Positions 1-64,000 of a stretch of 64,000 nucleotides of DNA are shown here, one piece after another. Positions within the stretch are counted from its first letter, which is position 1; each line of letters starts with the position of its first letter. The notes below the pieces were generated by a model. It was not told the DNA's origin, did no database searches, and was given only the letters and a program-made list of their open reading frames with translations. The stretch covers positions 1 through 64,000 of the forward strand of contig NZ_WOTO01000052.1 in NCBI RefSeq assembly GCF_010993775.1. Reading direction: 5' to 3'. The translations under genes and the position numbers were made by a program. This DNA is from Fodinicola feengrottensis (GTDB taxonomy: Bacteria > Actinomycetota > Actinomycetes > Mycobacteriales > HKI-0501).

Positions 1-934
1 CTCCTTGCCGCCGGAGACGTGCCCGCTGCGGGCCCGTCGTACACCCGCTCGAACGACCCGAAGACCCGCGGCACGGCCAAGGAAGAAGGTCGGCTTCACC
101 GGGATTAGGTCGACGGTCAACCGGCCGACATCGCTGTGCGCCAGTTTGGCCGCGGACATCAGCACGGCCATTTGGATCATCCGGCCGAAGACATGCGCGA
201 GCGGCAGGAACAGCAGCGTACTGGCGTCCTCGCTCTCGAAGAGTTCTGGCAGCGCCTCGATCGCGCTGGTGATCTCGGCCAGGAAGTTGCCGTGGGTGAG
301 CTCGCAGCCCTTCGGTCGGCCGGTCGTGCCCGACGTGTAGATGATGGTGGCGAGCTTGTCTGCGTTGAGGTTCGCGCGGCGGCGGTCCAGCTCGGCGTCG
401 TCGACCTCGCGGCCGGCCTCGATCAGGCTGGCCAGCGTGTGGCCGGCGTCCTTGCCGTCGATCACCCAGTGGTCGCGCAGCTCCCGGAGCCGTTCGGTGA
501 GCCCGGCGAGGCGGCGGTCGTGCCCGGGCGTCTCGACGATCGCGGCGACCGCGCCGGAGTCGCCCAGGATCCACTCCAACTGGTCGGCTGACGAGGTCTC
601 GTACACCGGCACGGTCACCGCGCCGGCGGCCCAGATCGCCGCGTCGCAGAGCGTCCACTCGTACCGCGTCTTGGACATCAGCGCCACCCGCTCGCCCGCC
701 CCGACCCCGCGCGCGATGAGTCCCTTGGCGACCTCGACCACCTCGGCGTGGAACTGCGCGGCGGTGACCTGCTGCCATTCACGGTCGACGCGGCGCTGCA
801 TCACCACCTTGTCCGGGATCTTCTCCGCATGCCGGACGGTGATGTCGGCGAGGCTACGCGGGGCGGGTCGGACCGATCCACCAGGTGTCGAGGCTCATCG
901 GGCGCATCCCTGTCGGGTAGTCGAAGTCACGCAG
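1..934 (-). CDS. Long-chain fatty-acid CoA ligase, FadD15-like (5' part only, runs off the window)
   Basis: AMP-forming acyl-CoA synthetase of the FadD15 type, which activates fatty acids to acyl-CoA through an acyl-adenylate. On the minus strand the frame reads RYEWTLCDAAIWAAGAVTVP, then YETSSADQ and the P-loop-like IYTSGTTGRPKGCELTHGN, then LPLAHVFGRM, all typical of this family. The gene is cut by the left edge, so the C-terminal adenylation subdomain is missing. Two frame breaks are visible: near 855-870, where the upstream frame reading LRDFDYPTGM meets SLADITVRHAEK, and near 88, where FFL must continue as VPRVF. The start is uncertain: CTG at 934 fits the family's MREF-type N-terminus, and ATG codons lie at 907 and 898. 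Confidence 0.85.
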
Positions 935-1057
935 GGACCTTACGAAACATGGCGTTAACGGTCCAGGACGGCCACCCTAACGCACCAAAGCATGTTCTTC
1001 TTTCGCCACCTGAATGATGGGGTATGCGGTGTGTTTGGCAGCCTTCGCGAGTGTCCT

Positions 1058-2530
1058 TTAGGGGAGCCCGTCGGCTCGGGAGCCCTGACGGCACTTGCCT
1101 CTGGGTTTCGTACGTAGGGAGCTTACTCGCGCGGCTCGGGAGGTGCCGTCCTTGTCGATGCGCCGGTACGTGTGGGCGCCGAAGAAGTCGCGCAGGCCCT
1201 GGGTCAGCGCGGCCGGCAGTCGAGACGCCCGCAGGCCGTCGTAGTAGCTGAGCGCGGAGGCGAAGCCGGGGACCGGCAGGCCGTACTGCGCGGCGCCGGC
1301 GACCACTCGCCGCCACGCCGACTGCGCCTGCCCGACGACCGACGAGAAATAGTCGTCGACCAGCAGGGTTGGCAGGTCGGCCTGCTTGTCGTACGCCTCG
1401 CGGATGCGGTTCAGGAAGCGGGCCCGGATGATGCAGCCGCCCCGCCAGATGGTGGCCATCTCACCGAGGTGCACGTCCCATTCGTACGCCTGCGAACCCG
1501 CCCGAATCTGGTCGAATCCCTGCGCGTACGCGACAACCTTGGAGGCGTAGAGCGCTTCCCGTACGTCCGAGATGAAGGCGTCCCGGTCGGTCACACCCCA
1601 GCCGCCGGACGGGCCGGGCAGCTCGCGGGCCGCGACCCGCTGCTCGGCGTGGCCGGACAGCGCCCGGGCGAACACCGCTTCGGCGATGCCGGTGACTGGT
1701 ACGCCCAGGTCCAGGGCGGACTGGACGGTCCAGCGGCCGGTGCCCTTCTGCTCGGCGGCGTCGGTGATCACGTCCACCAGCGGCTTGCCGGAGTCGGCGT
1801 CCACGTGGCCGAGCACCTCGGCGGTGATCTCCACCAGGTACGACTCCAGGTCGCCGGTGTTCCACTGCCGGAAGACGCCGGCGATTTCCGCGGGCGTCAT
1901 GCCCAGGCCGCTGCGAAGCAGGTCGTACGCCTCGCCGATGAGCTGCATGTCGGCGTACTCGATGCCGTTGTGCACCATCTTCACGAAGTGGCCGGCGCCG
2001 TCCGGGCCGACGTGCGTGCAGCACGGGGTGCCGTCCACGTTAGCCGCGATCGACTCCAACAACGGGCCGAGCGACTCGTACGCCTCAACCGACCCGCCAG
2101 GCATGATGCTCGGTCCGTTGAGCGCGCCCTCCTCGCCGCCGGAGATGCCGGCGCCGACGAAGTTCAGCTCGTGTTTACGCAGCTCGGCCTCGCGCCGACG
2201 GGTGTCGGTGAACAGCGCGTTGCCGCCGTCCACGATCACGTCGCCGGGTTCCATCAGCGGGACGAGCTCGTCGATCACCGCGTCGGTGGGGCCGCCGGCC
2301 TTCACCATGATGATCACCCGGCGCGGCTTCTCCAGGGAGGCGACGAACTCCTGCATCGAGGACGCTGGGATGAAATCGCCCTCGTCGCCATGATCGGCGA
2401 CAAGCGCGTCCGTACGAGCCTGGCTGCGGTTGTGCAGGGCCACCGTGTGCCCGTGCCGCGCGAGGTTGCGGGCCAGGTTGCGACCCATCACCGCCAACCC
2501 GGTGACGCCGATCTGTGCCTTCTCCGCCAT
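1058..2530 (-). CDS. gnd: 6-phosphogluconate dehydrogenase, decarboxylating
   Basis: Oxidises and decarboxylates 6-phosphogluconate to ribulose 5-phosphate with NADP in the pentose phosphate pathway. The N-terminal Rossmann motif reads GVTGLAVMGRNLARN, followed by the signature DGGNALFTDT, the active-site region SGGEEGALNGPSIMPGG and the substrate-binding HNGIEYADMQLIGEAY. The C-terminus carries FGAHTYRRIDKDG. At 490 residues it matches the family's 470-490. The ATG at 2530 is chosen over upstream in-frame codons because a GGGGAG ribosome site precedes it and the family starts here. The last ~25 residues after DKDG are basic and unlike the usual HTLW ending, so a late frame slip is possible. 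Confidence 0.95.
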   Translation of the reverse strand: MAEKAQIGVTGLAVMGRNLARNLARHGHTVALHNRSQARTDALVADHGDEGDFIPASSMQEFVASLEKPRRVIIMVKAGGPTDAVIDELVPLMEPGDVIVDGGNALFTDTRRREAELRKHELNFVGAGISGGEEGALNGPSIMPGGSVEAYESLGPLLESIAANVDGTPCCTHVGPDGAGHFVKMVHNGIEYADMQLIGEAYDLLRSGLGMTPAEIAGVFRQWNTGDLESYLVEITAEVLGHVDADSGKPLVDVITDAAEQKGTGRWTVQSALDLGVPVTGIAEAVFARALSGHAEQRVAARELPGPSGGWGVTDRDAFISDVREALYASKVVAYAQGFDQIRAGSQAYEWDVHLGEMATIWRGGCIIRARFLNRIREAYDKQADLPTLLVDDYFSSVVGQAQSAWRRVVAGAAQYGLPVPGFASALSYYDGLRASRLPAALTQGLRDFFGAHTYRRIDKDGTSRAARVSSLRTKPRGKCRQGSRADGLP

Positions 2531-2689
2531 GCCCGCTCCCCTGTAGGTCTTTCTGCCGCACTCGTTCCTACCAGGCGCCCATCCCGGCCGCGTGCTGGGA
2601 GCCCGACTGCCAACGTGGCGAACCCCACGTCGTCGCGAAGTAGTCCCGGCGCGGCTGGGCGATCCACCCGAATTGCCGATTTTCCTTTG

Positions 2690-2710
2690 TCCCAAAGGGA
2701 CCCTTTGGGG
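2690..2710 (-). terminator. Hairpin downstream of the PHP gene
   Basis: Perfect inverted repeat CCCAAAGGG-A-CCCTTTGGG in the 200-bp gap between the PHP gene (ends 2733) and gnd (starts 2530), followed in the minus direction by an A/T-richer stretch. It probably terminates the PHP transcript. The rest of the gap shows nothing recognisable except the gnd ribosome site. Confidence 0.5.
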
Positions 2711-2732
2711 CAGTCAACGCCCCAGAATTCCG

Positions 2733-3762
2733 TTAGCGCTGGCCAGCGGTCCAGGCCAGCAGCTCGTCGACCGGCCACGTGTTGACGATGTGGTCGACGG
2801 GCGCGCCGCTCAGAGCCGCGCGTTCGCAGCCGTACGGTTGCCAGTCGAGCTGGCCGGGGGCGTGCGCGTCGGAGTCGATGGAGAGCAGGCAACCGGCCTC
2901 GATGGCCAGCCGGAGCAGCCGCTTGGGCGGGTCGAGACGGTCCGGCCGGGAGTTGATTTCCACCGCCGTACCAGCGCTCGCGCAGGCCGGGAAGATCCGC
3001 GCCGGGTCGAACTCGGACTCCGGCCGGTTCTTGCCCTTGACCTTGCGGCGGCCGGTGCAGTGCCCGAGAATGTCGGTGTGCGGGTTCTGGACGGCGGCCA
3101 GCATCCGCTCGGTCATCTGTTCCCGACCCATCCGCAGTCCACTGTGGACGGACGCGACCACCACGTCGAGCTGGGCCAGCAACTCGTCTTGCTGGTCGAG
3201 CGAGCCGTCGTCGAGGATGTCGACCTCGATGCCGGTGAGTACGCGGAACGGCGCGACAGCCTCGTTGACCTTCGCGATCTGCTTCAGCTGCTTCGACAGT
3301 CGTTCGGCGGACAGCCCGTTGGCGACCGTGAGCCGCGGCGAATGGTCGGTGATCACGAGGTAGTCGTGGCCCAGGTCGATGGCCGCGGAGACCATCTCCA
3401 CCAGCGGCGATCCGCCGTCCGAGGCGTCCGTGTGACTGTGGCAGTCGCCGCGCAGCGCGGCCCGGATCCGCTCGCCGCCGACCGCTACCGGTTCGCCGCC
3501 AGTGGCCTCTAGCCGGCGGAGGTAGACCGGTTCCTCGCCGGCGAGGGGACTCACCGATGCAGCGCGCGGTCACCTCGCCGACTCCGCGTAGCTCGCCAAG
3601 CGTGCCGGCGGTGGCACGCTCGGCCAGGTCATCGCGGCCGGCGATCGCGGTGGCCGCGGACCGGAAGGCCTTCACCCGGTACGTCGACTCGCCGGCCTTC
3701 TCCAACAGGAAGGCGATCCGCTTGAGGTCAGCGAGCGGGTCCCGGGGGGGGTCTGCGGCCAT
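2733..3762 (-). CDS. PHP-domain phosphoesterase with PolX-like N-terminal helices
   Basis: Metal-dependent phosphoesterase of the PHP superfamily. About 75 N-terminal residues (LKRIAFLLEKAGESTYRVKA, RGVGEVTA) resemble the 8-kDa/helix-hairpin-helix region of PolX DNA polymerases. They are followed directly by a PHP domain with metal motifs HSHTDASDGG, VITDHSPRLT, GIEVDIL and SIDSDAH. No polymerase palm domain lies between, giving ~340 residues, so this is the stand-alone PHP form and not a full PolX. The frame changes at the GGGG run 3545-3548, which splits CIGES from LAGEEPVYL; removing one base joins them. Start ATG 3762. The in-vivo substrate is unknown. Confidence 0.8.
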
Positions 3763-3771
3763 CAGGCTTTT

Positions 3772-4158
3772 CTAGTGCAGCCGCAGCGACGCCGCATCGG
3801 CGCCGCCGGTGGCCAGCAGCTGGGTGGCGGCGACATGCACCTGCTGCTCGGCCCGCCGCTCGGCCTGCCGGACGCTGCCGGCGGCCGGGATCTCGGCCCA
3901 GTGGTAGTGCCCGCCGGCGACCGGATGCCAGTGCTCGTGCCCGACCGGTTGCACGTAGAGCATCGCCTCACCGTCCGGCAACACCTCCGTGCGCAGGGTC
4001 ACTGGCCCGCTGACCGTGCCCGCGTCGTCAGTGTGGATCCCGCCGTTCCGTGGCTCGACGCCACTGATGAACGACCAGCCATCCAGCGGCGGAATGGCGT
4101 CGATCCCGGTCCCGTTTGACGTATCGAAAGTACGCACAAATACAGCATCTCCCATCAC
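3772..4158 (-). CDS. Hypothetical protein
   Basis: Open frame of 128 residues ending 10 bp before the PHP gene starts, probably in the same transcript. The N-terminal half is beta-rich in appearance, with many short hydrophobic stretches and a His/Trp-rich segment (GHEHWHPVAGGHYHWAEIP). The C-terminal third is an Ala/Arg/Gln-rich helix. I recognise no family. The start could be GTG 4158 or the adjacent ATG; no strong ribosome site is visible. No signal peptide or membrane segment. Confidence 0.55.
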   Translation of the reverse strand: MMGDAVFVRTFDTSNGTGIDAIPPLDGWSFISGVEPRNGGIHTDDAGTVSGPVTLRTEVLPDGEAMLYVQPVGHEHWHPVAGGHYHWAEIPAAGSVRQAERRAEQQVHVAATQLLATGGADAASLRLH

Positions 4159-4214
4159 GGAAGGTCATCGTTTCCGGGGGACTCCAGCGTTACCGGGCTT
4201 GACCAGCCGGTCAG

Positions 4215-5167
4215 TCACCGAGCTGGCCGGACGGTCCGTACGGACTGGCCACTATCGGCCACGCCGGTGACCCAGCCGCCGCTCCGGCCGAGTTCCAGCA
4301 ACGTTCTCCGATCCGCGCGTTCGACCTGCTCAGGACCTGATTCGCCGGGCCATCCGGCGCGTACGCGCTGACCCGCCGCCAACCACGACGTCAGGGCCGC
4401 GATCGGGTCCGGCGCGGTCAACAGGTGGCGTGCCTCGGTCAGCTCGGCGATCAGCCGGTCCAATCGCCGGGCCACCGCGGCGCTATTCCCGCCACACATA
4501 GCCGCCGTCAACGCCGCCCGAGTGGCGGCCACTCGCGTACCGTCCGCGAAGGACCCCCGGCGGCCAGCGCGAGCGCGAGCGGCTCGTCGGCGGCGCCGGC
4601 CGCGACGGCACTCGCGACGACGTGCGGCAGGTGGCTGATGGCAGCGACGGCACTGTCGTGCTCGGCGGCGGTGGCCGGTACGACCCGGGCGCCCGCGCTG
4701 GTATACAGATCGGCCAGCCGCAACCAGTCAGCTACCGAGGTCCGCTCGTCCAGGCACAACACCCACACCCGCCCAGTGAACAGCGCCGGATCGGCGGCCG
4801 CGAAGCCGGACTTCTCGGTGCCTGACATCGGGTGCCCGCCGACATAGCGAGCCGCCGGGAAAGACCGCGCCACGATCTCTCGGCCGGCCGCTGCTTAACC
4901 GACGTGACGTCGGTTAGTACGCCTTCGAAACCGGCGTCTCGTACGAGCGTCACCACCTTCTCCACCGCGGGCAGCGGCACCGCGAGCACGGCGATGTCCG
5001 CGCCGGCGACCGCCCTCGCCCCGTCATCCATAGGCTGACCAGCGGCTTCGAGGGTTTGCCGGGTCGGTGTCATAGCCGACCACGTCATGACCAAGCTCGG
5101 TCAGCCGCAGCAGCAGCAGCGAGCCACCGATCAGCCCCAGCCCGAGAATCGCGATCCGGTCAGCCAT
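4215..5167 (-). CDS. tyrA: Prephenate dehydrogenase
   Basis: NAD(P)-dependent enzyme of tyrosine biosynthesis, converting prephenate to 4-hydroxyphenylpyruvate. The N-terminus gives the dinucleotide-binding motif ILGLGLIGGSL, then GYDTDPA, LAVPLPAVEKVV, LTDVTSVK, and the signature VGGHPMSGTEKSGF, followed by the helical dimerisation region (HLPHVVASAVAAG). The total of ~315 residues is normal. Three single-base frame breaks interrupt it: near 5058 (after DPA), near 4875 (between DVTSVKQRPAE and VARSFPAARY) and in CCCCC at 4554-4558 (before FADGTRVAATRAALTAAM). ATG 5167 overlaps the stop of the upstream LacI gene by 8 bp, suggesting translational coupling. Confidence 0.88.
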
Positions 5168-6195
5168 GGCCGCCGGTCGACTCCCGAATCACCAGTTCCG
5201 GCATGAAAACCAGCTGTTGGTGCCGGTGTTCGGCGGGCCGGTCGCACTCTTCCAGCAGCAGTTCGCCGGCTCGCCGGGAGACCGCCGCGGTCGGCTGCCG
5301 TACGGAGCTGAGCGCGACCGGCGAGGCGGCGGCGATCTCGATGTCGTCGTACCCGATCAGGGCCACGTCCTGCGGGACCTTCACTCCGTGCCGCAACAGG
5401 CCGCGAAGGACACCGAGCGCGAGTACGTCATTCGCGCAGAAGATGCCGTCCGGCAGTCCCTCCGCGAGCAGGTCCTCGACGGCTTGCTCACCCGCGGCCG
5501 GCGTCATCATCTCCGGCACGACCAGTTCCCGCAGGTGATCGCGTACGGACAGCCGGGCCGCGCCGGAGCGCTCGCCGGACGCCGGCCCGCCGGTCGGCGC
5601 ACTGCCGGATGCTCCACGTCGAGGAGATGAAGGCGATCCGGCGCCGTCCGATCGAGAGCAGGTGGCTCGCGGCCAGGTCACCGCCGTGCACATCGTCGAC
5701 CGCGGTGCTGCACTGGTCGGGCTGCTCACTGGCCCGGTCGACCAGCACCACCGGGGTGCCACGGGCTCGCAGCGTGTTCATCACCGCCGGAATCTCCTGC
5801 AACGGCGTCAGCAGCACGCCACTGACCTGCTGCTCGACCAGGGCGCGGAGATACGCGGCCTCTTTCTCCGGGGAACCGGCGCTGTTGCACAGGTAGAGCA
5901 GATAACCGCTGTCTGTCGCCGCGTCCTCGGCGGCACGTGCGACTTCGGTGAAGAACGGGTTCATCACGTCCTGCACGACCAGCCCGATCGTGCGCGTACG
6001 CCCCTGGCGTAGGTGTCGGGCGGAGGCGTTGCGAACGAAGCCGGTCCGGGCGATCACTTCCTCCACCCGCTCGCGGGTGGTGTCGGCGACCATGTGCGGC
6101 CGGTTGAGCACGTTCGACACCGTGCCGATGGAGACGCCAGCGACCCGTGCCACGTCCCGGATGTCGTGGATGACGGAGGTATCGGTCGTGCTCAT
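5160..6195 (-). CDS. LacI-family transcriptional regulator
   Basis: Sugar-type repressor of ~345 residues. The N-terminal LacI helix-turn-helix and hinge read IRDVARVAGVSIGTVSNVLN, then RTIGLVVQDVMNPFF. The periplasmic-binding-protein-like core follows, with GVLLTPLQE, VVLVDRASE, FCANDVLALGVL and ALIGYDDIEIAA. One frame break near 5560 separates RRAGVRRAL from LSVRDHLREL. ATG 6195 begins MSTTDTS directly before the HTH and has a G-rich upstream site. The gene overlaps tyrA, an unusual partner for a LacI regulator; no sugar operon is adjacent. Palindromes with a central CG lie upstream (6402-6427) and may be its operators. Confidence 0.88.
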
Positions 6196-6401
6196 AAGCC
6201 CACCCCTATGCGCAGCCAGTGCCTCAAAAGAGTAGGGCCTGCCGGGAGCGCTCGGTGACAGCGGAGAGAGACCACAAGTTGACACAACGTACGACCGGTG
6301 TGTGAAAATACAACTGACCACAATGGACGGTCGATGCGCACGGTCACATGCTGCTGTTATGCGTGTGCCGGATGTGGCCAGTGACCGGTGGTCCATCGAA
6401 C

Positions 6402-6427
6402 GCACGTGCACCGGGTTGCACGTGCAA
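6402..6427. promoter_or_regulatory. Two CACGTG-centred palindromes upstream of the LacI gene
   Basis: GCACGTGC at 6402-6409 and the perfect 12-bp palindrome TTGCACGTGCAA at 6416-6427, about 210 bp upstream of the LacI start. LacI-family operators are palindromes with a central CG, so autoregulation is a reasonable inference. A related palindrome lies at 7040. The surrounding 6196-6464 gap shows no gene. Confidence 0.4.
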
Positions 6428-6464
6428 ACGCACAGTCAAGGGTCCCTTACGGCCCGAATTGGCG

Positions 6465-6755
6465 TCAGTCGCGCGTGTCCAGCCAGATGAGTTCGGTCAG
6501 TCCGTCATGGCCGTGAACACCGAGAATGTCCTCGACGTGGTCCCAAACGGTGACCTGGCCGATGCCGGTGGTGGTGCCGCGCCAGCGCGTGACGGCCTTG
6601 CCGTCCGCGTACGCGGTGCCCCAGGCGACCACTCCGACGCCGGAAACTCCGCTCACATCGGTGTGCCGATAGAGCACGAACTGGCGGGGAAGCTCGTCGG
6701 GTGCGATCGGTATGGCGCCGAGCTCGAAGCTCGGCGCGATCGTCGGTCCACTCAC
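6465..6755 (-). CDS. Small protein of the SGVSGVGVVAWG family, copy 1
   Basis: A 96-residue soluble protein of unknown function. Its core reads FVLYRHTDVSGVSGVGVVAWG, then DGKAVTRWRGTTTGIGQ, VWDHVEDILGVHGHDG and LTELIWLD. A second copy of the same family lies at 61874-62112, with identical SGVSGVGVVAWG, DG.AVT.W.G.TTG and a conserved HGH.G.T ending. The alternating hydrophobic pattern suggests a small beta-sheet domain. It is transcribed away from the XRE regulator. The first ~25 residues are not shared, so the true start may be further in. Confidence 0.7.
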   Translation of the reverse strand: MSGPTIAPSFELGAIPIAPDELPRQFVLYRHTDVSGVSGVGVVAWGTAYADGKAVTRWRGTTTGIGQVTVWDHVEDILGVHGHDGLTELIWLDTRD

Positions 6756-7039
6756 GCGAACCGTCCCTGAGCTGCGAGTTTAGTTGCCAGCGGCGCCGCC
6801 ATTGCCGCCGCTGGCAGATCTGTGGGCAGAGGTGGGTGGGGAGCCCGGTCGCGTTGGTTTACTTCCTCGCGTAACCGGTCGAACTGACCCCGATGGGTTC
6901 ACGTCCGATTCCCCCTCCGCGTCGCGGATGCACCTCGATGTGCGTCGGGTCCGGCCAAAAATGCCACCAACATCCCCCTCGGTGACGACCTACGTACCCG
7001 TCGTGACGAAAAGCATATGAGTTGTCGGTAATCGTGCAT

Positions 7040-7051
7040 CTGCACGTGCAG
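7040..7051. promoter_or_regulatory. CTGCACGTGCAG palindrome upstream of the XRE/TPR regulator
   Basis: Perfect 12-bp palindrome about 100 bp before the GTG start at 7153, sharing the GCACGTGC core with sites at 6402 and 6416. An AT-rich stretch (ATAAGATATATATTC) directly follows and could contain the promoter. The rest of 6756-7152 shows no gene. Confidence 0.35.
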
Positions 7052-7152
7052 CATAAGATATATATTCGGCCCGCGCATAAACGACAAAAGTGGAGTTAGC
7101 GTGGACACGCCGATCATCACCAATCGGTGATCGGCCTTGGGGGGTGAGATCA

Positions 7153-8517
7153 GTGTCGGCTAGGTATTGCGCCGGTTGCGGCGCTCGCCTCGCGCACGAC
7201 AACAGGGAAAGCCGGTGCTCGCCGTGCTCGCGGGTGGAAAGCTCGCAGGGACAGCAGGCGCCGGAGATGAGTCCGGAGTTCTGGGCTACTGACCAGATGC
7301 GAGACGCACTGGGCAGCCGGGACATGGGCGTGGTCGTACGCGCCTATCGGCGTCATCCGTCCCACGGCCCGCGCCCGTTGTCGCAAGCGAGACTCTGCCG
7401 TTGGCTAGGCATCACACAAGGTCAGCTCAGTCGGATCGAAACCGGCCACAACCGGGTCCGCGAGCTGGAGAAGCTCATCGACTATGCCCGCTGTCTGCGC
7501 ATTCCCAGCGAGCTGCTGTGGTTCGACGTGGACGACCAACCGACTCGCGAGCGGCCGGAACTCAGTGTCGGGGCGATGATCCCGCTGCCCGGTGGCCCGA
7601 TGGTCTCGGCGGCCGCCAGCCGGACCGAGCCGGCGCTGGCCGAATCGCTGTTGGGCACCCTGCGGCAGTACGCGACGACCGACAACATCGCTGGTCCGCG
7701 TTCGCTGCTCGCGGTCGTGCCACAGCAGGTCGCCTTCATCGAACGACTGCTGGACGGCACCAGTGGCCGTGGCCGGGTGGACCTGCTCAAGGCCGGTGCC
7801 CGGTTCGCCGAGTTCGCTGGCTGGCTCTACCAGGACGTGGGTGACCTGAGGTCCGCGATGCAGTGGACTTCCGGCGCGCTGGACATGGCCGACGAGGCCA
7901 ACGACCGGCACCTCGCGTCGTACATCCGGATGCGCAAGAGCAACATCGCCAGCGATGCGCGCAAGCCCGACCTGGCGCTTGCCCTCGCCCGGGCCGCCCT
8001 GCAGACCCCGCAGGTGCTGGCACCGCAGGTGCGTGCGGTCGCGTTGCGCCAGGAGGCGTACGCGCACGCTTTGAAAAACAACCATGACGCCTGCGCCAGG
8101 GCTCTGGAACAGGCATTTCGTTACGCGGTCAGCGGCAAAGAGGCCGGGACCAGCAACGAGTCGGCCGATCTGGCCAACTACTGCACCACCGAATACCTGG
8201 AAATGGAAGCGGCCCACTGCTGGGTCGAGCTGAACAAACCCAAGAAAGCCATTTCCACTCTGCAGGAGGGTTTGGCCGCCTGGCAGCCGACTTTCCGGCG
8301 CGACCTCGGCCTTTGTCTGGCCCGGCTCGGCGTGGCGCACGCGCGCGACAACGAGCCCGAGCACGCGGTCACGGTGGCGGAGCATTCCATCGCCATCGCC
8401 GCCCAGACCAGGTCCCATCGCACCGAGAAGCAGTTGCGGCGGATCAACGACATTCTGCTCGCGGGCGGTGCCCGCGGCGAAGCCCAGCGATTGCAGCACG
8501 CGCTAGCGGCACTGTAG
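7153..8517 (+). CDS. Zinc-ribbon, XRE helix-turn-helix and TPR-like regulator
   Basis: Transcriptional regulator of ~454 residues. It begins with a two-knuckle CxxC ribbon (YCAGCGARL and RCSPC, residues ~5-25), then an XRE helix-turn-helix around residues 75-110 (LSQARLCRWLGITQGQLSRIETG). A long alpha-helical repeat region follows, of the kind seen in peptide- or ligand-sensing regulators (DLRSAMQWTSGALDMADEAN, ALALARAAL, AISTLQEGLAAW). GTG 7153 is chosen because GGGGGGTGAG lies at 7138-7147. A creatininase-family gene follows 32 bp later on the same strand, a likely operon partner. The frame is intact. Confidence 0.88.
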   Translation: MSARYCAGCGARLAHDNRESRCSPCSRVESSQGQQAPEMSPEFWATDQMRDALGSRDMGVVVRAYRRHPSHGPRPLSQARLCRWLGITQGQLSRIETGHNRVRELEKLIDYARCLRIPSELLWFDVDDQPTRERPELSVGAMIPLPGGPMVSAAASRTEPALAESLLGTLRQYATTDNIAGPRSLLAVVPQQVAFIERLLDGTSGRGRVDLLKAGARFAEFAGWLYQDVGDLRSAMQWTSGALDMADEANDRHLASYIRMRKSNIASDARKPDLALALARAALQTPQVLAPQVRAVALRQEAYAHALKNNHDACARALEQAFRYAVSGKEAGTSNESADLANYCTTEYLEMEAAHCWVELNKPKKAISTLQEGLAAWQPTFRRDLGLCLARLGVAHARDNEPEHAVTVAEHSIAIAAQTRSHRTEKQLRRINDILLAGGARGEAQRLQHALAAL

Positions 8518-8549
8518 TCGGCTGGGGAAAACCTGACAGGAGATTCCCC

Positions 8550-9362
8550 GTGCACCTGTTCACGACAGCGACGTCGACAGATGAGTACGGGCGGGACTCG
8601 CGCATCGCGGTACTGCCCGTCGGAAGCTTTGAACAGCATGGTGACCATTTACCGCTGGCGACCGACACCATTGTCGCCTGCCTGATCGCCAAGCGAATTG
8701 CCGAGGCGAACAGCCTTTTCCTACTGCCTCCGGTGACGATGTCGTGCTCGCACGAACATGAGGGCTTTCCGGGCACCGTCGCGGTCTCCGCCAAGACCTT
8801 GATGTGCATCGTGGACGACGTACGGGCCAGCCTGGCCCGAGCGGGTATCCGCCGGCTGGTGATCGTCAACGGGCATGGCGGGAACTACGTTCTCTCCAAC
8901 GTCGTCCAGGAAGCCAACGTGGACGGGCCGTGTGTCAGCCTGTTCCCCCCGGCCGGTCCGACTGGGAAACCGCCCGTAAGCACGCCGGCATGATTTCCAC
9001 CGACGCGGAGGACATGCACGGCGGCGAGGCGGAAACCTCGATGCTGATGCACGCCTCCGGAGTTGGTCCGGCCGACGTACATGACCAGCGACTACCACCA
9101 CGCGACCGAGCGGCCGCATCTGCTGGTCGTGGGGATGCGCGGCTACACGCCGAGCGGCATCATCGGACGGTCCTCCGAGGCGACCCCGGAAAAGGGTCGG
9201 GACATGCTCGACAGCCTCACCGCGGCCTTCGCGGACCACCTGCGCGTACTGGCTCTGCAGCCGGCACCGGTACCGGGCGGTTCGCTGCCGGGGCTAGTGT
9301 CGGTGCATTGCGACGGTCCACGCGCGGAGGAGGTCTTCGGTGTCCGGATCAGCGGTTCCTAG
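8550..9362 (+). CDS. Creatininase-family hydrolase (MftE-like)
   Basis: Metal-dependent amidohydrolase of the creatininase/MftE fold, ~270 residues. Metal ligands appear in VGSFEQHGDHLPLATDT, CSHEHEGFPGT, IVNGHGGN and the glutamate motif MHGGEAETS. Two indels break the frame: the CCCCCC run at 8945-8950 (before SDWETARKHAG) and near 9057 (before ELVRPTYMTSDYHHA). GTG 8550 has GACAGGAG upstream. The gene sits directly behind the XRE/TPR regulator and overlaps the next membrane gene. Family members cleave creatinine or process peptide-derived cofactors. No mycofactocin precursor or radical-SAM gene is in sight, so the substrate is unknown. Confidence 0.82.
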
Positions 9363-9669
9363 TTGGTCTGGCGGCTGGTCAGGTGGTACGCCGCGAACCG
9401 CCTTCCGGGAGACCCGGCCGGTTCGCGGCTGGTTGGTGGTCGCCGGTTTCGCCGGCACCCTGATCTTCTACGCCCTGGTGGCCGTCGCCAGTTGGACCCC
9501 GACGGTCCTGGTGGCCGCCCTCACCTGCGCGATCGTCGCCCTGAGCGTGGTGGCGGGCTTGCTGCTGCGCCGCGGTGACCGGGGGGTGGCGGTCGGATCC
9601 GCGCTGATGACCGGCTTCGCCGCGGCCATCCTGGTGCTGGTCCTGATGATCGCCTCGCTGGTGGGTTGA
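9340..9669 (+). CDS. Small membrane protein, three predicted helices
   Basis: 109 residues with three hydrophobic segments (WLVVAGFAGTLIFYALVAVA, VLVAALTCAIVALSVVAGLL, GSALMTGFAAAILVLVLMIA) separated by short loops containing RRGDRG. It starts with GTG 9340 inside the last 23 bp of the creatininase gene, so it is likely translated from the same message. No family recognised. Confidence 0.75.
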   Translation: MSGSAVPSWSGGWSGGTPRTAFRETRPVRGWLVVAGFAGTLIFYALVAVASWTPTVLVAALTCAIVALSVVAGLLLRRGDRGVAVGSALMTGFAAAILVLVLMIASLVG

Positions 9670-9738
9670 TGGGTTCTCGAGGCGAAAAAATCGGACCGAC
9701 CGCTTGACCGCGGGCAGTCTTCTCGGCAGGGTTTTTCC

Positions 9739-9936
9739 ATGCCCGGTTTCGCGATGTCTGATTTTTCGATGTCCGGCCCGTCACTGCGACGACTCGACCC
9801 CGAACGCTACCGTCGCCGTGTCCAACTGCTGGCCGAGATGGCCGAGGCACAGTCCTTACGGACCCGGGTGGCGCTGCGGCGGGCCCGGATGGACCGGTTG
9901 CGCGAGATCATCGCCGAGCGCAAGCGCATCGCCTGA
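9739..9936 (+). CDS. Small basic helical protein
   Basis: 65 residues, very rich in Arg and Ala after residue 16 (LRRLDPERYRRRVQLLAEMA), predicted as one long amphipathic helix or coiled coil. It ends 2 bp before the next start at 9939, so it belongs to the tadA-associated transcription unit. No family recognised; the start at 9739 is not supported by a clear ribosome site. Confidence 0.5.
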   Translation: MPGFAMSDFSMSGPSLRRLDPERYRRRVQLLAEMAEAQSLRTRVALRRARMDRLREIIAERKRIA

Positions 9937-9938
9937 TC

Positions 9939-10442
9939 ATGACCACGACGCAGGACCGGCCCGACGGGCTGGTCGGATTCGCTCTCACGGTGGGGCGCAA
10001 CGAGGGCATCTGGTCGGTCACCCGGCTGCCCGATCCGCTCATCGACGACCTGGACGGCCTGCTGGAAGTGCTGGCCGATCGCAACCCGGCGGTCAGCCCG
10101 TTCGTCTTGGTGGACGTGGACGACGAGTTCTTCGCCATCCTGCGTCCGGGCCCTGGTCCGGAGCCGCGGGTGCTGCTGTCCGATGTCACCGCGGCGGCTG
10201 ACTACGACATCGCCGCGGAGCTGCTCGACCTGCTCGGCGAGCAACTGCCAGAAGACCTCAGCGAGGTGTGGCCGGCCGGCGATCTCGGCATTCTGGCCGA
10301 TTACGGACTTGCCGAGATGGAACTGGGCGCCATCCTGGCTGACATGGACCTTTACGCCGACGACATGGTTTCGGCCATTGCGCACCGGCTCGGCTTCGCT
10401 GCGGAATACTCCTCTGCGGTGGACCTGGGACCGGTCCCTTAA
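9939..10442 (+). CDS. tRNA adenosine deaminase-associated protein
   Basis: 167 residues matching the actinobacterial family that sits next to tadA: GFALTVGRNEGIWSVTRLPD, FVLVDVDDEFFAILR, VLLSDVTAAADYDIA, AGDLGILADYGLAEMELGAI and DLYADDMVSAIAHRLGF. The protein is acidic and soluble. Its biochemical role is not established; conserved linkage suggests help to TadA in wobble-inosine formation. A second, related protein follows at 10500. Confidence 0.85.
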   Translation: MTTTQDRPDGLVGFALTVGRNEGIWSVTRLPDPLIDDLDGLLEVLADRNPAVSPFVLVDVDDEFFAILRPGPGPEPRVLLSDVTAAADYDIAAELLDLLGEQLPEDLSEVWPAGDLGILADYGLAEMELGAILADMDLYADDMVSAIAHRLGFAAEYSSAVDLGPVP

Positions 10443-10499
10443 GGACTCGTTCAGCCGCCGGTTATTTTGTAGGGGCATACGTCGAAACCGAGGAGAGCC

Positions 10500-11228
10500 G
10501 TGTCGTACTACGCCGTTGCCCTCGCCCGTACGGATACGGGCTGGAGTGCCGCCGAGCTGGATCTCGACGACGATGTGGCCGATGTCGACGAGACCGCCGA
10601 GCGGCTCCGCGAGGAAGCCCCGGACGCCGATCTCGCGCTGCTGTTCGTCGAGGCCGATGACGAATATCTGGTGGTCCTCCGGCTGGACGAGGACGACGAC
10701 TTTCGGGTCTTTGGCAGCGATGCCGCCTTCGCGTCCGAGTCCAAGATCGGCGAGATGCTGATCGGCGACCTGGAGCCGGTCCGCCGGCCGACCAAGGCGG
10801 TCGCCGAGATCGAGGAGATCGCCGACACCGAGGACGAGGGCGACATCGAGGTGCTCGCCGGCCTGGAGAACGAGCTCGACGACGACTCCGATGACGACGA
10901 CGTCGACGAGGACCTCGACGACGGCCTGCACGAGGGCGAGGCCGGCAGCGGCGACGAGCCGTCCGATCGTACGGACAAGCCAGCCAAGGGCCGCGCGTCC
11001 GACGATGACGACGACGAGGACCAGCCCGACGGCGGCCGCGAGGTGGCCGCCGCCGGTGATCCGGTCGGCGACGCCGGGCTGCTGTCGGACCTTGGTACGG
11101 GTCCGGTCCAGCTGCTGGAGCTGTGCGCGCACGAGGGCATGCTGCCCAGCGACGTGATCGCCGAGGTGTGTGGGAAGGCCGGCTGCGGGCAGGAGTACGA
11201 GGAGCTCAGGGACTCTGCCACGCTGTGA
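10500..11228 (+). CDS. tRNA adenosine deaminase-associated protein, acidic long form
   Basis: 242 residues. The N-terminus (YYAVALARTDTGWSAAELDL, ALLFVEADDEYLVVLRL) and C-terminus (VGDAGLLSDLGT, ELCAHEGMLPSDVIAEVCGK) are conserved in tadA-linked proteins of actinobacteria. They flank an unusually long Asp/Glu-rich, low-complexity middle (residues ~100-175). GTG 10500 follows GAGGAG. Its stop overlaps the tadA GTG start in a GTGA arrangement, so the two are translationally coupled. A role in TadA function is inferred from linkage only. Confidence 0.82.
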   Translation: MSYYAVALARTDTGWSAAELDLDDDVADVDETAERLREEAPDADLALLFVEADDEYLVVLRLDEDDDFRVFGSDAAFASESKIGEMLIGDLEPVRRPTKAVAEIEEIADTEDEGDIEVLAGLENELDDDSDDDDVDEDLDDGLHEGEAGSGDEPSDRTDKPAKGRASDDDDDEDQPDGGREVAAAGDPVGDAGLLSDLGTGPVQLLELCAHEGMLPSDVIAEVCGKAGCGQEYEELRDSATL

Positions 11229-11683
11229 TCGCCGCTGACCAGGCCCGGATGCGTCGCGCGCTCTCGTCGTCGGCGCGGCCGCGCTGGCCAGCGGTGATGT
11301 GCCGGTCGGGGCCGTCGTGTACGACCCGGGCGGCGTCGAGCTGGCCGCCGCCGGCAACGCTCGGGAGGCCACCGGCGACCCGACCGCGCACGCCGAGGTC
11401 CTGGCGCTGCGAGCGGCCGCTCAGGTGCTCGGGACCTGGCGGTTGGCCGGCTGCACGCTGGTGGTGACCCTGGAGCCGTGCACGATGTGCGCCGGCGCAC
11501 TCGTACTGGCCCGCGTCGAGCGCCTGGTCTTCGGTGCCTGGGATCCGAAAGCGGGTGCGGCCGGGTCGCTTTTACGACGTCGTACGGGATCGCCGGCTGA
11601 ACCATCGGCCCGAGGTGGTTGGTGGCGTACTCGAGGACGAATGCGCTGAGTCGTTGAGGGAGTTTTTCCGCTCGCACCGGTGA
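11225..11683 (+). CDS. tadA: tRNA-specific adenosine deaminase
   Basis: Deaminates A34 to inosine in tRNA-Arg(ACG). The zinc-binding cytidine-deaminase fold is visible as TAHAEVLALR (catalytic HAE) and LEPCTMCAGAL (PCxxC), preceded by GDVPVGAVV and followed by VVRDRRLNHRPEVVGGVLE. About 150 residues. Two single-base errors break the frame: near 11262 (MRRAL to VVGAAALASGDVP) and in TTTT at 11570-11573 (GSL to YDVVRDRRL). GTG 11225 overlaps the previous gene's TGA. Confidence 0.92.
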
Positions 11684-11684
11684 G

Positions 11685-12391
11685 GTGAGGAGCGGCGCGG
11701 TTATCGCGTACGGTCGTCCCGTGGTCGAGGTCATCAATCGCGGCAAGCCGACGAACCCCACGCTGGTGTTGTTACCCGGCCTGGGGCTCGGACCCGACCT
11801 CTGGGAGCCGCATCTCGACGCGCTTACCAAGAATTTCCGCGTAGTAGCGCCGGAATTGCCTGGTTTTGGGAGTTTCAGTGGTCGCGGGCCGTTTCGTTTC
11901 GACGACGCGGCGAGTTTCGTCGCGGACCTGATCGGCGATGACCGCGGCGCGGCCTTCGTCTGCGGGCTGTCGCTCGGCGCGTTGGTCGCCCTCCAGCTCA
12001 CCGTCGACCACCCAGGCCGGGTGCGCGGCCTGGTGTTGGCCAGCGGCATCGCCCGACCGAACCCCCGACGGCGTACAAACTCCAGACGGCCGTCATGCAC
12101 GCTGTGCCGACTCGCCGGCTGACCCGCCCTGGCTATCCACGGGCGGCTCTTATGGCCGGCTGGCGAGAGCTGGGCAGGTCCGACTTCCGGCCAGTTCTTC
12201 GGCAGATCTCGGTGCCCACCCTGGTCCTCTGCGGCGCCCGCGACTACCTGGGCGTACGCGCCGCCCGGGTCCTCTTCACCGGCATCGGCACCGCGTCCAT
12301 GCAGACCATCCCGCAGGTCGGCCACCTCGTCACCCAGTCGCCCACCTTTCCCGCGCTGCTGACCACGTTCCTCACCGCCATCCCCGACTAA
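11685..12391 (+). CDS. Alpha/beta hydrolase
   Basis: Serine hydrolase fold of ~235 residues: LVLLPGLGLGPDLWEPHL (oxyanion region), ELPGFG, FVCGLSLGALVALQL with the nucleophile-elbow serine in GLSLG, VPTLVLCGARDYLG with the likely acid, and the catalytic His in PQVGHLVTQSP. One frame break in CCCCC at 12062-12066 separates ASGIARPN from PTAYKLQTAV. GTG 11685 or GTG 11720 may be the start. It lies just after tadA and converges with the HAD gene. Substrate unknown. Confidence 0.82.
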
Positions 12392-12402
12392 CTCTCCGGC
12401 GG

Positions 12403-13201
12403 TTATTGCGGGGTGACTTCGGGGACGAGGTCGGCGATGGAGTTGACCACTCGGGACGGGCGGAACGGGAAGCGGTCGATCTCCGACTTCCCGGTCACGC
12501 CGGTGAGCACCAGGATCGTCTCCAGACCGGCCTCGATGCCAGCGACCACGTCGGTGTCCATCCGTCGCCGATCATCGCCGTCGTCTCGCTGTGGCCCTGC
12601 ACGGTGTTGAGGGCGCTACGCATCATCAGCGGGTTCGGCTTGCCGACGAAATACGGCTCGACCTTGGTCGCCTTGGTGATCAGCGCCGCCACCGAGCCGG
12701 TGGCCGGCAGCGAGCCCTCGTTCGACGGCCCGATCGGGTCCGGGTTGGTGGCGATGAACCGGGCCCCGTTGTCGATCAGCCGGATCGCCTGGGTGATGGC
12801 CGAGAAGCTGTACGTACGAGTCTCGCCGAGCAGCACATAGTCCGGATCGGTGTCGGTTAACACGTACCCGATCTCATGCAACGCTGTCGTCAGCCCCGCC
12901 TCGCCGATTACGAACGCCGAACCGTTCGGTCGCTGCGAGTCCAGGAACTGCGCGGTGGCCAGCGCGGACGTGAAGATGTTCGCCTCTGGTACGTCCAATC
13001 CCGACCGCTGCAGCCGCGCGTGCAGGTCACGCGGGGGGTGTAGATCGAGTTGTTCGTGAGCACCAAAAACCGCTTCCCGGAGTCCCGCAGGCCGCGCAGG
13101 AACTCGGCGGCCCCGGGCACCGCCGTACCCTCGTGGACGAGCACCCCGTCCATGTCCGTCAGCCAGCATTCGATGGGCGCGCGATCGATCATGCCCGCCA
13201 T
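12403..13201 (-). CDS. HAD-superfamily phosphatase, subfamily IIA (NagD-like)
   Basis: Phosphatase of ~265 residues. Motif [15 protein letters not shown] holds the nucleophilic Asp; motif II is [11 protein letters not shown]. The IIA cap follows ([28 protein letters not shown]). Motif III lysine lies in [15 protein letters not shown], and motif IV is [19 protein letters not shown]. Frame breaks lie in GGGGGG at 13033-13038 (after SIYTP) and near 12563 (between IGD and RMDTD). ATG 13201. Family members act on sugar or nucleotide monophosphates; the substrate here is not determinable. Confidence 0.87.
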
Positions 13202-13260
13202 GGTCGCAGCATGGACACCTGTCTGCAGACCGCCCCGCCGCCGCCGGTATCATTCTTCCC

Positions 13261-13350
13261 GGTGGTGTGTCCGAGCGGCCGAAGGAGCACGCCTCGAAAG
13301 CGTGTGAGGGTTTGCGCCCTCCGTGGGTTCAAATCCCACCACCACCGCCA
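13261..13350 (+). tRNA. tRNA-Ser (CGA)
   Basis: A 90-nt class II tRNA with encoded CCA. The acceptor GGTGGTG pairs with CACCACC; the anticodon arm ACGCCTCGAAAGCGT gives anticodon CGA. The long variable arm AGGGTTTGCGCCCT and T-arm GGGTTCAAATCCC are typical of serine tRNAs. Confidence 0.97.
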
Positions 13351-13360
13351 GTACGCAGGC

Positions 13361-13399
13361 AAAACGCCCGGCGCTCCGATCGGAGCCGTCGGGCGTTTT
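13361..13399 (+). terminator. Rho-independent terminator after tRNA-Ser(CGA)
   Basis: AAAACGCCCGGCG pairs with CGTCGGGCGTTTT around a short, partly self-complementary loop, and ends in a T run. It lies 11 bp after the tRNA. Confidence 0.85.
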
Positions 13400-13432
13400 C
13401 GCGTCTGGTCTCAGTTTTTGGTCTCAGAAAGC

Positions 13433-13912
13433 TCAGACGGCGAGGAGCTGTTCGCGCAGGATGTCGGCGTGCCCGCAGTGGTGGGCCAGTTCGCGCAGGA
13501 CCTGCAAATACACCCAGCGCAGCGTGCGGGGTCCGGCCCGGTGACCGGTCACGATGGCGTCCAGCGGCAGGTCGGCGACCACCGCTCGGGCCGTCGCGCA
13601 CGCCTCTCGGTGGGCCGCGGTGACGGAGGCGATGCTGTCGTCGTCGGCGAGCCGGAAGGACTCGTCCGGGCTCCGTACCAGGCCGAGTTGCTGACGGGAC
13701 GTGCCGCCGACGCACTCCTGGAACCACACTCGCTGCATCCACGTGACGTGCTTGAGCAGCCCGAGCAACGTGGTCGCGGACGAGACGAGCTGGCGCCGAG
13801 CCTGCTCGTCGGTGAGGCCGTCGAGGGTCCGCTCGATGGCGCTCCGATAGTCCTCGACGAACGTGTCGAGCTGCGTACGTTCGTCGTCCAGCAGCACATC
13901 GAACGAGCCCAT
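13433..13912 (-). CDS. DinB-family (DUF664-like) protein
   Basis: 159 residues of four-helix DinB/YfiT type: LDTFVEDYRSAIERTLDGLT, LGLLKHVTWMQRVWFQE with the first metal His, and RWVYLQVLRELAHHCGHADILREQL with the HxxxH-type ligands. Related actinobacterial proteins are thiol-dependent (often mycothiol-dependent) transferases or detoxification enzymes. The frame is intact. It is divergent from the GNAT gene; the 114-bp gap contains a GGCCTC-GGAT-GAGGCC hairpin at 13956-13971. A second DinB protein occurs at 61284. Confidence 0.85.
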   Translation of the reverse strand: MGSFDVLLDDERTQLDTFVEDYRSAIERTLDGLTDEQARRQLVSSATTLLGLLKHVTWMQRVWFQECVGGTSRQQLGLVRSPDESFRLADDDSIASVTAAHREACATARAVVADLPLDAIVTGHRAGPRTLRWVYLQVLRELAHHCGHADILREQLLAV

Positions 13913-14026
13913 CAGAGTCTCCGATCACACCGCAGGGTTCAATGCCAAAGCAAAAGGCCTCGGATGAGGCCGGCGTTTTCGTCGCGCAGTCTCATTTGTA
14001 GCCATCGGCGTGCTTGACTGACAGCC

Positions 14027-14601
14027 GTGAGCGATCCGACGTTCTCGGTGCGGCCACTGGATGAGGACACCTGGCCCGCGTTCGCCCAGTTGGTCGAGGC
14101 GAACAACGGTGTGTGGGGCGGCTGCTGGTGCATGGGCTTCCACGTCCGGCTCAAGGGGCGTACGGCTGCGCAGAACCGGGCCGAGAAACAAGAACGGGTC
14201 CGCGAGGGCCGTACGCATGCCTCCCTGGTACTGGACGGCGACCAGTGCCTCGGCTGGTGCCAGTTCGGTTCGCCAGCGGAGCTGCCGGAAGTCAAGAGCC
14301 GGCGCCTCTACGAGAAGGGCCTGACCAAGCTGCCCGAGTGGCGCATTACCTGCTTCTTCACGGGCAAGGGGCTTCGCCGCCGAGGCGTCGCCGACGCCGC
14401 GCTCGGTGGCGCGCTGACCGAGATCGCCCGCGAGGGCGGCGGTCTGGTCGAGGGCTACCCCGAGGAAACCGACGACCGTGCGGTGTCCGGGTCCTTCTTG
14501 CACACCGGACCGATGGCCGCCTTCGAAAACCACGGTTTTACTCGTACGCGCCGATTTCCCCACACCGCTGGGTTGTCACCCGCACCGTTTCCCCCACCTG
14601 A
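14027..14601 (+). CDS. GNAT-family N-acetyltransferase
   Basis: About 190 residues. The GNAT acetyl-CoA binding region is ITCFFTGKGLRRRGVADAAL, preceded by DGDQCLGWCQFGSP and followed by the terminal strand/helix region MAAFENHGFTRTRR. An N-terminal Trp/Cys-rich patch (NNGVWGGCWCMGFH) is a feature of one subfamily. The frame slips near 14551; the reading SPHRWVVTRTVSPT, ending at 14601, fits the family better than the uninterrupted frame to 14647. GTG 14027 start. Substrate unknown. Confidence 0.8.
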
Positions 14602-14616
14602 AAGCGGTCATCGGCA

Positions 14617-14847
14617 TTATGCGGCCATGGCGAAGAACCTGAGGTAGGCAAGGGTGGCCAACACCCGTCGATGAGAGTGGGAATCCTCCGGCAATTGGAG
14701 TTTCGCGAACGTACGGCTGATGTGGCATTCCACGGTCCGTTGGGCGATCACCAGCCGGGCCGCTATTGCCTGGTTGGACAGGCCTTCTGCGACCAGCCCA
14801 AGGATTTCCCTTTCCCGGTAGGTGAGCTCCGCGACGCAGTCAGCCAT
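14617..14847 (-). CDS. Stand-alone LuxR-type HTH protein
   Basis: 76 residues made almost wholly of a LuxR/GerE helix-turn-helix: [40 protein letters not shown], then AKLQL. No receiver, ligand or ATPase domain precedes it. Its ATG (14847-14845) overlaps the TGA of the upstream acyl-CoA dehydrogenase-like gene (14849-14847), so it should be co-translated with it. The usual VK.H in helix 3 reads VECH. It could be a mini-regulator of this locus, or the detached C-terminal domain of a once larger regulator. Confidence 0.75.
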
Positions 14848-16016
14848 CAGAACCAGAAAGTTGGCTGGTCGATGTTCAGCTGGCTTTTGGCATAGCGCTT
14901 GGAAGCCGCCGCTGAGAAGAAGATGTGCTGAGAGGCAGTGTGCAGGTCGCGGAAGCAGCGCTGCAGCGGGTGGTCGAGGTGAATTCCGCTGGATCCGGCG
15001 AAACTGTAGGCGGTGTCGACCGCGCTCAGGGCGGCGCGCATCGCCTGTTGGGGTCGCCAGCAAGAAACGGGCCCGTAGCTCAACATGTGGTACGTCGCCG
15101 GCGCACGCCGAATCCCACAATGCACCAATGGTGTCGAAAACGAAGGCCCGCGCGGCCTGCAGGTCACCCTCGGCTCGGGTCAGGGCGACCTGCAGGTCGG
15201 CTTCCTCGGCGATCGCCGAGGGTCCCGGTGGCCGTACTTTCGAGACAGCGAGCCGAGCGAACTCGTCCAACGCGCGGCGGGCCACCCCGAGCGGGAAGCT
15301 GACCAGGAAGAGGCCGGTGAGGGTGAAGAACGGCAGCCGCCACAGGGGGCCGTCGTGCCGCGCGGGCTCGAAGAAGGAGGCCATCGTGAGCTCTTCCGGT
15401 ACGGACACGGCGGCCGCGGCGATGTCGTGGCTGCCCGTGCCGCGCAGGCCCATGACATCCCAGTTGTCGATCACCGATCCCTGGGCGGCCGGGAACACCG
15501 CGAGCCGCCAGTCCGGGCCGCGGTCCGCCAGCATCCGCGGGCCGTTGCGTCGGTGACGAAAGCTCCTGTCATGAACCAGTCGGCATGCAGGCAGCCGCTG
15601 GTGAAACCCCATCGGCCGTTCAGCTGGAACTGTTTCGGGCCGCTGGGCGTCAGCCGTCCGGTGGGCGCGAAGGCGCAGGCGCTGAGCGCGTCCGTACGAC
15701 CGCCAAACAGGTCGGTGGCGACCGCCGGGTCGAGCCACGCGGCGTACGCGGAGCCGTTGCCGATCATGATCGTCCAGCCGGCCGAGCCGTCCGCCCGGCA
15801 ACATTCCTCCAGGATTTCCACGATCCGTGCCGGCGGGAGCTCAGCGCCGCCGAGCGCGCGCGGGGCCGCCAGGTGGAAAAGACCGGCTCGACGGGCCTGC
15901 TCGACCAGGTCCGGCGGCAGAGTGCCGAGCCGTTCGGTCTCCCGGGCCCGCTCGCTCAGCTGCGCCAAGATCGGGGCCGCAGTGATGTCCAGCGTTGATG
16001 ACTGCTCTGCAAACAT
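14847..16016 (-). CDS. Acyl-CoA dehydrogenase-like flavoprotein (monooxygenase group)
   Basis: About 390 residues of the acyl-CoA dehydrogenase fold, in the group that includes flavin-dependent hydroxylases such as HsaA and dibenzothiophene/indole oxygenases. Segments: [74 protein letters not shown], and a C-terminal [32 protein letters not shown]. Frame breaks lie near 15535 and near 15055. ATG 16016 is divergent from a TetR gene with an operator between them, which likely controls both. Confidence 0.82.
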
Positions 16017-16044
16017 GACTTGATCCGTTCGCGAAAGGTTATAC

Positions 16045-16062
16045 GATAGAGTGACCTCTATC
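16045..16062. promoter_or_regulatory. Inverted-repeat operator in the TetR/dehydrogenase intergenic region
   Basis: Perfect GATAGAG-TGAC-CTCTATC in the 68-bp gap between the divergent acyl-CoA dehydrogenase-like gene (starts 16016) and the TetR gene (starts 16085). The size and position fit a TetR-family operator controlling both promoters. Confidence 0.7.
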
Positions 16063-16084
16063 TGATAGGAGAGTCTCTACTGAA

Positions 16085-16744
16085 ATGACCGATCCCGTCA
16101 AGCCCCCGCGCCGCTACGACGCGTCCCGGCGGCAGGAGCAGGCTGAGGAGAACCGCGCGAGGGTCCTTTCGACCGCCGGGCGGATCTTCCGTGCCAAGGG
16201 GTACGCGGACACCGCGATGCCGGAGATCGCACGGGCCGCCGGCGTGTCCGTACAGATGGTTTACAAGGCTTTTTCCAACAAAGCGACGCTGCTCAAGGCG
16301 GTGTTCGACGTCTCGGTGGCCGGCGACACCGAGCAGACCTCGATGGCCGAGCGGGACGTGATCGGCGCGATCCAGGCCGAGCCGGACGCCGTGCGCAAGA
16401 TCACCATGTACGTCTCCCACCTCGCCGAGGGCGCGCCTCGGTACGCGCCGTTGCAGCTGCTCGCGCGGGACGCCGCGAGCGCCGATCGGGCCGCCGCCGA
16501 CGTGTGGGCGCAGATGCGGCAGGAGACGCTGACTGCGATGACGTACTTCGCGGCGGCGGACCTGCTGGCCACTGGCCAGGTGCGGGAGGGGTTGTCGGCC
16601 GAGGAGGTACGCGATGTCCTCTGGACGTACCACAGCGCGGAGATCTACGAGCTGCTCGTCGTGGCGCGCGGTTGGACAACGGATCGCTACGGCCGGTTTG
16701 TCACAGCGGCGATGATCGCTGGCGTTCTCGGGTCGGGCACGTGA
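16085..16744 (+). CDS. TetR-family transcriptional regulator
   Basis: 219 residues. The N-terminal TetR helix-turn-helix reads RARVLSTAGRIFRAKGYADT, then AMPEIARAAGVSVQMVYKAF. The C-terminal ligand domain is helical and unremarkable. It is divergent from the dehydrogenase/LuxR pair across a perfect palindrome, which suggests auto- and cross-regulation. Its TGA overlaps the GTG of the next gene (GTGA at 16741-16744). Frame intact. Confidence 0.92.
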   Translation: MTDPVKPPRRYDASRRQEQAEENRARVLSTAGRIFRAKGYADTAMPEIARAAGVSVQMVYKAFSNKATLLKAVFDVSVAGDTEQTSMAERDVIGAIQAEPDAVRKITMYVSHLAEGAPRYAPLQLLARDAASADRAAADVWAQMRQETLTAMTYFAAADLLATGQVREGLSAEEVRDVLWTYHSAEIYELLVVARGWTTDRYGRFVTAAMIAGVLGSGT

Positions 16745-17727
16745 CCGAAGAGGAGTTCTGGCAGGTCGTCGCCGAGTTGGGGGGCGAGGTCGCGGAGCCC
16801 GCTTTCGACCGGCTGGCCGCCCGGTTGGCGGCCGGGCCGGTGCACGAGATCGTCGCTTTCGGCACCCAGCTCGACCGGGTGCTGCGCCGGCTCGATCAGG
16901 TCGAGCTGTGGAGTCAGCGGGTCTGGGACAGCGAGGACGACCGCTCGGTCGACCCGCCGCCGTTGGACGCGGCCGGATTCTTGGACGCGCGCGCTGCAGT
17001 GGTGTGCGCCGGCCGCGACCGCTATCTGGCCGTGCTTGCCGATCCCTCCGCATTCGCCGGGGTCTGGGATTTCGCCGGTGAGATGTTGCTCTATGTGCCA
17101 GTCGAGGCGTACGAAACGTCCACCGGCCAGCAGTGGCCGTATCCCCTGCCTGGCACCGATAAAGCCGCCGCCACCGACGTGCCGGTGAGTGCTCCGCCGG
17201 TGAGCGCGGCGGACGAGGACACCGGGTCGATCCGGCTGGATGTCAGCGCCGAGGCGTACCGGCTGGTGGACGTGGTGGCCACCTATGACGTCGAGCCGAT
17301 GGAGGGCATCCTCGCCGAGCCATCGCCGCGGACCGCACTGCCGCCCGGTATGGAGGTCGGCCAGTGGCCGGACTGGGTGACCGAGCGCGCGTTCGGGGTC
17401 GCCGCGACCCGGATCAGTCAGGTGATGCGCCAGCACGGCGGGCTGGCCGCGTTGGGAATGCAGCGTCTGTGGGTCGTGCTGGTGTTGGCGCAACACTGGG
17501 ATTTGACGCTTCTGTTGCGTCCGTTTTCGGGCGCGGTGCACGTAAGTTCGGCCGCGGTGCAGGGGTGGACGTACGAACAGGGCGAGCGTGCGGTCTGTGC
17601 GTTAATGGCTCACGTCGTTATCGAGGTGGCGCGGGACTATCGGGTTTCGTTGGAGGCTTTCCAGGAACTACGCCAGATTCGGGACGCCGGCGCGGACCTG
17701 GTGCCCTTTGGCGCCACAACTGACTGA
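16741..17727 (+). CDS. DUF4240-domain protein
   Basis: 328 residues. The N-terminus (EEEFWQVVAELGGEVAEPAF, VAFGTQLDRVLRRLD, FLDARAAVVCAGRDRYLAVL) matches the DUF4240 pattern of an FW motif followed by a two-helix unit. The middle has an Ala/Pro/Asp-rich linker, and the C-terminal half is an unassigned domain with WTYEQGERAVCALMAHVVIE. It is coupled to the TetR gene by a 4-bp overlap and followed after 28 bp by a repeat-type protein. Function unknown; frame intact. Confidence 0.75.
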   Translation: MTEEEFWQVVAELGGEVAEPAFDRLAARLAAGPVHEIVAFGTQLDRVLRRLDQVELWSQRVWDSEDDRSVDPPPLDAAGFLDARAAVVCAGRDRYLAVLADPSAFAGVWDFAGEMLLYVPVEAYETSTGQQWPYPLPGTDKAAATDVPVSAPPVSAADEDTGSIRLDVSAEAYRLVDVVATYDVEPMEGILAEPSPRTALPPGMEVGQWPDWVTERAFGVAATRISQVMRQHGGLAALGMQRLWVVLVLAQHWDLTLLLRPFSGAVHVSSAAVQGWTYEQGERAVCALMAHVVIEVARDYRVSLEAFQELRQIRDAGADLVPFGATTD

Positions 17728-17755
17728 GGTTCGTGCATACGGCGTTTTTGCCGCC

Positions 17756-19047
17756 ATGGAGGATGTAGCGATGGACAACGCGCTGGCCAAGGGCTGGGAA
17801 CTGATGGAATCCGGCGATGTGCAAGGCGCTATGCGTGAGCTTCGGTTGCGTGCCGCGGATATTCCGCCCGCCGAGATCGCACCGCTCGTGGAGCGGGTCG
17901 CGCGGCTGGCGGACATGCCGGACCTGGCGGAGGCCAGTGCGGCCCTGATCGCCGCGCCTGATCAGGCCCAGCAGTTGTACGAATATGGATACGAATGTGT
18001 CGAGTACGGCGCGAGCTTCCTTGCCGTACCAGCCCTTTCCGCAGCGTTGCCCTTGTTCCGGACGCACGCTCGGTGCTGGTCGAGCTGGCGAGCGCGCTCG
18101 AACGCGAGGAAAGGTACGGCGACGCCTTCGACATTCTGCGGGCGCATGAGCCCACTCTCCAGGACTGGCCCGAGCGGTATTTGCTGGCGTTCAACGCCCT
18201 GATGACCGGCGACTTGGAGGTGGCCGCTCCGCTGGCCGCCGCGGTGCCCGAGCCGGTGCGGGATGACCAGGCATGGCTGCCGATTTTCGCCCGCCTACAG
18301 CGAATCTTCGCTCGGGCCGCGCAGGTTCGGCCAGCGGACAACCGGGATCTTCGCGGCTGGCACTACGTTCTGAACGGTACGCTGCTGACGACTCTGTCCC
18401 CGTACGGCTTCGACTCTGGCATGACCGGTCGCTACGCATTCTTCCAGGAAAGCCTCGGTCACTGCCTGTTTTCGTTGAGACGGTTGAAAACAATCCTGGA
18501 AGCGGCCAACTTGCGACCGACCACGATCTCGTTGCTGGCGGACCGCTCCCAGCCAGAGATCCTTGGCCTGGCCGCCGCTCAGGTGCTCGATCTGCCCGCC
18601 GCGCCCTACGCACCGGGCCGACCCGACACGCTCATCGTCGGGTACGACCTGAATGAAGTCGACGAGCAGCTACTGGCCAAACTTTCCAGTCGTACCAACG
18701 GAGAAGTCCTCTACGAACACGCCAGCTGCTGGACTTCGCAGCCGTCGGTGTCCGCAGATGTCTGCGCGATGCTGGTGCAGAGCTGCGTGTCGCCGTGGGG
18801 TGTCAGATTGCGGCAAACCCAAGACGGTCCGATGGAACGCATTCCAGCCGACGATCGCCCGGTCGAGAAAGTGGCCGCTGAGATTGTCGCCGCGGACCCG
18901 GATCTGGAAGACGGAGACGGCGAAACTCCGCCCGATCCGGACGAAACGCTGGCCACCTTCGCCGCCCGCCTCGCCCGTCACTGGCCAGCCGGCCCTCGCG
19001 AAAGTGCCGGCTCCCCGGGCCCCGTCCGCAGCAGCCGTTTCACGTAA
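17756..19047 (+). CDS. Helical-repeat (TPR-like) protein of unknown function
   Basis: About 430 residues. Helical repeats are suggested by ALAKGWELMESGDVQGAMRE, AEASAALIAAPDQAQQLYEY, VLVELASALEREERYGDAFD and RYLLAFNALMTGDLEVAAPL. The second half is globular with WHYVLNGTLLTTLSPYGFDS and a C-terminal acidic tail (DPDLEDGDGETPPDPDE). One frame break near 18050 separates ALSAALPL from VPDARSVLVE. ATG 17756 or 17771. It lies in the same run as the TetR and DUF4240 genes, with the SUKH-like gene convergent. Confidence 0.7.
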
Positions 19048-19125
19048 CACCACTCGCGATCTGGGGGATGGGGCACCGAGGGGGTGGCCCGTTGTATTGG
19101 TGGCACTCGCGGACGACCCTGGGTT

Positions 19126-19911
19126 CTACTTGTGCTTCTTCTTTTTCTTTTTCTTCTTCTTTTTCGGATAGTGCTCCACGTACGCGAGCTGCGTCGGGGT
19201 CAGCTTCTTCTCTTCGTTGGTCGCGAACCAGATCTCGTTCTCGATCCAGAACCGGTAGAGGAACTCCTCGAATTCGGGACCGCAGAACCAGAGCTGGTCC
19301 AGCGCTTCCTCGGGGTCCAGGTCGGCGGCGGTCTCGAAGTTGAAGGACGACACGACCACGAAAGGTGGGTTTTCTTGGTCGAGGTGCAAATACCAGAAAA
19401 GCAGGTCCTGGGAGTCGCGCATGAAACGTACGAGATAGGCGCCGTCGGCGAGCGGGCTGGGTGACGGCTTGGCCGGAATGTCCCACGTACAGCAGGTGCA
19501 GCTGGAAACACCGGATAATAGTTTTTCGTTGCCGAGAAAGGTGGTGAAGGCGGCTGGAAGGGTGAAGCCGAGTTCGGTGAGACTACTGACAAGTTCGGCG
19601 AGAACCACTGGGTGCTGGGCCGGCGCCTGCGCCAGTAGTTCCTGCTCGCGCTTGTATCTGCGGTCCCATTCGTCCATCAGGTCGTCGTTTGTCTCGCCGT
19701 TGAGGCTGACGACAACCTCGACGGGAGCCAGCTGCACGCCGGTGGTGATCGCCATCGGCTCGTCGGCCGGCGTGCCCAGCCATTCGTACGCGCCGGAGAA
19801 GAGACTCTCGTCCAGCGGCGGCAGTTCGTCGTACGAATAGAGCTGGTATGTGCCGTCACAGGCCCGGAATTTGCCAAGGTCTGTGCCGACCCAGCCGCGC
19901 TTTGGTTCCAT
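19126..19911 (-). CDS. SUKH/SMI1-like protein with a poly-lysine tail
   Basis: 261 residues. The central part (VVLAELVSSLTELGFTLPAA, CCTWDIPAKPSPS, DLLFWYLHLDQENPPFVVVS, PEEALDQLWFCGPEFEEFLY) has the alternating aromatic/acidic look of SUKH (SMI1/KNR4) domains; this is a weak fold-level call. The C-terminus ends in ten consecutive lysines before HK, encoded by AAG/AAA codons. ATG 19911 has GAGGACTTGAG upstream; longer in-frame starts lack this. SUKH proteins are often immunity proteins to polymorphic toxins, but no toxin is adjacent. Confidence 0.6.
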   Translation of the reverse strand: MEPKRGWVGTDLGKFRACDGTYQLYSYDELPPLDESLFSGAYEWLGTPADEPMAITTGVQLAPVEVVVSLNGETNDDLMDEWDRRYKREQELLAQAPAQHPVVLAELVSSLTELGFTLPAAFTTFLGNEKLLSGVSSCTCCTWDIPAKPSPSPLADGAYLVRFMRDSQDLLFWYLHLDQENPPFVVVSSFNFETAADLDPEEALDQLWFCGPEFEEFLYRFWIENEIWFATNEEKKLTPTQLAYVEHYPKKKKKKKKKKHK

Positions 19912-20037
19912 GCTCAAGTCCTCTTTGACTCGTCCGGCGAACCGGGTTCCGCTGATCGCGTCCATGATCAGCGGACTCGGCGGCACTGGCGACGCCGAAC
20001 CGTGAAGCGGCGAGGGCACCGGCAGATGCCCGTACGG

Positions 20038-20926
20038 TCACCTCGCCAGATTCATCTGGAACCAGTGGTGGGCGTACTTCTCGTCGTTGAAAGCAGCGAC
20101 CTCGGTGAAGCCCGCCGATCGGTAAAGGCTGATGGCCTCGGTCAGTTTTTTTGTTGGTCTCCAGGCGCACGACCGTGGATCCGTGGTTGTACGCGCGCAT
20201 CTCGAGGGTGCCGAGAAGCCGGCGGCCGAGGCCCATGCCACGGACCGTTTTCGCCACCCACATCCGTTTGAGATCACAGACCCCGCCATCGCGGAAGCGA
20301 AGCGCTCCGCAGCCGACCGGCTCGGTGCCGAGTCGGGCCACCACCAGCAGGCCGGTCGGCGGCCGTAATTCGGACGCTGACGCGGAAATGCTTTGCTTCA
20401 CGTCAAAGCCGGCATCGAATCTGGTGTTGAGTTCCGCGAAATAGGACTCCAGGCAGTGCTGCGCGTGCGGGTCTTCCGGGTCGGTGTCCGAGATCTCGAT
20501 CATGCCGGCGCGCAGCAGCAGCTCGACCTCGGCCATCGCGGCCGCCAGTCGCTCCCGCTGCTTCGCGCTCAACGGCTCAAGCAGCAGCTCGGCAAGCTCG
20601 TCGCTGCGCCGGTCCAACGTCCGCCGTTCGGCGATGCCGTCGCTGGTCAGCCGGGCGATCCGTACCCGCCGGTCCGACTCCGCCGAGTCGACCGTGACAA
20701 GCCTCGCGGCCTCCAGCGACCGCAGAAGACGACTCAAGTAGCCGGAATCCAGGCCAAGGCCGGCTCGCAACGTACGGACGTCCTGGCCCGCCGGCCCGAT
20801 TCCCCACAGCAGCCGCGCCTCGCCGAGCGCGCGATCCCGCCCGAGGAACCGATCCTGAAGGGCCCCCACCCGCTGAGTGACCGTCCGATTGAACGTACGC
20901 ACCCGTGCCACCAGCTCCGCATCCAT
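20038..20926 (-). CDS. MarR-GNAT fusion protein
   Basis: About 296 residues with two domains. The N-terminal MarR-type winged helix reads ARLLWGIGPAGQDVRTLRAG, LDSGYLSRLLRSLEAARLVT and DRRVRIARLTSDG. The C-terminal GNAT acetyltransferase reads GALRFRDGGVCDLKRMWVAK, TVRGMGLGRRLLGTLEMRA, TNK, LTEAISLYRSAGFTEV. The frame slips in TTTTTTT at 20146-20152, between TNK and LTEAI. Such fusions are known in bacteria. Its start is 10 bp from the stop of the TetR gene upstream on the same strand. Confidence 0.88.
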
Positions 20927-20935
20927 TCTCTGACT

Positions 20936-21511
20936 TTAGTCAGATACTTTGCTGGATATCGAGGCGCGTACGAGAGGAAGGAAGACCTGGTCGACGATGT
21001 CGACGAGGGGTTTTTCGGCGATGGGGTGACGGGTCAACAGCATTTCGTGGCGGAGGAGATCCGCCGGCAGGGTGACGACGCGTACGGGTAGATCTGTCAC
21101 CTTGAGTTCGCCGCGCTTTTCGGCCTGCTCAAGCAAAGTGGTCATAACGCCGTCGATGACCGTGAGGAATTCCGGGGCCAGGTCTGGTGCCTCGGCCATC
21201 AGTCCGTGCAGAATTTCCGGGCCAAGGTCGCGCTGGCGTTGTGTCATCCGCTGGAGAACGGCCAGGACATCGCTGCGGAGTTCGCCGGTGTCCGGAATCT
21301 GGTCGGCGACCGACCCGATGTGGTGCCGAACGGCGGTGATGACGAGCTCGGCCCGGTTGCGCCAGCGGCGATAGAGGACCTGCTTCCCGGTCTGGGCCCG
21401 GGCGGCGACGCCCTCCATGGTGAGGCGTGCGTAGCCAACGGACATGAGTTCCGTCCACGCGGCCTCCAGGATCGAGTCCTCCAGCGCCGCACCACGCCGT
21501 CGTACGGTCAC
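20936..21511 (-). CDS. TetR-family repressor of the adjacent exporter
   Basis: 191 residues with the TetR helix-turn-helix AAWTELMSVGYARLTMEGVA, ARAQTGKQVLYRRWRNRAEL. GTG 21511 is chosen because AAAGGAG lies just upstream and because the longer open frame would translate through an operator at 21525-21541. It is divergent from a DHA2 drug exporter, and two AGAGAC-N5-GTCTCT operators lie between them, the usual arrangement for a drug-efflux repressor. Frame intact. Confidence 0.9.
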   Translation of the reverse strand: MTVRRRGAALEDSILEAAWTELMSVGYARLTMEGVAARAQTGKQVLYRRWRNRAELVITAVRHHIGSVADQIPDTGELRSDVLAVLQRMTQRQRDLGPEILHGLMAEAPDLAPEFLTVIDGVMTTLLEQAEKRGELKVTDLPVRVVTLPADLLRHEMLLTRHPIAEKPLVDIVDQVFLPLVRASISSKVSD

Positions 21512-21524
21512 AGACTGCTCCTTT

Positions 21525-21586
21525 AGAGACCTTGCGTCTCTTGTTCGTTGAGAGCCTATCGTACTCACTAGAGACGCATCGTCTCT
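21525..21586. promoter_or_regulatory. Two AGAGAC-N5-GTCTCT operators between tetR and the exporter
   Basis: Identical 6-bp arms with a 5-bp spacer occur at 21525-21541 (spacer CTTGC) and 21570-21586 (spacer GCATC), 45 bp apart centre to centre. They bracket the divergent promoters of the TetR gene and the MFS exporter, so repression of both by the TetR protein is a strong inference. Confidence 0.8.
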
Positions 21587-21609
21587 TATGACTAGTGAGA
21601 GGTGTGTAC

Positions 21610-23044
21610 GTGACGACCGAAAACGGCCCGGAGCGGCTGAGCCCGGCGACGCTCAAGTTGGCCGGCATCCTGATCCTCGGCGCGATAGCGCCCCTGTTGG
21701 ACAGCACCATCGTGAATGCCGCCATCCGGACGCTGGGTTTTCAGCTGCATGCGTCCGTGTCGACCATCCAATGGGTGAGTACTGGCTACCTGCTCGCGAT
21801 GGCCGTGGCGATCCCGATCACTGGCTGGACGGTGGAGCGCTTCGGCGCCAAGCGAATGTGGCTGATCTCGCTGATGCTCTTTCTGGCCGGTTCGATGCTG
21901 AGCGGAGCCGCCTGGAATGTCGGCTCGCTGATCGTTTTCCGGGTGGTGCAAGGCATCGGTGCCGGTTTGATGCTGCCGATCCTGCAGACGGTGTTAATGC
22001 GAGCAGCTGGTGGCCGGGGGATTGGGCGACTGATGTCCGTGGTGACGCTGCCAGCGCTGGTGGGACCGATCCTGGGACCAGTCGTCGGCGGCCTCATCGT
22101 CGGACATCTCGACTGGCGCTGGATTTTCTACGTTAACTTGCCGGTCTGCGTACTAGCCATCCTGTTGGCCTGGCGAGGTTTGCCGGTGGATTCGCCGAAA
22201 AAGGCTCACCGCCTGGACTTTGCCGGCCTCGCACTGCTTTCACCGGCGTTGGCCGCGCTGATCTACAGCTTGTCGCAGGTCGGCGACCAAGGCGGCTTTG
22301 GCCACTGGGAAGTGATAGTCCCGCTGGTGGCCGGCGTCGCGCTACTCGCCGGTTTCGGGTACCGAGCATTGCGTACGACCGAACCGCTGATCGACCTGCG
22401 ACTGCTCGGTAACCGCCGGTTCGCCGCCTCCTCAGGTTTGCTCTTCCTTTCTGGGCTCGCAATGTTCGGCCCGATGCTACTTCTTCCCCTTTACTACCAA
22501 CAACTCCGCGGCCTGGGCGTCATCGCGGCCGGCCTGATGCTGGCACCGCACCGAAAGGGTTGGGCAGCCTGCTCGCCCGCGGCACCGGCGGCCTCGCCGA
22601 CCGTATCGGCCCCCGTCCGGTCATTTTGGGCAGTATCGTCCTGACGGCGCTGGGCACCCTGCCCTTCGCTTTTGCCGACCAGCAGACGAATCCCCTGATT
22701 TGGCGGCCGCACTGGTCGTGCGAGGCTTCGGCCTGAGTGCGGCCAACATGGCCGTCATGGTCGGCGCCTTCGACGGGCTCGATCGCGTACAGATCCCGCA
22801 TGCCAGCAGTACGACCAGAATCATGCAACAGGTCGGCGGAGCTTTTGGTACCGCCGTACTCGCCGTCATCCTGCAACGCCAACTCGCCGACCACCCAGCC
22901 GCCATCGCGTACGATCACACTTTCCTGTGGACGCTGGCCTTCACCGCACTCGCCTTTGTCCCCGCTCTCCTGCTCCCACCCGGCCGCCACACGACCGCAG
23001 TCCAGCAGACCGCTCCCGCCGAACCGGAACCGGCCCGAACCTGA
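21610..23044 (+). CDS. DHA2-family MFS multidrug exporter (EmrB/QacA type)
   Basis: About 475 residues with ~14 membrane helices. Motif C-like DSTIVNAAIRTLG lies in helix 1 and motif A-like TVERFGAKRMWLIS follows. QWVSTGYLLAMAVAIPITGW and IGAGLMLPILQTVLMRAAG are typical of the 14-TMS drug:H+ antiporters. Frame breaks lie near 22548 (LAP to GLGSLLARGTGG) and 22698 (before AALVVRGFGLSAAN). GTG 21610 has GAGAGG upstream. Two TetR operators precede it, so expression is probably inducible by a substrate drug. Confidence 0.87.
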
Positions 23045-23086
23045 TCGTCTATTTCTGCCCGTACGATGTCCACCTCGTGACACGGT

Positions 23087-23110
23087 GTTATAGAAGTACA
23101 GTTCTATAAC
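23087..23110. repeat. AT-rich inverted repeat between convergent genes
   Basis: GTTATAGAA-GTACAG-TTCTATAAC, with 9-bp perfect arms, in the gap between the 3' ends of the exporter and vapC. The arms are AT-rich and there is no T-run, so it looks more like a protein-binding site than a terminator, but no gene starts here. Confidence 0.5.
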
Positions 23111-23189
23111 CTGTATCCCTACATCCTCCTGGGCCACTTCTGTCCGCGCGGCAGCAGACGCAATGTTGGAACACCGAAAGTCGGGTGTT

Positions 23190-23626
23190 TCAGACCGATC
23201 CGGTTGCTACCTGGGCAGACCCGTACCACTGAACTGGCTGGCCGGTCACGGCAGCGATGCAATCGAAGTCGTGGTCGCGGTGGAGCAATGTCAATCCCTG
23301 CAGCTCAGCGGTGGCGGCAACCACGAGATCTACGGGGCCTGCACTGCGGTGCTGCTCCTTCATAGTCAGGGCTTCTTGGACCTGCCAGGCACGATCGTAG
23401 GCACGATCGGCGGTCGGCACCCAGATGAACAGTGCCCGTATGTCTTCGATGCCTTTGGTGCGGTCAGCAGCTGAACGTGCGCTGAAGAAGAATTCGAGTT
23501 CGGTGATGGGACAGGTCGCAATCAGACCGGCGGCAGCAGCCTCGTCCCATCCGTATTTTTTTCGGCGTCGCCGCGCATGAATCGCGCGAGGGCGCTTGTG
23601 TCGATCAGGAATTGTGCGCGACTCAC
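23190..23626 (-). CDS. vapC: VapC-like PIN-domain toxin
   Basis: PIN-domain ribonuclease of ~143 residues. Acidic residues are in FLIDTSALARFMRG (first Asp), ITELEFFFSA (Glu) and SAGPVDLVVAATAE (Asp), ending LLHRDHDFDCIAAVTG (last Asp), the typical VapC set. The frame is broken in TTTTTTT at 23556-23562, between GDAEK and YGWDEAA. GTG 23626 overlaps the vapB stop (GTGA). The pair forms a type II toxin-antitoxin module lying just outside the putative attachment site at 23977. Confidence 0.88.
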
Positions 23627-23838
23627 CGACGGTAGTTTCTCTTGTCTTCAAGAAGGTCCAGATCGAAGGCGCCGTTGTTGGCTGCGGAACGCAGCCGGGC
23701 CAGCGCCAGAGCGCGGCGGCGATTCTCCAGAACCTCCCGCAGAGCGGTGTTGACTGTTTCTTTTTTAGTGCTGGTGCCTAGGGCCTGAGCTACGTCGGCG
23801 ACCAGCTCGTCATCTAAGTCGATTACGGTCCTACTCAT
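23623..23838 (-). CDS. vapB: VapB-like antitoxin
   Basis: 71 residues. The N-terminal ribbon-helix-helix reads RTVIDLDDELVADVAQALGT, STKKETVNTALREVLENRRR, followed by a C-terminal toxin-binding tail ending in DLLEDKRNYRR. ATG 23838 is chosen because GGAGG lies 7 bp upstream. Its stop overlaps the vapC start, giving coupled translation with antitoxin first. Confidence 0.9.
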   Translation of the reverse strand: MSRTVIDLDDELVADVAQALGTSTKKETVNTALREVLENRRRALALARLRSAANNGAFDLDLLEDKRNYRR

Positions 23839-23940
23839 CGGCACACCTCCGCTGATATCAATCCGTGCGCAAAGTATATCCGACGAGACACATAGATGGT
23901 AGAGCTGGACGAAGCAGAGGTGACTGAGATCAGCATGACG

Positions 23941-23971
23941 AACGCCGGGCAGCGAGCGCTGACCCGGCGTT
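23941..23971. terminator. Hairpin next to the tRNA-Ser fragment
   Basis: AACGCCGGG and CCCGGCGTT form a strong stem around an internal AGCG/CGCT stem. It stands immediately beyond the 3' end of the displaced tRNA-Ser fragment and was probably the original terminator of the tRNA before integration of the island. Confidence 0.6.
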
Positions 23972-23976
23972 GGTGC

Positions 23977-24033
23977 TGGCGGAGGATACGAGATTCAAAC
24001 TCGTGAGGGGTTGCCCCCAACACGCTTTCCAAG
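23977..24033 (-). repeat. 57-bp copy of the 3' half of tRNA-Ser(GGA), putative attachment site
   Basis: Matches 29475-29531 of the intact tRNA-Ser(GGA) at 56 of 57 positions (the single difference is at 23997), from the encoded CCA through the T-arm and variable arm into the anticodon stem. Beyond 24033 the similarity stops abruptly. A displaced tRNA 3' end at the far side of an accessory region is the classical trace of tRNA-directed site-specific integration. As a tRNA gene it is a non-functional fragment. Confidence 0.85.
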
Positions 24034-24171
24034 TCCGCATCCACGAGTTCGGCAGGGCCGCCACCGTCTGTGACCTGCGCAAACTCCAGCAACCGTACCT
24101 CTGTGGACGGCCCCGAACGGTCGCGAATGAGACCAAAACTGAGACTAGCGACCGCGGTGGCGAACGCGGGA

Positions 24172-24333
24172 AGGTTGAATTACATCGAGGTAGGTTCAAC
24201 CTAAGCTCCCTTAAGTTGAATCGTGGGAGCGTCGATGCAACCTACATTGAACCGATCCAAGTCGATTCAAGTTACGAGGTTGAAACGTGAACGGCAACAC
24301 AAACCATTCAGGTTTAGTATGTTTTACTTGAAT
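24172..24333. promoter_or_regulatory. Cluster of TTGAA/TTCAA motifs upstream of the Fic gene
   Basis: Seven copies of a (A/G)GTTGAA-like motif in both orientations: 24172-24180, 24192-24202 (AGGTTCAACCT), 24213-24221, 24245-24253, 24264-24273, 24277-24286 and 24326-24333. This 160-bp AT-richer stretch holds the Fic promoter region and looks like a multi-site binding region for an unknown regulator. Confidence 0.45.
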
Positions 24334-25511
24334 GATGGACCTCGACAGGCTGGCGAACTCTCCCATAGGGCGACTTGTCCCCATCTCCGGTGTCACCCCC
24401 GGCACTGGCGACACATGGCGGTACCACGCCTTTGTGCCCCCCCAGCCGCTCCCCGTCACTCCCGCTCTCGACATGGCTGCCTTGAACAGCGCATCGAAGG
24501 CCGCGATGGAGGTGGCGAGGCTTGATCAAGCTGTCTCACAGCTACCGAATCCTCGGATCCTCGTCCTCGTCCGTCCCGTAGTACGTCGGGAGGCTGCAAG
24601 TACAGCCGCCCTGGAAGGTACATATGCGACATTTGGTGACGTACTTGAAGCCGACTTCCTGGAAGATCGACAGCTTTCGAGTGAACAGCGCGAGATTCGT
24701 AACTACGTCAATGCAACAGAAAAGGGAGTGGAGCTTCTCGACACGTACCCGATTAGCGTCGGCCTAGTTTCGCACTTACAAGAAATTCTGGTTCGAGGCA
24801 CGTCGAGTGAAGCTTATGATTCGGGCGGCCTTCGGCAGCGGCAGGTCTATATTGGCCCACGGAATCGTCCAATTAGTGAGGCGCGCTACGTCCCGCCTCC
24901 GGAAGGGATGATCCTTGTTGAAGGTATGAGCGACTGGGAAAAATGGGTAAATACTGCTAGTGACGTACCTCTCGTTGCGAAGATTGCATTAGCGCACTAT
25001 CAGTTTGAGTCACTGCATCCGTTTTTCTGATGGCAACGGCCGCATAGGTCGCCTCGTTGCGCTTCTTCAATTAATCCAGGAAGGAATATTGAGAGTCCCT
25101 ATCCTGAACATTTCCTCGTGGCTTGAACACAATCGGCAGGAGTACCTGGACTCCATGCTCGAAGTGACTATGAGCGGATCATATGACAAGTGGGTCGCGT
25201 TCTTTTCTGAGGCAGTCGGAAGTCAAGCTAAAGCGGGGATTGCCCAGATCGATGGACTCCTAGGGCTAAAGAGTCAGATGATTACGGAATTGCGGGCAGC
25301 TGGGATTCGAGGGTCGGCGCTTGAGGTTGCTGAAAACTTGATTGGGTATCCTGTGATCGATGTCAGAACCGCCCAATCGATGATCGAGAAGTCTTTTGAG
25401 GCTGCAAACAATGCTATATCGAGGCTCGTGGAACAGGGAATACTTCACGAGATAACCGGGCGAACAACGAATCGGCTATTTGCCTGCCGGCGCGTGCTTC
25501 AATTGGTCTAA
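24332..25511 (+). CDS. Fic-domain protein (AMP-transferase type, class II)
   Basis: About 392 residues. The Fic N-terminal domain (FVPPQPLPVTPALDMAALNS, AMEVARLDQAV) contains the inhibitory-helix motif TAALEGT, matching [S/T]xxxEG. The Fic core follows (GGLRQRQVYIGP, YVPPPEGMI, AHYQFESLHPF), then the catalytic motif HPFSDGNGRIGR and a C-terminal winged-helix region. The frame is broken by one extra T in TTTTT at 25022-25026, exactly inside the catalytic motif. Such enzymes AMPylate proteins; targets vary. GC content is clearly below that of neighbouring core genes, consistent with the island. Confidence 0.88.
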
Positions 25512-26023
25512 CCGGTGGATGTGAATTCGTGGGACTACGCATCTGGTTGCTACTCAGTGCCGTGTACCGCCGGATGCGTTGAGGGCTTCTCGGAGGCGCC
25601 AGGGGGTTCGGGGGCCGGTGAGGACCCCCGAGTGCGTACGGCGCGGATGGACGGACAGCAGCTCGGCCTGGTGCTCATCAGGCAATGCTTCTGGCGTGGA
25701 GCGGGGGCGTGCCTCCGGTCGTCTGGCCCAGCGCCGCCCGCAGTGGCGGCGTGGCGGGTCGGGCGCGCCGGAGGCGCGCCCTTGATCCAATACAGAGCAA
25801 TTCAGCAACGAGACGCACTCGGCCGTGCGACTGCTCTGGACGTGACGCGCTGGTCCTGCTGGCAAGGGTCTACGGACCCTCGGAAGTTCTCCATGCGTAC
25901 TGATGGGTTGCCCCAGTCGTCTACCACACTGCAGGCTTTTTGGTGGAATGCCGACGGAGTGGCGACATCACATGGCCACTGGGTGGAAGGTATGAGGCAA
26001 GAATCACTTTCGGAGGAGCGAGC
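25512..26023. other. About 510 bp without a convincing gene
   Basis: Both strands are open for 100-170 codons here, but the predicted proteins are low-complexity, Arg/Gly/Pro/Trp-rich and match nothing I recognise, and neither has a ribosome site. A GC-rich patch at 25570-25770 contrasts with the AT-richer flanks. It may hold a decayed gene. Confidence 0.4.
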
Positions 26024-26317
26024 ATGAGTGCGCCACAATATCTACGGGAAATTGCCGATCATCTGCACGATTTTGCGGATGGTCTTGAAGAAGTCACCAC
26101 GGAGTCTGTCGATCCAGGCTTGGCATGGATAAGTACTGCCGATGATCTTGCGGCGGTGATATGCAGGAGGCTTAACCAGCACGACAGGGATCACCGACAC
26201 GGCCCTGCGATTACTCCACTGTGCATGCACGTCGCGCGCGCGATTCTTGATGCGGACCCAGGGAGGGTCGCGCGTGACGCGCGCCGGTTCGCCCAGATTC
26301 GGAACGGGAAGCCGTGA
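26024..26317 (+). CDS. Hypothetical protein
   Basis: 97 residues, starting at ATG 26024 behind a clear GGAGGAGCG ribosome site. Two helical stretches (YLREIADHLHDFADGLEEVT, and VARDARRFAQIRN near the end) suggest an all-alpha protein. Its stop overlaps the start of the next gene (TGATG). No family recognised. It belongs to the putative island. Confidence 0.65.
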   Translation: MSAPQYLREIADHLHDFADGLEEVTTESVDPGLAWISTADDLAAVICRRLNQHDRDHRHGPAITPLCMHVARAILDADPGRVARDARRFAQIRNGKP

Positions 26318-26658
26318 TGCTAAGCAACATCTCGTTAATTATAACGAGTCTCGGAGTCGGAGGACTGTTAGGTGTATTTGCGAAATCGATCTTCGATAGG
26401 CGACACTTAAAGTTCACAAAAATATTCGAGTTCAAAGAGCGGCGCTATCAAGCCATATCCATCTTAATGTTAGCCGCGTCGAACCCGTCGAACTACGCGA
26501 TTGCTAAGCTCACGCAACGGCGACCAGATATAGGCAATCGCGAAGACTTGGATAGAGAGCTTGAAGTCGAATATAACAATGCGATGCTATTTGCCTCCGA
26601 CGCTGTGCTTAGGCGTCTCAAGGAATTCATTGGAGAGAAAAACCCTCGCAAGGTATGA
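26317..26658 (+). CDS. Hypothetical membrane-anchored protein, low GC
   Basis: 113 residues beginning at ATG 26317 (or GTG 26314). One N-terminal membrane segment (NISLIITSLGVGGLLGVFAK) is followed by a charged helical cytoplasmic part (FEFKERRYQAISILMLAASN, DAVLRRLKEFIGEKNPRK). Codon use is conspicuously AT-rich (ATA, AGA, TTA codons), unlike the core genes, which supports horizontal origin. Coupled to the preceding small gene. Confidence 0.65.
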   Translation: MLSNISLIITSLGVGGLLGVFAKSIFDRRHLKFTKIFEFKERRYQAISILMLAASNPSNYAIAKLTQRRPDIGNREDLDRELEVEYNNAMLFASDAVLRRLKEFIGEKNPRKV

Positions 26659-26694
26659 GACAGTGGCAAAGGCTATGCGGCGAGACTTGTATTT

Positions 26695-27280
26695 CTAAAG
26701 TGTCGGTTTAATGGTCGGCGACGTGTGCCGCTGGACTTCGCGCAAGGCAAGCGACCAAGGGAAAGAATCGAATCGGGCGGAGCCGGACCCTGGTGAATGC
26801 GGCTCCCAGTCGCCAGGGCCAAAGAGGATACGGACTCCTTCGGCGCGAAGTTCTTGCAGAGCCCGACGGAACGGCCTACGGGCGGCGAGAGCCGAATTTA
26901 CGAACGGGAGTATGACAATTAGGGTGCCGCGACCGAGGTTCTCCGAGAGTAGGTCGAGGGCGTATGTGTCGGCGGTGCCGTGGGCGAGTTTGTTGATGGT
27001 GTTGTAAGAAGCGGGCGCAACGATGATCGCGTCCGGCGCGGGGCGGCCGGTGGCGCGGCGTTCGGGATGAGGTGCGGTGGCTGGTGCGTACGGGGTTGCC
27101 GGTCTGCTTCTCCAGGGCCTCAATGTCGATGAAGCCTGCGCCAGCTGGTGTGGCGATGAGGTGTACGTCCCAGCCGTCATCCTGAGCGAGGGACACGAGG
27201 ATCCCGACTCGGGCGGCGGGGCCAGCGCCACAGACGAAGACCCAGAGGACGCGCGATTTCTTGGTCGGTTCGTCGGTCAT
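26695..27280 (-). CDS. Flavoprotein of the HFCD family (PPC decarboxylase-like)
   Basis: About 190 residues resembling phosphopantothenoylcysteine-decarboxylase-type flavoproteins: VCGAGPAARVGILVSLAQDD, VHLIATPAGAGFI, DAIIVAPASYNTINKLAHGT, ADTYALDLLSE, and LIVILPFVNSALAARRPFRR. The frame slips in GGGG at 27092-27095. Start ATG 27280 overlaps the stop of the upstream XRE/TPR regulator by 4 bp (ATGA). Such stand-alone flavoproteins bind FMN; the reaction here is unknown. Part of the putative island. Confidence 0.8.
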
Positions 27281-28733
27281 TCCGCGGCTCCGATTCGGGC
27301 GGCGAGTTCGCGTACGCGCGGTTGCAGACTGGGCGGTGAAGCGGTGGCGAGCTGGTGGACCAGACCGTGAACCGATGACCGGTTAGTCAGCTCCTCCGGC
27401 GCGATGGCTTCGGCGTGGCGGATCGCGAGGTACGCCGGTTCGTGCTTGCCCCACTGGGTAAATCCGGCGGCCACGTCGAGATAGAACGTTGCGCGACGCT
27501 CAACCAGTTCGATGGAAGCGTCGTCCACCTCGCGAGCAATCGCAATGGCGCTGCCGGCGTCTCCGAGCGTGACGGCGAGGTTGATTCGGTGCAGTTGAAC
27601 GTTTGTCGGGCCGAATGCGGTCCAGGCGTGGTTGCCGTCGTGGCCGAGCATGGTGGCGGTTCGTTCTGCCTCGCCGACCAGTTCAAGGGTCGTGTCGTGT
27701 CTCGGTCGCTTCCCCGCGCTGCGGCGACAGCGCCTCGCAAGAGCAGTGAACCGTAGACGGAAAGCGATGATTCGTCGTCGGGGTCGAGGTGGGCTTGGAA
27801 GCCTTCGGCGAATCGTTTGACGTATGTGCTGGCTTGGCGGGCGCCGCCGCTTCCCATGAGTGCGTGGGAAACGATGCGGGCGCTGGCTCCAATGGTGACC
27901 GGGATTTCGCTGTCGCGGGCGGCGTTCATGCTGCGGTCTGCGGCGACTGCGGCGGGGCCCTCGTTGCCGACTTTTAAGAGAATGCCAGCAATAACGTGGT
28001 ACGCATCGGAGATTGCAGACTGCAAACGGGATTTGAAGTCTCCGCTGGAGACTGTGACTGCGGCTTGTAGTGCGGGGACGAGCTCGGCGAGTGTGCGGCG
28101 GCGGCGGCGTCGTAGCGGCATGCCTGGTACTGGTTGCGTACTCGCACGCTGAGGCGCAGCAGCTGATCCGGCGGCACGGCTCGCTCGGTCGGCGATGACG
28201 GTGCTAGCGGGAAGGGGATCAGCAGCTCGGTAAGGAAGCTCGAGGCGGTGTTGGCTGCTGAGGCGAGTGAGCCAGCGAGGGTGGAAGCTCCGGCCAGTGC
28301 CAAGAGGTCCCGCCTGCGCATGGCGTTGTCTGCTCTCTCGTCCGCCCCGTCCAGTACCCGATCCCACGAAAGTAGCCCGCTGTCAGAGTCCGAGCTATCC
28401 ATCGCTGAGATAGGTCCGATGTCCAACACGGACGCTTCAGAAGGCACATGAGGGGGTAAGGCCGAGATGCATCCGGGACAGGTCTGGCATGCCCAGACCG
28501 TCAGCGACCCGTTCCAGGAGCACGATGCTTTCGGCCTGGTGTATGCCCTTCATGAACTCGCTGATCCGGCCTTGCTTCATGTCTGTAGCGATGCCGATCT
28601 GCGTCTGCGTGATCTGGTGGTACTGGCGCAGCAACCGGAACAGACGGCCGAGGTCACGGGCGTGCAAGGCGTCGCAGACCTGGGGGCGAGTCCAGAACGT
28701 GGAGGGAAGGTTGATCAGGTCGTGTGCTGGCAC
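27277..28733 (-). CDS. XRE-type regulator with TPR-like domain, partner of the flavoprotein
   Basis: About 485 residues in several frames. The N-terminus has an XRE helix-turn-helix (LGRLFRLLRQYHQITQTQIG, IATDMKQGRISEFMKGIHQ). A linker with RRRDLLALAGASTLAG follows, then a helical repeat region (SAISDAYHVIAGILLKVGNE, AAVAADRSMNAARDSEIPVT, AISIAREVDDAS-type repeats) ending ELAARIGAAE. Frame breaks lie near 28455, near 28130 and near 27640. This architecture is common in actinobacteria and similar to the regulator at 7153. Its stop overlaps the flavoprotein start, so the two form an operon. Confidence 0.78.
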
Positions 28734-29155
28734 CCGCCCGGATACCTCCCGTCTAGTGTGCCTGAGCTGCGGAAACTTCCTGGCCAGTGATCCTAAGCCC
28801 GCAGAGGGTCACTGTGGGGTGCCGGACTATCTCATCCCCGGATATCTCATCGTGGGGTGTCCGCGTGACCGGTGGCTCGACAAGCTCTGTGACGTGGGCA
28901 GATCAGAGCAAGCACAGACGTGCCGGTCCTGCGAGGGCTGTGGCCGGTTCGCGGTTGCTGGTCTATGCCTCGTCTCGAACCGGAGGACCGGGCCGGGTAG
29001 ATCCTGGCCGTCTTGATCCGGCACCAGGGCAGGTGTACACGAAATCCGTTTCCGTTTCGATGCAAGGTCGGGATTCGGTTCGTGGTGATCGGCAAATCCG
29101 CCTGTCCTGGTGCCCTCCACTCTTTCCCACGCCAGCGCCGAAAGGAGACCTGCCC
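28734..29155. other. Intergenic stretch within the putative island
   Basis: About 420 bp between the divergent XRE regulator and the small cysteine-rich protein. Open frames here are shadows without ribosome sites. It contains a short direct repeat (ATCTCATC/ATATCTCATCG near 28829-28851) and presumably both promoters. I see no gene. Confidence 0.4.
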
Positions 29156-29504
29156 ATGAAATTCCGCGACGCCCACACACAGCCAGAGCTGGACGAACGA
29201 ACCATCTTCGAAGCATTGGACGTACGCACGGAAAATGTCCAGGACTCGCTGCTGTGGGAGCTGGGCCGCGCGGGTCTGCGATGACCACCGCAAGGGAATC
29301 GGGTACTGCCTGATCTGCCAGCAGGAATGGCCGTGCTCGGCTTACCTGCTCGGCGTCAACGGGTTGGACTCCTCGATGCGGCCCGCGTGGCGGCGGCTGT
29401 CTTGGCGGTCCGGCCTGCAGCAACTCCGCCGGTCAGCTCGCAGTGGAGCTGACCGGCGTTTTGCCTGGTGGGCATGGCGGAGGATACGAGATTCGAACTC
29501 GTGA
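29156..29504 (+). CDS. Small cysteine-rich protein with CxxCxxxWPC motif
   Basis: ATG 29156 follows a strong AAAGGAG site. The first 40 residues (MKFRDAHTQPELDERTIFEA, LLWELGRAG) run into a frame slip near 29275, after which the frame reads CDDHRKGIGYCLICQQEWPC and SAYLLGVNG. The C..H and CxxCxxxWPC residues suggest a small zinc site. The 3' end is uncertain: the frame runs on to 29504 into the tRNA on the other strand, and a hairpin at 29429-29456 suggests an earlier true end. A shared CxxCxxxWPC motif occurs in the small protein at 54121. Confidence 0.5.
29429..29462 (+). terminator. Rho-independent terminator
   Basis: CCGGTCAGCTC-GCAGTG-GAGCTGACCGG followed by CGTTTT. Oriented to end the small cysteine-rich gene; it also lies just beyond the 3' end of the minus-strand tRNA-Ser. 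Confidence 0.75.
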
Positions 29505-29562
29505 GGGGTTGCCCCCAACACGCTTTCCAAGCGTGCGCCCTAGGCCACTAGGCGAATCCTCC
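29475..29562 (-). tRNA. tRNA-Ser (GGA), intact copy and integration target
   Basis: On the minus strand GGAGGAT pairs with ATCCTCC. The anticodon arm CACGC-TTGGAAA-GCGTG gives GGA. A long variable arm (TTGGGGGCAACCCCT) and T-arm with TTCGAAT follow, and CCA is encoded at 29477-29475. Its 3' half is repeated at 23977-24033. Confidence 0.96.
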
Positions 29563-29651
29563 GTCGAGCATCGTACCTACCCGGTGGAGGGGACCTGACC
29601 GGCGGGCCGGCGGCTGAACTGACTGTCGGGGGGCGGGGTAAAGTACTGAGT

Positions 29652-29743
29652 AGCCCCTCGTGCGGCGTGCATCCTGTGAACTCCCCCAGGGCCGGAAGGC
29701 AGCAAGGGTAAGCGGGCTCTGGCGGGTGCGCGGGGGGTCCTTT
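29652..29743 (+). ncRNA. ffs: Signal recognition particle RNA, small bacterial type
   Basis: Contains the universally conserved SRP apical domain, with GGCCGGAAGGCAGCAAGGGT followed by the returning strand, flanked by CCCCTCGTGCGG and GCGCGGGGGG, which close the long stem. A T-rich tract (CCTTTCTTTTTA) ends it at about 29749. Location directly before dnaX is usual in actinobacteria. The exact ends are approximate. Confidence 0.93.
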
Positions 29744-29792
29744 CTTTTTAGCCGAAACCAGCGCTGACAGGCGAAGAGGGAGGCGGTGTTCA

Positions 29793-31851
29793 GTGGCGAA
29801 CCTCGCGCTCTACCGAAAGTATCGTCCGCGGACCTTCGCCGAGGTCGTCGGGCAGGAGCACGTCACCGGCCCGCTCATCCAGGCGCTGAAGAACGGCAAG
29901 CTGAACCACGCGTACCTGTTCAGCGGTCCGCGCGGCTGCGGCAAGACCTCCTCTGCTCGCATCCTGGCTCGCTCGATGAACTGCGAGAAGGGCCCGACCC
30001 CGACGCCGTGCGGTGAGTGCGACTCCTGCGTGGCGCTGGCGCCGAACGGTTCCGGCAGCCTCGACGTGATCGAGATTGACGCGGCCAGCCACAACGGCGT
30101 CGAAGACGCGCGTGACCTGCGGGAACGGGCTTTCTTCGCGCCGGTGTCCAGTCGCTTCAAGGTGTACGTGATCGACGAGGCGCACATGGTCACCACGGCG
30201 GCGTTCAACGCGCTGCTGAAGCTGGTGGAGGAGCCGCCGGAGTTCGTGAAGTTCGTTTTCGCGACCACCGAGCCGGAAAAAGGTGCTGCCGACGATCCGT
30301 TCGCGTACGCACCACTACCCGTTCCGGCTGATCCCGCCAGCGCGCAGCTGCGCGACCTGCTGGACGAGATCTGTACGAACGAGAACGTGAAGATCGAGCC
30401 GACCGTGCTGCCGCTGGTGGTACGGGCCGGTGGCGGCTCGGCCCGGGACTCGCTGTCGGTGCTGGACCAGTTGTTGGCCGGCGCGGGCGAGGACGGTGTG
30501 ACGTACGAGCGGGCCATCGCGCTGCTCGGAGTCACCGACGCGACCTTGCTCGACGACGTCTGCGACGCGCTCGCCGCGGCGGACGGTGCCGCCGTTTTCC
30601 ACGCGGTCAACAAGGTGGTCGAGGGCGGCCACGATCCCCGCCGATTCGCCACTGACCTGCTGGAACGGCTCCGCGACCTGGTGGTGCTGGAGCGCGTACC
30701 GGATGCCGGCGCGAGCGGGCTGATCGACGTGCCGGCGGACCAGTTGGAGCGGATGACCGGGCAAGCGCTGCGGCTCGGGCCGGGGTCGCTGTCCCGGATG
30801 GCCGACATCGTGCACGAAGGGCTCATCCAGATGCGGGGTACGACCTCGCCGCGGCTGGTGCTTGAGCTCCTGTGCGCACGCATGCTGCTGCCGGCGGCCG
30901 AGGAGAGTCACAGCGCGCTGATGCAGCGGCTGGAGCGGATGGAGCGCCGTCTGGAGATCGGCGGGATGACCTCGCCGGCGCCCCCGCAGCCAGCTCCGGT
31001 TCAGCAGGCGCCCGCCCAGCAGCCGGCTCCGGTGCGGCCGGCGCCAAGTTCAACCTGCGGCTCCAGCTCCGCAAGCTCCGGCTCCTGCCGCCCCAACCCC
31101 AACCCCGCCTGCGCCGGCGCCGGTTCAGCAGGCACCGGCGCAGCCGGTCGCCCCGGCGCCAAAGCCGGCCGACCCGGTGCCCGCGGCTTCGCCACCGGCA
31201 GCTCAGTCGCGTACCGAAGTGGCCCCCGGCGCGATGGACACCACGGCCGTACGGCAGATCTGGCCGCAGGTTCTGGACAAGGTGAAGGGCATCCGGCGGG
31301 CGCACTGGTCGGCCTTGATGGACTCGACGCCCAGCGACATCGAGGGCACCACCCTCGTTATCACGGTGAAGAACCAGGGCAACGCGGCCTGGCTGGGCAA
31401 GGACGAGGCGATCCAGGCGGTCGCCCAGATCCTCAACGAGCTGCTGGGCGTCCGCTGGTCTTTGCGGTACGTGACTGGCAAGGCACCAACCGCCCCCGCG
31501 CCGCCGCGCCCACGGCCGCGCCGAGCCGGCCGGAGCCACCGGCGCCCGCCGCTCCGGCACCGACCCCGCCCGGCCGCGAGCGCACCGCCGGAGAACGACT
31601 GGCCGGACGTACGAGCGGTGCCCGGCGGCAACGCGGCGCCCGACCCGGCACCGGAGAAGACGAATGGCGGCGGGCCGCCGCCCGGCGCGAAGATCGTCGA
31701 CATTGAGCCGCCACCGGACCCGTACGACGAGCCGTATCCGGACGACGAAGGCTCGACGGGCCTGACCGCGCCGGGCGAACGGGTCGACGTGATGAGCAGC
31801 GCCATCCAGGCGATTCAGGTCCTGGGCGCCACCGAAATCAAAGAGACCTGA
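29793..31851 (+). CDS. dnaX: DNA polymerase III subunit gamma/tau
   Basis: Clamp-loader ATPase, ~685 residues. It starts NLALYRKYRPRTFAEVVGQE, with Walker A SGPRGCGKTS, the four-cysteine zinc module (C-x8-CGECDSC) and Walker B region VYVIDEAHM. A long Pro/Ala-rich linker follows, then a tau-like C-terminal domain (VRQIWPQVLDKVKGIRRAHW, AWLGKDEAIQAVAQILN). The frame is broken at about 30275, returning at about 30335 (the expected VLPTIRSRTHHYPFRLIPP lies in another frame). It breaks again near 31050, with a further compensated pair in the linker near 31490-31590. GTG 29793 follows GAGGGAGG. An essential gene, so the breaks must be errors. Confidence 0.94.
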
Positions 31852-31914
31852 GCCTGACCAGTAGTTCGCCGCCGGCCGGCTAGGCTGGCGGAAAGCCAAC
31901 AGAGGGAGTCAGCC

Positions 31915-32262
31915 GTGAGGCCCGGTGGCCAGCCCAACATGCAGCAGATGCTCAAGCAGGCGCAGAAAATGCAGCGCCAGATGGAGCAGGCCCAGGCCGA
32001 GCTCGCGGCCGCTGAGGTGACCGGCTCGGCCGGCGGTGGTTTGGTGACCGCGACCGTCACCGGCTCCGGAGAGCTCACCGCGCTTGCCATCGACCCGAAG
32101 GTCGTCGACCCCGACGACGTCGAGACGCTCGCTGATCTGGTGCTCGCGGCCGTACGAGCAGCCAGCGACCAGGCGAAGAAGCTCGCCGAGGAGAAGATGG
32201 CCCCGGTCACCGGCGGACTCGGTGGCGCCTTGGGTGGCCTGCCCGGCGGCCTCGGCCTGTGA
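31915..32262 (+). CDS. ybaB: Nucleoid-associated protein, YbaB/EbfC family
   Basis: 115 residues: [64 protein letters not shown]-binding dimer regularly encoded between dnaX and recR, as here. GTG 31915 has AGAGGGAG upstream. Frame intact; the C-terminus is Gly-rich. Confidence 0.95.
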
Positions 32263-32283
32263 CCAAGGACCGGTAGGCCGGCT

Positions 32284-32882
32284 GTGTATGAGGGAGCGCT
32301 CGCCGACCTGATCGACGAACTCGGCCGATTGCCCGGGATCGGGCCCAAAAGCGCGCAGCGGATCGCGTTCTTCATCCTGTCCTCGGACCCTGCCGACGTG
32401 ACCCGGTTGTCGGCCGCGCTGACCCGGGTCAAGGACCAGGTCCGGTTCTGCACGATCTGTTTCAACGTGTCCGAGCAGGAACATTGCAAGATCTGCCGGG
32501 ACACCCGTCGTACGGACGAATTGATCTGCGTGGTCGAGGAACCAAAGACGTGGTGGCCGTCGAGCGTACTCGCGAGTTTCGCGGGAAATACCACGTTTTG
32601 GGCGGCGCGATCAATCCGCTGGACGGCATCGGCCCAGACGATCTGCGGATCCGTGAGCTGATGGCGCGACTGTCGTCCGGCCTGACCCGGGAGATCATTC
32701 TCGCCACCGACCCGAACACCGAGGGCGAGGCCACTGCCACCTATCTGGCGCTGATGCTCAAACCCATGGGGCTTTCGGTCACCCGGTTGGCGAGCGGGCT
32801 GCCGGTCGGTGGTGACCTGGAATACGCCGACGAGGTCACACTTGGTCGGGCATTCGAAGGTCGCCGTGTCCTGGACGTTTAG
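32284..32882 (+). CDS. recR: Recombination protein RecR
   Basis: About 199 residues acting with RecF/RecO in gap repair. Helix-hairpin-helix [20 protein letters not shown], four-cysteine zinc finger [16 protein letters not shown], then a Toprim domain ([37 protein letters not shown]). A missing base near 32543 breaks the frame inside EEPK-DVVAVE. Follows ybaB in the conserved dnaX-ybaB-recR order. GTG 32284. Confidence 0.94.
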
Positions 32883-32996
32883 GAATTCCGTCGTACGGAA
32901 CGAAAGACACTGTCCACAATGGACAAACCTGTCACGGCCATCACAATACGAGGATATTCGCTAACGACGTCCTACCTTTGCGGCGAGTTCTTAGTG

Positions 32997-34357
32997 TGAC
33001 TTCCACGGTTCCCTCCGCGTCCCCGTCTGACCCTTCTTTACTCGGTCGGTCCGGTCCCGATCGTCAGATCGCGGCCGGACTACTCCAGACTCGCCTGGCC
33101 GATGTGGCTGCTGGGCATGAGCGTTTATGCGATCGCTGTTTTCCAACGCAGCAGCCTCGGCGTCGCCGGGCTCGCCGGGCTCGCTGCCGCCGCGCATTTT
33201 CATGCCGGGCCGGCCGCGCTTTCTCTTTTCACTATTCTCCAACTGTCGGTCTACGCCCTCATGCAGGTGCCGGTCGGGTTGCTCGCCGATCGGGTTGGTC
33301 CGCGCCGGATGTTGGCCACCGGGCTGATGCTGATGGCGGTCGGCCAGCTCGGGGTCGCGCTCAGCGACCAACTGGCTGGTGGCATCGCCGCTCGGGTGCT
33401 GGTCGGCGCCGGCGACGCGATGAGTTTCGTTTCTCTCCTGCGGCTGATTTCGGCCTGGTTTCCGGCGCATCGATGCGCGCTGATGACGCAGCTCACATCT
33501 TTGGCTGGAATGGTGGGAAACCTTGCCTCGGTGCTGCCGATGAGCGCGCTTTGCACGCGTACGGCTGGACGCCGACCTTCCTGGCGAACGCTGGCGTTGC
33601 GGCGGTCATGCTGCTGCCGGTGGTTCTTCTGCTCCGCGATCGGCCGGGCGGCCGGCGTACCGCTGGGCCGATTCACACCGCGTCCGTACGACGCCAGCTC
33701 GCCGAGTCTTGGGCGCAGCCAGGCACTCGACTCGGCACCTGGACACATATGTGCACCCAGTTTTCGTCTTGTGTTTTTGGGCTGCTGTGGGGATTTCCGT
33801 TTCTGATCAAGGGTGAGGGGCTGCATACCGCGACCGCCGGTGTGCTGTTGACGGTGCTGGTACTCGCCGGTGCCGCACTCGCTCAGGTTTTCGGGGTTGT
33901 GTCGTCACGTTGGCCGACCGTCCGGCACCGGCTCGCGCTCGGGGTCGTGGTGACGACCATGTTTTCGTGGACGATCGTGTTGCTGTGGTCGCCGCACGTG
34001 CCGCTGCCGGTGTTGGTCGTTCACATCATCGTGCTGAGTGCCGGTGGGCCTGCCTCGATGCTGGGCTTTGAACACGCACGGGAGGCGAATCCGCCGCAGC
34101 GCGCTGGTACGGCGTCGGGGCTGGTGAACATCGGCGGTTTCAGCGCGTCGGTGGTGGCCATGTTGCTGATTGGGCTTGCACTGCAGGTTTTCGGCGGGCT
34201 GGGCGCGACCGCGTACACGATCGCCTTCGCCCTGCAGTTCCTGCTCTTCGCGGTCGGGCTGCGTCAGATGGTGCGCTATGGCCGTCTCGTCGCCGCCGTC
34301 AAAGGCAGGGCACCGCAACGAACGCTGCGCGCCATTCCTGTCGGCCACCGCCGATAG
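32997..34357 (+). CDS. MFS transporter
   Basis: About 450 residues with 12 predicted helices. WPMWLLGMSVYAIAVFQRSS, motif A-like GLLADRVGPRRMLATG, and VGAGDAMSFVSLLRLISAWF are followed, after a break near 33545, by YGWTPTFLANAGVAAVMLLP, VFGLLWGFPFLIKGEGLHTA and GTASGLVNIGGFSAS. A second break near 33080 separates the GTG-initiated N-terminus (TSTVPSASPSDPSLLGR) from DYSRLAWPM. The helix-4 and C-terminal pattern is like sugar-acid or amino-acid exporters of the MFS. Convergent with the MFS gene at 34507; a hairpin lies between. Confidence 0.85.
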
Positions 34358-34366
34358 CGTTGATTC

Positions 34367-34385
34367 GGGGGGCCCTGGCGCCCCC
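34367..34385. terminator. Hairpin between two convergent MFS genes
   Basis: A GGGGGG run and a CCCCC run form a compact GC stem just after the first MFS gene's stop, within a 150-bp gap. Likely a bidirectional transcription stop. Confidence 0.5.
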
Positions 34386-34506
34386 AAGGGGGATCGAGGT
34401 CCCCTGAATTCACGTTATCGGGCGGCACTGACAAAACGGAGCCCCACAGGTCGTGGCACGAATCCGGCGAACCGCCCTTGGCCGTCCCGGCGGGACAGCG
34501 CTGGGT

Positions 34507-35732
34507 TTAGCTGGGCGGGGGCGGTGGCCGCCGCGGTCGAGAGGGTGACGGGCGCGTACGCCAGCCGTTGCCGGAGCCGAAGCGGCCGATCGCGATCGCG
34601 ATCGCGGCCAGCGCGAGTGCCACGCCGACGCCGCCGGTGATGGCGAAACCCCAGGTGGCGCCGAGGTAGTCGATCGCGAGGCCGGCCAGCGGAGCACCGA
34701 TCGAGACGCCGGCGGTGCCGGCGGTGCCGTGCCAGCCCATCGCCTCGCCGCGGCGTACCGGCGGGACCAGTCGGTTGACGTCGGAGACGGTCGCGGAGAT
34801 CGACGGAGCGCACAGCATGCCGACCGGGAGCAGCGCGATGGCGAGAACCCACCAGTTCGGGGCGGCGGTCAGCAGCATGGTGGCGACGCCGAGCGACACG
34901 ACGATCGCGGCACTCGAAATCGCCTTCGACAGCCCGCCATAGAGCAGCCCGCCGATCATCGAGCCGACCGCCCAGACGGCTAGTACGACACCGATCCACA
35001 CGTCCTGGTGTTGGCCGCGGAGCACCGCGATGGCGGCCACCTCGCTGCCGACAGCGCCAGAGTGGAAGACGCCATAAGGACCAGCACCGACACGAAACCA
35101 GGACTGGCCATCCCGGCGCGTTGCGGCTTGTCAGCGACGGCTTCGGTGGCCGCGCTGACCACCCGCGGGTTGAGCACGACCAGCGTCAGGCAGGCGATCA
35201 CCTGGAACGCGCCCAGGCCCACCATCGTGACTGCCGGCGACAGCGCGGTGGAGGCGAGTACGCCGGCGAGCGGACCCACCATGTATGACATTTCGACGAG
35301 CACGGAATCCAGCGCGAAACCGGTCCGGCGCAGTTCCTCCGGCAGCATCGAGCCGATCGCCTGCCGGGAGATGCTGAAGACCGGCGGGTTGAACAGGCCG
35401 GCGAGCACGGCGGCCGGAACCAGCCAGACAAAACTCAGCAACGGCGCCACGGACCAGAAAATCGCGACCGCGACGATGGAGGGCAAGAGTGCCTTGCGTA
35501 CGCCGAAGCGGTCGATCGCCCGGCCCCGCCACGGACCGCTCAGAGCCGTACCGAGGGTCATCGCGGTGGCCAGCAGGCCCGCCTCGGCGTAACCGCGATG
35601 CAGGCCAACCACCACGTACAAGGTGAGCACGATGCTCGCCGCGAGGCCGGGGATGCGGGCCAGCGTGGTGACGGCCAGCAGCCGGGTCATCCCCGGCACC
35701 GCGAGGACGCGGCGATAGGGATTCTGTTTCAT
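34507..35732 (-). CDS. MFS transporter
   Basis: About 408 residues, 12 predicted helices. LLAVTTLARIPGLAASIVLT, GPWRGRAIDRFGVRKALLPS (motif A region), and FNPPVFSISRQAIGSMLPEE are followed, after one break near 35040, by WIGVVLAVWAVGSMIGGLLY, PVRRGEAMGWHGTAGTAGVS and IDYLGATWGFAITGGVGVAL. The C-terminal tail is Pro/Arg-rich. ATG 35732 has a GGAG site; ATG 35741 is an alternative. Substrate unknown. Upstream lies a region of stacked inverted repeats. Confidence 0.85.
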
Positions 35733-35785
35733 ACCGATCATTCTCCGGTCCGGTTGACGAGCAGTCCACGCATTTTCCGGCCCGC

Positions 35786-35838
35786 GGTGGTGGGTGTGCT
35801 CACAATTTCGCGCGGCTCCATGGGAGCACCCACCACCG
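35786..35838. repeat. Long imperfect inverted repeat upstream of the MFS gene
   Basis: CGGTGGTGGGTGTGCTC (35786-35802) faces GAGCACCCACCACCG (35824-35838), with a 2-nt bulge and a 21-nt loop. It lies in the leader between the leuA terminator hairpin and the MFS start at 35732. Confidence 0.6.
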
Positions 35839-35864
35839 ACAGTTTCGGTGGCCAGCGGACCATT

Positions 35865-35893
35865 TCTGCACAATCGGATTCCGATTGTGCAGA
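35865..35893. promoter_or_regulatory. Perfect 14-bp inverted repeat, operator-like
   Basis: TCTGCACAATCGGA-T-TCCGATTGTGCAGA, two 14-bp arms around one base, about 130 bp upstream of the MFS start at 35732. The length and tightness suggest a dimeric regulator's operator; no regulator gene is adjacent. Confidence 0.55.
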
Positions 35894-35898
35894 CGTAC

Positions 35899-35940
35899 GC
35901 AGGGACTCCTCTCACTCATACGAGAGAGAGGAGTCCCTGC
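35899..35940 (-). terminator. 15-bp stem-loop after leuA
   Basis: GCAGGGACTCCTCTC (35899-35913) pairs perfectly with 35926-35940 around a 12-nt loop, 65 bp beyond the leuA stop. There is no T-run, so it is a probable but not certain terminator of leuA. Confidence 0.6.
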
Positions 35941-36005
35941 GGGCACAACGGGACAGCGGTCGGCGGAGCGTGGTCGACGGCGCCGGCGGCGGTCCTACGA
36001 GTGAG

Positions 36006-37750
<1,745 letters not shown>

Positions 37751-37837
37751 TCAGGAGGCTGCCGTGACTGGCAGGGCGGTGAGGGCCGGCGGAGGGCAAC
37801 AGCAAACTCCGCGACGGGGAGCCGGCCTGGTGATTCG

Positions 37838-37879
37838 TCAGGCCCCGCCGCGGCAGCGAAGAAGAAGAAGCAGCGCCAT
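37838..37879 (-). CDS. Leucine leader peptide of leuA
   Basis: A 13-residue open frame, MALLLLLRCRGGA, with five consecutive leucine codons (CTG followed by four CTT), about 100 nt before leuA on the same strand. CTT is a rare codon in this GC-rich genome, which should sharpen ribosome stalling. Short GC hairpins (CTGCC/GGCAG near 37762-37778) lie between it and leuA. Leader-peptide attenuation of leuA is predicted in actinobacteria generally; here it is inferred from this sequence. Confidence 0.75.
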   Translation of the reverse strand: MALLLLLRCRGGA

Positions 37880-38002
37880 CCGCACAAAGATCACAGTAGG
37901 CGAGTCCCGCCCCAGGATGGAAACCCCATCCCACTATGTGGACTCCGCGACTCTCCCCATACCCGCTCCCGCCGAAAATTTTCACGCGCGCGCGTCCTCA
38001 AA

Positions 38003-38014
38003 CCCCCCCCCCCC
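38003..38014. repeat. Run of 12 cytosines
   Basis: Twelve C in a row, followed by another C8 run near 38105-38112. It lies in the non-coding stretch upstream of the leuA leader. The exact length is doubtful given the indel pattern in this window. Confidence 0.8.
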
Positions 38015-38119
38015 ACCCGATCACTGGGTGGGGGCCAGAAAACAGGCATCGGTACGACAATTTCACGCCGTAACAGATACCTCACACCCATCCCACCCAC
38101 ACCGCCCCCCCCAACCCAG

Positions 38120-38455
38120 CCACACCGGCATTCAACTCAGCCCCGTCGGCATTCACCCCAGCCACGCTCGCGCGGCGGCCGGAGGCCGCCCAGGTTCGTG
38201 GCGGTGGGGTGCCCGTTCTTTGGGCGCCCCGGCGACGCGAGCCGGATGCGCCGCCGCAGGAACTGCGGCCGTCAACTCAGCCACACCGGCATTCAACTCA
38301 GCCCCGTCCGCGCGGCGGCCGGAGGTCGCCCAGGTTCGTGGCGGTGGGGTGCCCGTTCTTTGGGCCCCGCCCCGCGACGCGAGCCGGATGCGCCGCCGCA
38401 GGAACTGCGGCCAACAGCTCTGCGAGCCGGATGCGCCGCCGCAGGAACTGCGGCC
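38120..38455. repeat. Tandem-repeat-rich non-coding region
   Basis: A 28-bp element at 38120-38147 recurs at 38281-38308. A ~57-bp element at 38169-38225 recurs at 38309-38365. A 34-bp element containing the hairpin GCCGCAG-GAA-CTGCGGC recurs at 38237-38270, 38379-38412 and 38422-38455. Together they form about two copies of a ~140-160-bp unit plus one partial copy. The whole gap 37880-38473 has no supported gene; the short frames across it are simple translations of the repeats. Confidence 0.85.
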
Positions 38456-38473
38456 AACAGCTCAGCAGTGCGG

Positions 38474-39040
38474 TCATGACACAGCACGTACCGGTGTGCC
38501 GCCGGCGACGGTGAATTCGAGGCGGACCTGGATGTCGGTTTCCAATGATCCGTACGTGTGCGATCGCCTCGGACTCGACCTGGCGGCGGACCGCGCCGAG
38601 GTCGGCGCCTGGTTCGACGGTGACCTTGAGCACCAGGCGGGGATGGGCCGGCCGGCCGGTCAGTCGGGCGGTGGCTCGCCACACGCCGGCGTAGTCGGCG
38701 ATCTCGTTGCCGACCGCGTCCAGGATCGCCCGGGTCAGCAGCATCGTGCTGCGGCGGCGGCCGGGTCGCTGGCCAGCTCCAGCCGGCTGACCCGGTCACT
38801 GGCCAGCTGCGCGGTCACCCACAGCAGCCCGAGCAGGGCCAGCAGCACCGCGGCGGCGACCACGGCAGGCCAGAACCAGGAGTGGTTCGCGGCGATGAAG
38901 GTGGTCGCCTCGGCTGGGAGTAAGGCGTCGTTGCCGAACAGGAACAGCCCAGCCGCGATGCCGGCCGCGCCGGCGACCAGCAGGACGAAACCCAGCAGCG
39001 CGAGGACGATCCGGTTGGCCCGGTCGGCGCGCGGGTTCAC
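38474..39040 (-). CDS. AmaP-like membrane anchor of Asp23-family proteins
   Basis: About 188 residues. Two N-terminal membrane segments (IVLALLGFVLLVAGAAGIAA, WPAVVAAAVLLALLGLLWVT) are followed by a cytoplasmic Asp23-like alpha/beta part (LTRAILDAVGNEIADYAGVW, PRLVLKVTVEPGADLGAVRR, ending TYGSLETDIQVRLEFTV). AmaP proteins anchor Asp23 to the membrane in Firmicutes; the actinobacterial function is inferred. Frame breaks lie near 38740 and 38555. Last gene of the Asp23 operon; its ATG overlaps the stop of the DUF6286 gene. Confidence 0.8.
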
Positions 39041-39576
39041 CGGTCGCCTCCGGTGATCACTCGTACGGTCACCCGCGGTGGTCGGGCCAGTCCGATGTCG
39101 GCGATCCGCTGCGTCACCCGCTGGGCCACCCGGGTCGCCACTTCCTTGTCCTGTTCTTCGTCGTGCCTGGTGGTCACGAGTCGGATGATCGCCCGCCGCG
39201 GTCCGAGGTTGACGGCCGTCGCGCGTACGCCGTCCTCAGCGGCCGCGGCGGCGTCGATCGCCTTGCGCAGCGAGCTGCGCGGCAGGACGGGGTCGATGCC
39301 GTCGGCGGCGCCGGACAGCTCCACGAAACGGCGCTGCCGTGGCCACAGCTGGGAAATCAGCAGTACGAGTCCGACGACCGCGACAGCGACCAGCACGGCC
39401 CGTACCGAACTGGATTGCCAGGTGCGCCCGGCGAGCAGCGCGGCGACGTTCTGGTACGGGATCAGCCAGCGCGCCTGGCCGAGGTTCGCCAGCACCACCT
39501 CGACGGTGACCAGCACCGCGATGGCCACCATCGCGATGCCGATGACCAGCGCCAACATCCGGTTCACGAGCCGCAT
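39037..39576 (-). CDS. Membrane protein, DUF6286-like
   Basis: 179 residues. Two membrane segments (MLALVIGIAMVAIAVLVTVE, AVLVAVAVVGLVLLISQLWP) and a cytoplasmic C-terminal domain (SLRKAIDAAAAAEDGVRATA, RAIIRLVTTRHDE, RVTQRIADIGLARPPRVTVR) resembling the Asp23 fold. Intact. ATG 39576 overlaps the stop of the preceding Asp23 gene (TGATG). This gene type recurs in actinobacterial Asp23 clusters. Confidence 0.75.
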   Translation of the reverse strand: MRLVNRMLALVIGIAMVAIAVLVTVEVVLANLGQARWLIPYQNVAALLAGRTWQSSSVRAVLVAVAVVGLVLLISQLWPRQRRFVELSGAADGIDPVLPRSSLRKAIDAAAAAEDGVRATAVNLGPRRAIIRLVTTRHDEEQDKEVATRVAQRVTQRIADIGLARPPRVTVRVITGGDR

Positions 39577-39976
39577 CAGACCACCCGCGGCCCGGTCGGC
39601 GTGCTCACATCGGACAGCGCCGCGACAGTGATGTCGACCGCGGTGACCGGCAGCCCGGTGAAGGTGGTGACCCGTTCGGTGACGTGGTCGCGGACCTGCT
39701 GGCAGACCGTACGAATGCCGTGTGGCCATCGCACGCAGACCTGTAGGTGGACGCTGGCCCGGCCGGCGACGATCCGGGCGCTGGCCCGGGGTGGCGAGTC
39801 GATTCGGCCGATGGACGCCCGCCCAGCACTCGCCGCGGCGGGCCGGAGACGGCGTCGATCTCGGCGGCGGCGGTGGCCGCGATCCGCTCCACCACCCGGT
39901 TCTCGATCTCCAGGCCGCCGCGTTGGCCGGGGTCGTCCAGCTCAACCGTCTTGGCCAGGCTGACCGGTTCGGTCAT
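39576..39976 (-). CDS. Asp23/Gls24-family envelope stress response protein
   Basis: About 133 residues: GLEIENRVVERIAATAAAEI, DAVSGPPRRVLGG, then after a frame break near 39790 GRASVHLQVCVRWPHGIRTV, CQQVRDHVTERVTTFTGLPV and TAVDITVAAL, the Asp23 signature of a strand, a helix and TG(L/M).V..V(D/N)(I/V).V. ATG 39976 overlaps the stop of the small membrane gene. Third Asp23-type gene in the operon. Confidence 0.8.
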
Positions 39977-40159
39977 CGTGGCCGGCGGCCGTTGCCGCCC
40001 AGGTAGCTGGAGATGTCCAGGTCGCCGTCCAGGATCTTGCCGACGCCCAGGCCCCACCGCGCCAAAGACGATCGCGGCCAGGAATCCGAAGAACCCGCCG
40101 ACCGCGGTCGCGATGGCGATCAGCAGTCCGGCGAACAGACCAATCGTGGTGCGTGACAT
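39973..40159 (-). CDS. Small membrane protein, DUF2273-like
   Basis: About 61 residues. A single hydrophobic hairpin (TIGLFAGLLIAIATAVGGFF, GFLAAIVFGAVG) is followed, after a frame break near 40055, by LGVGKILDGDLDISSYLGG, the soluble tail conserved in small proteins of Asp23 clusters. Stop overlaps the next Asp23 start (ATGA). Confidence 0.72.
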
Positions 40160-40174
40160 GGGAAAGTCCTCTGG

Positions 40175-40411
40175 TCAGTGAACGCGTGGATGGAACCGGC
40201 GCTGGATTCTGCGGTTGATCCAGGCGGTGACGCCCGGATTCCACCACCGCTGCCGGTACGCGACCGTGGTGCCGGCGACCGGGCGATCCCGCAAGGATGC
40301 CACCCCGGCCGCGAAAACCTCTGGGTCACCGCCCCGGTCGGGGTGGTTTTCCCGTACGAAGGCACGGAAAGCGCGCCGGCGTTCGGTGGGGTCCGCTGGC
40401 CAGCCGGTCAT
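40175..40411 (-). CDS. Small protein with J-domain-like HPD motif
   Basis: 78 residues: RRRAFRAFVRENHPDRGGDP, EVFAAGVASL, then a basic tail (YRQRWWNPGVTAWINRRIQR). The HPDRGGDPEVF segment closely mimics the helix II-III loop of DnaJ J-domains, which bind DnaK, but the flanking helices are short and a G/F region or zinc finger is absent. ATG 40411 overlaps the stop of the second Asp23 gene. It may be a DnaK recruiter for this membrane complex; this is speculative. Confidence 0.65.
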   Translation of the reverse strand: MTGWPADPTERRRAFRAFVRENHPDRGGDPEVFAAGVASLRDRPVAGTTVAYRQRWWNPGVTAWINRRIQRRFHPRVH

Positions 40412-40717
40412 GGCGCGAGGACCACGTCGTCGACCGTGACATCGATCGGCAGATCTCCGACAATGTCCCGTACGGCAGCTCGGACGCCTTCAGCGACCGC
40501 GAAAACCGAGTGTCCAAACAGGACGGCCACGTCCACGGCCACCCCGTCCGGACGCAGCCGGCCGGACACCCAACACCCGGCGGCCGGGAAGGTAGGTGGC
40601 GACCTCACCGAACCGCCCGGACCGTAGCCCGGCCACGCCAGGCGCAAGCAGCACCGCCGCGGCGACGGTGTCGGCCAGTACGCCGTGGACGGTGGTGGAA
40701 GGCAGGGGTTGGCTCAT
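40408..40717 (-). CDS. Asp23-like protein, short form
   Basis: About 102 residues. VHGVLADTVAAAVLLAPGVA, GEVATYLPGRRVLGV, then after a break near 40562 RPDGVAVDVAVLFGHSVFAV and DIVGDLPIDVTVDDVVL. It follows the Asp23 order (strand, helix, DVTVDDV ending). The stop overlaps the HPD-protein start and the start overlaps the stop of the first Asp23 gene. Confidence 0.72.
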
Positions 40718-41198
40718 ACCACCCGGGCCGACTCCTCGGCCTCCGGCTCGTCGCCGGGGATGTGGATGTCGTTGACCGCGATGTTCACCTCGGTCACCTC
40801 CAGGCCGGTCATCCGCTCCACCGAGTCGATGACGTTGCGCCGGATGGGCGGCCGCGAGATCGGCGATGGACACGCCGTATTCAGCCACGATGTTCAGGTC
40901 GACGGCGGCCTGCCGCTCGCCCACCTCGACTGACACGCCCTGGGTGATGTTCGGGCCACCGGCGCCGACCGGGATCCGTTTCGCGCAGCGCGCCGAGCGC
41001 GCGGCCGACCGAACCACCCAGCGCGTACACGCCCGAGATCTCCCGGGTCGCGATGCCGGCGATCTTCTTCTGGACGACCCCGTCCGCGATGATCGTCCGC
41101 CCCTCCGGGCCGGTCAGGCTCTCGATCTCGGCGCCGGGTACGAGGGTGGTGTGGCCCGGCTTGGACGCGGACTTGCTGGCGTTCGCGGACTCAGCCAT
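40714..41198 (-). CDS. Asp23/Gls24-family envelope stress response protein
   Basis: About 160 residues, first gene of a seven-gene operon. A Ser/Ala-rich N-terminus is followed by IIADGVVQKKIAGIATREIS, GVYALGGSVGRALGALRE, GVSVEVGERQAAVDLNIVAE, YGVSIADLAA, IRRNVIDSVERMTGLEVTEV and NIAVNDIHIP, an almost textbook Asp23 sequence. Two frame breaks lie near 40975 and 40850. ATG 41198 has GGAAGGGAAC upstream. Asp23 proteins are membrane-associated general-stress proteins in Firmicutes; the actinobacterial role is unproven. Confidence 0.85.
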
Positions 41199-41291
41199 CG
41201 CGACCGTTCCCTTCCGTTGGTCATTCACTTGTCTGGCAGTGAGTTTATGTGAGGGCGGTCACCGGCCGCATTTGGTGCATTCGGTACGCGA

Positions 41292-42062
41292 CTATCTCCC
41301 GCTCGGGCTGCTGCTGGGCGTCGGGGTCGGGGACACCGGCGCGCCGGCCGCGACCAGTGGCGCGGGCAGCGCGAGCGCCGCCGGCGGCGCTCCGGACGAC
41401 ACCAGTTTCAGGGTGCCGGTGGACGTACGCAGCCCGGTGAGAACACCGTTCGCGTCATAGCAGTACGTGCCGGGGTCGACCGGTGCCGCGATGGACGCGC
41501 TGACGATGTCGACCTCGAAACAGACGCCGGTGGGCGCCGGCGGACTGCTGGTCACGTTGACGGCGATCGCGGTGGCCGGGTTGGCCAGTTCCTGCGGCCA
41601 GGCGGTGAACACCTTCAGCAGCGCGAAATCGTCGTCCGCAGGTGGTGGCTGGCCGGCCGCGGCGACCTGCGCACAACTCGGCGCGGCTCCACTCAGAGTG
41701 CATTTCCAGGTGCCGGCGGTGGTGTGTACGAGCGAGATGACCTGCGCCGAATCCCCGATGTCGAGCCGCCATCCGTCGGCCGTACGACTGATCGTCACGC
41801 TCTGGCTGGCCGGCGCCGAGGACGAGGCCGCCTGCTGGGCGTTGCCGCCGGTCAGGGCGTAGGTGGCGGTGAACTTCAGCGCGGTGGCCTGCGCGGCCCG
41901 GGCGGCCAGCTGCTGACGCGGCGGAAGCTGTGGCGTCGCGCTCGTGGTGGGCTGCGGCACCGGTGCGGGTCCAGCGCAGGCGGCCAGTGCCAGCAGTGGC
42001 ACCGCACAGACGGCCGCCACCCACCTGCCGGGCCGCGTTGCCCGGTCGCCCCTGGTCCCCAT
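41292..42062 (-). CDS. Probable lipoprotein
   Basis: 256 residues with a lipoprotein signal peptide (WVAAVCAVPLLALAAC, lipobox LAAC). Then a Pro/Gln/Ala linker and a beta-rich extracytoplasmic domain (LKFTATYALTGG, DGWRLDIGDSAQVISLVHTT, TWKCTLSGAAPSCAQ). The C-terminal tail is Pro/Ser/Thr-rich. Four cysteines beyond the lipid Cys may form disulfides. No family recognised. Divergent from the DMT exporter; frame intact. Confidence 0.75.
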   Translation of the reverse strand: MGTRGDRATRPGRWVAAVCAVPLLALAACAGPAPVPQPTTSATPQLPPRQQLAARAAQATALKFTATYALTGGNAQQAASSSAPASQSVTISRTADGWRLDIGDSAQVISLVHTTAGTWKCTLSGAAPSCAQVAAAGQPPPADDDFALLKVFTAWPQELANPATAIAVNVTSSPPAPTGVCFEVDIVSASIAAPVDPGTYCYDANGVLTGLRTSTGTLKLVSSGAPPAALALPAPLVAAGAPVSPTPTPSSSPSGR

Positions 42063-42134
42063 CTGGCCCAGTGTGTCAGTCGCCACCACGAAAACCTGGC
42101 TACCGCGATGCCCGTGTTGGGTGAAGATGGCCGT

Positions 42135-42987
42135 ATGTTCGCGGTAATTCTCGCGGTGATCGCCGCGCTGGCGTACGGCAGCTCCGACTTCGTGGCCGGA
42201 GTGGCCTCCCGGCGCATGCACTACGCGCGGGTCGCCGTGCTCGGCCAACTCACCGCGTCGGTGGTGACTGTGACCGCCTCGCTCGTCGTCGGTGGCCATC
42301 CGAGCACCGCCGCAATCGGGTGGGGCGCGGTCGGTGGCATCGGCGGTGCGCTCGGGACGCTCGCGCTCTACCGCGGTCTCGCCCGCGGCCGGATCAGCGT
42401 GGTCGCGCCGCTGTCCGGAGTGGTCGCGGCCGGCGTGCCGGCGCTGGTCGGCCTGGTCCTCGGGGAGCGGCCGACGGTGGTGGCCGGCGTCGGGCTGCTG
42501 CTGGCGTTGCCGGCCGTCTGGCTGGTGTCCACCAGCGCGCCGCTCCCGAGCAGGACAGGCTCGTACGTCCGGAGTCCTGGACGGCGGCGTCCTCGCCGGC
42601 CTCGGCTTCGCGCTGCTGTTCGTCGCCTTGCAGCGGGCCGGCGACGGCGTGGGCCTGTGGCCGACGGCGGTCGAGCAGGTCGTCTCGATCGTACCGGTCG
42701 CCGCCCTCTACCTGGTCGTACGTGCGCGTACGACCGATCGCGAGCGTTGGACCGTACGCACCGCGGCCGGCCCAGCGATGGCCGGGGCGTTGGGTGCGGT
42801 GGCGGTGGTCTTCTACTTCCTGGCCACCCACTTCGGGATGCTGACCGTGGTCGCCGTGCTGACCTCGCTCTACCCGGCCGCGACCATCGCGTTGGCCCGG
42901 TTCGTGCTGGCCGAGCGGATCAGCCGCTGGCAGGGCGCCGGCCTCGTACTGGCCGGGGTGGCCGTGGCGCTCATCACAGCGGGATAA
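42135..42987 (+). CDS. EamA/DMT-family transporter
   Basis: About 283 residues, ten predicted helices in two EamA halves: FAVILAVIAALAYGSSDFVA, GALGTLALYRGLARGRISVV, APLSGVVAAGVPALVGLVLG and, in the second half, ATHFGMLTVVAVLTSLYPAA, RISRWQGAGLVLAGVAVALI. One frame break near 42570. ATG 42135. Likely exports a small metabolite; substrate not predictable. Confidence 0.85.
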
Positions 42988-43121
42988 GGTCTCGCGTCAC
43001 AGCGGCCTTTCGCCGCAAAGTTTCGCGAGTCTGATCACACCGGCGGCTAACTGCGTTGTGGTCCGACCCCCGCTCGCGGGTAACCTTTGCCCGTCGATAA
43101 CCGCCGACCGAGGGGACCAAA

Positions 43122-44389
43122 GTGGGACTCGTCGTGCAGAAATACGGCGGCTCCTCGGTCTCGAGCGCGGAGCGGATCAAAAGGGTCGCTGAGCGCATCG
43201 TCGCCACCAAGAAAGCCGGCGACGACGTGGTCGTCGTCGTGTCGGCCATGGGCGACACCACCGATGAGCTGCGCGATCTGGCCAACCAGGTGACGCCGAC
43301 CCCGCCCGGTCGCGAACTGGACATGCTGCTCACCGCCGGCGAGCGCATCTCGATGGCGCTGCTGGCGATGGCCATTCACTCGCTCGGATCGCAGGCGCGG
43401 TCGTTCACCGGCTCGCAGGCCGGCGTGCTCACCACCTCCAAACACGGCAAGGCCCGGATCATCGACATCACGCCGGGCCGGATCTCGGCCGCGCTGTCGG
43501 CCGGGTCGATCGCGATCGTGGCTGGTTTCCAGGGCATCGCCCAGGACACCAAGGACATCACCACGCTCGGTCGAGGCGGTTCGGACACCACCGCGGTCGC
43601 GCTGGCCGCCGCGTTGAAGGCCGATGTCTGCGAGATCTACACGGACGTGGACGGCGTCTACTCCGCCGACCCGCGGATCGTGCCGACCGCCCGGCACCTT
43701 GCCGAAGTCACGTACGAGGAAATGCTCGAACTGGCCGCGTGTGGCGCGAAGGTGCTGCACCTGCCATCAGTGGAGTACGCGCGACGAAACCAGATCCCAG
43801 TGCACGTGCGGTCGTCGTATTCGGACCGCCCGGGCACCATGGTCACCGGCTCGATTGAGGACCTCCCGATGGAAAAAAAGCAGTCATCGTCGGCGTCGCA
43901 CACGACCGCAGTGAAGGCAAGATCACCGTGGTTGGGGTGCCGGACCGGCCCGGGGTCGCGGCCCGGATCTTCCAGGCGGTCGCGGACGCCGAGATCAACC
44001 TCGACATGATCGTCCAGAACGTCTCCTCGGCGGACACGTTCCGTACCGATGTTTCCTTTACTCTCCCCAAAGCCGACGCACCGGCCGCCATGGCCGCGCT
44101 GGAGCAGGTGCAGGACGAGCTGGGCTTCACGCACCTGATTTACGACGACAACGTCGGCAAGCTGTCGCTGGTCGGCGCCGGCATGCGGTCGCAGCCGGGG
44201 GTCTCGGCGAAGTTCTTCAGCGCGCTGGCCAAAGCCGGCATCAACATCGAGATCATCTCCACTTCGGAGATCCGGATTTCGGTGGTCGTACGGTCCGAAG
44301 ACCTCGACGCGGCCGTACACGCCGTGCACGAGGCATTCGAGCTGTCCGGCGACGAGGAAGCCACCGTCTACGCAGGGACCGGCCGATGA
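43122..44389 (+). CDS. ask: Aspartate kinase
   Basis: Phosphorylates L-aspartate, the first step to lysine, threonine and methionine. About 422 residues. [73 protein letters not shown], then two ACT domains ([40 protein letters not shown]) for feedback inhibition. The frame breaks in AAAAAAA at 43873-43879, between PMEK and AVIVGVAHD. In related genera an internal start gives a separate beta subunit from the ACT region. Its stop overlaps the asd start (ATGA). Confidence 0.95.
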
Positions 44390-45468
44390 GCGTACGCAAA
44401 CCCACCCTGGCTGTTGTTGGCGCGACCGGCGCCGTCGGTACGGTGATGTTGTCGATCCTGTCCGAGCGGGCCGACATCTGGGGCGAGATTCGGTTGCTGG
44501 CATCGAAAAGATCGGCCGGCAAGAAGCTGAAGGTGCGCGGCGAGGACGTCGTCGTCGTGCAGCAGGAGCTGACCGCCGAGGCGTTCCACGGCGTCGACGT
44601 GGCGATGTTCGACGTGCCGGACGAGATTTCCGCGCAGTGGGCGCCCATCGCGGCCGCCGCGGGTGCGGTCGCGGTCGACAACTCCGGCGCTTTCCGGATG
44701 GATCCTGACGTTCCGCTGATCGTGCCGGAGGTCAACCCGGACGCGGCCCGGAACCGGCCGCGGGGCATTATTGCGAACCCCAACTGCACGACCCTGACCA
44801 TGATGGATGGAATGGGCGCGCTGCACGCGAAATTCACCCTGACCGAGTTGGTCGTCGCCTCGTACCAGGCCGCTTCCGGCGCTGGTCAGGCCGGCGTGGA
44901 CCGGCTTTACGACGAGCTCGCAGTGGTCGGTGGCCGGCGTGATTTGGGGGTACGAGCCGGGGATGTGAGGGCTGCGCTGGTCGACAAGCTCGGAGACGCT
45001 CCCTCCCCATTCCCGGCGCCGCTCGCGCTGAATGTGGTGCCGTGGGCGGGATCGCTCAAAGATGACGGCTGGGCCTCGGAAGAACTCAAGGTCCGCAACG
45101 AATCCCGCAAGATTCTGGGAATCCCGGACCTGAAGGTGTCGGCCACCTGTGTACGAGTGCCGGTGATCACGACGCATTCGTTGGCCGTGCATGCCACTTT
45201 CGCGTCACCGGTGACGGTCGCCCAGGCTCACGAGGTGCTGTCGGCCGCGCCCAACGTGGTGGTGATCGACGACCCGGCGACCCTGCAGTTCCCCCCCACC
45301 CCGGCCGACTCGGTCGGCGCCGACCCGACTTTTGTCGGCCGGGTCCGCCAGGCGCTGGATTTCCCGAACACACTGGATCTTTTCGTGTGTGGCGACAACC
45401 TGCGCAAGGGTGCCGCCCTGAACACCGCCCACATCGCCGAAATGATCGCCGCCGAACTCACCGCGTAG
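44386..45468 (+). CDS. asd: Aspartate-semialdehyde dehydrogenase
   Basis: Reduces aspartyl phosphate to the semialdehyde with NADPH. 360 residues, intact. [18 protein letters not shown] binds the nucleotide; [14 protein letters not shown] carries the catalytic cysteine; [16 protein letters not shown] is the usual following motif; [18 protein letters not shown] contains the active-site histidine. Overlaps ask by 4 bp in the conserved ask-asd operon. Confidence 0.96.
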
Positions 45469-45612
45469 CGGTAGCCATCTTGGTGGCGCCGGTGGCCATC
45501 TTTGCCGGCTGACCAGCGTCGGTGTGCCCGAACGTGCTGTTGTTGAGTCTTGCCAGCCCCCCCGCCGCGAACAGCGGCGTCTACAGTCCGAGCTAGACCG
45601 AAGGTGGCCGCG

Positions 45613-47130
45613 GTGGACCGTTGTGACGTGGTGATCGTGGGGGCTGGACCGGCCGGGTTGACGCTGGCCAGCGAGCTGGCACTGGCTGGCGTGCGGGCGC
45701 TGGTCATCGAGCGGTTGACCGAGGCGGAACAGGCCGAATCCGACCGTACGATGGGAAACCGGTCGGTCACCGTGCCGTCGGTGCGGGCATTTGACCGGCG
45801 TGGACTGCTCACGGAACTGCGCGAAGCATCGCAGCGCGGCTTCAACGTGATGGCTGCCGGACAGCCGGACGACGGTCCAAAACTTTACCAGCATTTCGCG
45901 TTTCTCTTTCCTCGCCCCGAACTTCTCGATCAAGCCGCGCTGGGGTGGCCCGTCCTTGAGGGATGTTTCGTGCAACGGGCGGACATTCGACGGTTGCTGG
46001 CCGGGCGGGCCCGCGAGTTCGGCGCCCAGATTCGTTACGGCGTTGAGGTGACCGGGCTCGCCGCTGACGCCGACGGCGTCACGGTTGAGGCCGGTGCAAC
46101 GGTGATCCGGGCCGGCTGGCTGGTCGGCTGCGATGGCGCGCACAGCTTGGTGCGTACGATCGCGGGCTTCGATTTTCCAGGCGTGGAACCGGAAATTCTG
46201 TTCCGGCAGGCCGCTGTCGACCTGGCCGACCCGGACCTGCTGCCGGTTGGCTGGTTCACTGAGCCGGGAGTTTTCGGGCACGTGCCGCTGCCGTCCGGAG
46301 TGCACATGGTGTTCACCGGCGAATTCGGTGCCAAGACGGACGACGTGTCGATGACAGTGGCCGAAATGCAGGAAAGTCTGCGGGCGGCCAGTGGAACGGA
46401 CGTGACGGTCACCCGAATCCATCAGTTCGGCAAATACACCGACGTGAGCCGGCAGTCGTCGACGTACCGAAAGGGCCGGATTTTCCTCGCCGGCGACGCC
46501 GCTCACGTCCATCCGCCGCTGGGCGGCCAGGGGATGAACTTGGGTATCGGCGACGCGACGAACCTCGGCTGGAAGCTGGCCGCGGCCGTACGCGGGGACT
46601 CACCGGATGGGCTCCTCAACACGTACACTCCCGAACGGCATCCGATCGGGAAATGGGTGCAGGACTGGACCAGGGCGCAGGTGGCGTTGCTGCGCCCTGA
46701 TCCGCGCAGCCGCGCTTTACGTGAGGTGATGCGCGAATTGGCGAACACCGCGGACGGATCCACCTATCTGGTCGAAAAAGTCTCCGGTCTCTGGCAACTG
46801 CCGATGGCGTCCGGCGGGCATCCGCTGACGGGCCGTACGGTCCCGGAGCTGGCTTTCGCCGACGGCAGCCGGCTGGCCGATCACTGCCACCGCGGACGCG
46901 GACTGCTGGTCGACCTGATCGGCCACCCCGCACTGCGAGAGACTTTTCGCGGTTATTCCGACCGGATCGACACGCTGACGGCGAAATCGGAGAATTCCGG
47001 AAAACTGGCCGGGCTGTTGGTACGGCCGGATGGGGTGGTGGCCTGGGCCGCGGACCGTACGGTCGGGCCTGCCGACTTGGTCGCGGTCCAGCAGGCGTTG
47101 TCGACATGGTGGGGCGATCCGCGGAGCTGA
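45613..47130 (+). CDS. FAD-dependent aromatic monooxygenase
   Basis: About 505 residues of the flavin monooxygenase family with an FAD_binding_3 domain (PHBH/PheA/MhpA type). DVVIVGAGPAGLTLASELAL (GxGxxG), the NADPH/FAD motif GWLVGCDGAHSLVRTIAGFD, and the FAD ribityl motif RIFLAGDAAHVHPPLGGQGM, then NLGIGDATNLGWKLAA. The C-terminal thioredoxin-like domain continues to 47130. GTG 45613 or 45604. Frame intact. Hydroxylates an aromatic substrate; in actinobacteria often part of antibiotic tailoring or degradation. No pathway genes adjoin it. Confidence 0.88.
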   Translation: MDRCDVVIVGAGPAGLTLASELALAGVRALVIERLTEAEQAESDRTMGNRSVTVPSVRAFDRRGLLTELREASQRGFNVMAAGQPDDGPKLYQHFAFLFPRPELLDQAALGWPVLEGCFVQRADIRRLLAGRAREFGAQIRYGVEVTGLAADADGVTVEAGATVIRAGWLVGCDGAHSLVRTIAGFDFPGVEPEILFRQAAVDLADPDLLPVGWFTEPGVFGHVPLPSGVHMVFTGEFGAKTDDVSMTVAEMQESLRAASGTDVTVTRIHQFGKYTDVSRQSSTYRKGRIFLAGDAAHVHPPLGGQGMNLGIGDATNLGWKLAAAVRGDSPDGLLNTYTPERHPIGKWVQDWTRAQVALLRPDPRSRALREVMRELANTADGSTYLVEKVSGLWQLPMASGGHPLTGRTVPELAFADGSRLADHCHRGRGLLVDLIGHPALRETFRGYSDRIDTLTAKSENSGKLAGLLVRPDGVVAWAADRTVGPADLVAVQQALSTWWGDPRS

Positions 47131-47219
47131 GCGAAAAACCAATGTTGCGTACGAGCGCTCCCGCAGTATGGTGGTTGTGGACTTACCAGCGACGAGACTG
47201 ATCCCGGGAGGTGGACGCG

Positions 47220-47348
47220 GTGCCGGTGCGCACACTCAAGCGAGAGCAACGCGTCCTGCCGGGCTGTTGCCCTGGGCGCCTGATCCGGCGTTCGTATCGG
47301 CGCACCTCGCTGCCCGCCGGCCAGTGGCGCCGGCGGCCCAGCCGCTAA
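47220..47348 (+). CDS. Possible tiny Arg-rich protein upstream of tRNA-Arg
   Basis: 42 codons starting GTG 47220 (or GTG 47211) after a GGGAGG site. Residues are very basic (LIRRSYRRTSLPAGQWRRRP) with a CC pair. It ends 12 bp before tRNA-Arg(CCG). Codon composition alone cannot tell a real gene from chance here; translation of CGN-rich tracts next to an arginine tRNA is at least curious. Confidence 0.3.
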   Translation: MPVRTLKREQRVLPGCCPGRLIRRSYRRTSLPAGQWRRRPSR

Positions 47349-47359
47349 CGAAGTCCCTT

Positions 47360-47431
47360 CCCTCTGTAGCTCAGCGGAAAGAGCATCGGCCTCCGACGCC
47401 GTGTGCGCAGGTTCGAGTCCTGCCAGGGGGA
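47360..47431 (+). tRNA. tRNA-Arg (CCG)
   Basis: CCCTCTG pairs with CAGGGGG (one G-U). D-arm TAGCTCAGCGGAAAGAGCA; anticodon arm with loop CTCCGAC gives CCG; T-arm GCAGGTTCGAGTCCTGC. CCA is not encoded (ACACC follows). The rtcB start lies 26 bp downstream. Confidence 0.92.
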
Positions 47432-47456
47432 CACCCAAAATCAAGGAGTACCAATA

Positions 47457-48675
47457 ATGTCGTACCACGTGCTGGGCGGCACTCGCGCGCCCGTATGGAT
47501 GTGGGCCGATCCGGCGACCGTCGAATCGCAGGCGTTGAACCAGCTGCGAAACACATCGCCAGCTGCCCTGGACCCACGGCGTCCGGGTGATGCCGGACGT
47601 ACACCTCGGAAAAGGCGCCACCGTCGGCAGCGTCATCGCGATGGCAGGTGCCGTTTCGCCGGCCGCGGTCGGAGTGGACATTGGCTGTGGCATGACAGCC
47701 GTACGCACCACTTTGCGGGCCGAGGATTTGCCTGATGATCTGGGAAAACTTCGGTCCGCGATCGAAAAGCAGATCCCGGTCGGATTCACCTCGCACAAGA
47801 CACCGGTGAATCCGAACCGGCTGCGGGACGACCGGGGCCAGCTCCGAGTGGAGTCGCGCGGTTGGGCCGACTTCTGGTCCGGATTTGATGATTTGCACCC
47901 GGACGTCCAGAAACTGCGGTCGAGGGCGATGTCCCAGCTGGGATCTTTGGGCGGTGGCAACCACTTTCTGGAACTCTGCCTCGAGCAGGACGGTGTGCAC
48001 GAGGGCCGAGTCTGGCTGATGCTGCATTCGGGTTCCCGCAACATTGGCAAGGAACTGGCCGAGCGGCACATGTCGACGGCCCGCGGCCTGCCGCACAATG
48101 CTGACGTGCCGGACCGTGATCTCGCGGTTTTCCTTGCTGGTACGCCAGAAATGGCGGCGTACCGGCGGGATTTGTTCTGGGCGCAGGACTATGCCCGGCG
48201 CAACCGGGACGTGATGATGGCACTCTTCCAGAACGCGGTGACCACCGCGCTGCCGCAGACCCGTTTCTACGAGCCGATTTCCTGCCACCACAACTACGTG
48301 GCGCAGGAGCGGATCGACGGGGTGGAGCTGCTGGTGACCCGGAAGGGGGCGATCCGGGCCGGTGCCGGCGATCTGGGCATCATCCCCGGGTCGATGGGCA
48401 CCGGCAGCTACATCGTGCGGGGCCTGGGCAACCTCGACTCGTACGAGTCCGCGTCGCACGGGGCCGGCCGGCGGATGAGTCGTACGGCCGCGAAGAAGGC
48501 GTTCACCGCGGCGGACCTGCGCGCCCAGACCGAGGGCGTGGAGTGTCGGAAGGATGCCGGTGTGGTGGACGAGATCCCGGCCGCGTACAAGGACATCGAG
48601 GAGGTCATCTCGGCCCAGCGCGACCTGGTCGAGGTGGTCGCCCGCATCAAACAGGTCATCTGCATCAAGGGCTAA
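47457..48675 (+). CDS. rtcB: RNA-splicing ligase RtcB
   Basis: GTP- and Mn-dependent ligase joining 2',3'-cyclic phosphate or 3'-phosphate RNA ends to 5'-OH, used in tRNA and rRNA repair. About 405 residues. LPWTHGVRVMPDVHLGKGAT, VGVDIGCGMTAVRTTL (metal Cys), LGSLGGGNHFLELCLEQDG, LHSGSRNIG, ISCHHNYV, and the guanylation region ASHGAGRRMSRTAAKKAF. One frame break near 47552. ATG 47457 has AAGGAG upstream. It sits directly behind tRNA-Arg(CCG), so read-through transcription is possible. Confidence 0.93.
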
Positions 48676-48698
48676 CCTTTTCCGCAACCGCAGTTTGT

Positions 48699-48747
48699 CC
48701 GCAACGCCCCGTTGCTTGCGCCAGACGCAAGCAGCGGGGCGTTGCGG
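48699..48747 (+). terminator. Long hairpin after rtcB
   Basis: Arms 48699-48720 and 48726-48747 form a 22-bp stem with one G-U around a 5-nt loop (CCGCAACG at its base). There is no T-run. It lies 24 bp after the rtcB stop and before the YccF gene; it could be a terminator or a mobile palindromic repeat. Confidence 0.7.
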
Positions 48748-48818
48748 ACGTCACGGCGGGGCGGGAGGTAGCCCGGCAATACTGACGGCAGTGAGGTGGC
48801 ATTGCCGATAAGGGGGAA

Positions 48819-49244
48819 ATGGGTGACATCCCCGATGCGCGAAACGCCGATCGGCCGGTGATGATGGGCATTGTGCGTACGATTCTGAACGTCATTTGGT
48901 TGGTGCTGTGCGGCATCTGGATGGCCATCGGCTACTGCATCGCCGGGGTCATCTGCTGTGTGCTGATCGTCACCATTCCCTTCGGCATCGCTTCTTTCCG
49001 GATCGCCGGGTATGCGCTGTGGCCGTTTGGCCACACCATTGTCGACCGGCCCGGTGCGGGCATCGCGTCCGCGATCGGCAACGTGCTGTGGATCATCGTT
49101 GCTGGGTGGTGGCTCGCCATCGGGCACGTGCTGACCGGGATCGCTTTGTGCATAACGATCATCGGCATTCCGTTCGGGATCGCCAACTTCAAGATGATCC
49201 CGGTCTCGCTGGTGCCGCTGGGCAAGGAAATCGTGGAAATCTAG
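48819..49244 (+). CDS. yccF: YccF-domain inner membrane protein
   Basis: 141 residues with two copies of the YccF repeat. The membrane segments are GIVRTILNVIWLVLCGIWMA with CCVLIVTIPFGIASFRIAGY, and then NVLWIIVAGWWLAIGHVLTG with LCITIIGIPFGIANFKMIPV. Each repeat ends in the conserved IPFG.A.F...G/P. Function unknown. ATG 48819, frame intact; converges with the SGNH esterase, overlapping by 4 bp. Confidence 0.9.
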   Translation: MGDIPDARNADRPVMMGIVRTILNVIWLVLCGIWMAIGYCIAGVICCVLIVTIPFGIASFRIAGYALWPFGHTIVDRPGAGIASAIGNVLWIIVAGWWLAIGHVLTGIALCITIIGIPFGIANFKMIPVSLVPLGKEIVEI

Positions 49245-50330
49245 GCGGCCGGCGTGGTGAAGTCGATCTCGTCCATTTCCGCGTAGCAGTCACCCTTGGT
49301 GAACTTGAACGTGTTGGCGCCGGCGGTGACATTCACGTTCACCCCGGTGATGCTCCAGTAATCCCACCCAAAAGACGGGTAGGTGACCGGGAACGGGGTC
49401 GCGCCGTTGACGGACAGTTGGTGGCTGCACGGCATGTTCATCCCGTCATCGGCCCGGACGTAGATCCGGCTTGTGCCGGTTTTCGGGGCGTACACGGTGA
49501 AAGTTAAGGCGCTGTCTGGAAAGTCGATGTGCCCCACCCGGACGCCTCCAGAGCTGCGATTGCCGGCCACCTGTTGGGTGTCGGTGGAGGTCGCGTTCGC
49601 CGCCTGCTCCGACTCGTACCGATAGAACGGGGTGCCGACGATCGCGGAATACCAGCGGGCGGCCATCCGCGAATAGCCGCCGACGGTGGGATGGATGCCG
49701 TCCACCAGCTCAGCGGTCGGTACGGCGGAATGCATGTCGACGAAGCTCACGTTCTTGCCGGCCGCCGCTTTGGCGCCGACGATTCCCGGAATGGTCGCGT
49801 CGTACGCGAGCACCCGGTTCGCCCCGGCGGCATCGGCCAGCGGGATGATCGAGGCGACATAGACCTTGGCCGCCGGTACGGTCTGGGTGATTTGGTCGAG
49901 CAGAGTGGACAATTCAGCCGGCGCGGCCGCACTGGTGGCATCGGTGTACATGTCGTTCGTGCCGATATGCAGCAGAACCATGTCGGGTTTGTACGTTGTC
50001 AGCCAACCAACGACCTGCTGACTGAGCTGGGCGATGGTCCAGCCGGGGTGGCCCTCGTGGTTCTGGTCGGGCAGATTCGTCGGCCCACTGGTCTGCGAGC
50101 CGACGAAGTCCACGGATCGGCCGTCTGTCTCGAAAAAAATGCCAGAGATCGGTACGGTAGCCGGCGTCCGCCTGACCGTCGGTGATCGAGTCGCCCAACG
50201 GCATCACCTTCAGCGGGACAGCAGCCGGCACGATATGCGCGGCCGGCACGGTATGTGCGACCGCTGGCGCCGCGCCGGCCACCAGGGCCGCGACTATCGT
50301 TGTCAGGGCAGCAAAACGTACCAACCTCAT
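49241..50330 (-). CDS. Secreted SGNH/GDSL esterase with C-terminal carbohydrate-binding-like domain
   Basis: About 362 residues. Sec signal peptide (FAALTTIVAALVAGAAPAVA), block I PLGDSITDGQ with the catalytic Ser, block III region VLLHIGTNDMYT, and block V DGIHPTVGGYSRMA with the catalytic Asp/His. After a linker comes a beta-sandwich (HIDFPDSALTFTVYAPKTGT, SRIYVRADDGM, WDYWSITGVNVNVTAGANTF) resembling CBM6/35 modules. One extra base in the A7 run 50133-50139 breaks the frame. ATG 50330 has AAGGGGAC upstream. Probably deacetylates plant or microbial polysaccharide outside the cell. Confidence 0.85.
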
Positions 50331-50419
50331 GAGGTGTCCCCTTGATGGGAGAAGGATGCGGCCGGGCCGCACGCTAACACCGGGACTGCACTCGCGAAAG
50401 GCCAAAACCAGAGCAGCTG

Positions 50420-51215
50420 TCAATCCGCACTTTCCGGCGCGGTGACCGCGGTGGGGTTGAGCACCCTGGACAGGAATGTCTTCGTACGCTCGTGTTGCGG
50501 ATTTCCCAGCACATCGGCCGGTTGACCCTGCTCGACGACCACTCCGCCGTCCATGAAAATCACCGATCGGCGACATCGCGGGCAAAAGACATCTCATGTG
50601 TCACGACCATCATGGTCATCCCGTCGGTGGCGAGTTTTCGCATCACCGCGAGCACATCGCCGACCAGTTCCGGGTCGAGCGCGGAGGTCGGCTCATCGAA
50701 AAGCATCAGATCCGGCCCCATCGACAGCGAGCGGGCAATGGCCGCCCGCTGCTGCTGACCGCCGGAAAGCTGCGCTGGGTACGCGTGCACCTTGTCCGCC
50801 AACCCGACGATCTCCAGGTTCTGCAGCGCCACTTTCTCGGCTGCGGCCTTGGAGCGGTGGAGCACCCGCCGTTGCGCGATCGTCAGGTTGTTCAGCACTG
50901 ACAGATGCGGGAACAGGTTGAACTGCTGGAAAACCATCCCAATGGACCGGCGGATCTTGTCGATGTTGGCGTTCGGGTCGGTGACCTCGTTGCCACTAAC
51001 GAAAATCTTGCCGCTGGTTGGTTCTTCCAGCAGGTTCACGCAGCGCAGCAACGTCGATTTTCGGAGCCCGAAGGTCCAATCACGCACACTACTTCGCCGC
51101 GGTTGACGGTGAAGTCGATGCCTTTAAGCACCTCGAGTTTGCCGAAGTACTTGTGCAGCTCGCGAATCTCGATAGCGATCTCGGCGGCGGGCCCGGACTC
51201 TTTGCTCATGGTCAT
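50420..51215 (-). CDS. Polar amino-acid ABC transporter ATP-binding protein
   Basis: GlnQ/HisP-type ATPase, ~264 residues. [20 protein letters not shown], Walker A GPSGS(G)[24 protein letters not shown] (Q-loop), signature [16 protein letters not shown], Walker [17 protein letters not shown], and [20 protein letters not shown]. Frame breaks lie at about 51057, inside Walker A, and at about 50567, just before VIFMDGG. ATG 51215. Last gene of a four-gene operon: two binding proteins, permease, ATPase. Confidence 0.92.
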
Positions 51216-51228
51216 CGCGTCCGGCCTC

Positions 51229-52032
51229 TCATCGGGACTTCTGGTAGCGGCGTTCAAGTCGTTGCACCAGTTGGGAAAGCGGCAGGCAGATGATCAGGTA
51301 GCAGAGCCCGGCGATGACCAGCGGGGTCGGGTTGACCCGCGCGTTGACCTGGTCCGAGCCGAACTTGGTCAGCTCGATGCTGGTCGCGGTGACACCCAGC
51401 ACGTACGCCAGCGAGGAGTCCTTGACCAACAGGATGATCTCGTTGGTCAGCGGTGGGATGACGATCCGGAAGGCCTGCGGCAGGACGATCGACAACATCG
51501 CCCGGGTTCCGGACATGCCCAGCGAGCGGGCCGCTTCGACCTGCCCCTTGGGGACCGCTGGGATGCCGGCGCGGATGGTTTCGGACATGTACGCGGCCGC
51601 CGGCATGCCGAGGCCGATCGTCACCTGCCCGTACACACCGCCGGCGATCTGGTATTCCGGAAACGCGGTCGGCACCGCGTACGCGACCATGAAAAGCCAC
51701 AGAAGTGCCGGCAGACCACGGAAAATCTCGACATAGATGGTGCCGAGCCAGCGGTACGGAGGCACCCTCGACAGCCGCATGAGCGCGATCAGCAGTCCGA
51801 CCGCAAGGCCGAAAATGAACGACAGCAACGTAAAGACCGCGGTGTTGCGCAGCGCGACGGTGATGATGTCGGGGAACAGACTGGCCGCGATATCGAGCCG
51901 GAAGAAGCTCGCTCCCAACTGCTTCCAGTCCGCGGAGAGGGCGAAAAGCAGCACGATGACGGCGAAAATGCCGTACTGGATGCCGAGCGAAGTGCGCCGG
52001 CGCTGGGTGCGCGTCAGCGTGAGCGAAGCCAT
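51229..52032 (-). CDS. Amino-acid ABC transporter permease
   Basis: 267 residues, HisM/GlnP type. Five to six membrane helices after a basic N-terminus (GIQYGIFAVIVLLFALSADW, TAVFTLLSFIFGLAVGLLIA). The EAA loop reads VPKGQVEAARSLGMSGTRAM with LPQAFRIVIPPLTNEIILLV. Intact. Separated from the ATPase by 13 bp; a GC hairpin in the 89-bp gap to the upstream binding-protein gene may reduce read-through, as often in ABC operons. Confidence 0.93.
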   Translation of the reverse strand: MASLTLTRTQRRRTSLGIQYGIFAVIVLLFALSADWKQLGASFFRLDIAASLFPDIITVALRNTAVFTLLSFIFGLAVGLLIALMRLSRVPPYRWLGTIYVEIFRGLPALLWLFMVAYAVPTAFPEYQIAGGVYGQVTIGLGMPAAAYMSETIRAGIPAVPKGQVEAARSLGMSGTRAMLSIVLPQAFRIVIPPLTNEIILLVKDSSLAYVLGVTATSIELTKFGSDQVNARVNPTPLVIAGLCYLIICLPLSQLVQRLERRYQKSR

Positions 52033-52121
52033 CCGGCCTCCTGGTTCGAGAAACGGGACCGTACGAACACCGTCCCGGCCGCTCCCTTGAGCCGGCCGGG
52101 ACGACAGGGTGTTCTACCGGA

Positions 52122-52973
52122 CTAATCCTGCGGCGGTGTCATGCCCTGGGTGACCAACGGGCTCGGCGCTGGCAGCTGCATCCATTTGGTGTAGAGCTTG
52201 GCGTACGAGCCGTCCTTCAGCGAGCTGGTGATGACCTCGTTGACGGTGGCCAGCAGTTTCGGGTTCGCACCCTTGGCGACCGAGTAGCCGTACTGCTCGT
52301 TGGTGGCGAACTTGGTGGCGATGGTGAACCGCTTGTCCTCGGCCACCAGCACCGTCCAGATCGGCAGGTCGTCCATCGCGCCCTGGATCTGGTTCGTCGC
52401 CAGCGCCTGCTGCAGGGTGGTGGTGTCCTGGTACTCCACCACCGTGAAGCCGTATTTCGCCGCGTTGTTCTGGGCGAACTTCAGCCCGGTGTTGCCGACC
52501 TCGCCGCCGATCTTCTTGCCCTTGAAGTCGGCCAGCGTCTTGTACGGCTGACCGGCCTTGACCAACAGTGACTGGGTGTTGTCGAAATACGGCACCGAGA
52601 AGTCCATCACCTGCTGGCGCGTCTTGGTGATGGTCATGCCGGCCGCGGCCACGTCACATTTGCCGATCTTGAGGTCCTGGCCGGACTTGATGCCCTCAAA
52701 CGGCGTGTCGACGATGGTCTGGGTGAGCCCGAGTTTCTTGGCCACCAGATCCATGTAGTCCACGTCGAAGCCGACGATCGCGCCCTTGGTGTCCCGCACC
52801 TGGAAGGGTTTGAACGGCAGGTGGGTGCACACGGTGAGTTTGCCCGCGGCGGCCAGCTTCAGGCCGTCCGCGGTCGAGCCGGCATTGGACTTCACGCAGG
52901 CACTCGCGCCCGCGGCCAGTGCCACCATCGCAAGCAGTGCGCCGGCGCCTTTGAGCGCCTTTGGCGTCCGCAC
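52122..52973 (-). CDS. Amino-acid ABC transporter substrate-binding lipoprotein (1)
   Basis: 283 residues, SBP family 3. Lipoprotein signal ALLAMVALAAGASAC, then LTVCTHLPFKPFQVRDTKGA, IVGFDVDYMDLVAKKLGL, VDTPFEGIKSGQDLKIGKCD, VAAAGMTITKTRQQVMDFSV and PYFDNTQSLLVKAG. GTG 52973 has GGAGGTGG upstream. Intact. Immediately upstream lies a paralogous binding-protein gene with the same operon direction, so one permease/ATPase pair is served by two receptors. Confidence 0.93.
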   Translation of the reverse strand: MRTPKALKGAGALLAMVALAAGASACVKSNAGSTADGLKLAAAGKLTVCTHLPFKPFQVRDTKGAIVGFDVDYMDLVAKKLGLTQTIVDTPFEGIKSGQDLKIGKCDVAAAGMTITKTRQQVMDFSVPYFDNTQSLLVKAGQPYKTLADFKGKKIGGEVGNTGLKFAQNNAAKYGFTVVEYQDTTTLQQALATNQIQGAMDDLPIWTVLVAEDKRFTIATKFATNEQYGYSVAKGANPKLLATVNEVITSSLKDGSYAKLYTKWMQLPAPSPLVTQGMTPPQD

Positions 52974-53086
52974 TGACGCCACCTCCTGTCGGTACAAAGG
53001 CGGCCGTCGGCCGCCGTCTCGGCGACCATGGTCGCAGAGAATGGGTTTCCGTGCTGTTAACCTTTCACATTCCTGACGGTCGTACG

Positions 53087-53913
53087 CTAATTTTGCGCCG
53101 ACGCCGGAGCCTGGGTACCAATCCATTTCTGGTAGATAGCCGCATAGGCCCCATCGTGTTTGGCACCGGTGATGACTTCGTTGACAACGCTAAGCAGTCG
53201 CGGGTTCACGCCCTTGGCCAGTGCGATGCCGTATTGCTCGCCGGTGGTGAACGTCGAAGCCACCCGATAGCCGGGGGTGTGTTTCACAAAGTCGGTCCAC
53301 ACTGAGAGATCGGCGACCGCGCCGTCGATCTGGCCGGTCGCGAGCGCCTGCTGCAGCGTCGCGATGTCCTGGTATTCCACGACCGTGTAGCCGCCGGCCT
53401 TCGTGTGCGCCTTCGCGTAGTCGAGACCGGTCGTACCACTTTGCGCACCGACCTTCTTACCGTGCAGGTCACCGATCTTCTGGTACGGCGTACCAGCCTT
53501 CACCAGCAGTCCTTGGGCGTCGTCGAAGTACGGGACCGAGAAGTCCAGAGCGGCCCGCTCGGGCGTGGCGTGATGGTGATGCCGGTGGCGGCGAGATCAC
53601 ACTTGCCCGTACGCAGATCCGAGCCGGAGCGGATGCCCTCGAACGGGGTGTCGATGAAGGTCGACCTGAGGTTCAGCTTCTTCGCGATGAGGTCGACCAG
53701 GTCCATATCGAAACCGATGAACTTGCCGGTGGAGTCCTTCGACTCGAATGGTGGCGCGGGCAGGTGCGTACAAGCGGTGAGTACGCCCTTGCTGACGAGC
53801 TTGACTCCGTTGGGCAGCGTCTCGCCGGGACTGGTCTTCGTGCACGCTGTGACGGTCAGCACAGCGAGCGCCAGGGCGAGCAGGCGTACGACTGGGCGCG
53901 GGGTCATCGGCAT
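53087..53913 (-). CDS. Amino-acid ABC transporter substrate-binding lipoprotein (2)
   Basis: About 275 residues, SBP family 3, clearly paralogous to the neighbouring protein (LTACTHLPAPPFESKDSTGK, FIGFDMDLVDLIAKKLNLRS, DTPFEGIRSGSDLRTGKCDL, ATLQQALATGQIDGAVADLS). Lipobox LTVTAC. One frame break near 53572 lies between TGITITP and RAALDFSVPYFDD. ATG 53913. First gene of the four-gene operon, about 110 bp before the next receptor. Confidence 0.9.
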
Positions 53914-54120
53914 ACCGGCTCCATATCGAGGCGTTTTACATCGTTGAAGTGCCCTCATCGTGGCAGCCGGCCGGCTGCGGCCAGTCCTCGACCCACCGGT
54001 TATGCGGCGGCGGCATGACCGATATGCGCGGCTTGGGCGTTGGCAATCACGGATCGTCCATAAGACTGAGCGCTTAGTGGCCGTTCAGGTGAGCGTGTCG
54101 CTGCCGGAGGGGGGACGTTC

Positions 54121-54340
54121 TATGCATTCACGGAGGTATCTTCATCGGTGCCCACAGGGCCCGCACCAGCCCGAGGGCTGGATGATGATCGTGACGGCAC
54201 CGTCGGTGTCCGCCGAGACCGGGACGCACGTCCATCTCGACGGCCTGTGTGCGGACTGCGGCTCGGCATGGCCGTGCGAGCGCTCGGACGTGTCGGCGTA
54301 CCAGTTCCCGATGCGCCCGAAGCTGTTGGAAGCGGTCTGA
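54121..54340 (+). CDS. Small cysteine-rich protein with CxxCxxxWPC motif
   Basis: 72 residues from ATG 54121, which follows a GGAGGGGGG stretch. An N-terminal HRCPQGPHQPEGW segment and then THVHLDGLCADCGSAWPCER, whose CxxCxxxWPC is shared with the small protein at 29156. His and Cys residues could bind one zinc. Its stop is followed after one base by the next small gene. No family name recognised. Confidence 0.6.
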
Positions 54341-54341
54341 C

Positions 54342-54512
54342 GTGACGACAATGGTGCGCCGCATCGCCATCCCGACGGTGCAGAGCCGCCATGACCGGCA
54401 CCGGGCCAACCACCCGCGCCGCGAGCCGGAAATCGTCGTCGAGCCGGTCCGCTATCGCGCCGTCGCCATTCGTACGGCCACCGGCCGGATGATCGTCAAC
54501 CGCCCGACCTAA
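54342..54512 (+). CDS. Small basic hypothetical protein
   Basis: 56 residues starting GTG 54342 one base after the previous stop. Arg-rich (MVRRIAIPTVQSRHDRHRAN, HPRREPEIVVEP), ending RTATGRMIVNRPT. Its stop codon overlaps the stop of the convergent small MFS partner by 4 bp. It forms a two-gene unit with the cysteine-rich protein. Function unknown. Confidence 0.5.
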   Translation: MTTMVRRIAIPTVQSRHDRHRANHPRREPEIVVEPVRYRAVAIRTATGRMIVNRPT

Positions 54513-54610
54513 CCAGTGAAAAGGTTGGCAGCCTTCAGCAGCGTTTCGTAGACGCCGTACGCCAGCAGGACGCTGACCAGGATCCACCCGATGGCTACCC
54601 GTGCCTTCAT
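54509..54610 (-). CDS. 33-residue partner protein of the OFA-family MFS transporter
   Basis: One membrane helix with short ends: KARVAIGWILVSVLLAYGVY, then ETLLKAANLFTG. Small proteins of this size and pattern (GWILV..LAYGVY.T..KA..LF) are encoded right after oxalate/formate-antiporter-like MFS genes in many bacteria and are annotated as MFS transporter small subunit. ATG 54610 overlaps the stop of the MFS gene (ATGA). Confidence 0.82.
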   Translation of the reverse strand: MKARVAIGWILVSVLLAYGVYETLLKAANLFTG

Positions 54611-56003
54611 GCTGTCGCTCCTTCCGCCGCTTTTGGCTTGCCCTGGTGGAAACGCTCGGCGACCGGTCGGATCAGCAGGTTCGCGACGAAGCCGACCAGC
54701 AGGATGCCGATCATGGTGAACAGCGCCGGTTGGTACGCGGCCGCTGTCAGGGTGCCGGGCTTGCCTTGCGCGTCAAGGAAACCGTTGATGATCAGCGGGC
54801 CGGCGACACCGGCGGCCGACCACGCGGTGAGCAGTCGGCCGTGGATCGCGCCGACCTGGTACGTGCCGAAGAGATCCCGTATATAGGCTGGCACGGTCGC
54901 GAAACCGCCGCCGTAGAACGACAGGATCAGGAACGTGATCAGCACGAAAAGTGCTGTCGACGTGTGCCCGGCGAAGGTCAGCGTGACGTACAAGAGGACA
55001 CCGACGCCCAGGTAGATCATGTACATCGGCTTGCGGCCGATCAGGTCCGAAGTGCTCGACCAGAGAATGCGGCCGCCCATGTTCGCGATCGACAGCAGGC
55101 AAACGAAACCACCGGCCGCGGCGGCCGCGACCGTGGTGACGCCGTTGATGTTGGCACGGAAGAAGTCCTGGATCATCGGCGCGGCCTGCTCGAGAATGCC
55201 GATGCCGGCGGTGACATTGCAGAAAAGCACGATCCAGAGCAGGTAGAACTGCGGAGTCTTGATGGCATTGGCGGCCGAAACGTCGTTGGTGGTCACCAAC
55301 GGCCTGGCGGCTACCGTGGCCGGGTCGAAGCCGGCCGGGCGCCAGCCCTCAGCCGGCACTCGTACGGTGAAGACGCCATACATCATCACGATGAAATAGG
55401 CGATTCCCAGCGTGACGAACAAAGCAGCCACCGCGCCGCCGCTGGCCACCGAGGTCGGATCGGTCGGGTGGTATTTCGAGTCGTACAAACCAAGCAGTTG
55501 TGTTGAGAGCGGGCTGGCGATCAGCGCGCCACCGCCGAAACCCACCTGATGGCAAGGCCAGTGGCCAGGCCCGGCCGATCCGGGAACCACTTGATCAGCG
55601 TGGAAACCGGAGAAATATAGCCAATACCGAGCCCGATGCCGCCAATCACGCCATAGCCCAGGTAAATCAGCCACAGCTGTTTGGTGCTGATGCCGAGCGC
55701 GCCGACCAGGAAACCGGCTGCCCAGAAACAGGCGGCGGTGAACATCGCCTTGCGTGGGCCGTTGCGGTCCACCCACGTGCCGGCCACCGCGGCGGACAGG
55801 CCGAGCATCACGATCGCGATGGAGAAAATGATGCCGACATCGGTTTTGCTGACCCCGAGATGCTTCACCAACGCGGTCTTGTAAACGCTGGTGGCGTACG
55901 CCTGGCCAATGCATAAGTGGACGGCCAGCGCGGCGGGCGGGATCAGCCAGCGGCTGAAAGACGGTCCGGCGATAGTGCGCTCACGGGCCAGGAAATTGCT
56001 CAC
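54607..56003 (-). CDS. OFA-family (oxalate/formate antiporter-like) MFS transporter
   Basis: About 465 residues, 12 helices. HLCIGQAYATSVYKTALVKH, GTWVDRNGPRKAMFTAACFW (motif A), GIGLGIGYISPVSTLIKWFP and DRPGLATGLAIMGFGGGALI are the OFA hallmarks; the second half has FYLLWIVLFCNVTAGIGILE and YGGGFATVPAYIRDLFGTYQ. One frame break near 55540, inside the MGFGGGA region. ATG 56003. Forms a two-gene unit with its small partner. Transports a small carboxylate, identity unknown. Confidence 0.9.
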
Positions 56004-56098
56004 TACGGGCCTCCGTACGGCCGATGCCGATGGGGAAATGCCGTTCGTATAGGGTATGCAATATTCTTCTTATCACACCTTCGGGCGTGGAAATAGCC

Positions 56099-57086
56099 TC
56101 AGTCCGAGCCGAATGCTTTCAGAATGCGCTCGGCGGCCAGCGTCGGCGTGAGATCGCCGGCCCGTACCTGTTTCTCCAGGTCTGGAGCGATAAGTCGTAC
56201 GTCTGGATGGTGCCGCAGCCGATTCTCGATCTGGTCGCGAACGATGGCCCAGGTCCAGTCAACCTGCTGGCGCCGGCGTTTTTCCTGCAGTTCGCCGGAT
56301 TCGGCGAGGATTTTGTGGTGATTTTTCACCTCGGCCCACACTTCGTCCAGCCCGCCGCCGGTGAGGCCGCTGCAGGTGAGCACCGGCGGCCTCCAGTTGG
56401 CGTCCGGTGGTTGCAGCAGGCGCAGCACGCTGGCCAGCTCGCGGGCCGCCTTGCCGGCGTCCTTCTCATGTGGACCGTCGGCCTTGTTCACCGCGATCAG
56501 GTCGGCGATTTCCAGCACTCCGCGCTTGATGCCCTGCAGCTGGTCACCGGTACGGGCGAGCGTTAGATAGAGGAAACAGTCGACCATCCCGGCCACCGTG
56601 ATCTCGGACTGCCCGACGCCGACCGTCTCCACCAACACCACGTCATAGCCGGCCGCTTCGACCAGCACGATGGATTCCCGGGTCGCGGTGGCGACGCCGC
56701 CAAGCGTGCCGGAGGTCGGCGACGGGCGTACGAACGCGTGCGGATCGACGGCCAGCCGGGTCATTCTTGTTTTGTCACCCAGAATGCTGCCGCCGGACCG
56801 GCTGGAGGACGGGTCCACCGCCAGCACCGCCACCTTGCGGCCGGCCGCGGTCAGCCGGGTGCCGAGGGTGTCGATGAAGGTGGATTTTCCCACTCCTGGC
56901 ACGCCACTGATGCCGACCCGGTGCGCGCCGCCGGCCGCCGGCAGCAGCTCGACGAGCAGCTCCTGGGCCTGCTGGCGGTGATCCGGATGCCGCGACTCGA
57001 CCAGCGTTTATCGCGCGGGCCAGGTGGGTACGCGAGCCGGCCCGCACCTTTTCGGCGTACTCGGCCACATCGACGGATCGGACCAT
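56099..57086 (-). CDS. meaB: Methylmalonyl-CoA mutase-associated GTPase MeaB
   Basis: G3E-type P-loop GTPase (ArgK/LAO family), ~328 residues, which loads and protects the B12-dependent mutase. HRVGISGVPGVGKSTFIDTL (Walker A), LAVDPSSSRSGGSILGDKTR, MTRLAVDPHAFVRPSPTSGT, VLVETVGVGQSE (switch II), LIAVNKADG (NKxD). The frame breaks near 57005, after LARAINAGRVE. ATG 57086 lies 4 bp after the mutB stop, in the same operon as mutA and mutB. Confidence 0.93.
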
Positions 57087-57089
57087 GGA

Positions 57090-59295
57090 TCAGCCCGGAT
57101 GTCCCAGCCGTTCCGACAGGTCGTCCAGCAGCCTGCCGGCGGCGTCCGCGATCACCGTGCCGGGCGGGAAAATCGCCGCCGCGCCGGCTTCGGTGAGGGC
57201 GGCGAAATCCTGCGGCGGAATGACTCCGCCGACCACGATGAGCACGTCAGACCGGTCCAGTGCGTCGAGTTCCTCGCGCAGCGCCGGCACCAGGGTGAGG
57301 TGGCCGGCGGCCAGCGAGCTGACGCCGACGATGTGCACGTCCGCCTCGACCGCCTGCATCGCGACTTCGCCCGGAGTCTGGAAAAGCGGGCCCACGTCGA
57401 CGTCGAAGCCGAGGTCGGCGAACGCGGTGGCGATGACTTTCTGGCCCCGGTCATGGCCGTCCTGGCCCATCTTCGCGACCAGGATGCGCGGCCGGCGGCC
57501 CTCCTCGGCCTCGAAGGCCTCGACCTTACGCCGGACGGCCTCCACATTGGCCACCTTGCCGACCTCCTGGCTGTACACCCCGGAAATGGTACGGATCTGG
57601 CCCGAATGCCGCCCGTACACCTTCTCCATCGCGTCCGAGATCTCCCCGACGGTGGCCTTCGCGCGGGCCGCGTTGATCGCCAGCGTCAGCAGGTTTTGGT
57701 CCAGCCCGGACCCATGGGCGCCATCGCCGGCGGCCTTGGTCAGCGCGGCGAGCGCGGCCCGTACGTCGTCATCGTCCCGCTCTTCCCGCAGCCGGCGGAG
57801 TTTTTCCAGCTGTTGCTGGCGTACGGACGAGTTGTCGATCTTGAGTACGTCGATGTCCTCGGCTTCTTCGAGCTGGTAGCGGTTCACCCCGATCACCGGC
57901 TGCCGGCCGGAGTCGATCCGCGCCTGGGTGCGGGCCGCGGCCTCTTCGATGCGTAGTTTCGGGATGCCCTGGTCGATCGCGGACGCCATCCCGCCGGCCA
58001 GCTCGACCTCGGTGATGTGGTCCCAGGCCCGCCGGGCCAGGTCGTAGGTGAGCCGTTCAACGTACGCGCTGCCGCCCCACGGGTCGATAACCCTGGTCGT
58101 ACCGGACTCCTGCTGCAGCAGGAGCTGCGTGTTTCGGGCGATCCGCGCGGAAAAATCAGTCGGCAGCGCGAGAGCTTCGTCCAGCGCGTTGGTGTGCAGC
58201 GACTGGGTGTGGCCCTGCGTCGCGGCCATCGCTTCCACGCAGGTGCGTACGACGTTGTTGTAAACGTCCTGCGCGGTCAGGGACCAGCCCGAAGTCTGGC
58301 AGTGCGTACGCAGGCTCAGCGATTTTTCGTTGGCTGGCTCGAATTTCTTCACCAGCTTCGCCCACAGCAGCCGGGCCGCGCGCATTTTGGCGACCTCCAT
58401 GAAGAAGTTCATCCCGATCGCCCAGAAGAACGACAACCGCGGCGCGAACGCGTCGATGGTCAGGCCACCGGCGAGGCCGGCCCTGATGTATTCGACCCCG
58501 TCCGCCAGCGTGTAGGCGAGTTCCAGATCGGCCGTCGCGCCGGCTTCCTGCATGTGGTAGCCGGAAATCGAGATCGAGTTGAACTTCGGCATTCGCTGGG
58601 AACTGAAGGAAAAAATGTCGGAGATGATCCGCATCGAGTGCTGCGGGGGATAGATGTACGTGTTGCGGACCATGAACTCTTTGAGGATGTCGTTCTGAAT
58701 GGTCCCGGACAGCTTCTCCGGCGGCACGCCCTGCTCTTCCGCGGCCACGATGTAGAGCGCCAGCACCGGAAGCACGGCACCGTTCATCGTCATCGACACG
58801 CTCATCCTGTCCAGCGGGATGCCGTCGAAAAGCTGTCGCATGTCGTAAATCGAGTCGATCGCGACGCCGGCCATGCCGACATCGCCGCCACCCGCGGGTG
58901 ATCGGAGTCGTAGCCGCGGTGGGTTGGTAGGTCGAACGCGATCGACAAACCCTTCTGACCGGCAGAGAGATTGCGGCGATAGAAGGCGTTCGACTCCTGG
59001 GCGGTAGAAAATCCGGCGTACTGCCGGATGGTCCACGGCTGGTTGACACATACATCGTCGGGGGGGGGCCGCGCAAATACGGCACGATGCCCGGATACGT
59101 GTCAAGGAAGTCCACATCGGACAGATCGGCGGCGGTGTAGACGGGGCGTACGCCGATGCCTTCCGGGGTCTCCCAGACGAGCGCGTCGGCGCCCTTGCCG
59201 GTCTCCTTCTGTACGGCAGACTGCCAACTTTCGGTGGTGGCGTCCGTGGTCGCGTCGCCCAGTTCGACCGTACTGAAATCCGGGATCGCGCTCAC
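57090..59295 (-). CDS. mutB: Methylmalonyl-CoA mutase large (catalytic) subunit
   Basis: Adenosylcobalamin-dependent isomerase of succinyl-CoA and methylmalonyl-CoA, ~735 residues. The N-terminal TIM barrel includes [40 protein letters not shown], and [20 protein letters not shown]. The C-terminal B12-binding domain has [20 protein letters not shown] with the cobalt-ligand DxHxxG. Frame breaks lie in G9 at 59060-59068 (YLRGP to TMYV) and near 58905 (before [13 protein letters not shown]). GTG 59295 overlaps the mutA stop. Confidence 0.95.
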
Positions 59296-61144
59296 GCCGG
59301 CACCTCCAGCAACTCCAACAGGGCGGTGAGGATCTCGACCGCGTTGCTTCCGGCACGTACGAAACCGTCCACGCCGTAGTCGTCTTTCGGTTTTCCAGCA
59401 AGCAAAACCGTGACCGATCCGGCCTCTTTAAGAGCTTTTGCGGTGTCAGCAGCGTGCTCGGCATAGACCTCGTCGGACGAGCAGATGCACGCGATCTTCG
59501 CGCCGCTGGTTGTGAAGGCCTGGGCAGCCGCGGAAGCTGAGTCAACTGACCAGGAGTGACTGGCTCAATGCCGCCGGCCTGGAACAGGTTGCTGGCGAAG
59601 GTGGCTCGCGCGGTATGTACGGCGACTCTGTCCAGCGTGGCGAGGAAAATCTTCGGCCGGTCGCCGGTGCTGTCCAAATAGGCGTCGCTGCGATCGCGCA
59701 GCCGCTCGTAATCCTCGGCATATCGATATCGCGGCAATCCGCCCGAATCGATCGCCGGCGCGGCCGTACGCGCCACTGGTTTCTCGGCCAGGAAGGGAAA
59801 TTCGCTGACCCCGGTGATCGGGTCGCGGCGGTGCGCGATGGCGTCCCGCCGACGTTGCCGAGTGGCCGCGATCCGCTCCTGGACGATCCCGCTGTCCAGC
59901 CCGCCAGCTTTTTTTCGATGTCCTGGAACCATTTCCAGGCCGCGTGCGCCAGCTCGTCGGTCAGGTTCTCCACGTACCAGGCCGCCGCCGGCCGGGTCGA
60001 TCACCCGGGCCACATGCGACTCGTCCATCAGCAATGCCTGGGTGTTTCTGGCGATCCTGCGGGCAAAGGAATCCGGCAGGCCCAGCGCGGAATCGAAGGG
60101 CAGCACGGTGATCGCCTCGGCACCGCCAACACCCGCACCAAAACAAGCCAACGTCGTACGCAGCATGTTGACCCACGGGTCGCGGCGGGTCATCATCGCC
60201 GCCGACGTCACCGCGTGCTGCCGCTGCGCTCGTACGCCCGCACTGGCGCCACTGACCTCGGTCACCCGCGACCATAGCCGCCGGGCGGCCCGCAGTTTGG
60301 CGATGGTCAGGAACTGGTCAGCGGTCGCCGCGTACCGGAATTCCAGCTGCTGGCACGCCTGGTCGACGGTCAGGCCCGCATCGGTCAGCGCCCGCAAATA
60401 GGCCACTCCGGTGGCCAGCGTGCAGCCGAGTTCCTCGGCCTCCGAGCCGCCCGCTTCGTGGTACGGCGTGCCGTCAGCGACGATGGCTCTGAGCTGTGGA
60501 AACTCTGCCGAACTGCGGTTCGCGAGCGCGATCGCGGGGTCTAGTGACTGACGGCGGGCGGCCGGTCCGAGCGCGCAGGCCCAGCGGGTCGGCGCCGAGG
60601 GAACCGCGAACCTCGCTCGCCGGCACCTGCCGCCGCTCGTACAGGTCGAACATCGCCTGCGCGGCGGCCGTGGTCTGCTCGCCGGCGTCCAGCACGATCG
60701 GCGCCAGGTCGAGCAGCACGTCGGCGAGCGCCTGCGGCAGGTCGGCGGGCTGAATGCCGCCTTCGCCGACGGCCAGCCAGACCGACGTGACGCCGTGTTC
60801 GAGGTCAGCCAGCACCGCTTTCGCGGTGACCGCCGGATCCGGGTCGGCGTGCCGTTGCCGCACGTCCCAACCCGTCGGGATGGCGCCAGTCGGGCGGCTG
60901 TCTCGTACGTACGGTGGCAGGCCCGGCAAGCCGATTTCGTTGGTGGCGTCGGCGCGCGTGTAGAGCGGCCGCAGCGTGATGCCGTCGTACGTGCTGCTTT
61001 CCAGCGCCGACTCGACCGGCGCACCCTCGGCCACCCGCAGCCCGGACTTTTGCCGACCACCTTCGCGACCAGCTCGCGCCACTGCTCCCCGCTGGCCGCC
61101 GGGAACTCGGCCGCCAGCGCGAGCCGCTCTTCGGACGCCGTCAT
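59292..61144 (-). CDS. mutA: Methylmalonyl-CoA mutase small subunit
   Basis: Non-catalytic partner of MutB, ~615 residues, heavily fragmented. Pieces in order: ERLALAAEFPAASGEQWREL; SSTYDGITLRPLYTRADATN; DVLLDLAPIVLDAGEQTTAA; GVAYLRALTDAGLTVDQACQ; SALGLPDSFARRIARNTQAL; ENLTDELAHAAWKWFQDIEK; RDPITGVSEFPFLAEK; and a C-terminal B12-binding-like domain without the cobalt histidine. At least five frame breaks lie near 61045, 60560, 59985, 59905 and 59545. ATG 61144. First gene of mutA-mutB-meaB. Confidence 0.9.
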
Positions 61145-61283
61145 AACCGGATCGTAGGGAGCCGAGCCGGTTCTCCGCGCTCCAGAACGGTATGAGATTT
61201 GTCCCTGGCAGGCATCGGAATCGGTGCAGACAGCGGCGCAAATCAATTCGACAGTCGGTCGGCGTCCCGGCAGGATGCGCGCG

Positions 61284-61791
61284 ATGACCAGAACAGATCT
61301 GCCTGAGGGCCCGCTCGACGAGCGAAACGTGCTGACCACGCTGCTTGACTACACGCGTGCGACCGTACGAGCGAAATGTGAGGGGCGTCTCCGAGGAGCA
61401 TGCCCGGAGCATCCAGCTCCCCGGCTCGCCGCTGATGACGTTGTCCGGACTCGTCAACCATGTCCGCTGGGTCGAGTACCACTGGATCGAGGTGATCCTG
61501 CTCGGCGGGTCGGACGCGGCGCCGTGGACGGACGAGGACCCGGACCGGGAGTTCCGGATCGCCGTCGACTTCCCGATCGGACAGCTGCTCGACGAGTACG
61601 ACGAGCAGAGCCGGCGCTATAACGAGCTGTTCGCCGGGATGGACCTCGAAACCGAGTCCAAGGGCACGATCCGCAGCGGCCGCCGGATCAACCTACGGTG
61701 GATCCTGTTCCACCTGGTCGAGGAGATCGCCAGGCACAACGGCCACCTCGACATCATCCGCGAAATCGCCGACGGCACGGTCGGCGACTAG
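61284..61791 (+). CDS. DinB-family protein
   Basis: About 168 residues, DinB/DUF664 four-helix type: NVLTTLLDYTRATVRAKCEG, LSGLVNHVRWVEYHWIEVIL with the first His, and INLRWILFHLVEEIARHNGH followed by LDIIREIADG with the later His ligands. The frame breaks near 61382 (CEG to SEEHARSIQLPGS). ATG 61284 after GGCAGG. Divergent from mutA. Second DinB protein of the window, only distantly similar to that at 13433. Confidence 0.87.
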
Positions 61792-61873
61792 ATCGCTTCG
61801 ATCTTGAGCGGCCACCGGACGTACGACAGTGGTGGTCGCCGAAACTGTCGGTCCGCGCTGCGACCGTCAAAGC

Positions 61874-62112
61874 ATGGACAGCCCAGTTGTTTTCGCGCTC
61901 GTCAGGTCAGCGGACCCGTCCGGTGTCTCCGGGGTCGGGGTGGTCGCGTGGGGAGTGCTCTTCGGGGACGGCCGGGCCGTCACCCAGTGGACCGGCGAGA
62001 CCACCGGCGTGCGGCAGATCATGGTGTGGGACTCGATCCGGGACATCGAGAGACCATCCACGGCCACAGCGGTGCTACCCGGGTGGTGTTTGGGCCGGTC
62101 AGAGATGGTTGA
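61874..62112 (+). CDS. Small protein of the SGVSGVGVVAWG family, copy 2
   Basis: About 79 residues, homologous to the protein at 6465. VFALVRSADPSGVSGVGVVA, WGVLFGDGRAVTQWTGETTG, VRQIMVWDSIRDIE, and after a frame break near 62052 TIHGHSGATRVVFGPVRDG. ATG 61874. The two copies together define conserved positions and show that the HGHSGAT ending is the true frame. Function unknown. Confidence 0.75.
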
Positions 62113-62615
62113 CGGTGAGGACGACCGGGCCGGGACCGAGCGCGGTCAGGCCGCCGCTGGTCAGGCACTGAGTGACGTTCGGTGTCACGAAGATGGCCTG
62201 TTCGACCGCGGTCGCGCCGCGGAAGCGGCCGGCCGTGATGGTGCCGGCGAAGGTCACCGTGGTCTGGCCCGCCGCGTTGGTGATCGCCCGGTGATAGGCG
62301 AAGGCGCTGGTCGAGCCGTCGCTCCAGTGAATGACCCTGGTCGCGTCCAGGCCGGCGGCCAGGGTGTCGCACGACAGCGTCGCCTGGAAGGTCTGGCCGT
62401 AGGAGCCGGAGGTGATGTCGGTTGTCGGTGAGGTGCACGGGCTGAGGAGGCCGCTGACCGCGGTGTGGACATTCTTCGCCCGGAGGGTGAGCCCGGGCTG
62501 GTAGGTGGCGGTTTCGGTGCCCGTACAGCTGACGTCCACCGACGCGGCATGCGCGCGGGGTGGCGACGGTCAGGGCCATCGCGAGCAGGGCGAGTGTCGT
62601 GACGAGTCGGGTCAT
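62099..62615 (-). CDS. Secreted hypothetical protein
   Basis: About 171 residues with a Sec signal peptide (LVTTLALLAMALTVATPRAH, cleavage near AHA-AS) and a beta-rich mature domain (VDVSCTGTETATYQPGLTLR, SYGQTFQATLSCDTLAAGLD, VIHWSDGSTSAFAYHR, TVTFAGTITAGRFRGATAVE). Four cysteines probably form disulfides. A frame break near 62548 lies in the signal region. Similar small exported proteins are common in actinobacteria; function unknown. Its stop overlaps the end of copy 2 of the SGVSG family. Confidence 0.72.
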
Positions 62616-62679
62616 CGCAGCCACCTCTTCCGGGGGATTTGCGGCATATCGTCCCATAAGTTGCGGGCTTGTGGGCTAG

Positions 62680-62713
62680 TTCTACGCGGCGTAGAATTCT
62701 ACGGAATGTAGAA
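62680..62713. promoter_or_regulatory. Two adjacent TTCTAC-N5-GTAGAA operators
   Basis: Perfect inverted repeats at 62680-62696 (spacer GCGGC) and 62697-62713 (spacer GGAAT), directly abutting so that a third palindrome, GTAGAATTCTAC, forms at the junction. They end 15 bp before the ATG of the membrane gene at 62729 and overlap its likely promoter. They are probably a cooperative repressor site; no regulator gene is visible within the window's right end. Confidence 0.7.
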
Positions 62714-62728
62714 GATCGGGAGGCTGCC

Positions 62729-63175
62729 ATGAAGGCGAACGTGCCCGGACAGCGAGTGCTGGTGACGATCCTGGTCGCGAGCATCGTGTCGACTGCCCTG
62801 CATTACACCAACAACTACCTGCAGATCGATCGCTATCCGTCGCTGCCACCGATCACCAACGGGCAGACCCAGGTGGCGATTCTGGTGTCGTGGCCGCTGC
62901 TCACCGCCATCGGCGTCTTCGGATATTGGCTCTATGTAAGGGAACGCGCCTGGCCGGCCCGGGCCTGCCTGATCATCTACTCGTTCATCGGTCTGGTCAG
63001 CCTCGGCCATTTCCTGCAGGGCGTCCCGGCCGTCGACTGGTGGTGGCTCGGCACCATCGGGACCGATGCCATCACCGCCCTCGCGCTGTGGGCTTTCACG
63101 TATTGGTCGATCTCCCGGGAGTCCGCGGACTATCGTCATGCATATGCAGGTCGGTCTGGTCACTCTCGTAGTTGA
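62729..63175 (+). CDS. Four-helix membrane protein
   Basis: 148 residues with four predicted membrane helices: VLVTILVASIVSTALHYTNN, VAILVSWPLLTAIGVFGYWL, ACLIIYSFIGLVSLGHFLQG and LGTIGTDAITALALWAFTYW. ATG 62729 follows GGGAGG and the double operator. The 3' end overlaps the VOC gene by about 30-38 bp, so a slip near the end is possible. No family recognised; the pattern resembles small heme/lipid-type membrane proteins only superficially. Confidence 0.75.
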   Translation: MKANVPGQRVLVTILVASIVSTALHYTNNYLQIDRYPSLPPITNGQTQVAILVSWPLLTAIGVFGYWLYVRERAWPARACLIIYSFIGLVSLGHFLQGVPAVDWWWLGTIGTDAITALALWAFTYWSISRESADYRHAYAGRSGHSRS

Positions 63176-63536
63176 TGAGTACGACGCCGCCATCGCGTTT
63201 TTCGTTGACGTGCTGGGGTTTGATCTCGTCGAGGACTCGCCTTCCACGGCCACCAACGGGCGGCCCAAACGGTGGGTCGTGGTACGCCCGCCCGGTGCTG
63301 AGACGGGTTTGCTCCTTGCTCGTGCGGACGGCCCGGAGCAGGCCACCGTGGTCGGAAAACAGACCGCCGGCCGGGTTGGTTTCTTTCTGCAGGTGGACGA
63401 TTTTGAGTCCACGTACGAACGACTGGTGTCCGCTGGGGTGGAATTCGTCGGGCCCGCACGTACCGAACCCTACGGCCGAGTGGCAGTTTTCGTTGACATC
63501 GCTGGGAATAGCTGGGACCTGCTAGGTCCTGCTTAG
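63144..63536 (+). CDS. VOC-superfamily (glyoxalase/dioxygenase-like) protein
   Basis: 130 residues with two beta-alpha-beta-beta-beta units: VGLVTLVVDEYDAAIAFFVD, VLGFDLVEDSP, RWVVVRPPGAETGLLLARAD, GRVGFFLQVDDFESTYERLV and GRVAVFVDIAGNSWDLLGPA. Of the metal-site positions, usually His and Glu, the first is Val or Gln here, so metal binding is doubtful. ATG 63144 (or 63138). Likely co-transcribed with the membrane gene under the double operator. Converges with the GNAT gene. Confidence 0.87.
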   Translation: MQVGLVTLVVDEYDAAIAFFVDVLGFDLVEDSPSTATNGRPKRWVVVRPPGAETGLLLARADGPEQATVVGKQTAGRVGFFLQVDDFESTYERLVSAGVEFVGPARTEPYGRVAVFVDIAGNSWDLLGPA

Positions 63537-64000
63537 ACATTCTGTTTCGGGTGGTAAAAGTACGCCATCAGGATGTCGTCGACGAGGTCGCCGTCGAGCA
63601 GGAATTCGCCCCGCAGCACCCCTTCGACGGTGAATCCGCAGCTTTCGTACAGCCGGCGGGCGCCGGTGTTGGGGCCTAGGACACGCAGGGACAGCTTGCG
63701 GGCTTGCCGTCGACCGGCTTCCTCAATGGCGGCCATCACCAGCGAACGGCCGGCGCGCCCGCGCGCTGCAGGGTCGGGTCGACGGCGATGCCGGTGAGTT
63801 CCAGAACGTGCTGGTGGGACGGCAGCGGGATCGACTGGCCCAGCTTGGCGTACCCGGCGACTGCCGCCGTCGCTGTTTCCGCGACGAGCACGTTCTCGGG
63901 CCGCGTTTGTTCGTCGAAGAACGGCGTACCGGCGGGTGGCGCTGGAGCCGGGGAGACCGCGGGCGTCCAGGTCGCCAGGTCGATCCTCGCCAGCTCTGTC
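63533..64000 (-). CDS. GNAT-family N-acetyltransferase (5' end beyond the window)
   Basis: At least 155 residues, start outside the right edge. PENVLVAETATAAVAGYAKL, HVLELTGIAVDPTLQRAGAP, then after a frame break near 63760 GRSLVMAAIEEAGRRQARKL, SLRVLGPNTGARRLYESCGF and TVEGVLRGEFLLDGDLVDDI, MAYFYH. The acetyl-CoA loop (R..G.GR.L) straddles the break. Resembles RimJ/RimL-like or phosphinothricin-type GNATs. Its stop overlaps the end of the VOC gene. Confidence 0.85.
   Translation of the reverse strand, partial: DRAGEDRPGDLDARGLPGSSATRRYAVLRRTNAARERARRGNSDGGSRRVRQAGPVDPAAVPPARSGTHRHRRRPDPAARGRAGRSLVMAAIEEAGRRQARKLSLRVLGPNTGARRLYESCGFTVEGVLRGEFLLDGDLVDDILMAYFYHPKQNV

Follow-up and report, generated by a model that had tools for sequence, protein, structure and literature searches.

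Asp23 is an abundant protein that is widespread in Gram-positive bacteria (PMC5437119). The Asp23 of S. aureus forms filaments in vitro and rings in the absence of AmaP, and it resides on the inner face of the membrane through AmaP (PMC6954212). As in S. aureus, the actinobacterial operons considered here place Asp23 genes together with a gene for an AmaP-like protein, but they add asp2, asp3, a DUF6286 gene and a gene for a small protein with an HPD motif (the HPD gene).

In the Chlamydomonas chloroplast, the J-protein CDJ2 is devoted to VIPP1, a membrane-stress protein that builds large assemblies, and HSP70B, CDJ2 and CGE1 assemble and disassemble VIPP1 in vitro (PMC10602608). The likeness to the CDJ2-HSP70B-VIPP1 system is one of analogy only, and the HPD protein differs in that its gene shares an operon with that of its presumed client. 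VIPP1 is a member of the PspA family and is not known to be related to Asp23. The literature searched, which mostly lacked subscription papers, yielded no report that links Asp23 to a J-domain; two matches, judged from their titles, use Asp23 as a residue name.

Organization of the Asp23 operon

The window, which is the whole stretch of 64,000 nucleotides of Fodinicola feengrottensis DNA that was analysed, carries seven genes on the minus strand that a sequence-only reading had grouped as one operon, and this grouping is upheld. The gene asp1 (40714..41198) encodes the first Asp23-family protein, an assignment based on a Pfam Asp23 (PF03780) score of 35.7 bits (cut-off 28) in one broken fragment, on tblastn matches over three frames with the intact protein of a same-genus genome (G001), and on matches over the Pfam cut-off for asp1 of relatives; its last codons read ARVV, a C-terminal R-V-x. 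The second, divergent Asp23-like protein is encoded by asp2 (40408..40717) and has no R-V-x end, and Pfam Asp23 matches 9 of 23 members of the asp2 family at E<=0.1 (best 1.9e-6). The open reading frame at 40175..40411 is the HPD gene, whose product has the 78 residues and the HPDRGGDPEVF motif previously read from the letters; it ends in PRVH, and the His of HPD is the codon 40345-40343.

Downstream lie the genes of a DUF2273-like small membrane protein (39973..40159; Pfam DUF2273 below the cut-off in the broken frame), of the third Asp23-type protein, asp3 (39576..39976; ending in PRVV), of a DUF6286 protein (39037..39576; PF19803, 66.7 bits, cut-off 35) and of an AmaP-like membrane anchor (38474..39040), the exact 3' end of which is uncertain. 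NCBIfam anchor_AmaP (NF033218, cut-off 55) gives 29.3 bits for the AmaP-like protein, itself split by a frameshift, and 33 bits for the DUF6286 protein. A sequence search with asp1 of G001 for a solved Asp23 structure gave none at E<=0.1.

The linkage by mostly 4-bp overlaps, as first described, is confirmed at asp1/asp2, asp2/HPD (the HPD gene starts inside the asp2 stop), DUF2273-like/asp3 and DUF6286/AmaP-like, together with the 15 bp gap between the HPD and DUF2273-like genes; the asp3/DUF6286 junction is a 1-bp overlap (TGATG). Frameshifts, which the sequence-only reading had missed, split five of the seven genes in a tblastn comparison with the intact operon of G001 (locus L187): asp1 is distributed over three frames, and asp2, the DUF2273-like gene, asp3 and the AmaP-like gene over two each, so that only the HPD and DUF6286 genes occupy a single intact frame. 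The leuA gene close by is split too, and the assembly (G000, 8.7 Mb) is rated 74.6% complete. These frameshifts are read as assembly indels rather than decay. A DnaK-type HSP70 is encoded in the genome, as are two canonical J-domain proteins.

Conservation and distribution of the HPD gene

The window protein, used as query against 61 genomes, matches at 13 places distributed over 12 genomes, and each of the 13 has HPDxGGD. A larger named set of 80 loci was retrieved by a pattern containing HPD and GGD, and its perfect HPD conservation is therefore no evidence; operons were accordingly located by Asp23 and asp2, and the slot was inspected afterwards. Operons located without recourse to the HPD gene contain 78 intervals of 200 nt or more between asp2 and the DUF2273-like gene, and 73 of these hold an HPD reading frame (71 by script, with L164 and L239 added after reading), and in the remaining five either asp2 itself extends (three) or no plausible reading frame exists (two). 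None of the 64 shorter intervals (<200 nt) contains one. The profiles used were trained on HPD-bearing operons and may miss very divergent operons without the gene.

HPDxGG is present in 70/70 tabulated slot reading frames, and helix II carries Arg at -11 in 60/70 and at -7 in 69/70. The two arginines match R37 and R41 of Hsc20 (D50 being that of HPD), which are Hsp70-contact positions; their alanine variant loses Ssq1 binding in simulation (PMC7289447). The 78-residue product encoded between asp2 and the DUF2273-like gene is a conserved family.

The position of the gene varies by lineage (it follows asp2, heads the operon or stands at its far end), and within the class of the window it nearly always adjoins asp2; as shown by sequence comparison, it belongs to Asp23 operons of several gene orders. 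No J-domain or HPD gene is found beside Asp23 at 34 Bacillota loci in windows of about 3.3 kb. Asp23 does not depend on the HPD protein everywhere, because many Asp23 operons lack the gene, as the short intervals and the Bacillota loci indicate. An apparent fusion of HPD and Asp23 domains occurs at L036 only, and this reading is unreliable since the protein contains an unknown residue and runs unusually far. A few Amycolatopsis copies of the HPD gene stand apart from any Asp23 operon.

Predicted fold and origin of the HPD protein

The protein is laid out as helix II, HPDRGGD, helix III, a variable linker and a basic C-terminal helix. Neither of the two results that would have refuted the J-domain proposal of the sequence-only reading occurred: every positional orthologue whose slot holds a gene keeps HPD, and AlphaFold models of two members contain an antiparallel hairpin of helix II, HPD and helix III (helices 8-22/30-41 and 9-23/31-43), at moderate confidence (pTM 0.46 and 0.41). 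The best PDB match of both models in Foldseek is the Tim14 J-domain (2guz_A), which is weak, with E above 1, and VIA-align gives a Z of 4.4 for DnaB, equal to that of Tim14; Foldseek alone does not settle the predicted fold. The best PDB sequence match is the Euglena complex I subunit NDUEG6 (8iuf_E6, E 3.3e-4). Tim14/Pam18 and NDUEG6 are parts of organelle systems, and neither match is strong or extends beyond the hairpin.

Family searches with Pfam and NCBIfam reveal no family that covers the HPD protein. The window protein scores 11.9 bits against Pfam DnaJ (PF00226), under the cut-off of 27.8, and 20 of 64 scanned members of the class type match it at E<=1 (best E 0.051). Helix I, sought as an LGV-type motif roughly 22 residues N-terminal to HPD, is absent from all 69 members of the class of the window. 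The same small protein occurs in Asp23 operons of other classes of the phylum, and these outside-class relatives possess helix I in 12/12 cases; 6 of the 10 scanned pass Pfam DnaJ, and all 10 reach E<=1e-4. A profile-profile comparison of the N-terminal 46 columns with canonical actinobacterial J-domains scores 47.1 (60 column shuffles reach 16.5 at most), and the tails inside and outside the class are alike (26.1; none of 100 shuffles exceeds 12.0).

Because the outside-class operon relatives have helix I and mostly pass Pfam DnaJ, descent from a true J-domain is inferred. On sequence grounds, the HPD protein derives from such a domain and keeps the basic helix II, the invariant HPD loop and helix III, having lost helix I in the class of the window. 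It is classed as J-domain-derived and not as a canonical member since helix I is absent. It also differs from J-domains of the DnaJ/Hsc20 type in lacking any helix IV and in having, at about 70-110 residues, a basic C-terminal module of its own. The alternative that HPD arose by chance in a basic peptide that binds nucleic acid or membranes and has no J ancestry finds some support in the small, arginine-rich protein and the weak fold matches, but it can be dismissed in view of the slot census, the profile-profile score and the graded series that leads up to Pfam-positive J-domains in the Asp23 operon.

The C-terminal tail

An R-V-x end is present in 50 of 82 HPD proteins (about four in ten are without it), as well as in asp1 (202/281), asp3 (64/103) and AmaP-like proteins (37/65), and it is also found in Bacillota Asp23 and AmaP-like proteins. 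It is nearly absent from asp2 (0/178), DUF2273-like proteins (1/177) and canonical DnaJ (0/9). Ribosome-binding-site codons do not account for it: AGG is not the predominant Arg codon, and the translationally coupled asp2 and DUF2273-like genes have no R-V-x. The end is inferred to be a docking tail common to the HPD protein, Asp23 and the AmaP-like protein. The common tail, the missing helix I and the full J-domain in operons of other classes were not known to the sequence-only reading.

Possible function

The presence of a J-domain-derived protein in an Asp23 operon suggests that Hsp70 is used by these bacteria to control the membrane-bound Asp23 assembly. The reading preferred here, with a probability of roughly 0.68, is that the HPD protein is a dedicated J-type co-chaperone of the Actinomycetota Asp23 envelope-stress system that recruits DnaK to the Asp23/AmaP assembly; DnaK binding, ATPase stimulation and Asp23 remodelling are inferred, and so are the chaperone recruitment and the place as a subunit of an Asp23 membrane complex that the sequence-only reading had proposed. 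The C-terminal module with its R-V-x end would dock the protein on the assembly at the inner membrane face, the hairpin would bind DnaK-ATP and trigger hydrolysis, and DnaK would then clamp onto Asp23 or a neighbouring client, which may loosen or reset the assembly after envelope stress. The neighbouring gene product asp2 may support the hairpin where helix I has been lost. Asp23 is a plausible target in that the S. aureus protein forms filaments (PMC6954212).

A more specific form of this proposal, in which the system resembles auxilin or CDJ2, is tentative: the helix-I-less J-protein would dock through the R-V-x code on an Asp23 membrane filament or coat that DnaK dismantles or resets after envelope stress, and asp2 would complete the truncated J-domain in trans.

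The HPD protein may instead be a general recruiter through which DnaK reaches the membrane to act on damaged membrane proteins or nascent chains, with the Asp23 assembly as scaffold and not client. This explanation overlaps with the preferred one and, although somewhat unlikely, meets no decisive objection: linkage alone does not identify a client, the common R-V-x tail argues for docking only, and the membrane location of S. aureus Asp23 through AmaP (PMC6954212) agrees with it.

Retention of the Hsp70-facing residues is also compatible with a brake or tether, in which DnaK is bound by the hairpin but only weakly stimulated, helix I being lost and helix III short, and is parked at the membrane or kept from clients until stress frees it. 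Helix III spans about 12 residues in the HPD protein, compared with 18 for DnaJ residues 41-58, and it is needed for the hydrolysis-triggering push in simulations (PMC13012618). This is nevertheless improbable, as HPD is invariant (70/70), its D would be needless for a mere tether, and the J-domain of the outside-class relatives, encoded in the same operon, is complete.

Marginally weaker still is the explanation that the hairpin no longer binds Hsp70 and that the J fold has been repurposed for a structural role within the Asp23 assembly. Tim16/Pam16 has such a J-like fold without co-chaperone activity, and the loss of helix I and the sub-threshold DnaJ scores within the class fit a comparable fate. 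However, degenerate J-like subunits typically lose HPD, and few positions of the HPD protein are as well conserved as HPD and the Hsp70-contact arginines.

If the co-chaperone reading is true, an operon-encoded J-protein would make the control of Asp23 filaments and their membrane attachment directly accessible to biochemistry with the HPD protein, DnaK, GrpE and ATP. It would also show that a J-domain lacking helix I can function or be completed in trans. The R-V-x end represents a possible docking code that can be tested. In two genomes of a single genus, clpB immediately precedes the operon, and in one of them an HSP70 gene is present on the same strand.

Organization of the operon in the window

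The minus strand carries, in order, the genes asp1, asp2, HPD, DUF2273-like, asp3, DUF6286 and AmaP-like, beginning at 41198 and ending at approximately 38474. The sequence-only reading described this region as a seven-gene Asp23/AmaP operon linked mostly by 4-bp overlaps, with 15 bp between the HPD and DUF2273-like genes; the genes, the overlaps (four of six junctions) and the 15-bp gap hold, and asp3 and DUF6286 overlap by 1 bp. The HPD gene (40411-40175, minus strand; 78 residues) is intact. Comparison with the intact operon of a genome of the same genus (G001, locus L187) reveals that frameshifts split five of the window's operon genes, and these were treated as assembly errors. The neighboring leuA-like gene (36006-37735) is also split, into two frames, one of many indel signs in an assembly with a completeness rating of 74.6% at 8.7 Mb. 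Just downstream of the operon, at approximately 38200-38480, lies a repeated GC-rich block (GAGCCGGATGCGCCGCCGCAGGAACTGCGGCC and relatives). Additional Asp23 loci exist in the same genome (G000:C52:46539-47899, G000:C20:49497-50494 and G000:C13:75964-76290), and the operon at C52 contains asp2 and lacks an HPD gene.

The HPD gene belongs to the Asp23 operon

When the window HPD protein was used as the query against 61 genomes, 13 places in 12 genomes were obtained, all carrying HPDxGGD, and R12, H23, P24, D25, G27, G28, D29, F33 and G36 are invariant in their alignment. A profile search of 296 class genomes matched 50, although the weaker matches include ordinary J-proteins, and a scan of named genomes yielded 80 loci from Pseudonocardia, Saccharopolyspora, Amycolatopsis, Frankia, Actinomadura and others, a few of which are likewise ordinary J-proteins. 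No Pfam or NCBIfam family describes these proteins in the scan performed; DnaJ appears below the cut-off in 20 of 64 members, with a best E of 0.051.

Since HPD formed part of the pattern used to choose the named set, operons were also located independently of that motif, by Asp23 and by asp2. The Pfam Asp23 search was positive in 48 of 148 class genomes (64 loci, including G001), and the asp2 profile search was positive in 102 of 298 genomes of the order and 56 of 296 of the phylum. After exclusion of the re-fetched L187, the pooled loci contain 142 distinct asp2/DUF2273-like neighbor pairs, of which 78 have an interval of at least 200 nt. An HPD ORF was detected by script in 71 of these, and two more ran past the script filter (L164, which coincides with L122, and L239); the interval is filled by an extension of asp2 itself in L266, L320 and L324, and no plausible ORF is present within that of L209 or L308. 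None of the 64 shorter intervals holds an HPD ORF. A separate gene in this interval is therefore always HPD (73/73), and H, P, D and both glycines are conserved in all 70 tabulated ORFs, which bears out the conservation in operon orthologues on which the sequence-only proposal of a J-domain-like, chaperone-recruiting subunit depended. HPD.GG matches were also found in 81 operons, some few of which may be spurious frames (the interval census is the stricter count), and in none of the 23 operons in which asp1, not asp2, adjoins the DUF2273-like gene.

The association persists despite changes in gene order. The HPD gene directly precedes the DUF2273-like gene within the Asp23 operon in 104 of 123 loci, as counted from a listing in which some loci were fetched twice. 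The class, along with part of the phylum, has the order asp1-asp2-HPD-DUF2273, and several genomes of other classes of Actinomycetota have HPD-DUF2273-asp1-asp2-DUF6286-AmaP, whereas the gene lies at the far end of the operon in L353 and on the opposite strand in L364. A few loci, such as L022 and L041, lack asp2 at the threshold applied. As counter-cases, three Amycolatopsis copies (L054, L071 and L078) have no Asp23 gene within approximately 5 kb; these stand-alone proteins nonetheless end in PRVR or PRVQ.

J-domain ancestry and loss of helix I

In a profile comparison, the N-terminal 46 columns score 47.1 against 13 canonical actinobacterial J-domains, compared with no more than 16.5 in 60 column shuffles and 16.3 for the reversed profile, and on such sequence comparisons descent from a true J-domain is established. 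The best PDB sequence match is the Euglena complex I subunit NDUEG6 (E 3.3e-4 when 13 rows were used, 0.005 when 64 were), whose matched stretch carries a J-type HPDxGGD. The helix II/III hairpin, whose absence would have counted against the J-like assignment, is predicted around HPD in two AlphaFold models. In the window protein, helices 8-22 and 30-41 flank HPD and a C-terminal helix spans 59-72 (pLDDT 75.5, pTM 0.46); the Saccharopolyspora spinosa member has helices 9-23, 31-43 and 63-78 (pLDDT 78.7, pTM 0.41). The Tim14 J-domain ranks first in the fold search for both models, and J-domain proteins are three of the four matches of the S. spinosa model, although all matches are weak (E above 1); VIA-align against Tim14 gives Z values of 3.2 and 4.4, the second model tying with DnaB.

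The clearest evidence for J-domain descent comes from relatives outside the class. Among 40 larger windows, hand-chosen from 60 listed places with class members excluded, 12 encode a small HPD protein within the Asp23 operon or next to it. Helix I is present at the correct spacing in all 12, compared with 0 of 69 class members, by a rule accepting LGV and close variants. Six of the 10 scanned exceed the Pfam DnaJ cut-off, and all 10 have E of 1e-4 or less. The C-terminal modules of the two groups also match (26.1, compared with at most 12.0 in 100 shuffles). Together, these comparisons indicate that helix I was lost in the class, most simply once, although no tree was built. Class members retain the HPD loop together with helices II and III, the parts of the J-domain that bind Hsp70 (PMC7289447, PMC13012618).

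Conserved Hsp70-contact residues

Relative to the HPD histidine, the tabulated ORFs (n = 70) carry R at -11 in 60, R at -7 in 69, R/K at -3 in 62 and F at +10 in 63, and the last D of GGD in 62. The E. coli DnaJ residues at -11 and -7 are R22 and K26. In Hsc20 (HPD Asp = D50), R37, K38 and R41 of helix II make electrostatic contact with Ssq1, and binding is lost in simulation of the R37A,R41A variant (PMC7289447); R37 and R41 lie at -11 and -7, exactly the two conserved arginines of the HPD family.

A shared C-terminal end

In loci found without HPD selection, R-V at positions -3 and -2 from the C-terminus (R-V-x) ends 202 of 281 asp1, 64 of 103 asp3, 50 of 82 HPD, 37 of 65 AmaP-like and 37 of 214 DUF6286 proteins, compared with an R-V dipeptide frequency of 0.6-2.4% inside the same proteins. 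The end is nearly absent elsewhere in the operon (asp2, 0/178; DUF2273-like, 1/177), and none of nine canonical DnaJ proteins has it. The tripeptide is thus common to unrelated operon proteins across L002-L420; its origin as a by-product of translational coupling was ruled out. In Bacillota, R-V-x ends Asp23 at 22 of 30 loci and the AmaP-like protein in 16 of 23 matches (counted from a listing), with no J or HPD gene in 34 windows, so the J-protein seems to have adopted an old Asp23/AmaP end. On the simplest reading, R-V-x would be a docking tail of the J-protein, with an unidentified reader.

Proposed function

Whereas J-domain descent, the conserved HPD and contact residues, the place in the operon and the common C-terminal end are shown, it is only inferred that the HPD protein would dock on the Asp23/AmaP assembly and recruit DnaK, that hydrolysis would follow, and that the assembly may thereby be remodelled. 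DnaK recruitment of some kind is assigned a probability of about 0.8. Remodelling of Asp23 itself is more tentative, with the odds somewhat against it; it is plausible because S. aureus Asp23 assembles into filaments in vitro and, when cells lack AmaP, into rings (PMC6954212), and because VIPP1, like Asp23 a membrane-stress polymer, is both assembled and taken apart by HSP70B together with the J-protein CDJ2 (PMC10602608). Weak stimulation of DnaK or mere tethering remains a live rival, since helix III is required for the triggering push (PMC13012618), yet is short in the HPD protein. What appears new is a variant on a known theme, a J-domain derivative that lacks helix I and is proposed to be dedicated to Asp23; in the open-access literature searched, with much literature beyond reach, no paper was found that joins Asp23 with a J-domain or that concerns a comparable helix-I-less J-protein.

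Neighboring genes

In two genomes of one genus (G034:C9 and G364:C120), clpB lies immediately upstream of the Asp23-HPD operon, and it was seen in none of the other loci collected. On one strand of the G364 contig, an HSP70 match (1-417) is followed by Clp_N at 3624 and asp2 at 6992; in G034, Clp_N (432733) and asp2 (436013) also share a strand. Additionally, the Asp23 or HPD genes in some loci are adjoined by a sigma-70-type factor, by a protein in which an Asp23-like part follows a Cys/His cluster, or by both (L004, 1831-2948; L003, 2403-3035; L012, 41-604), as named by eye without a profile, and a sigma/anti-sigma link to Asp23 is possible.
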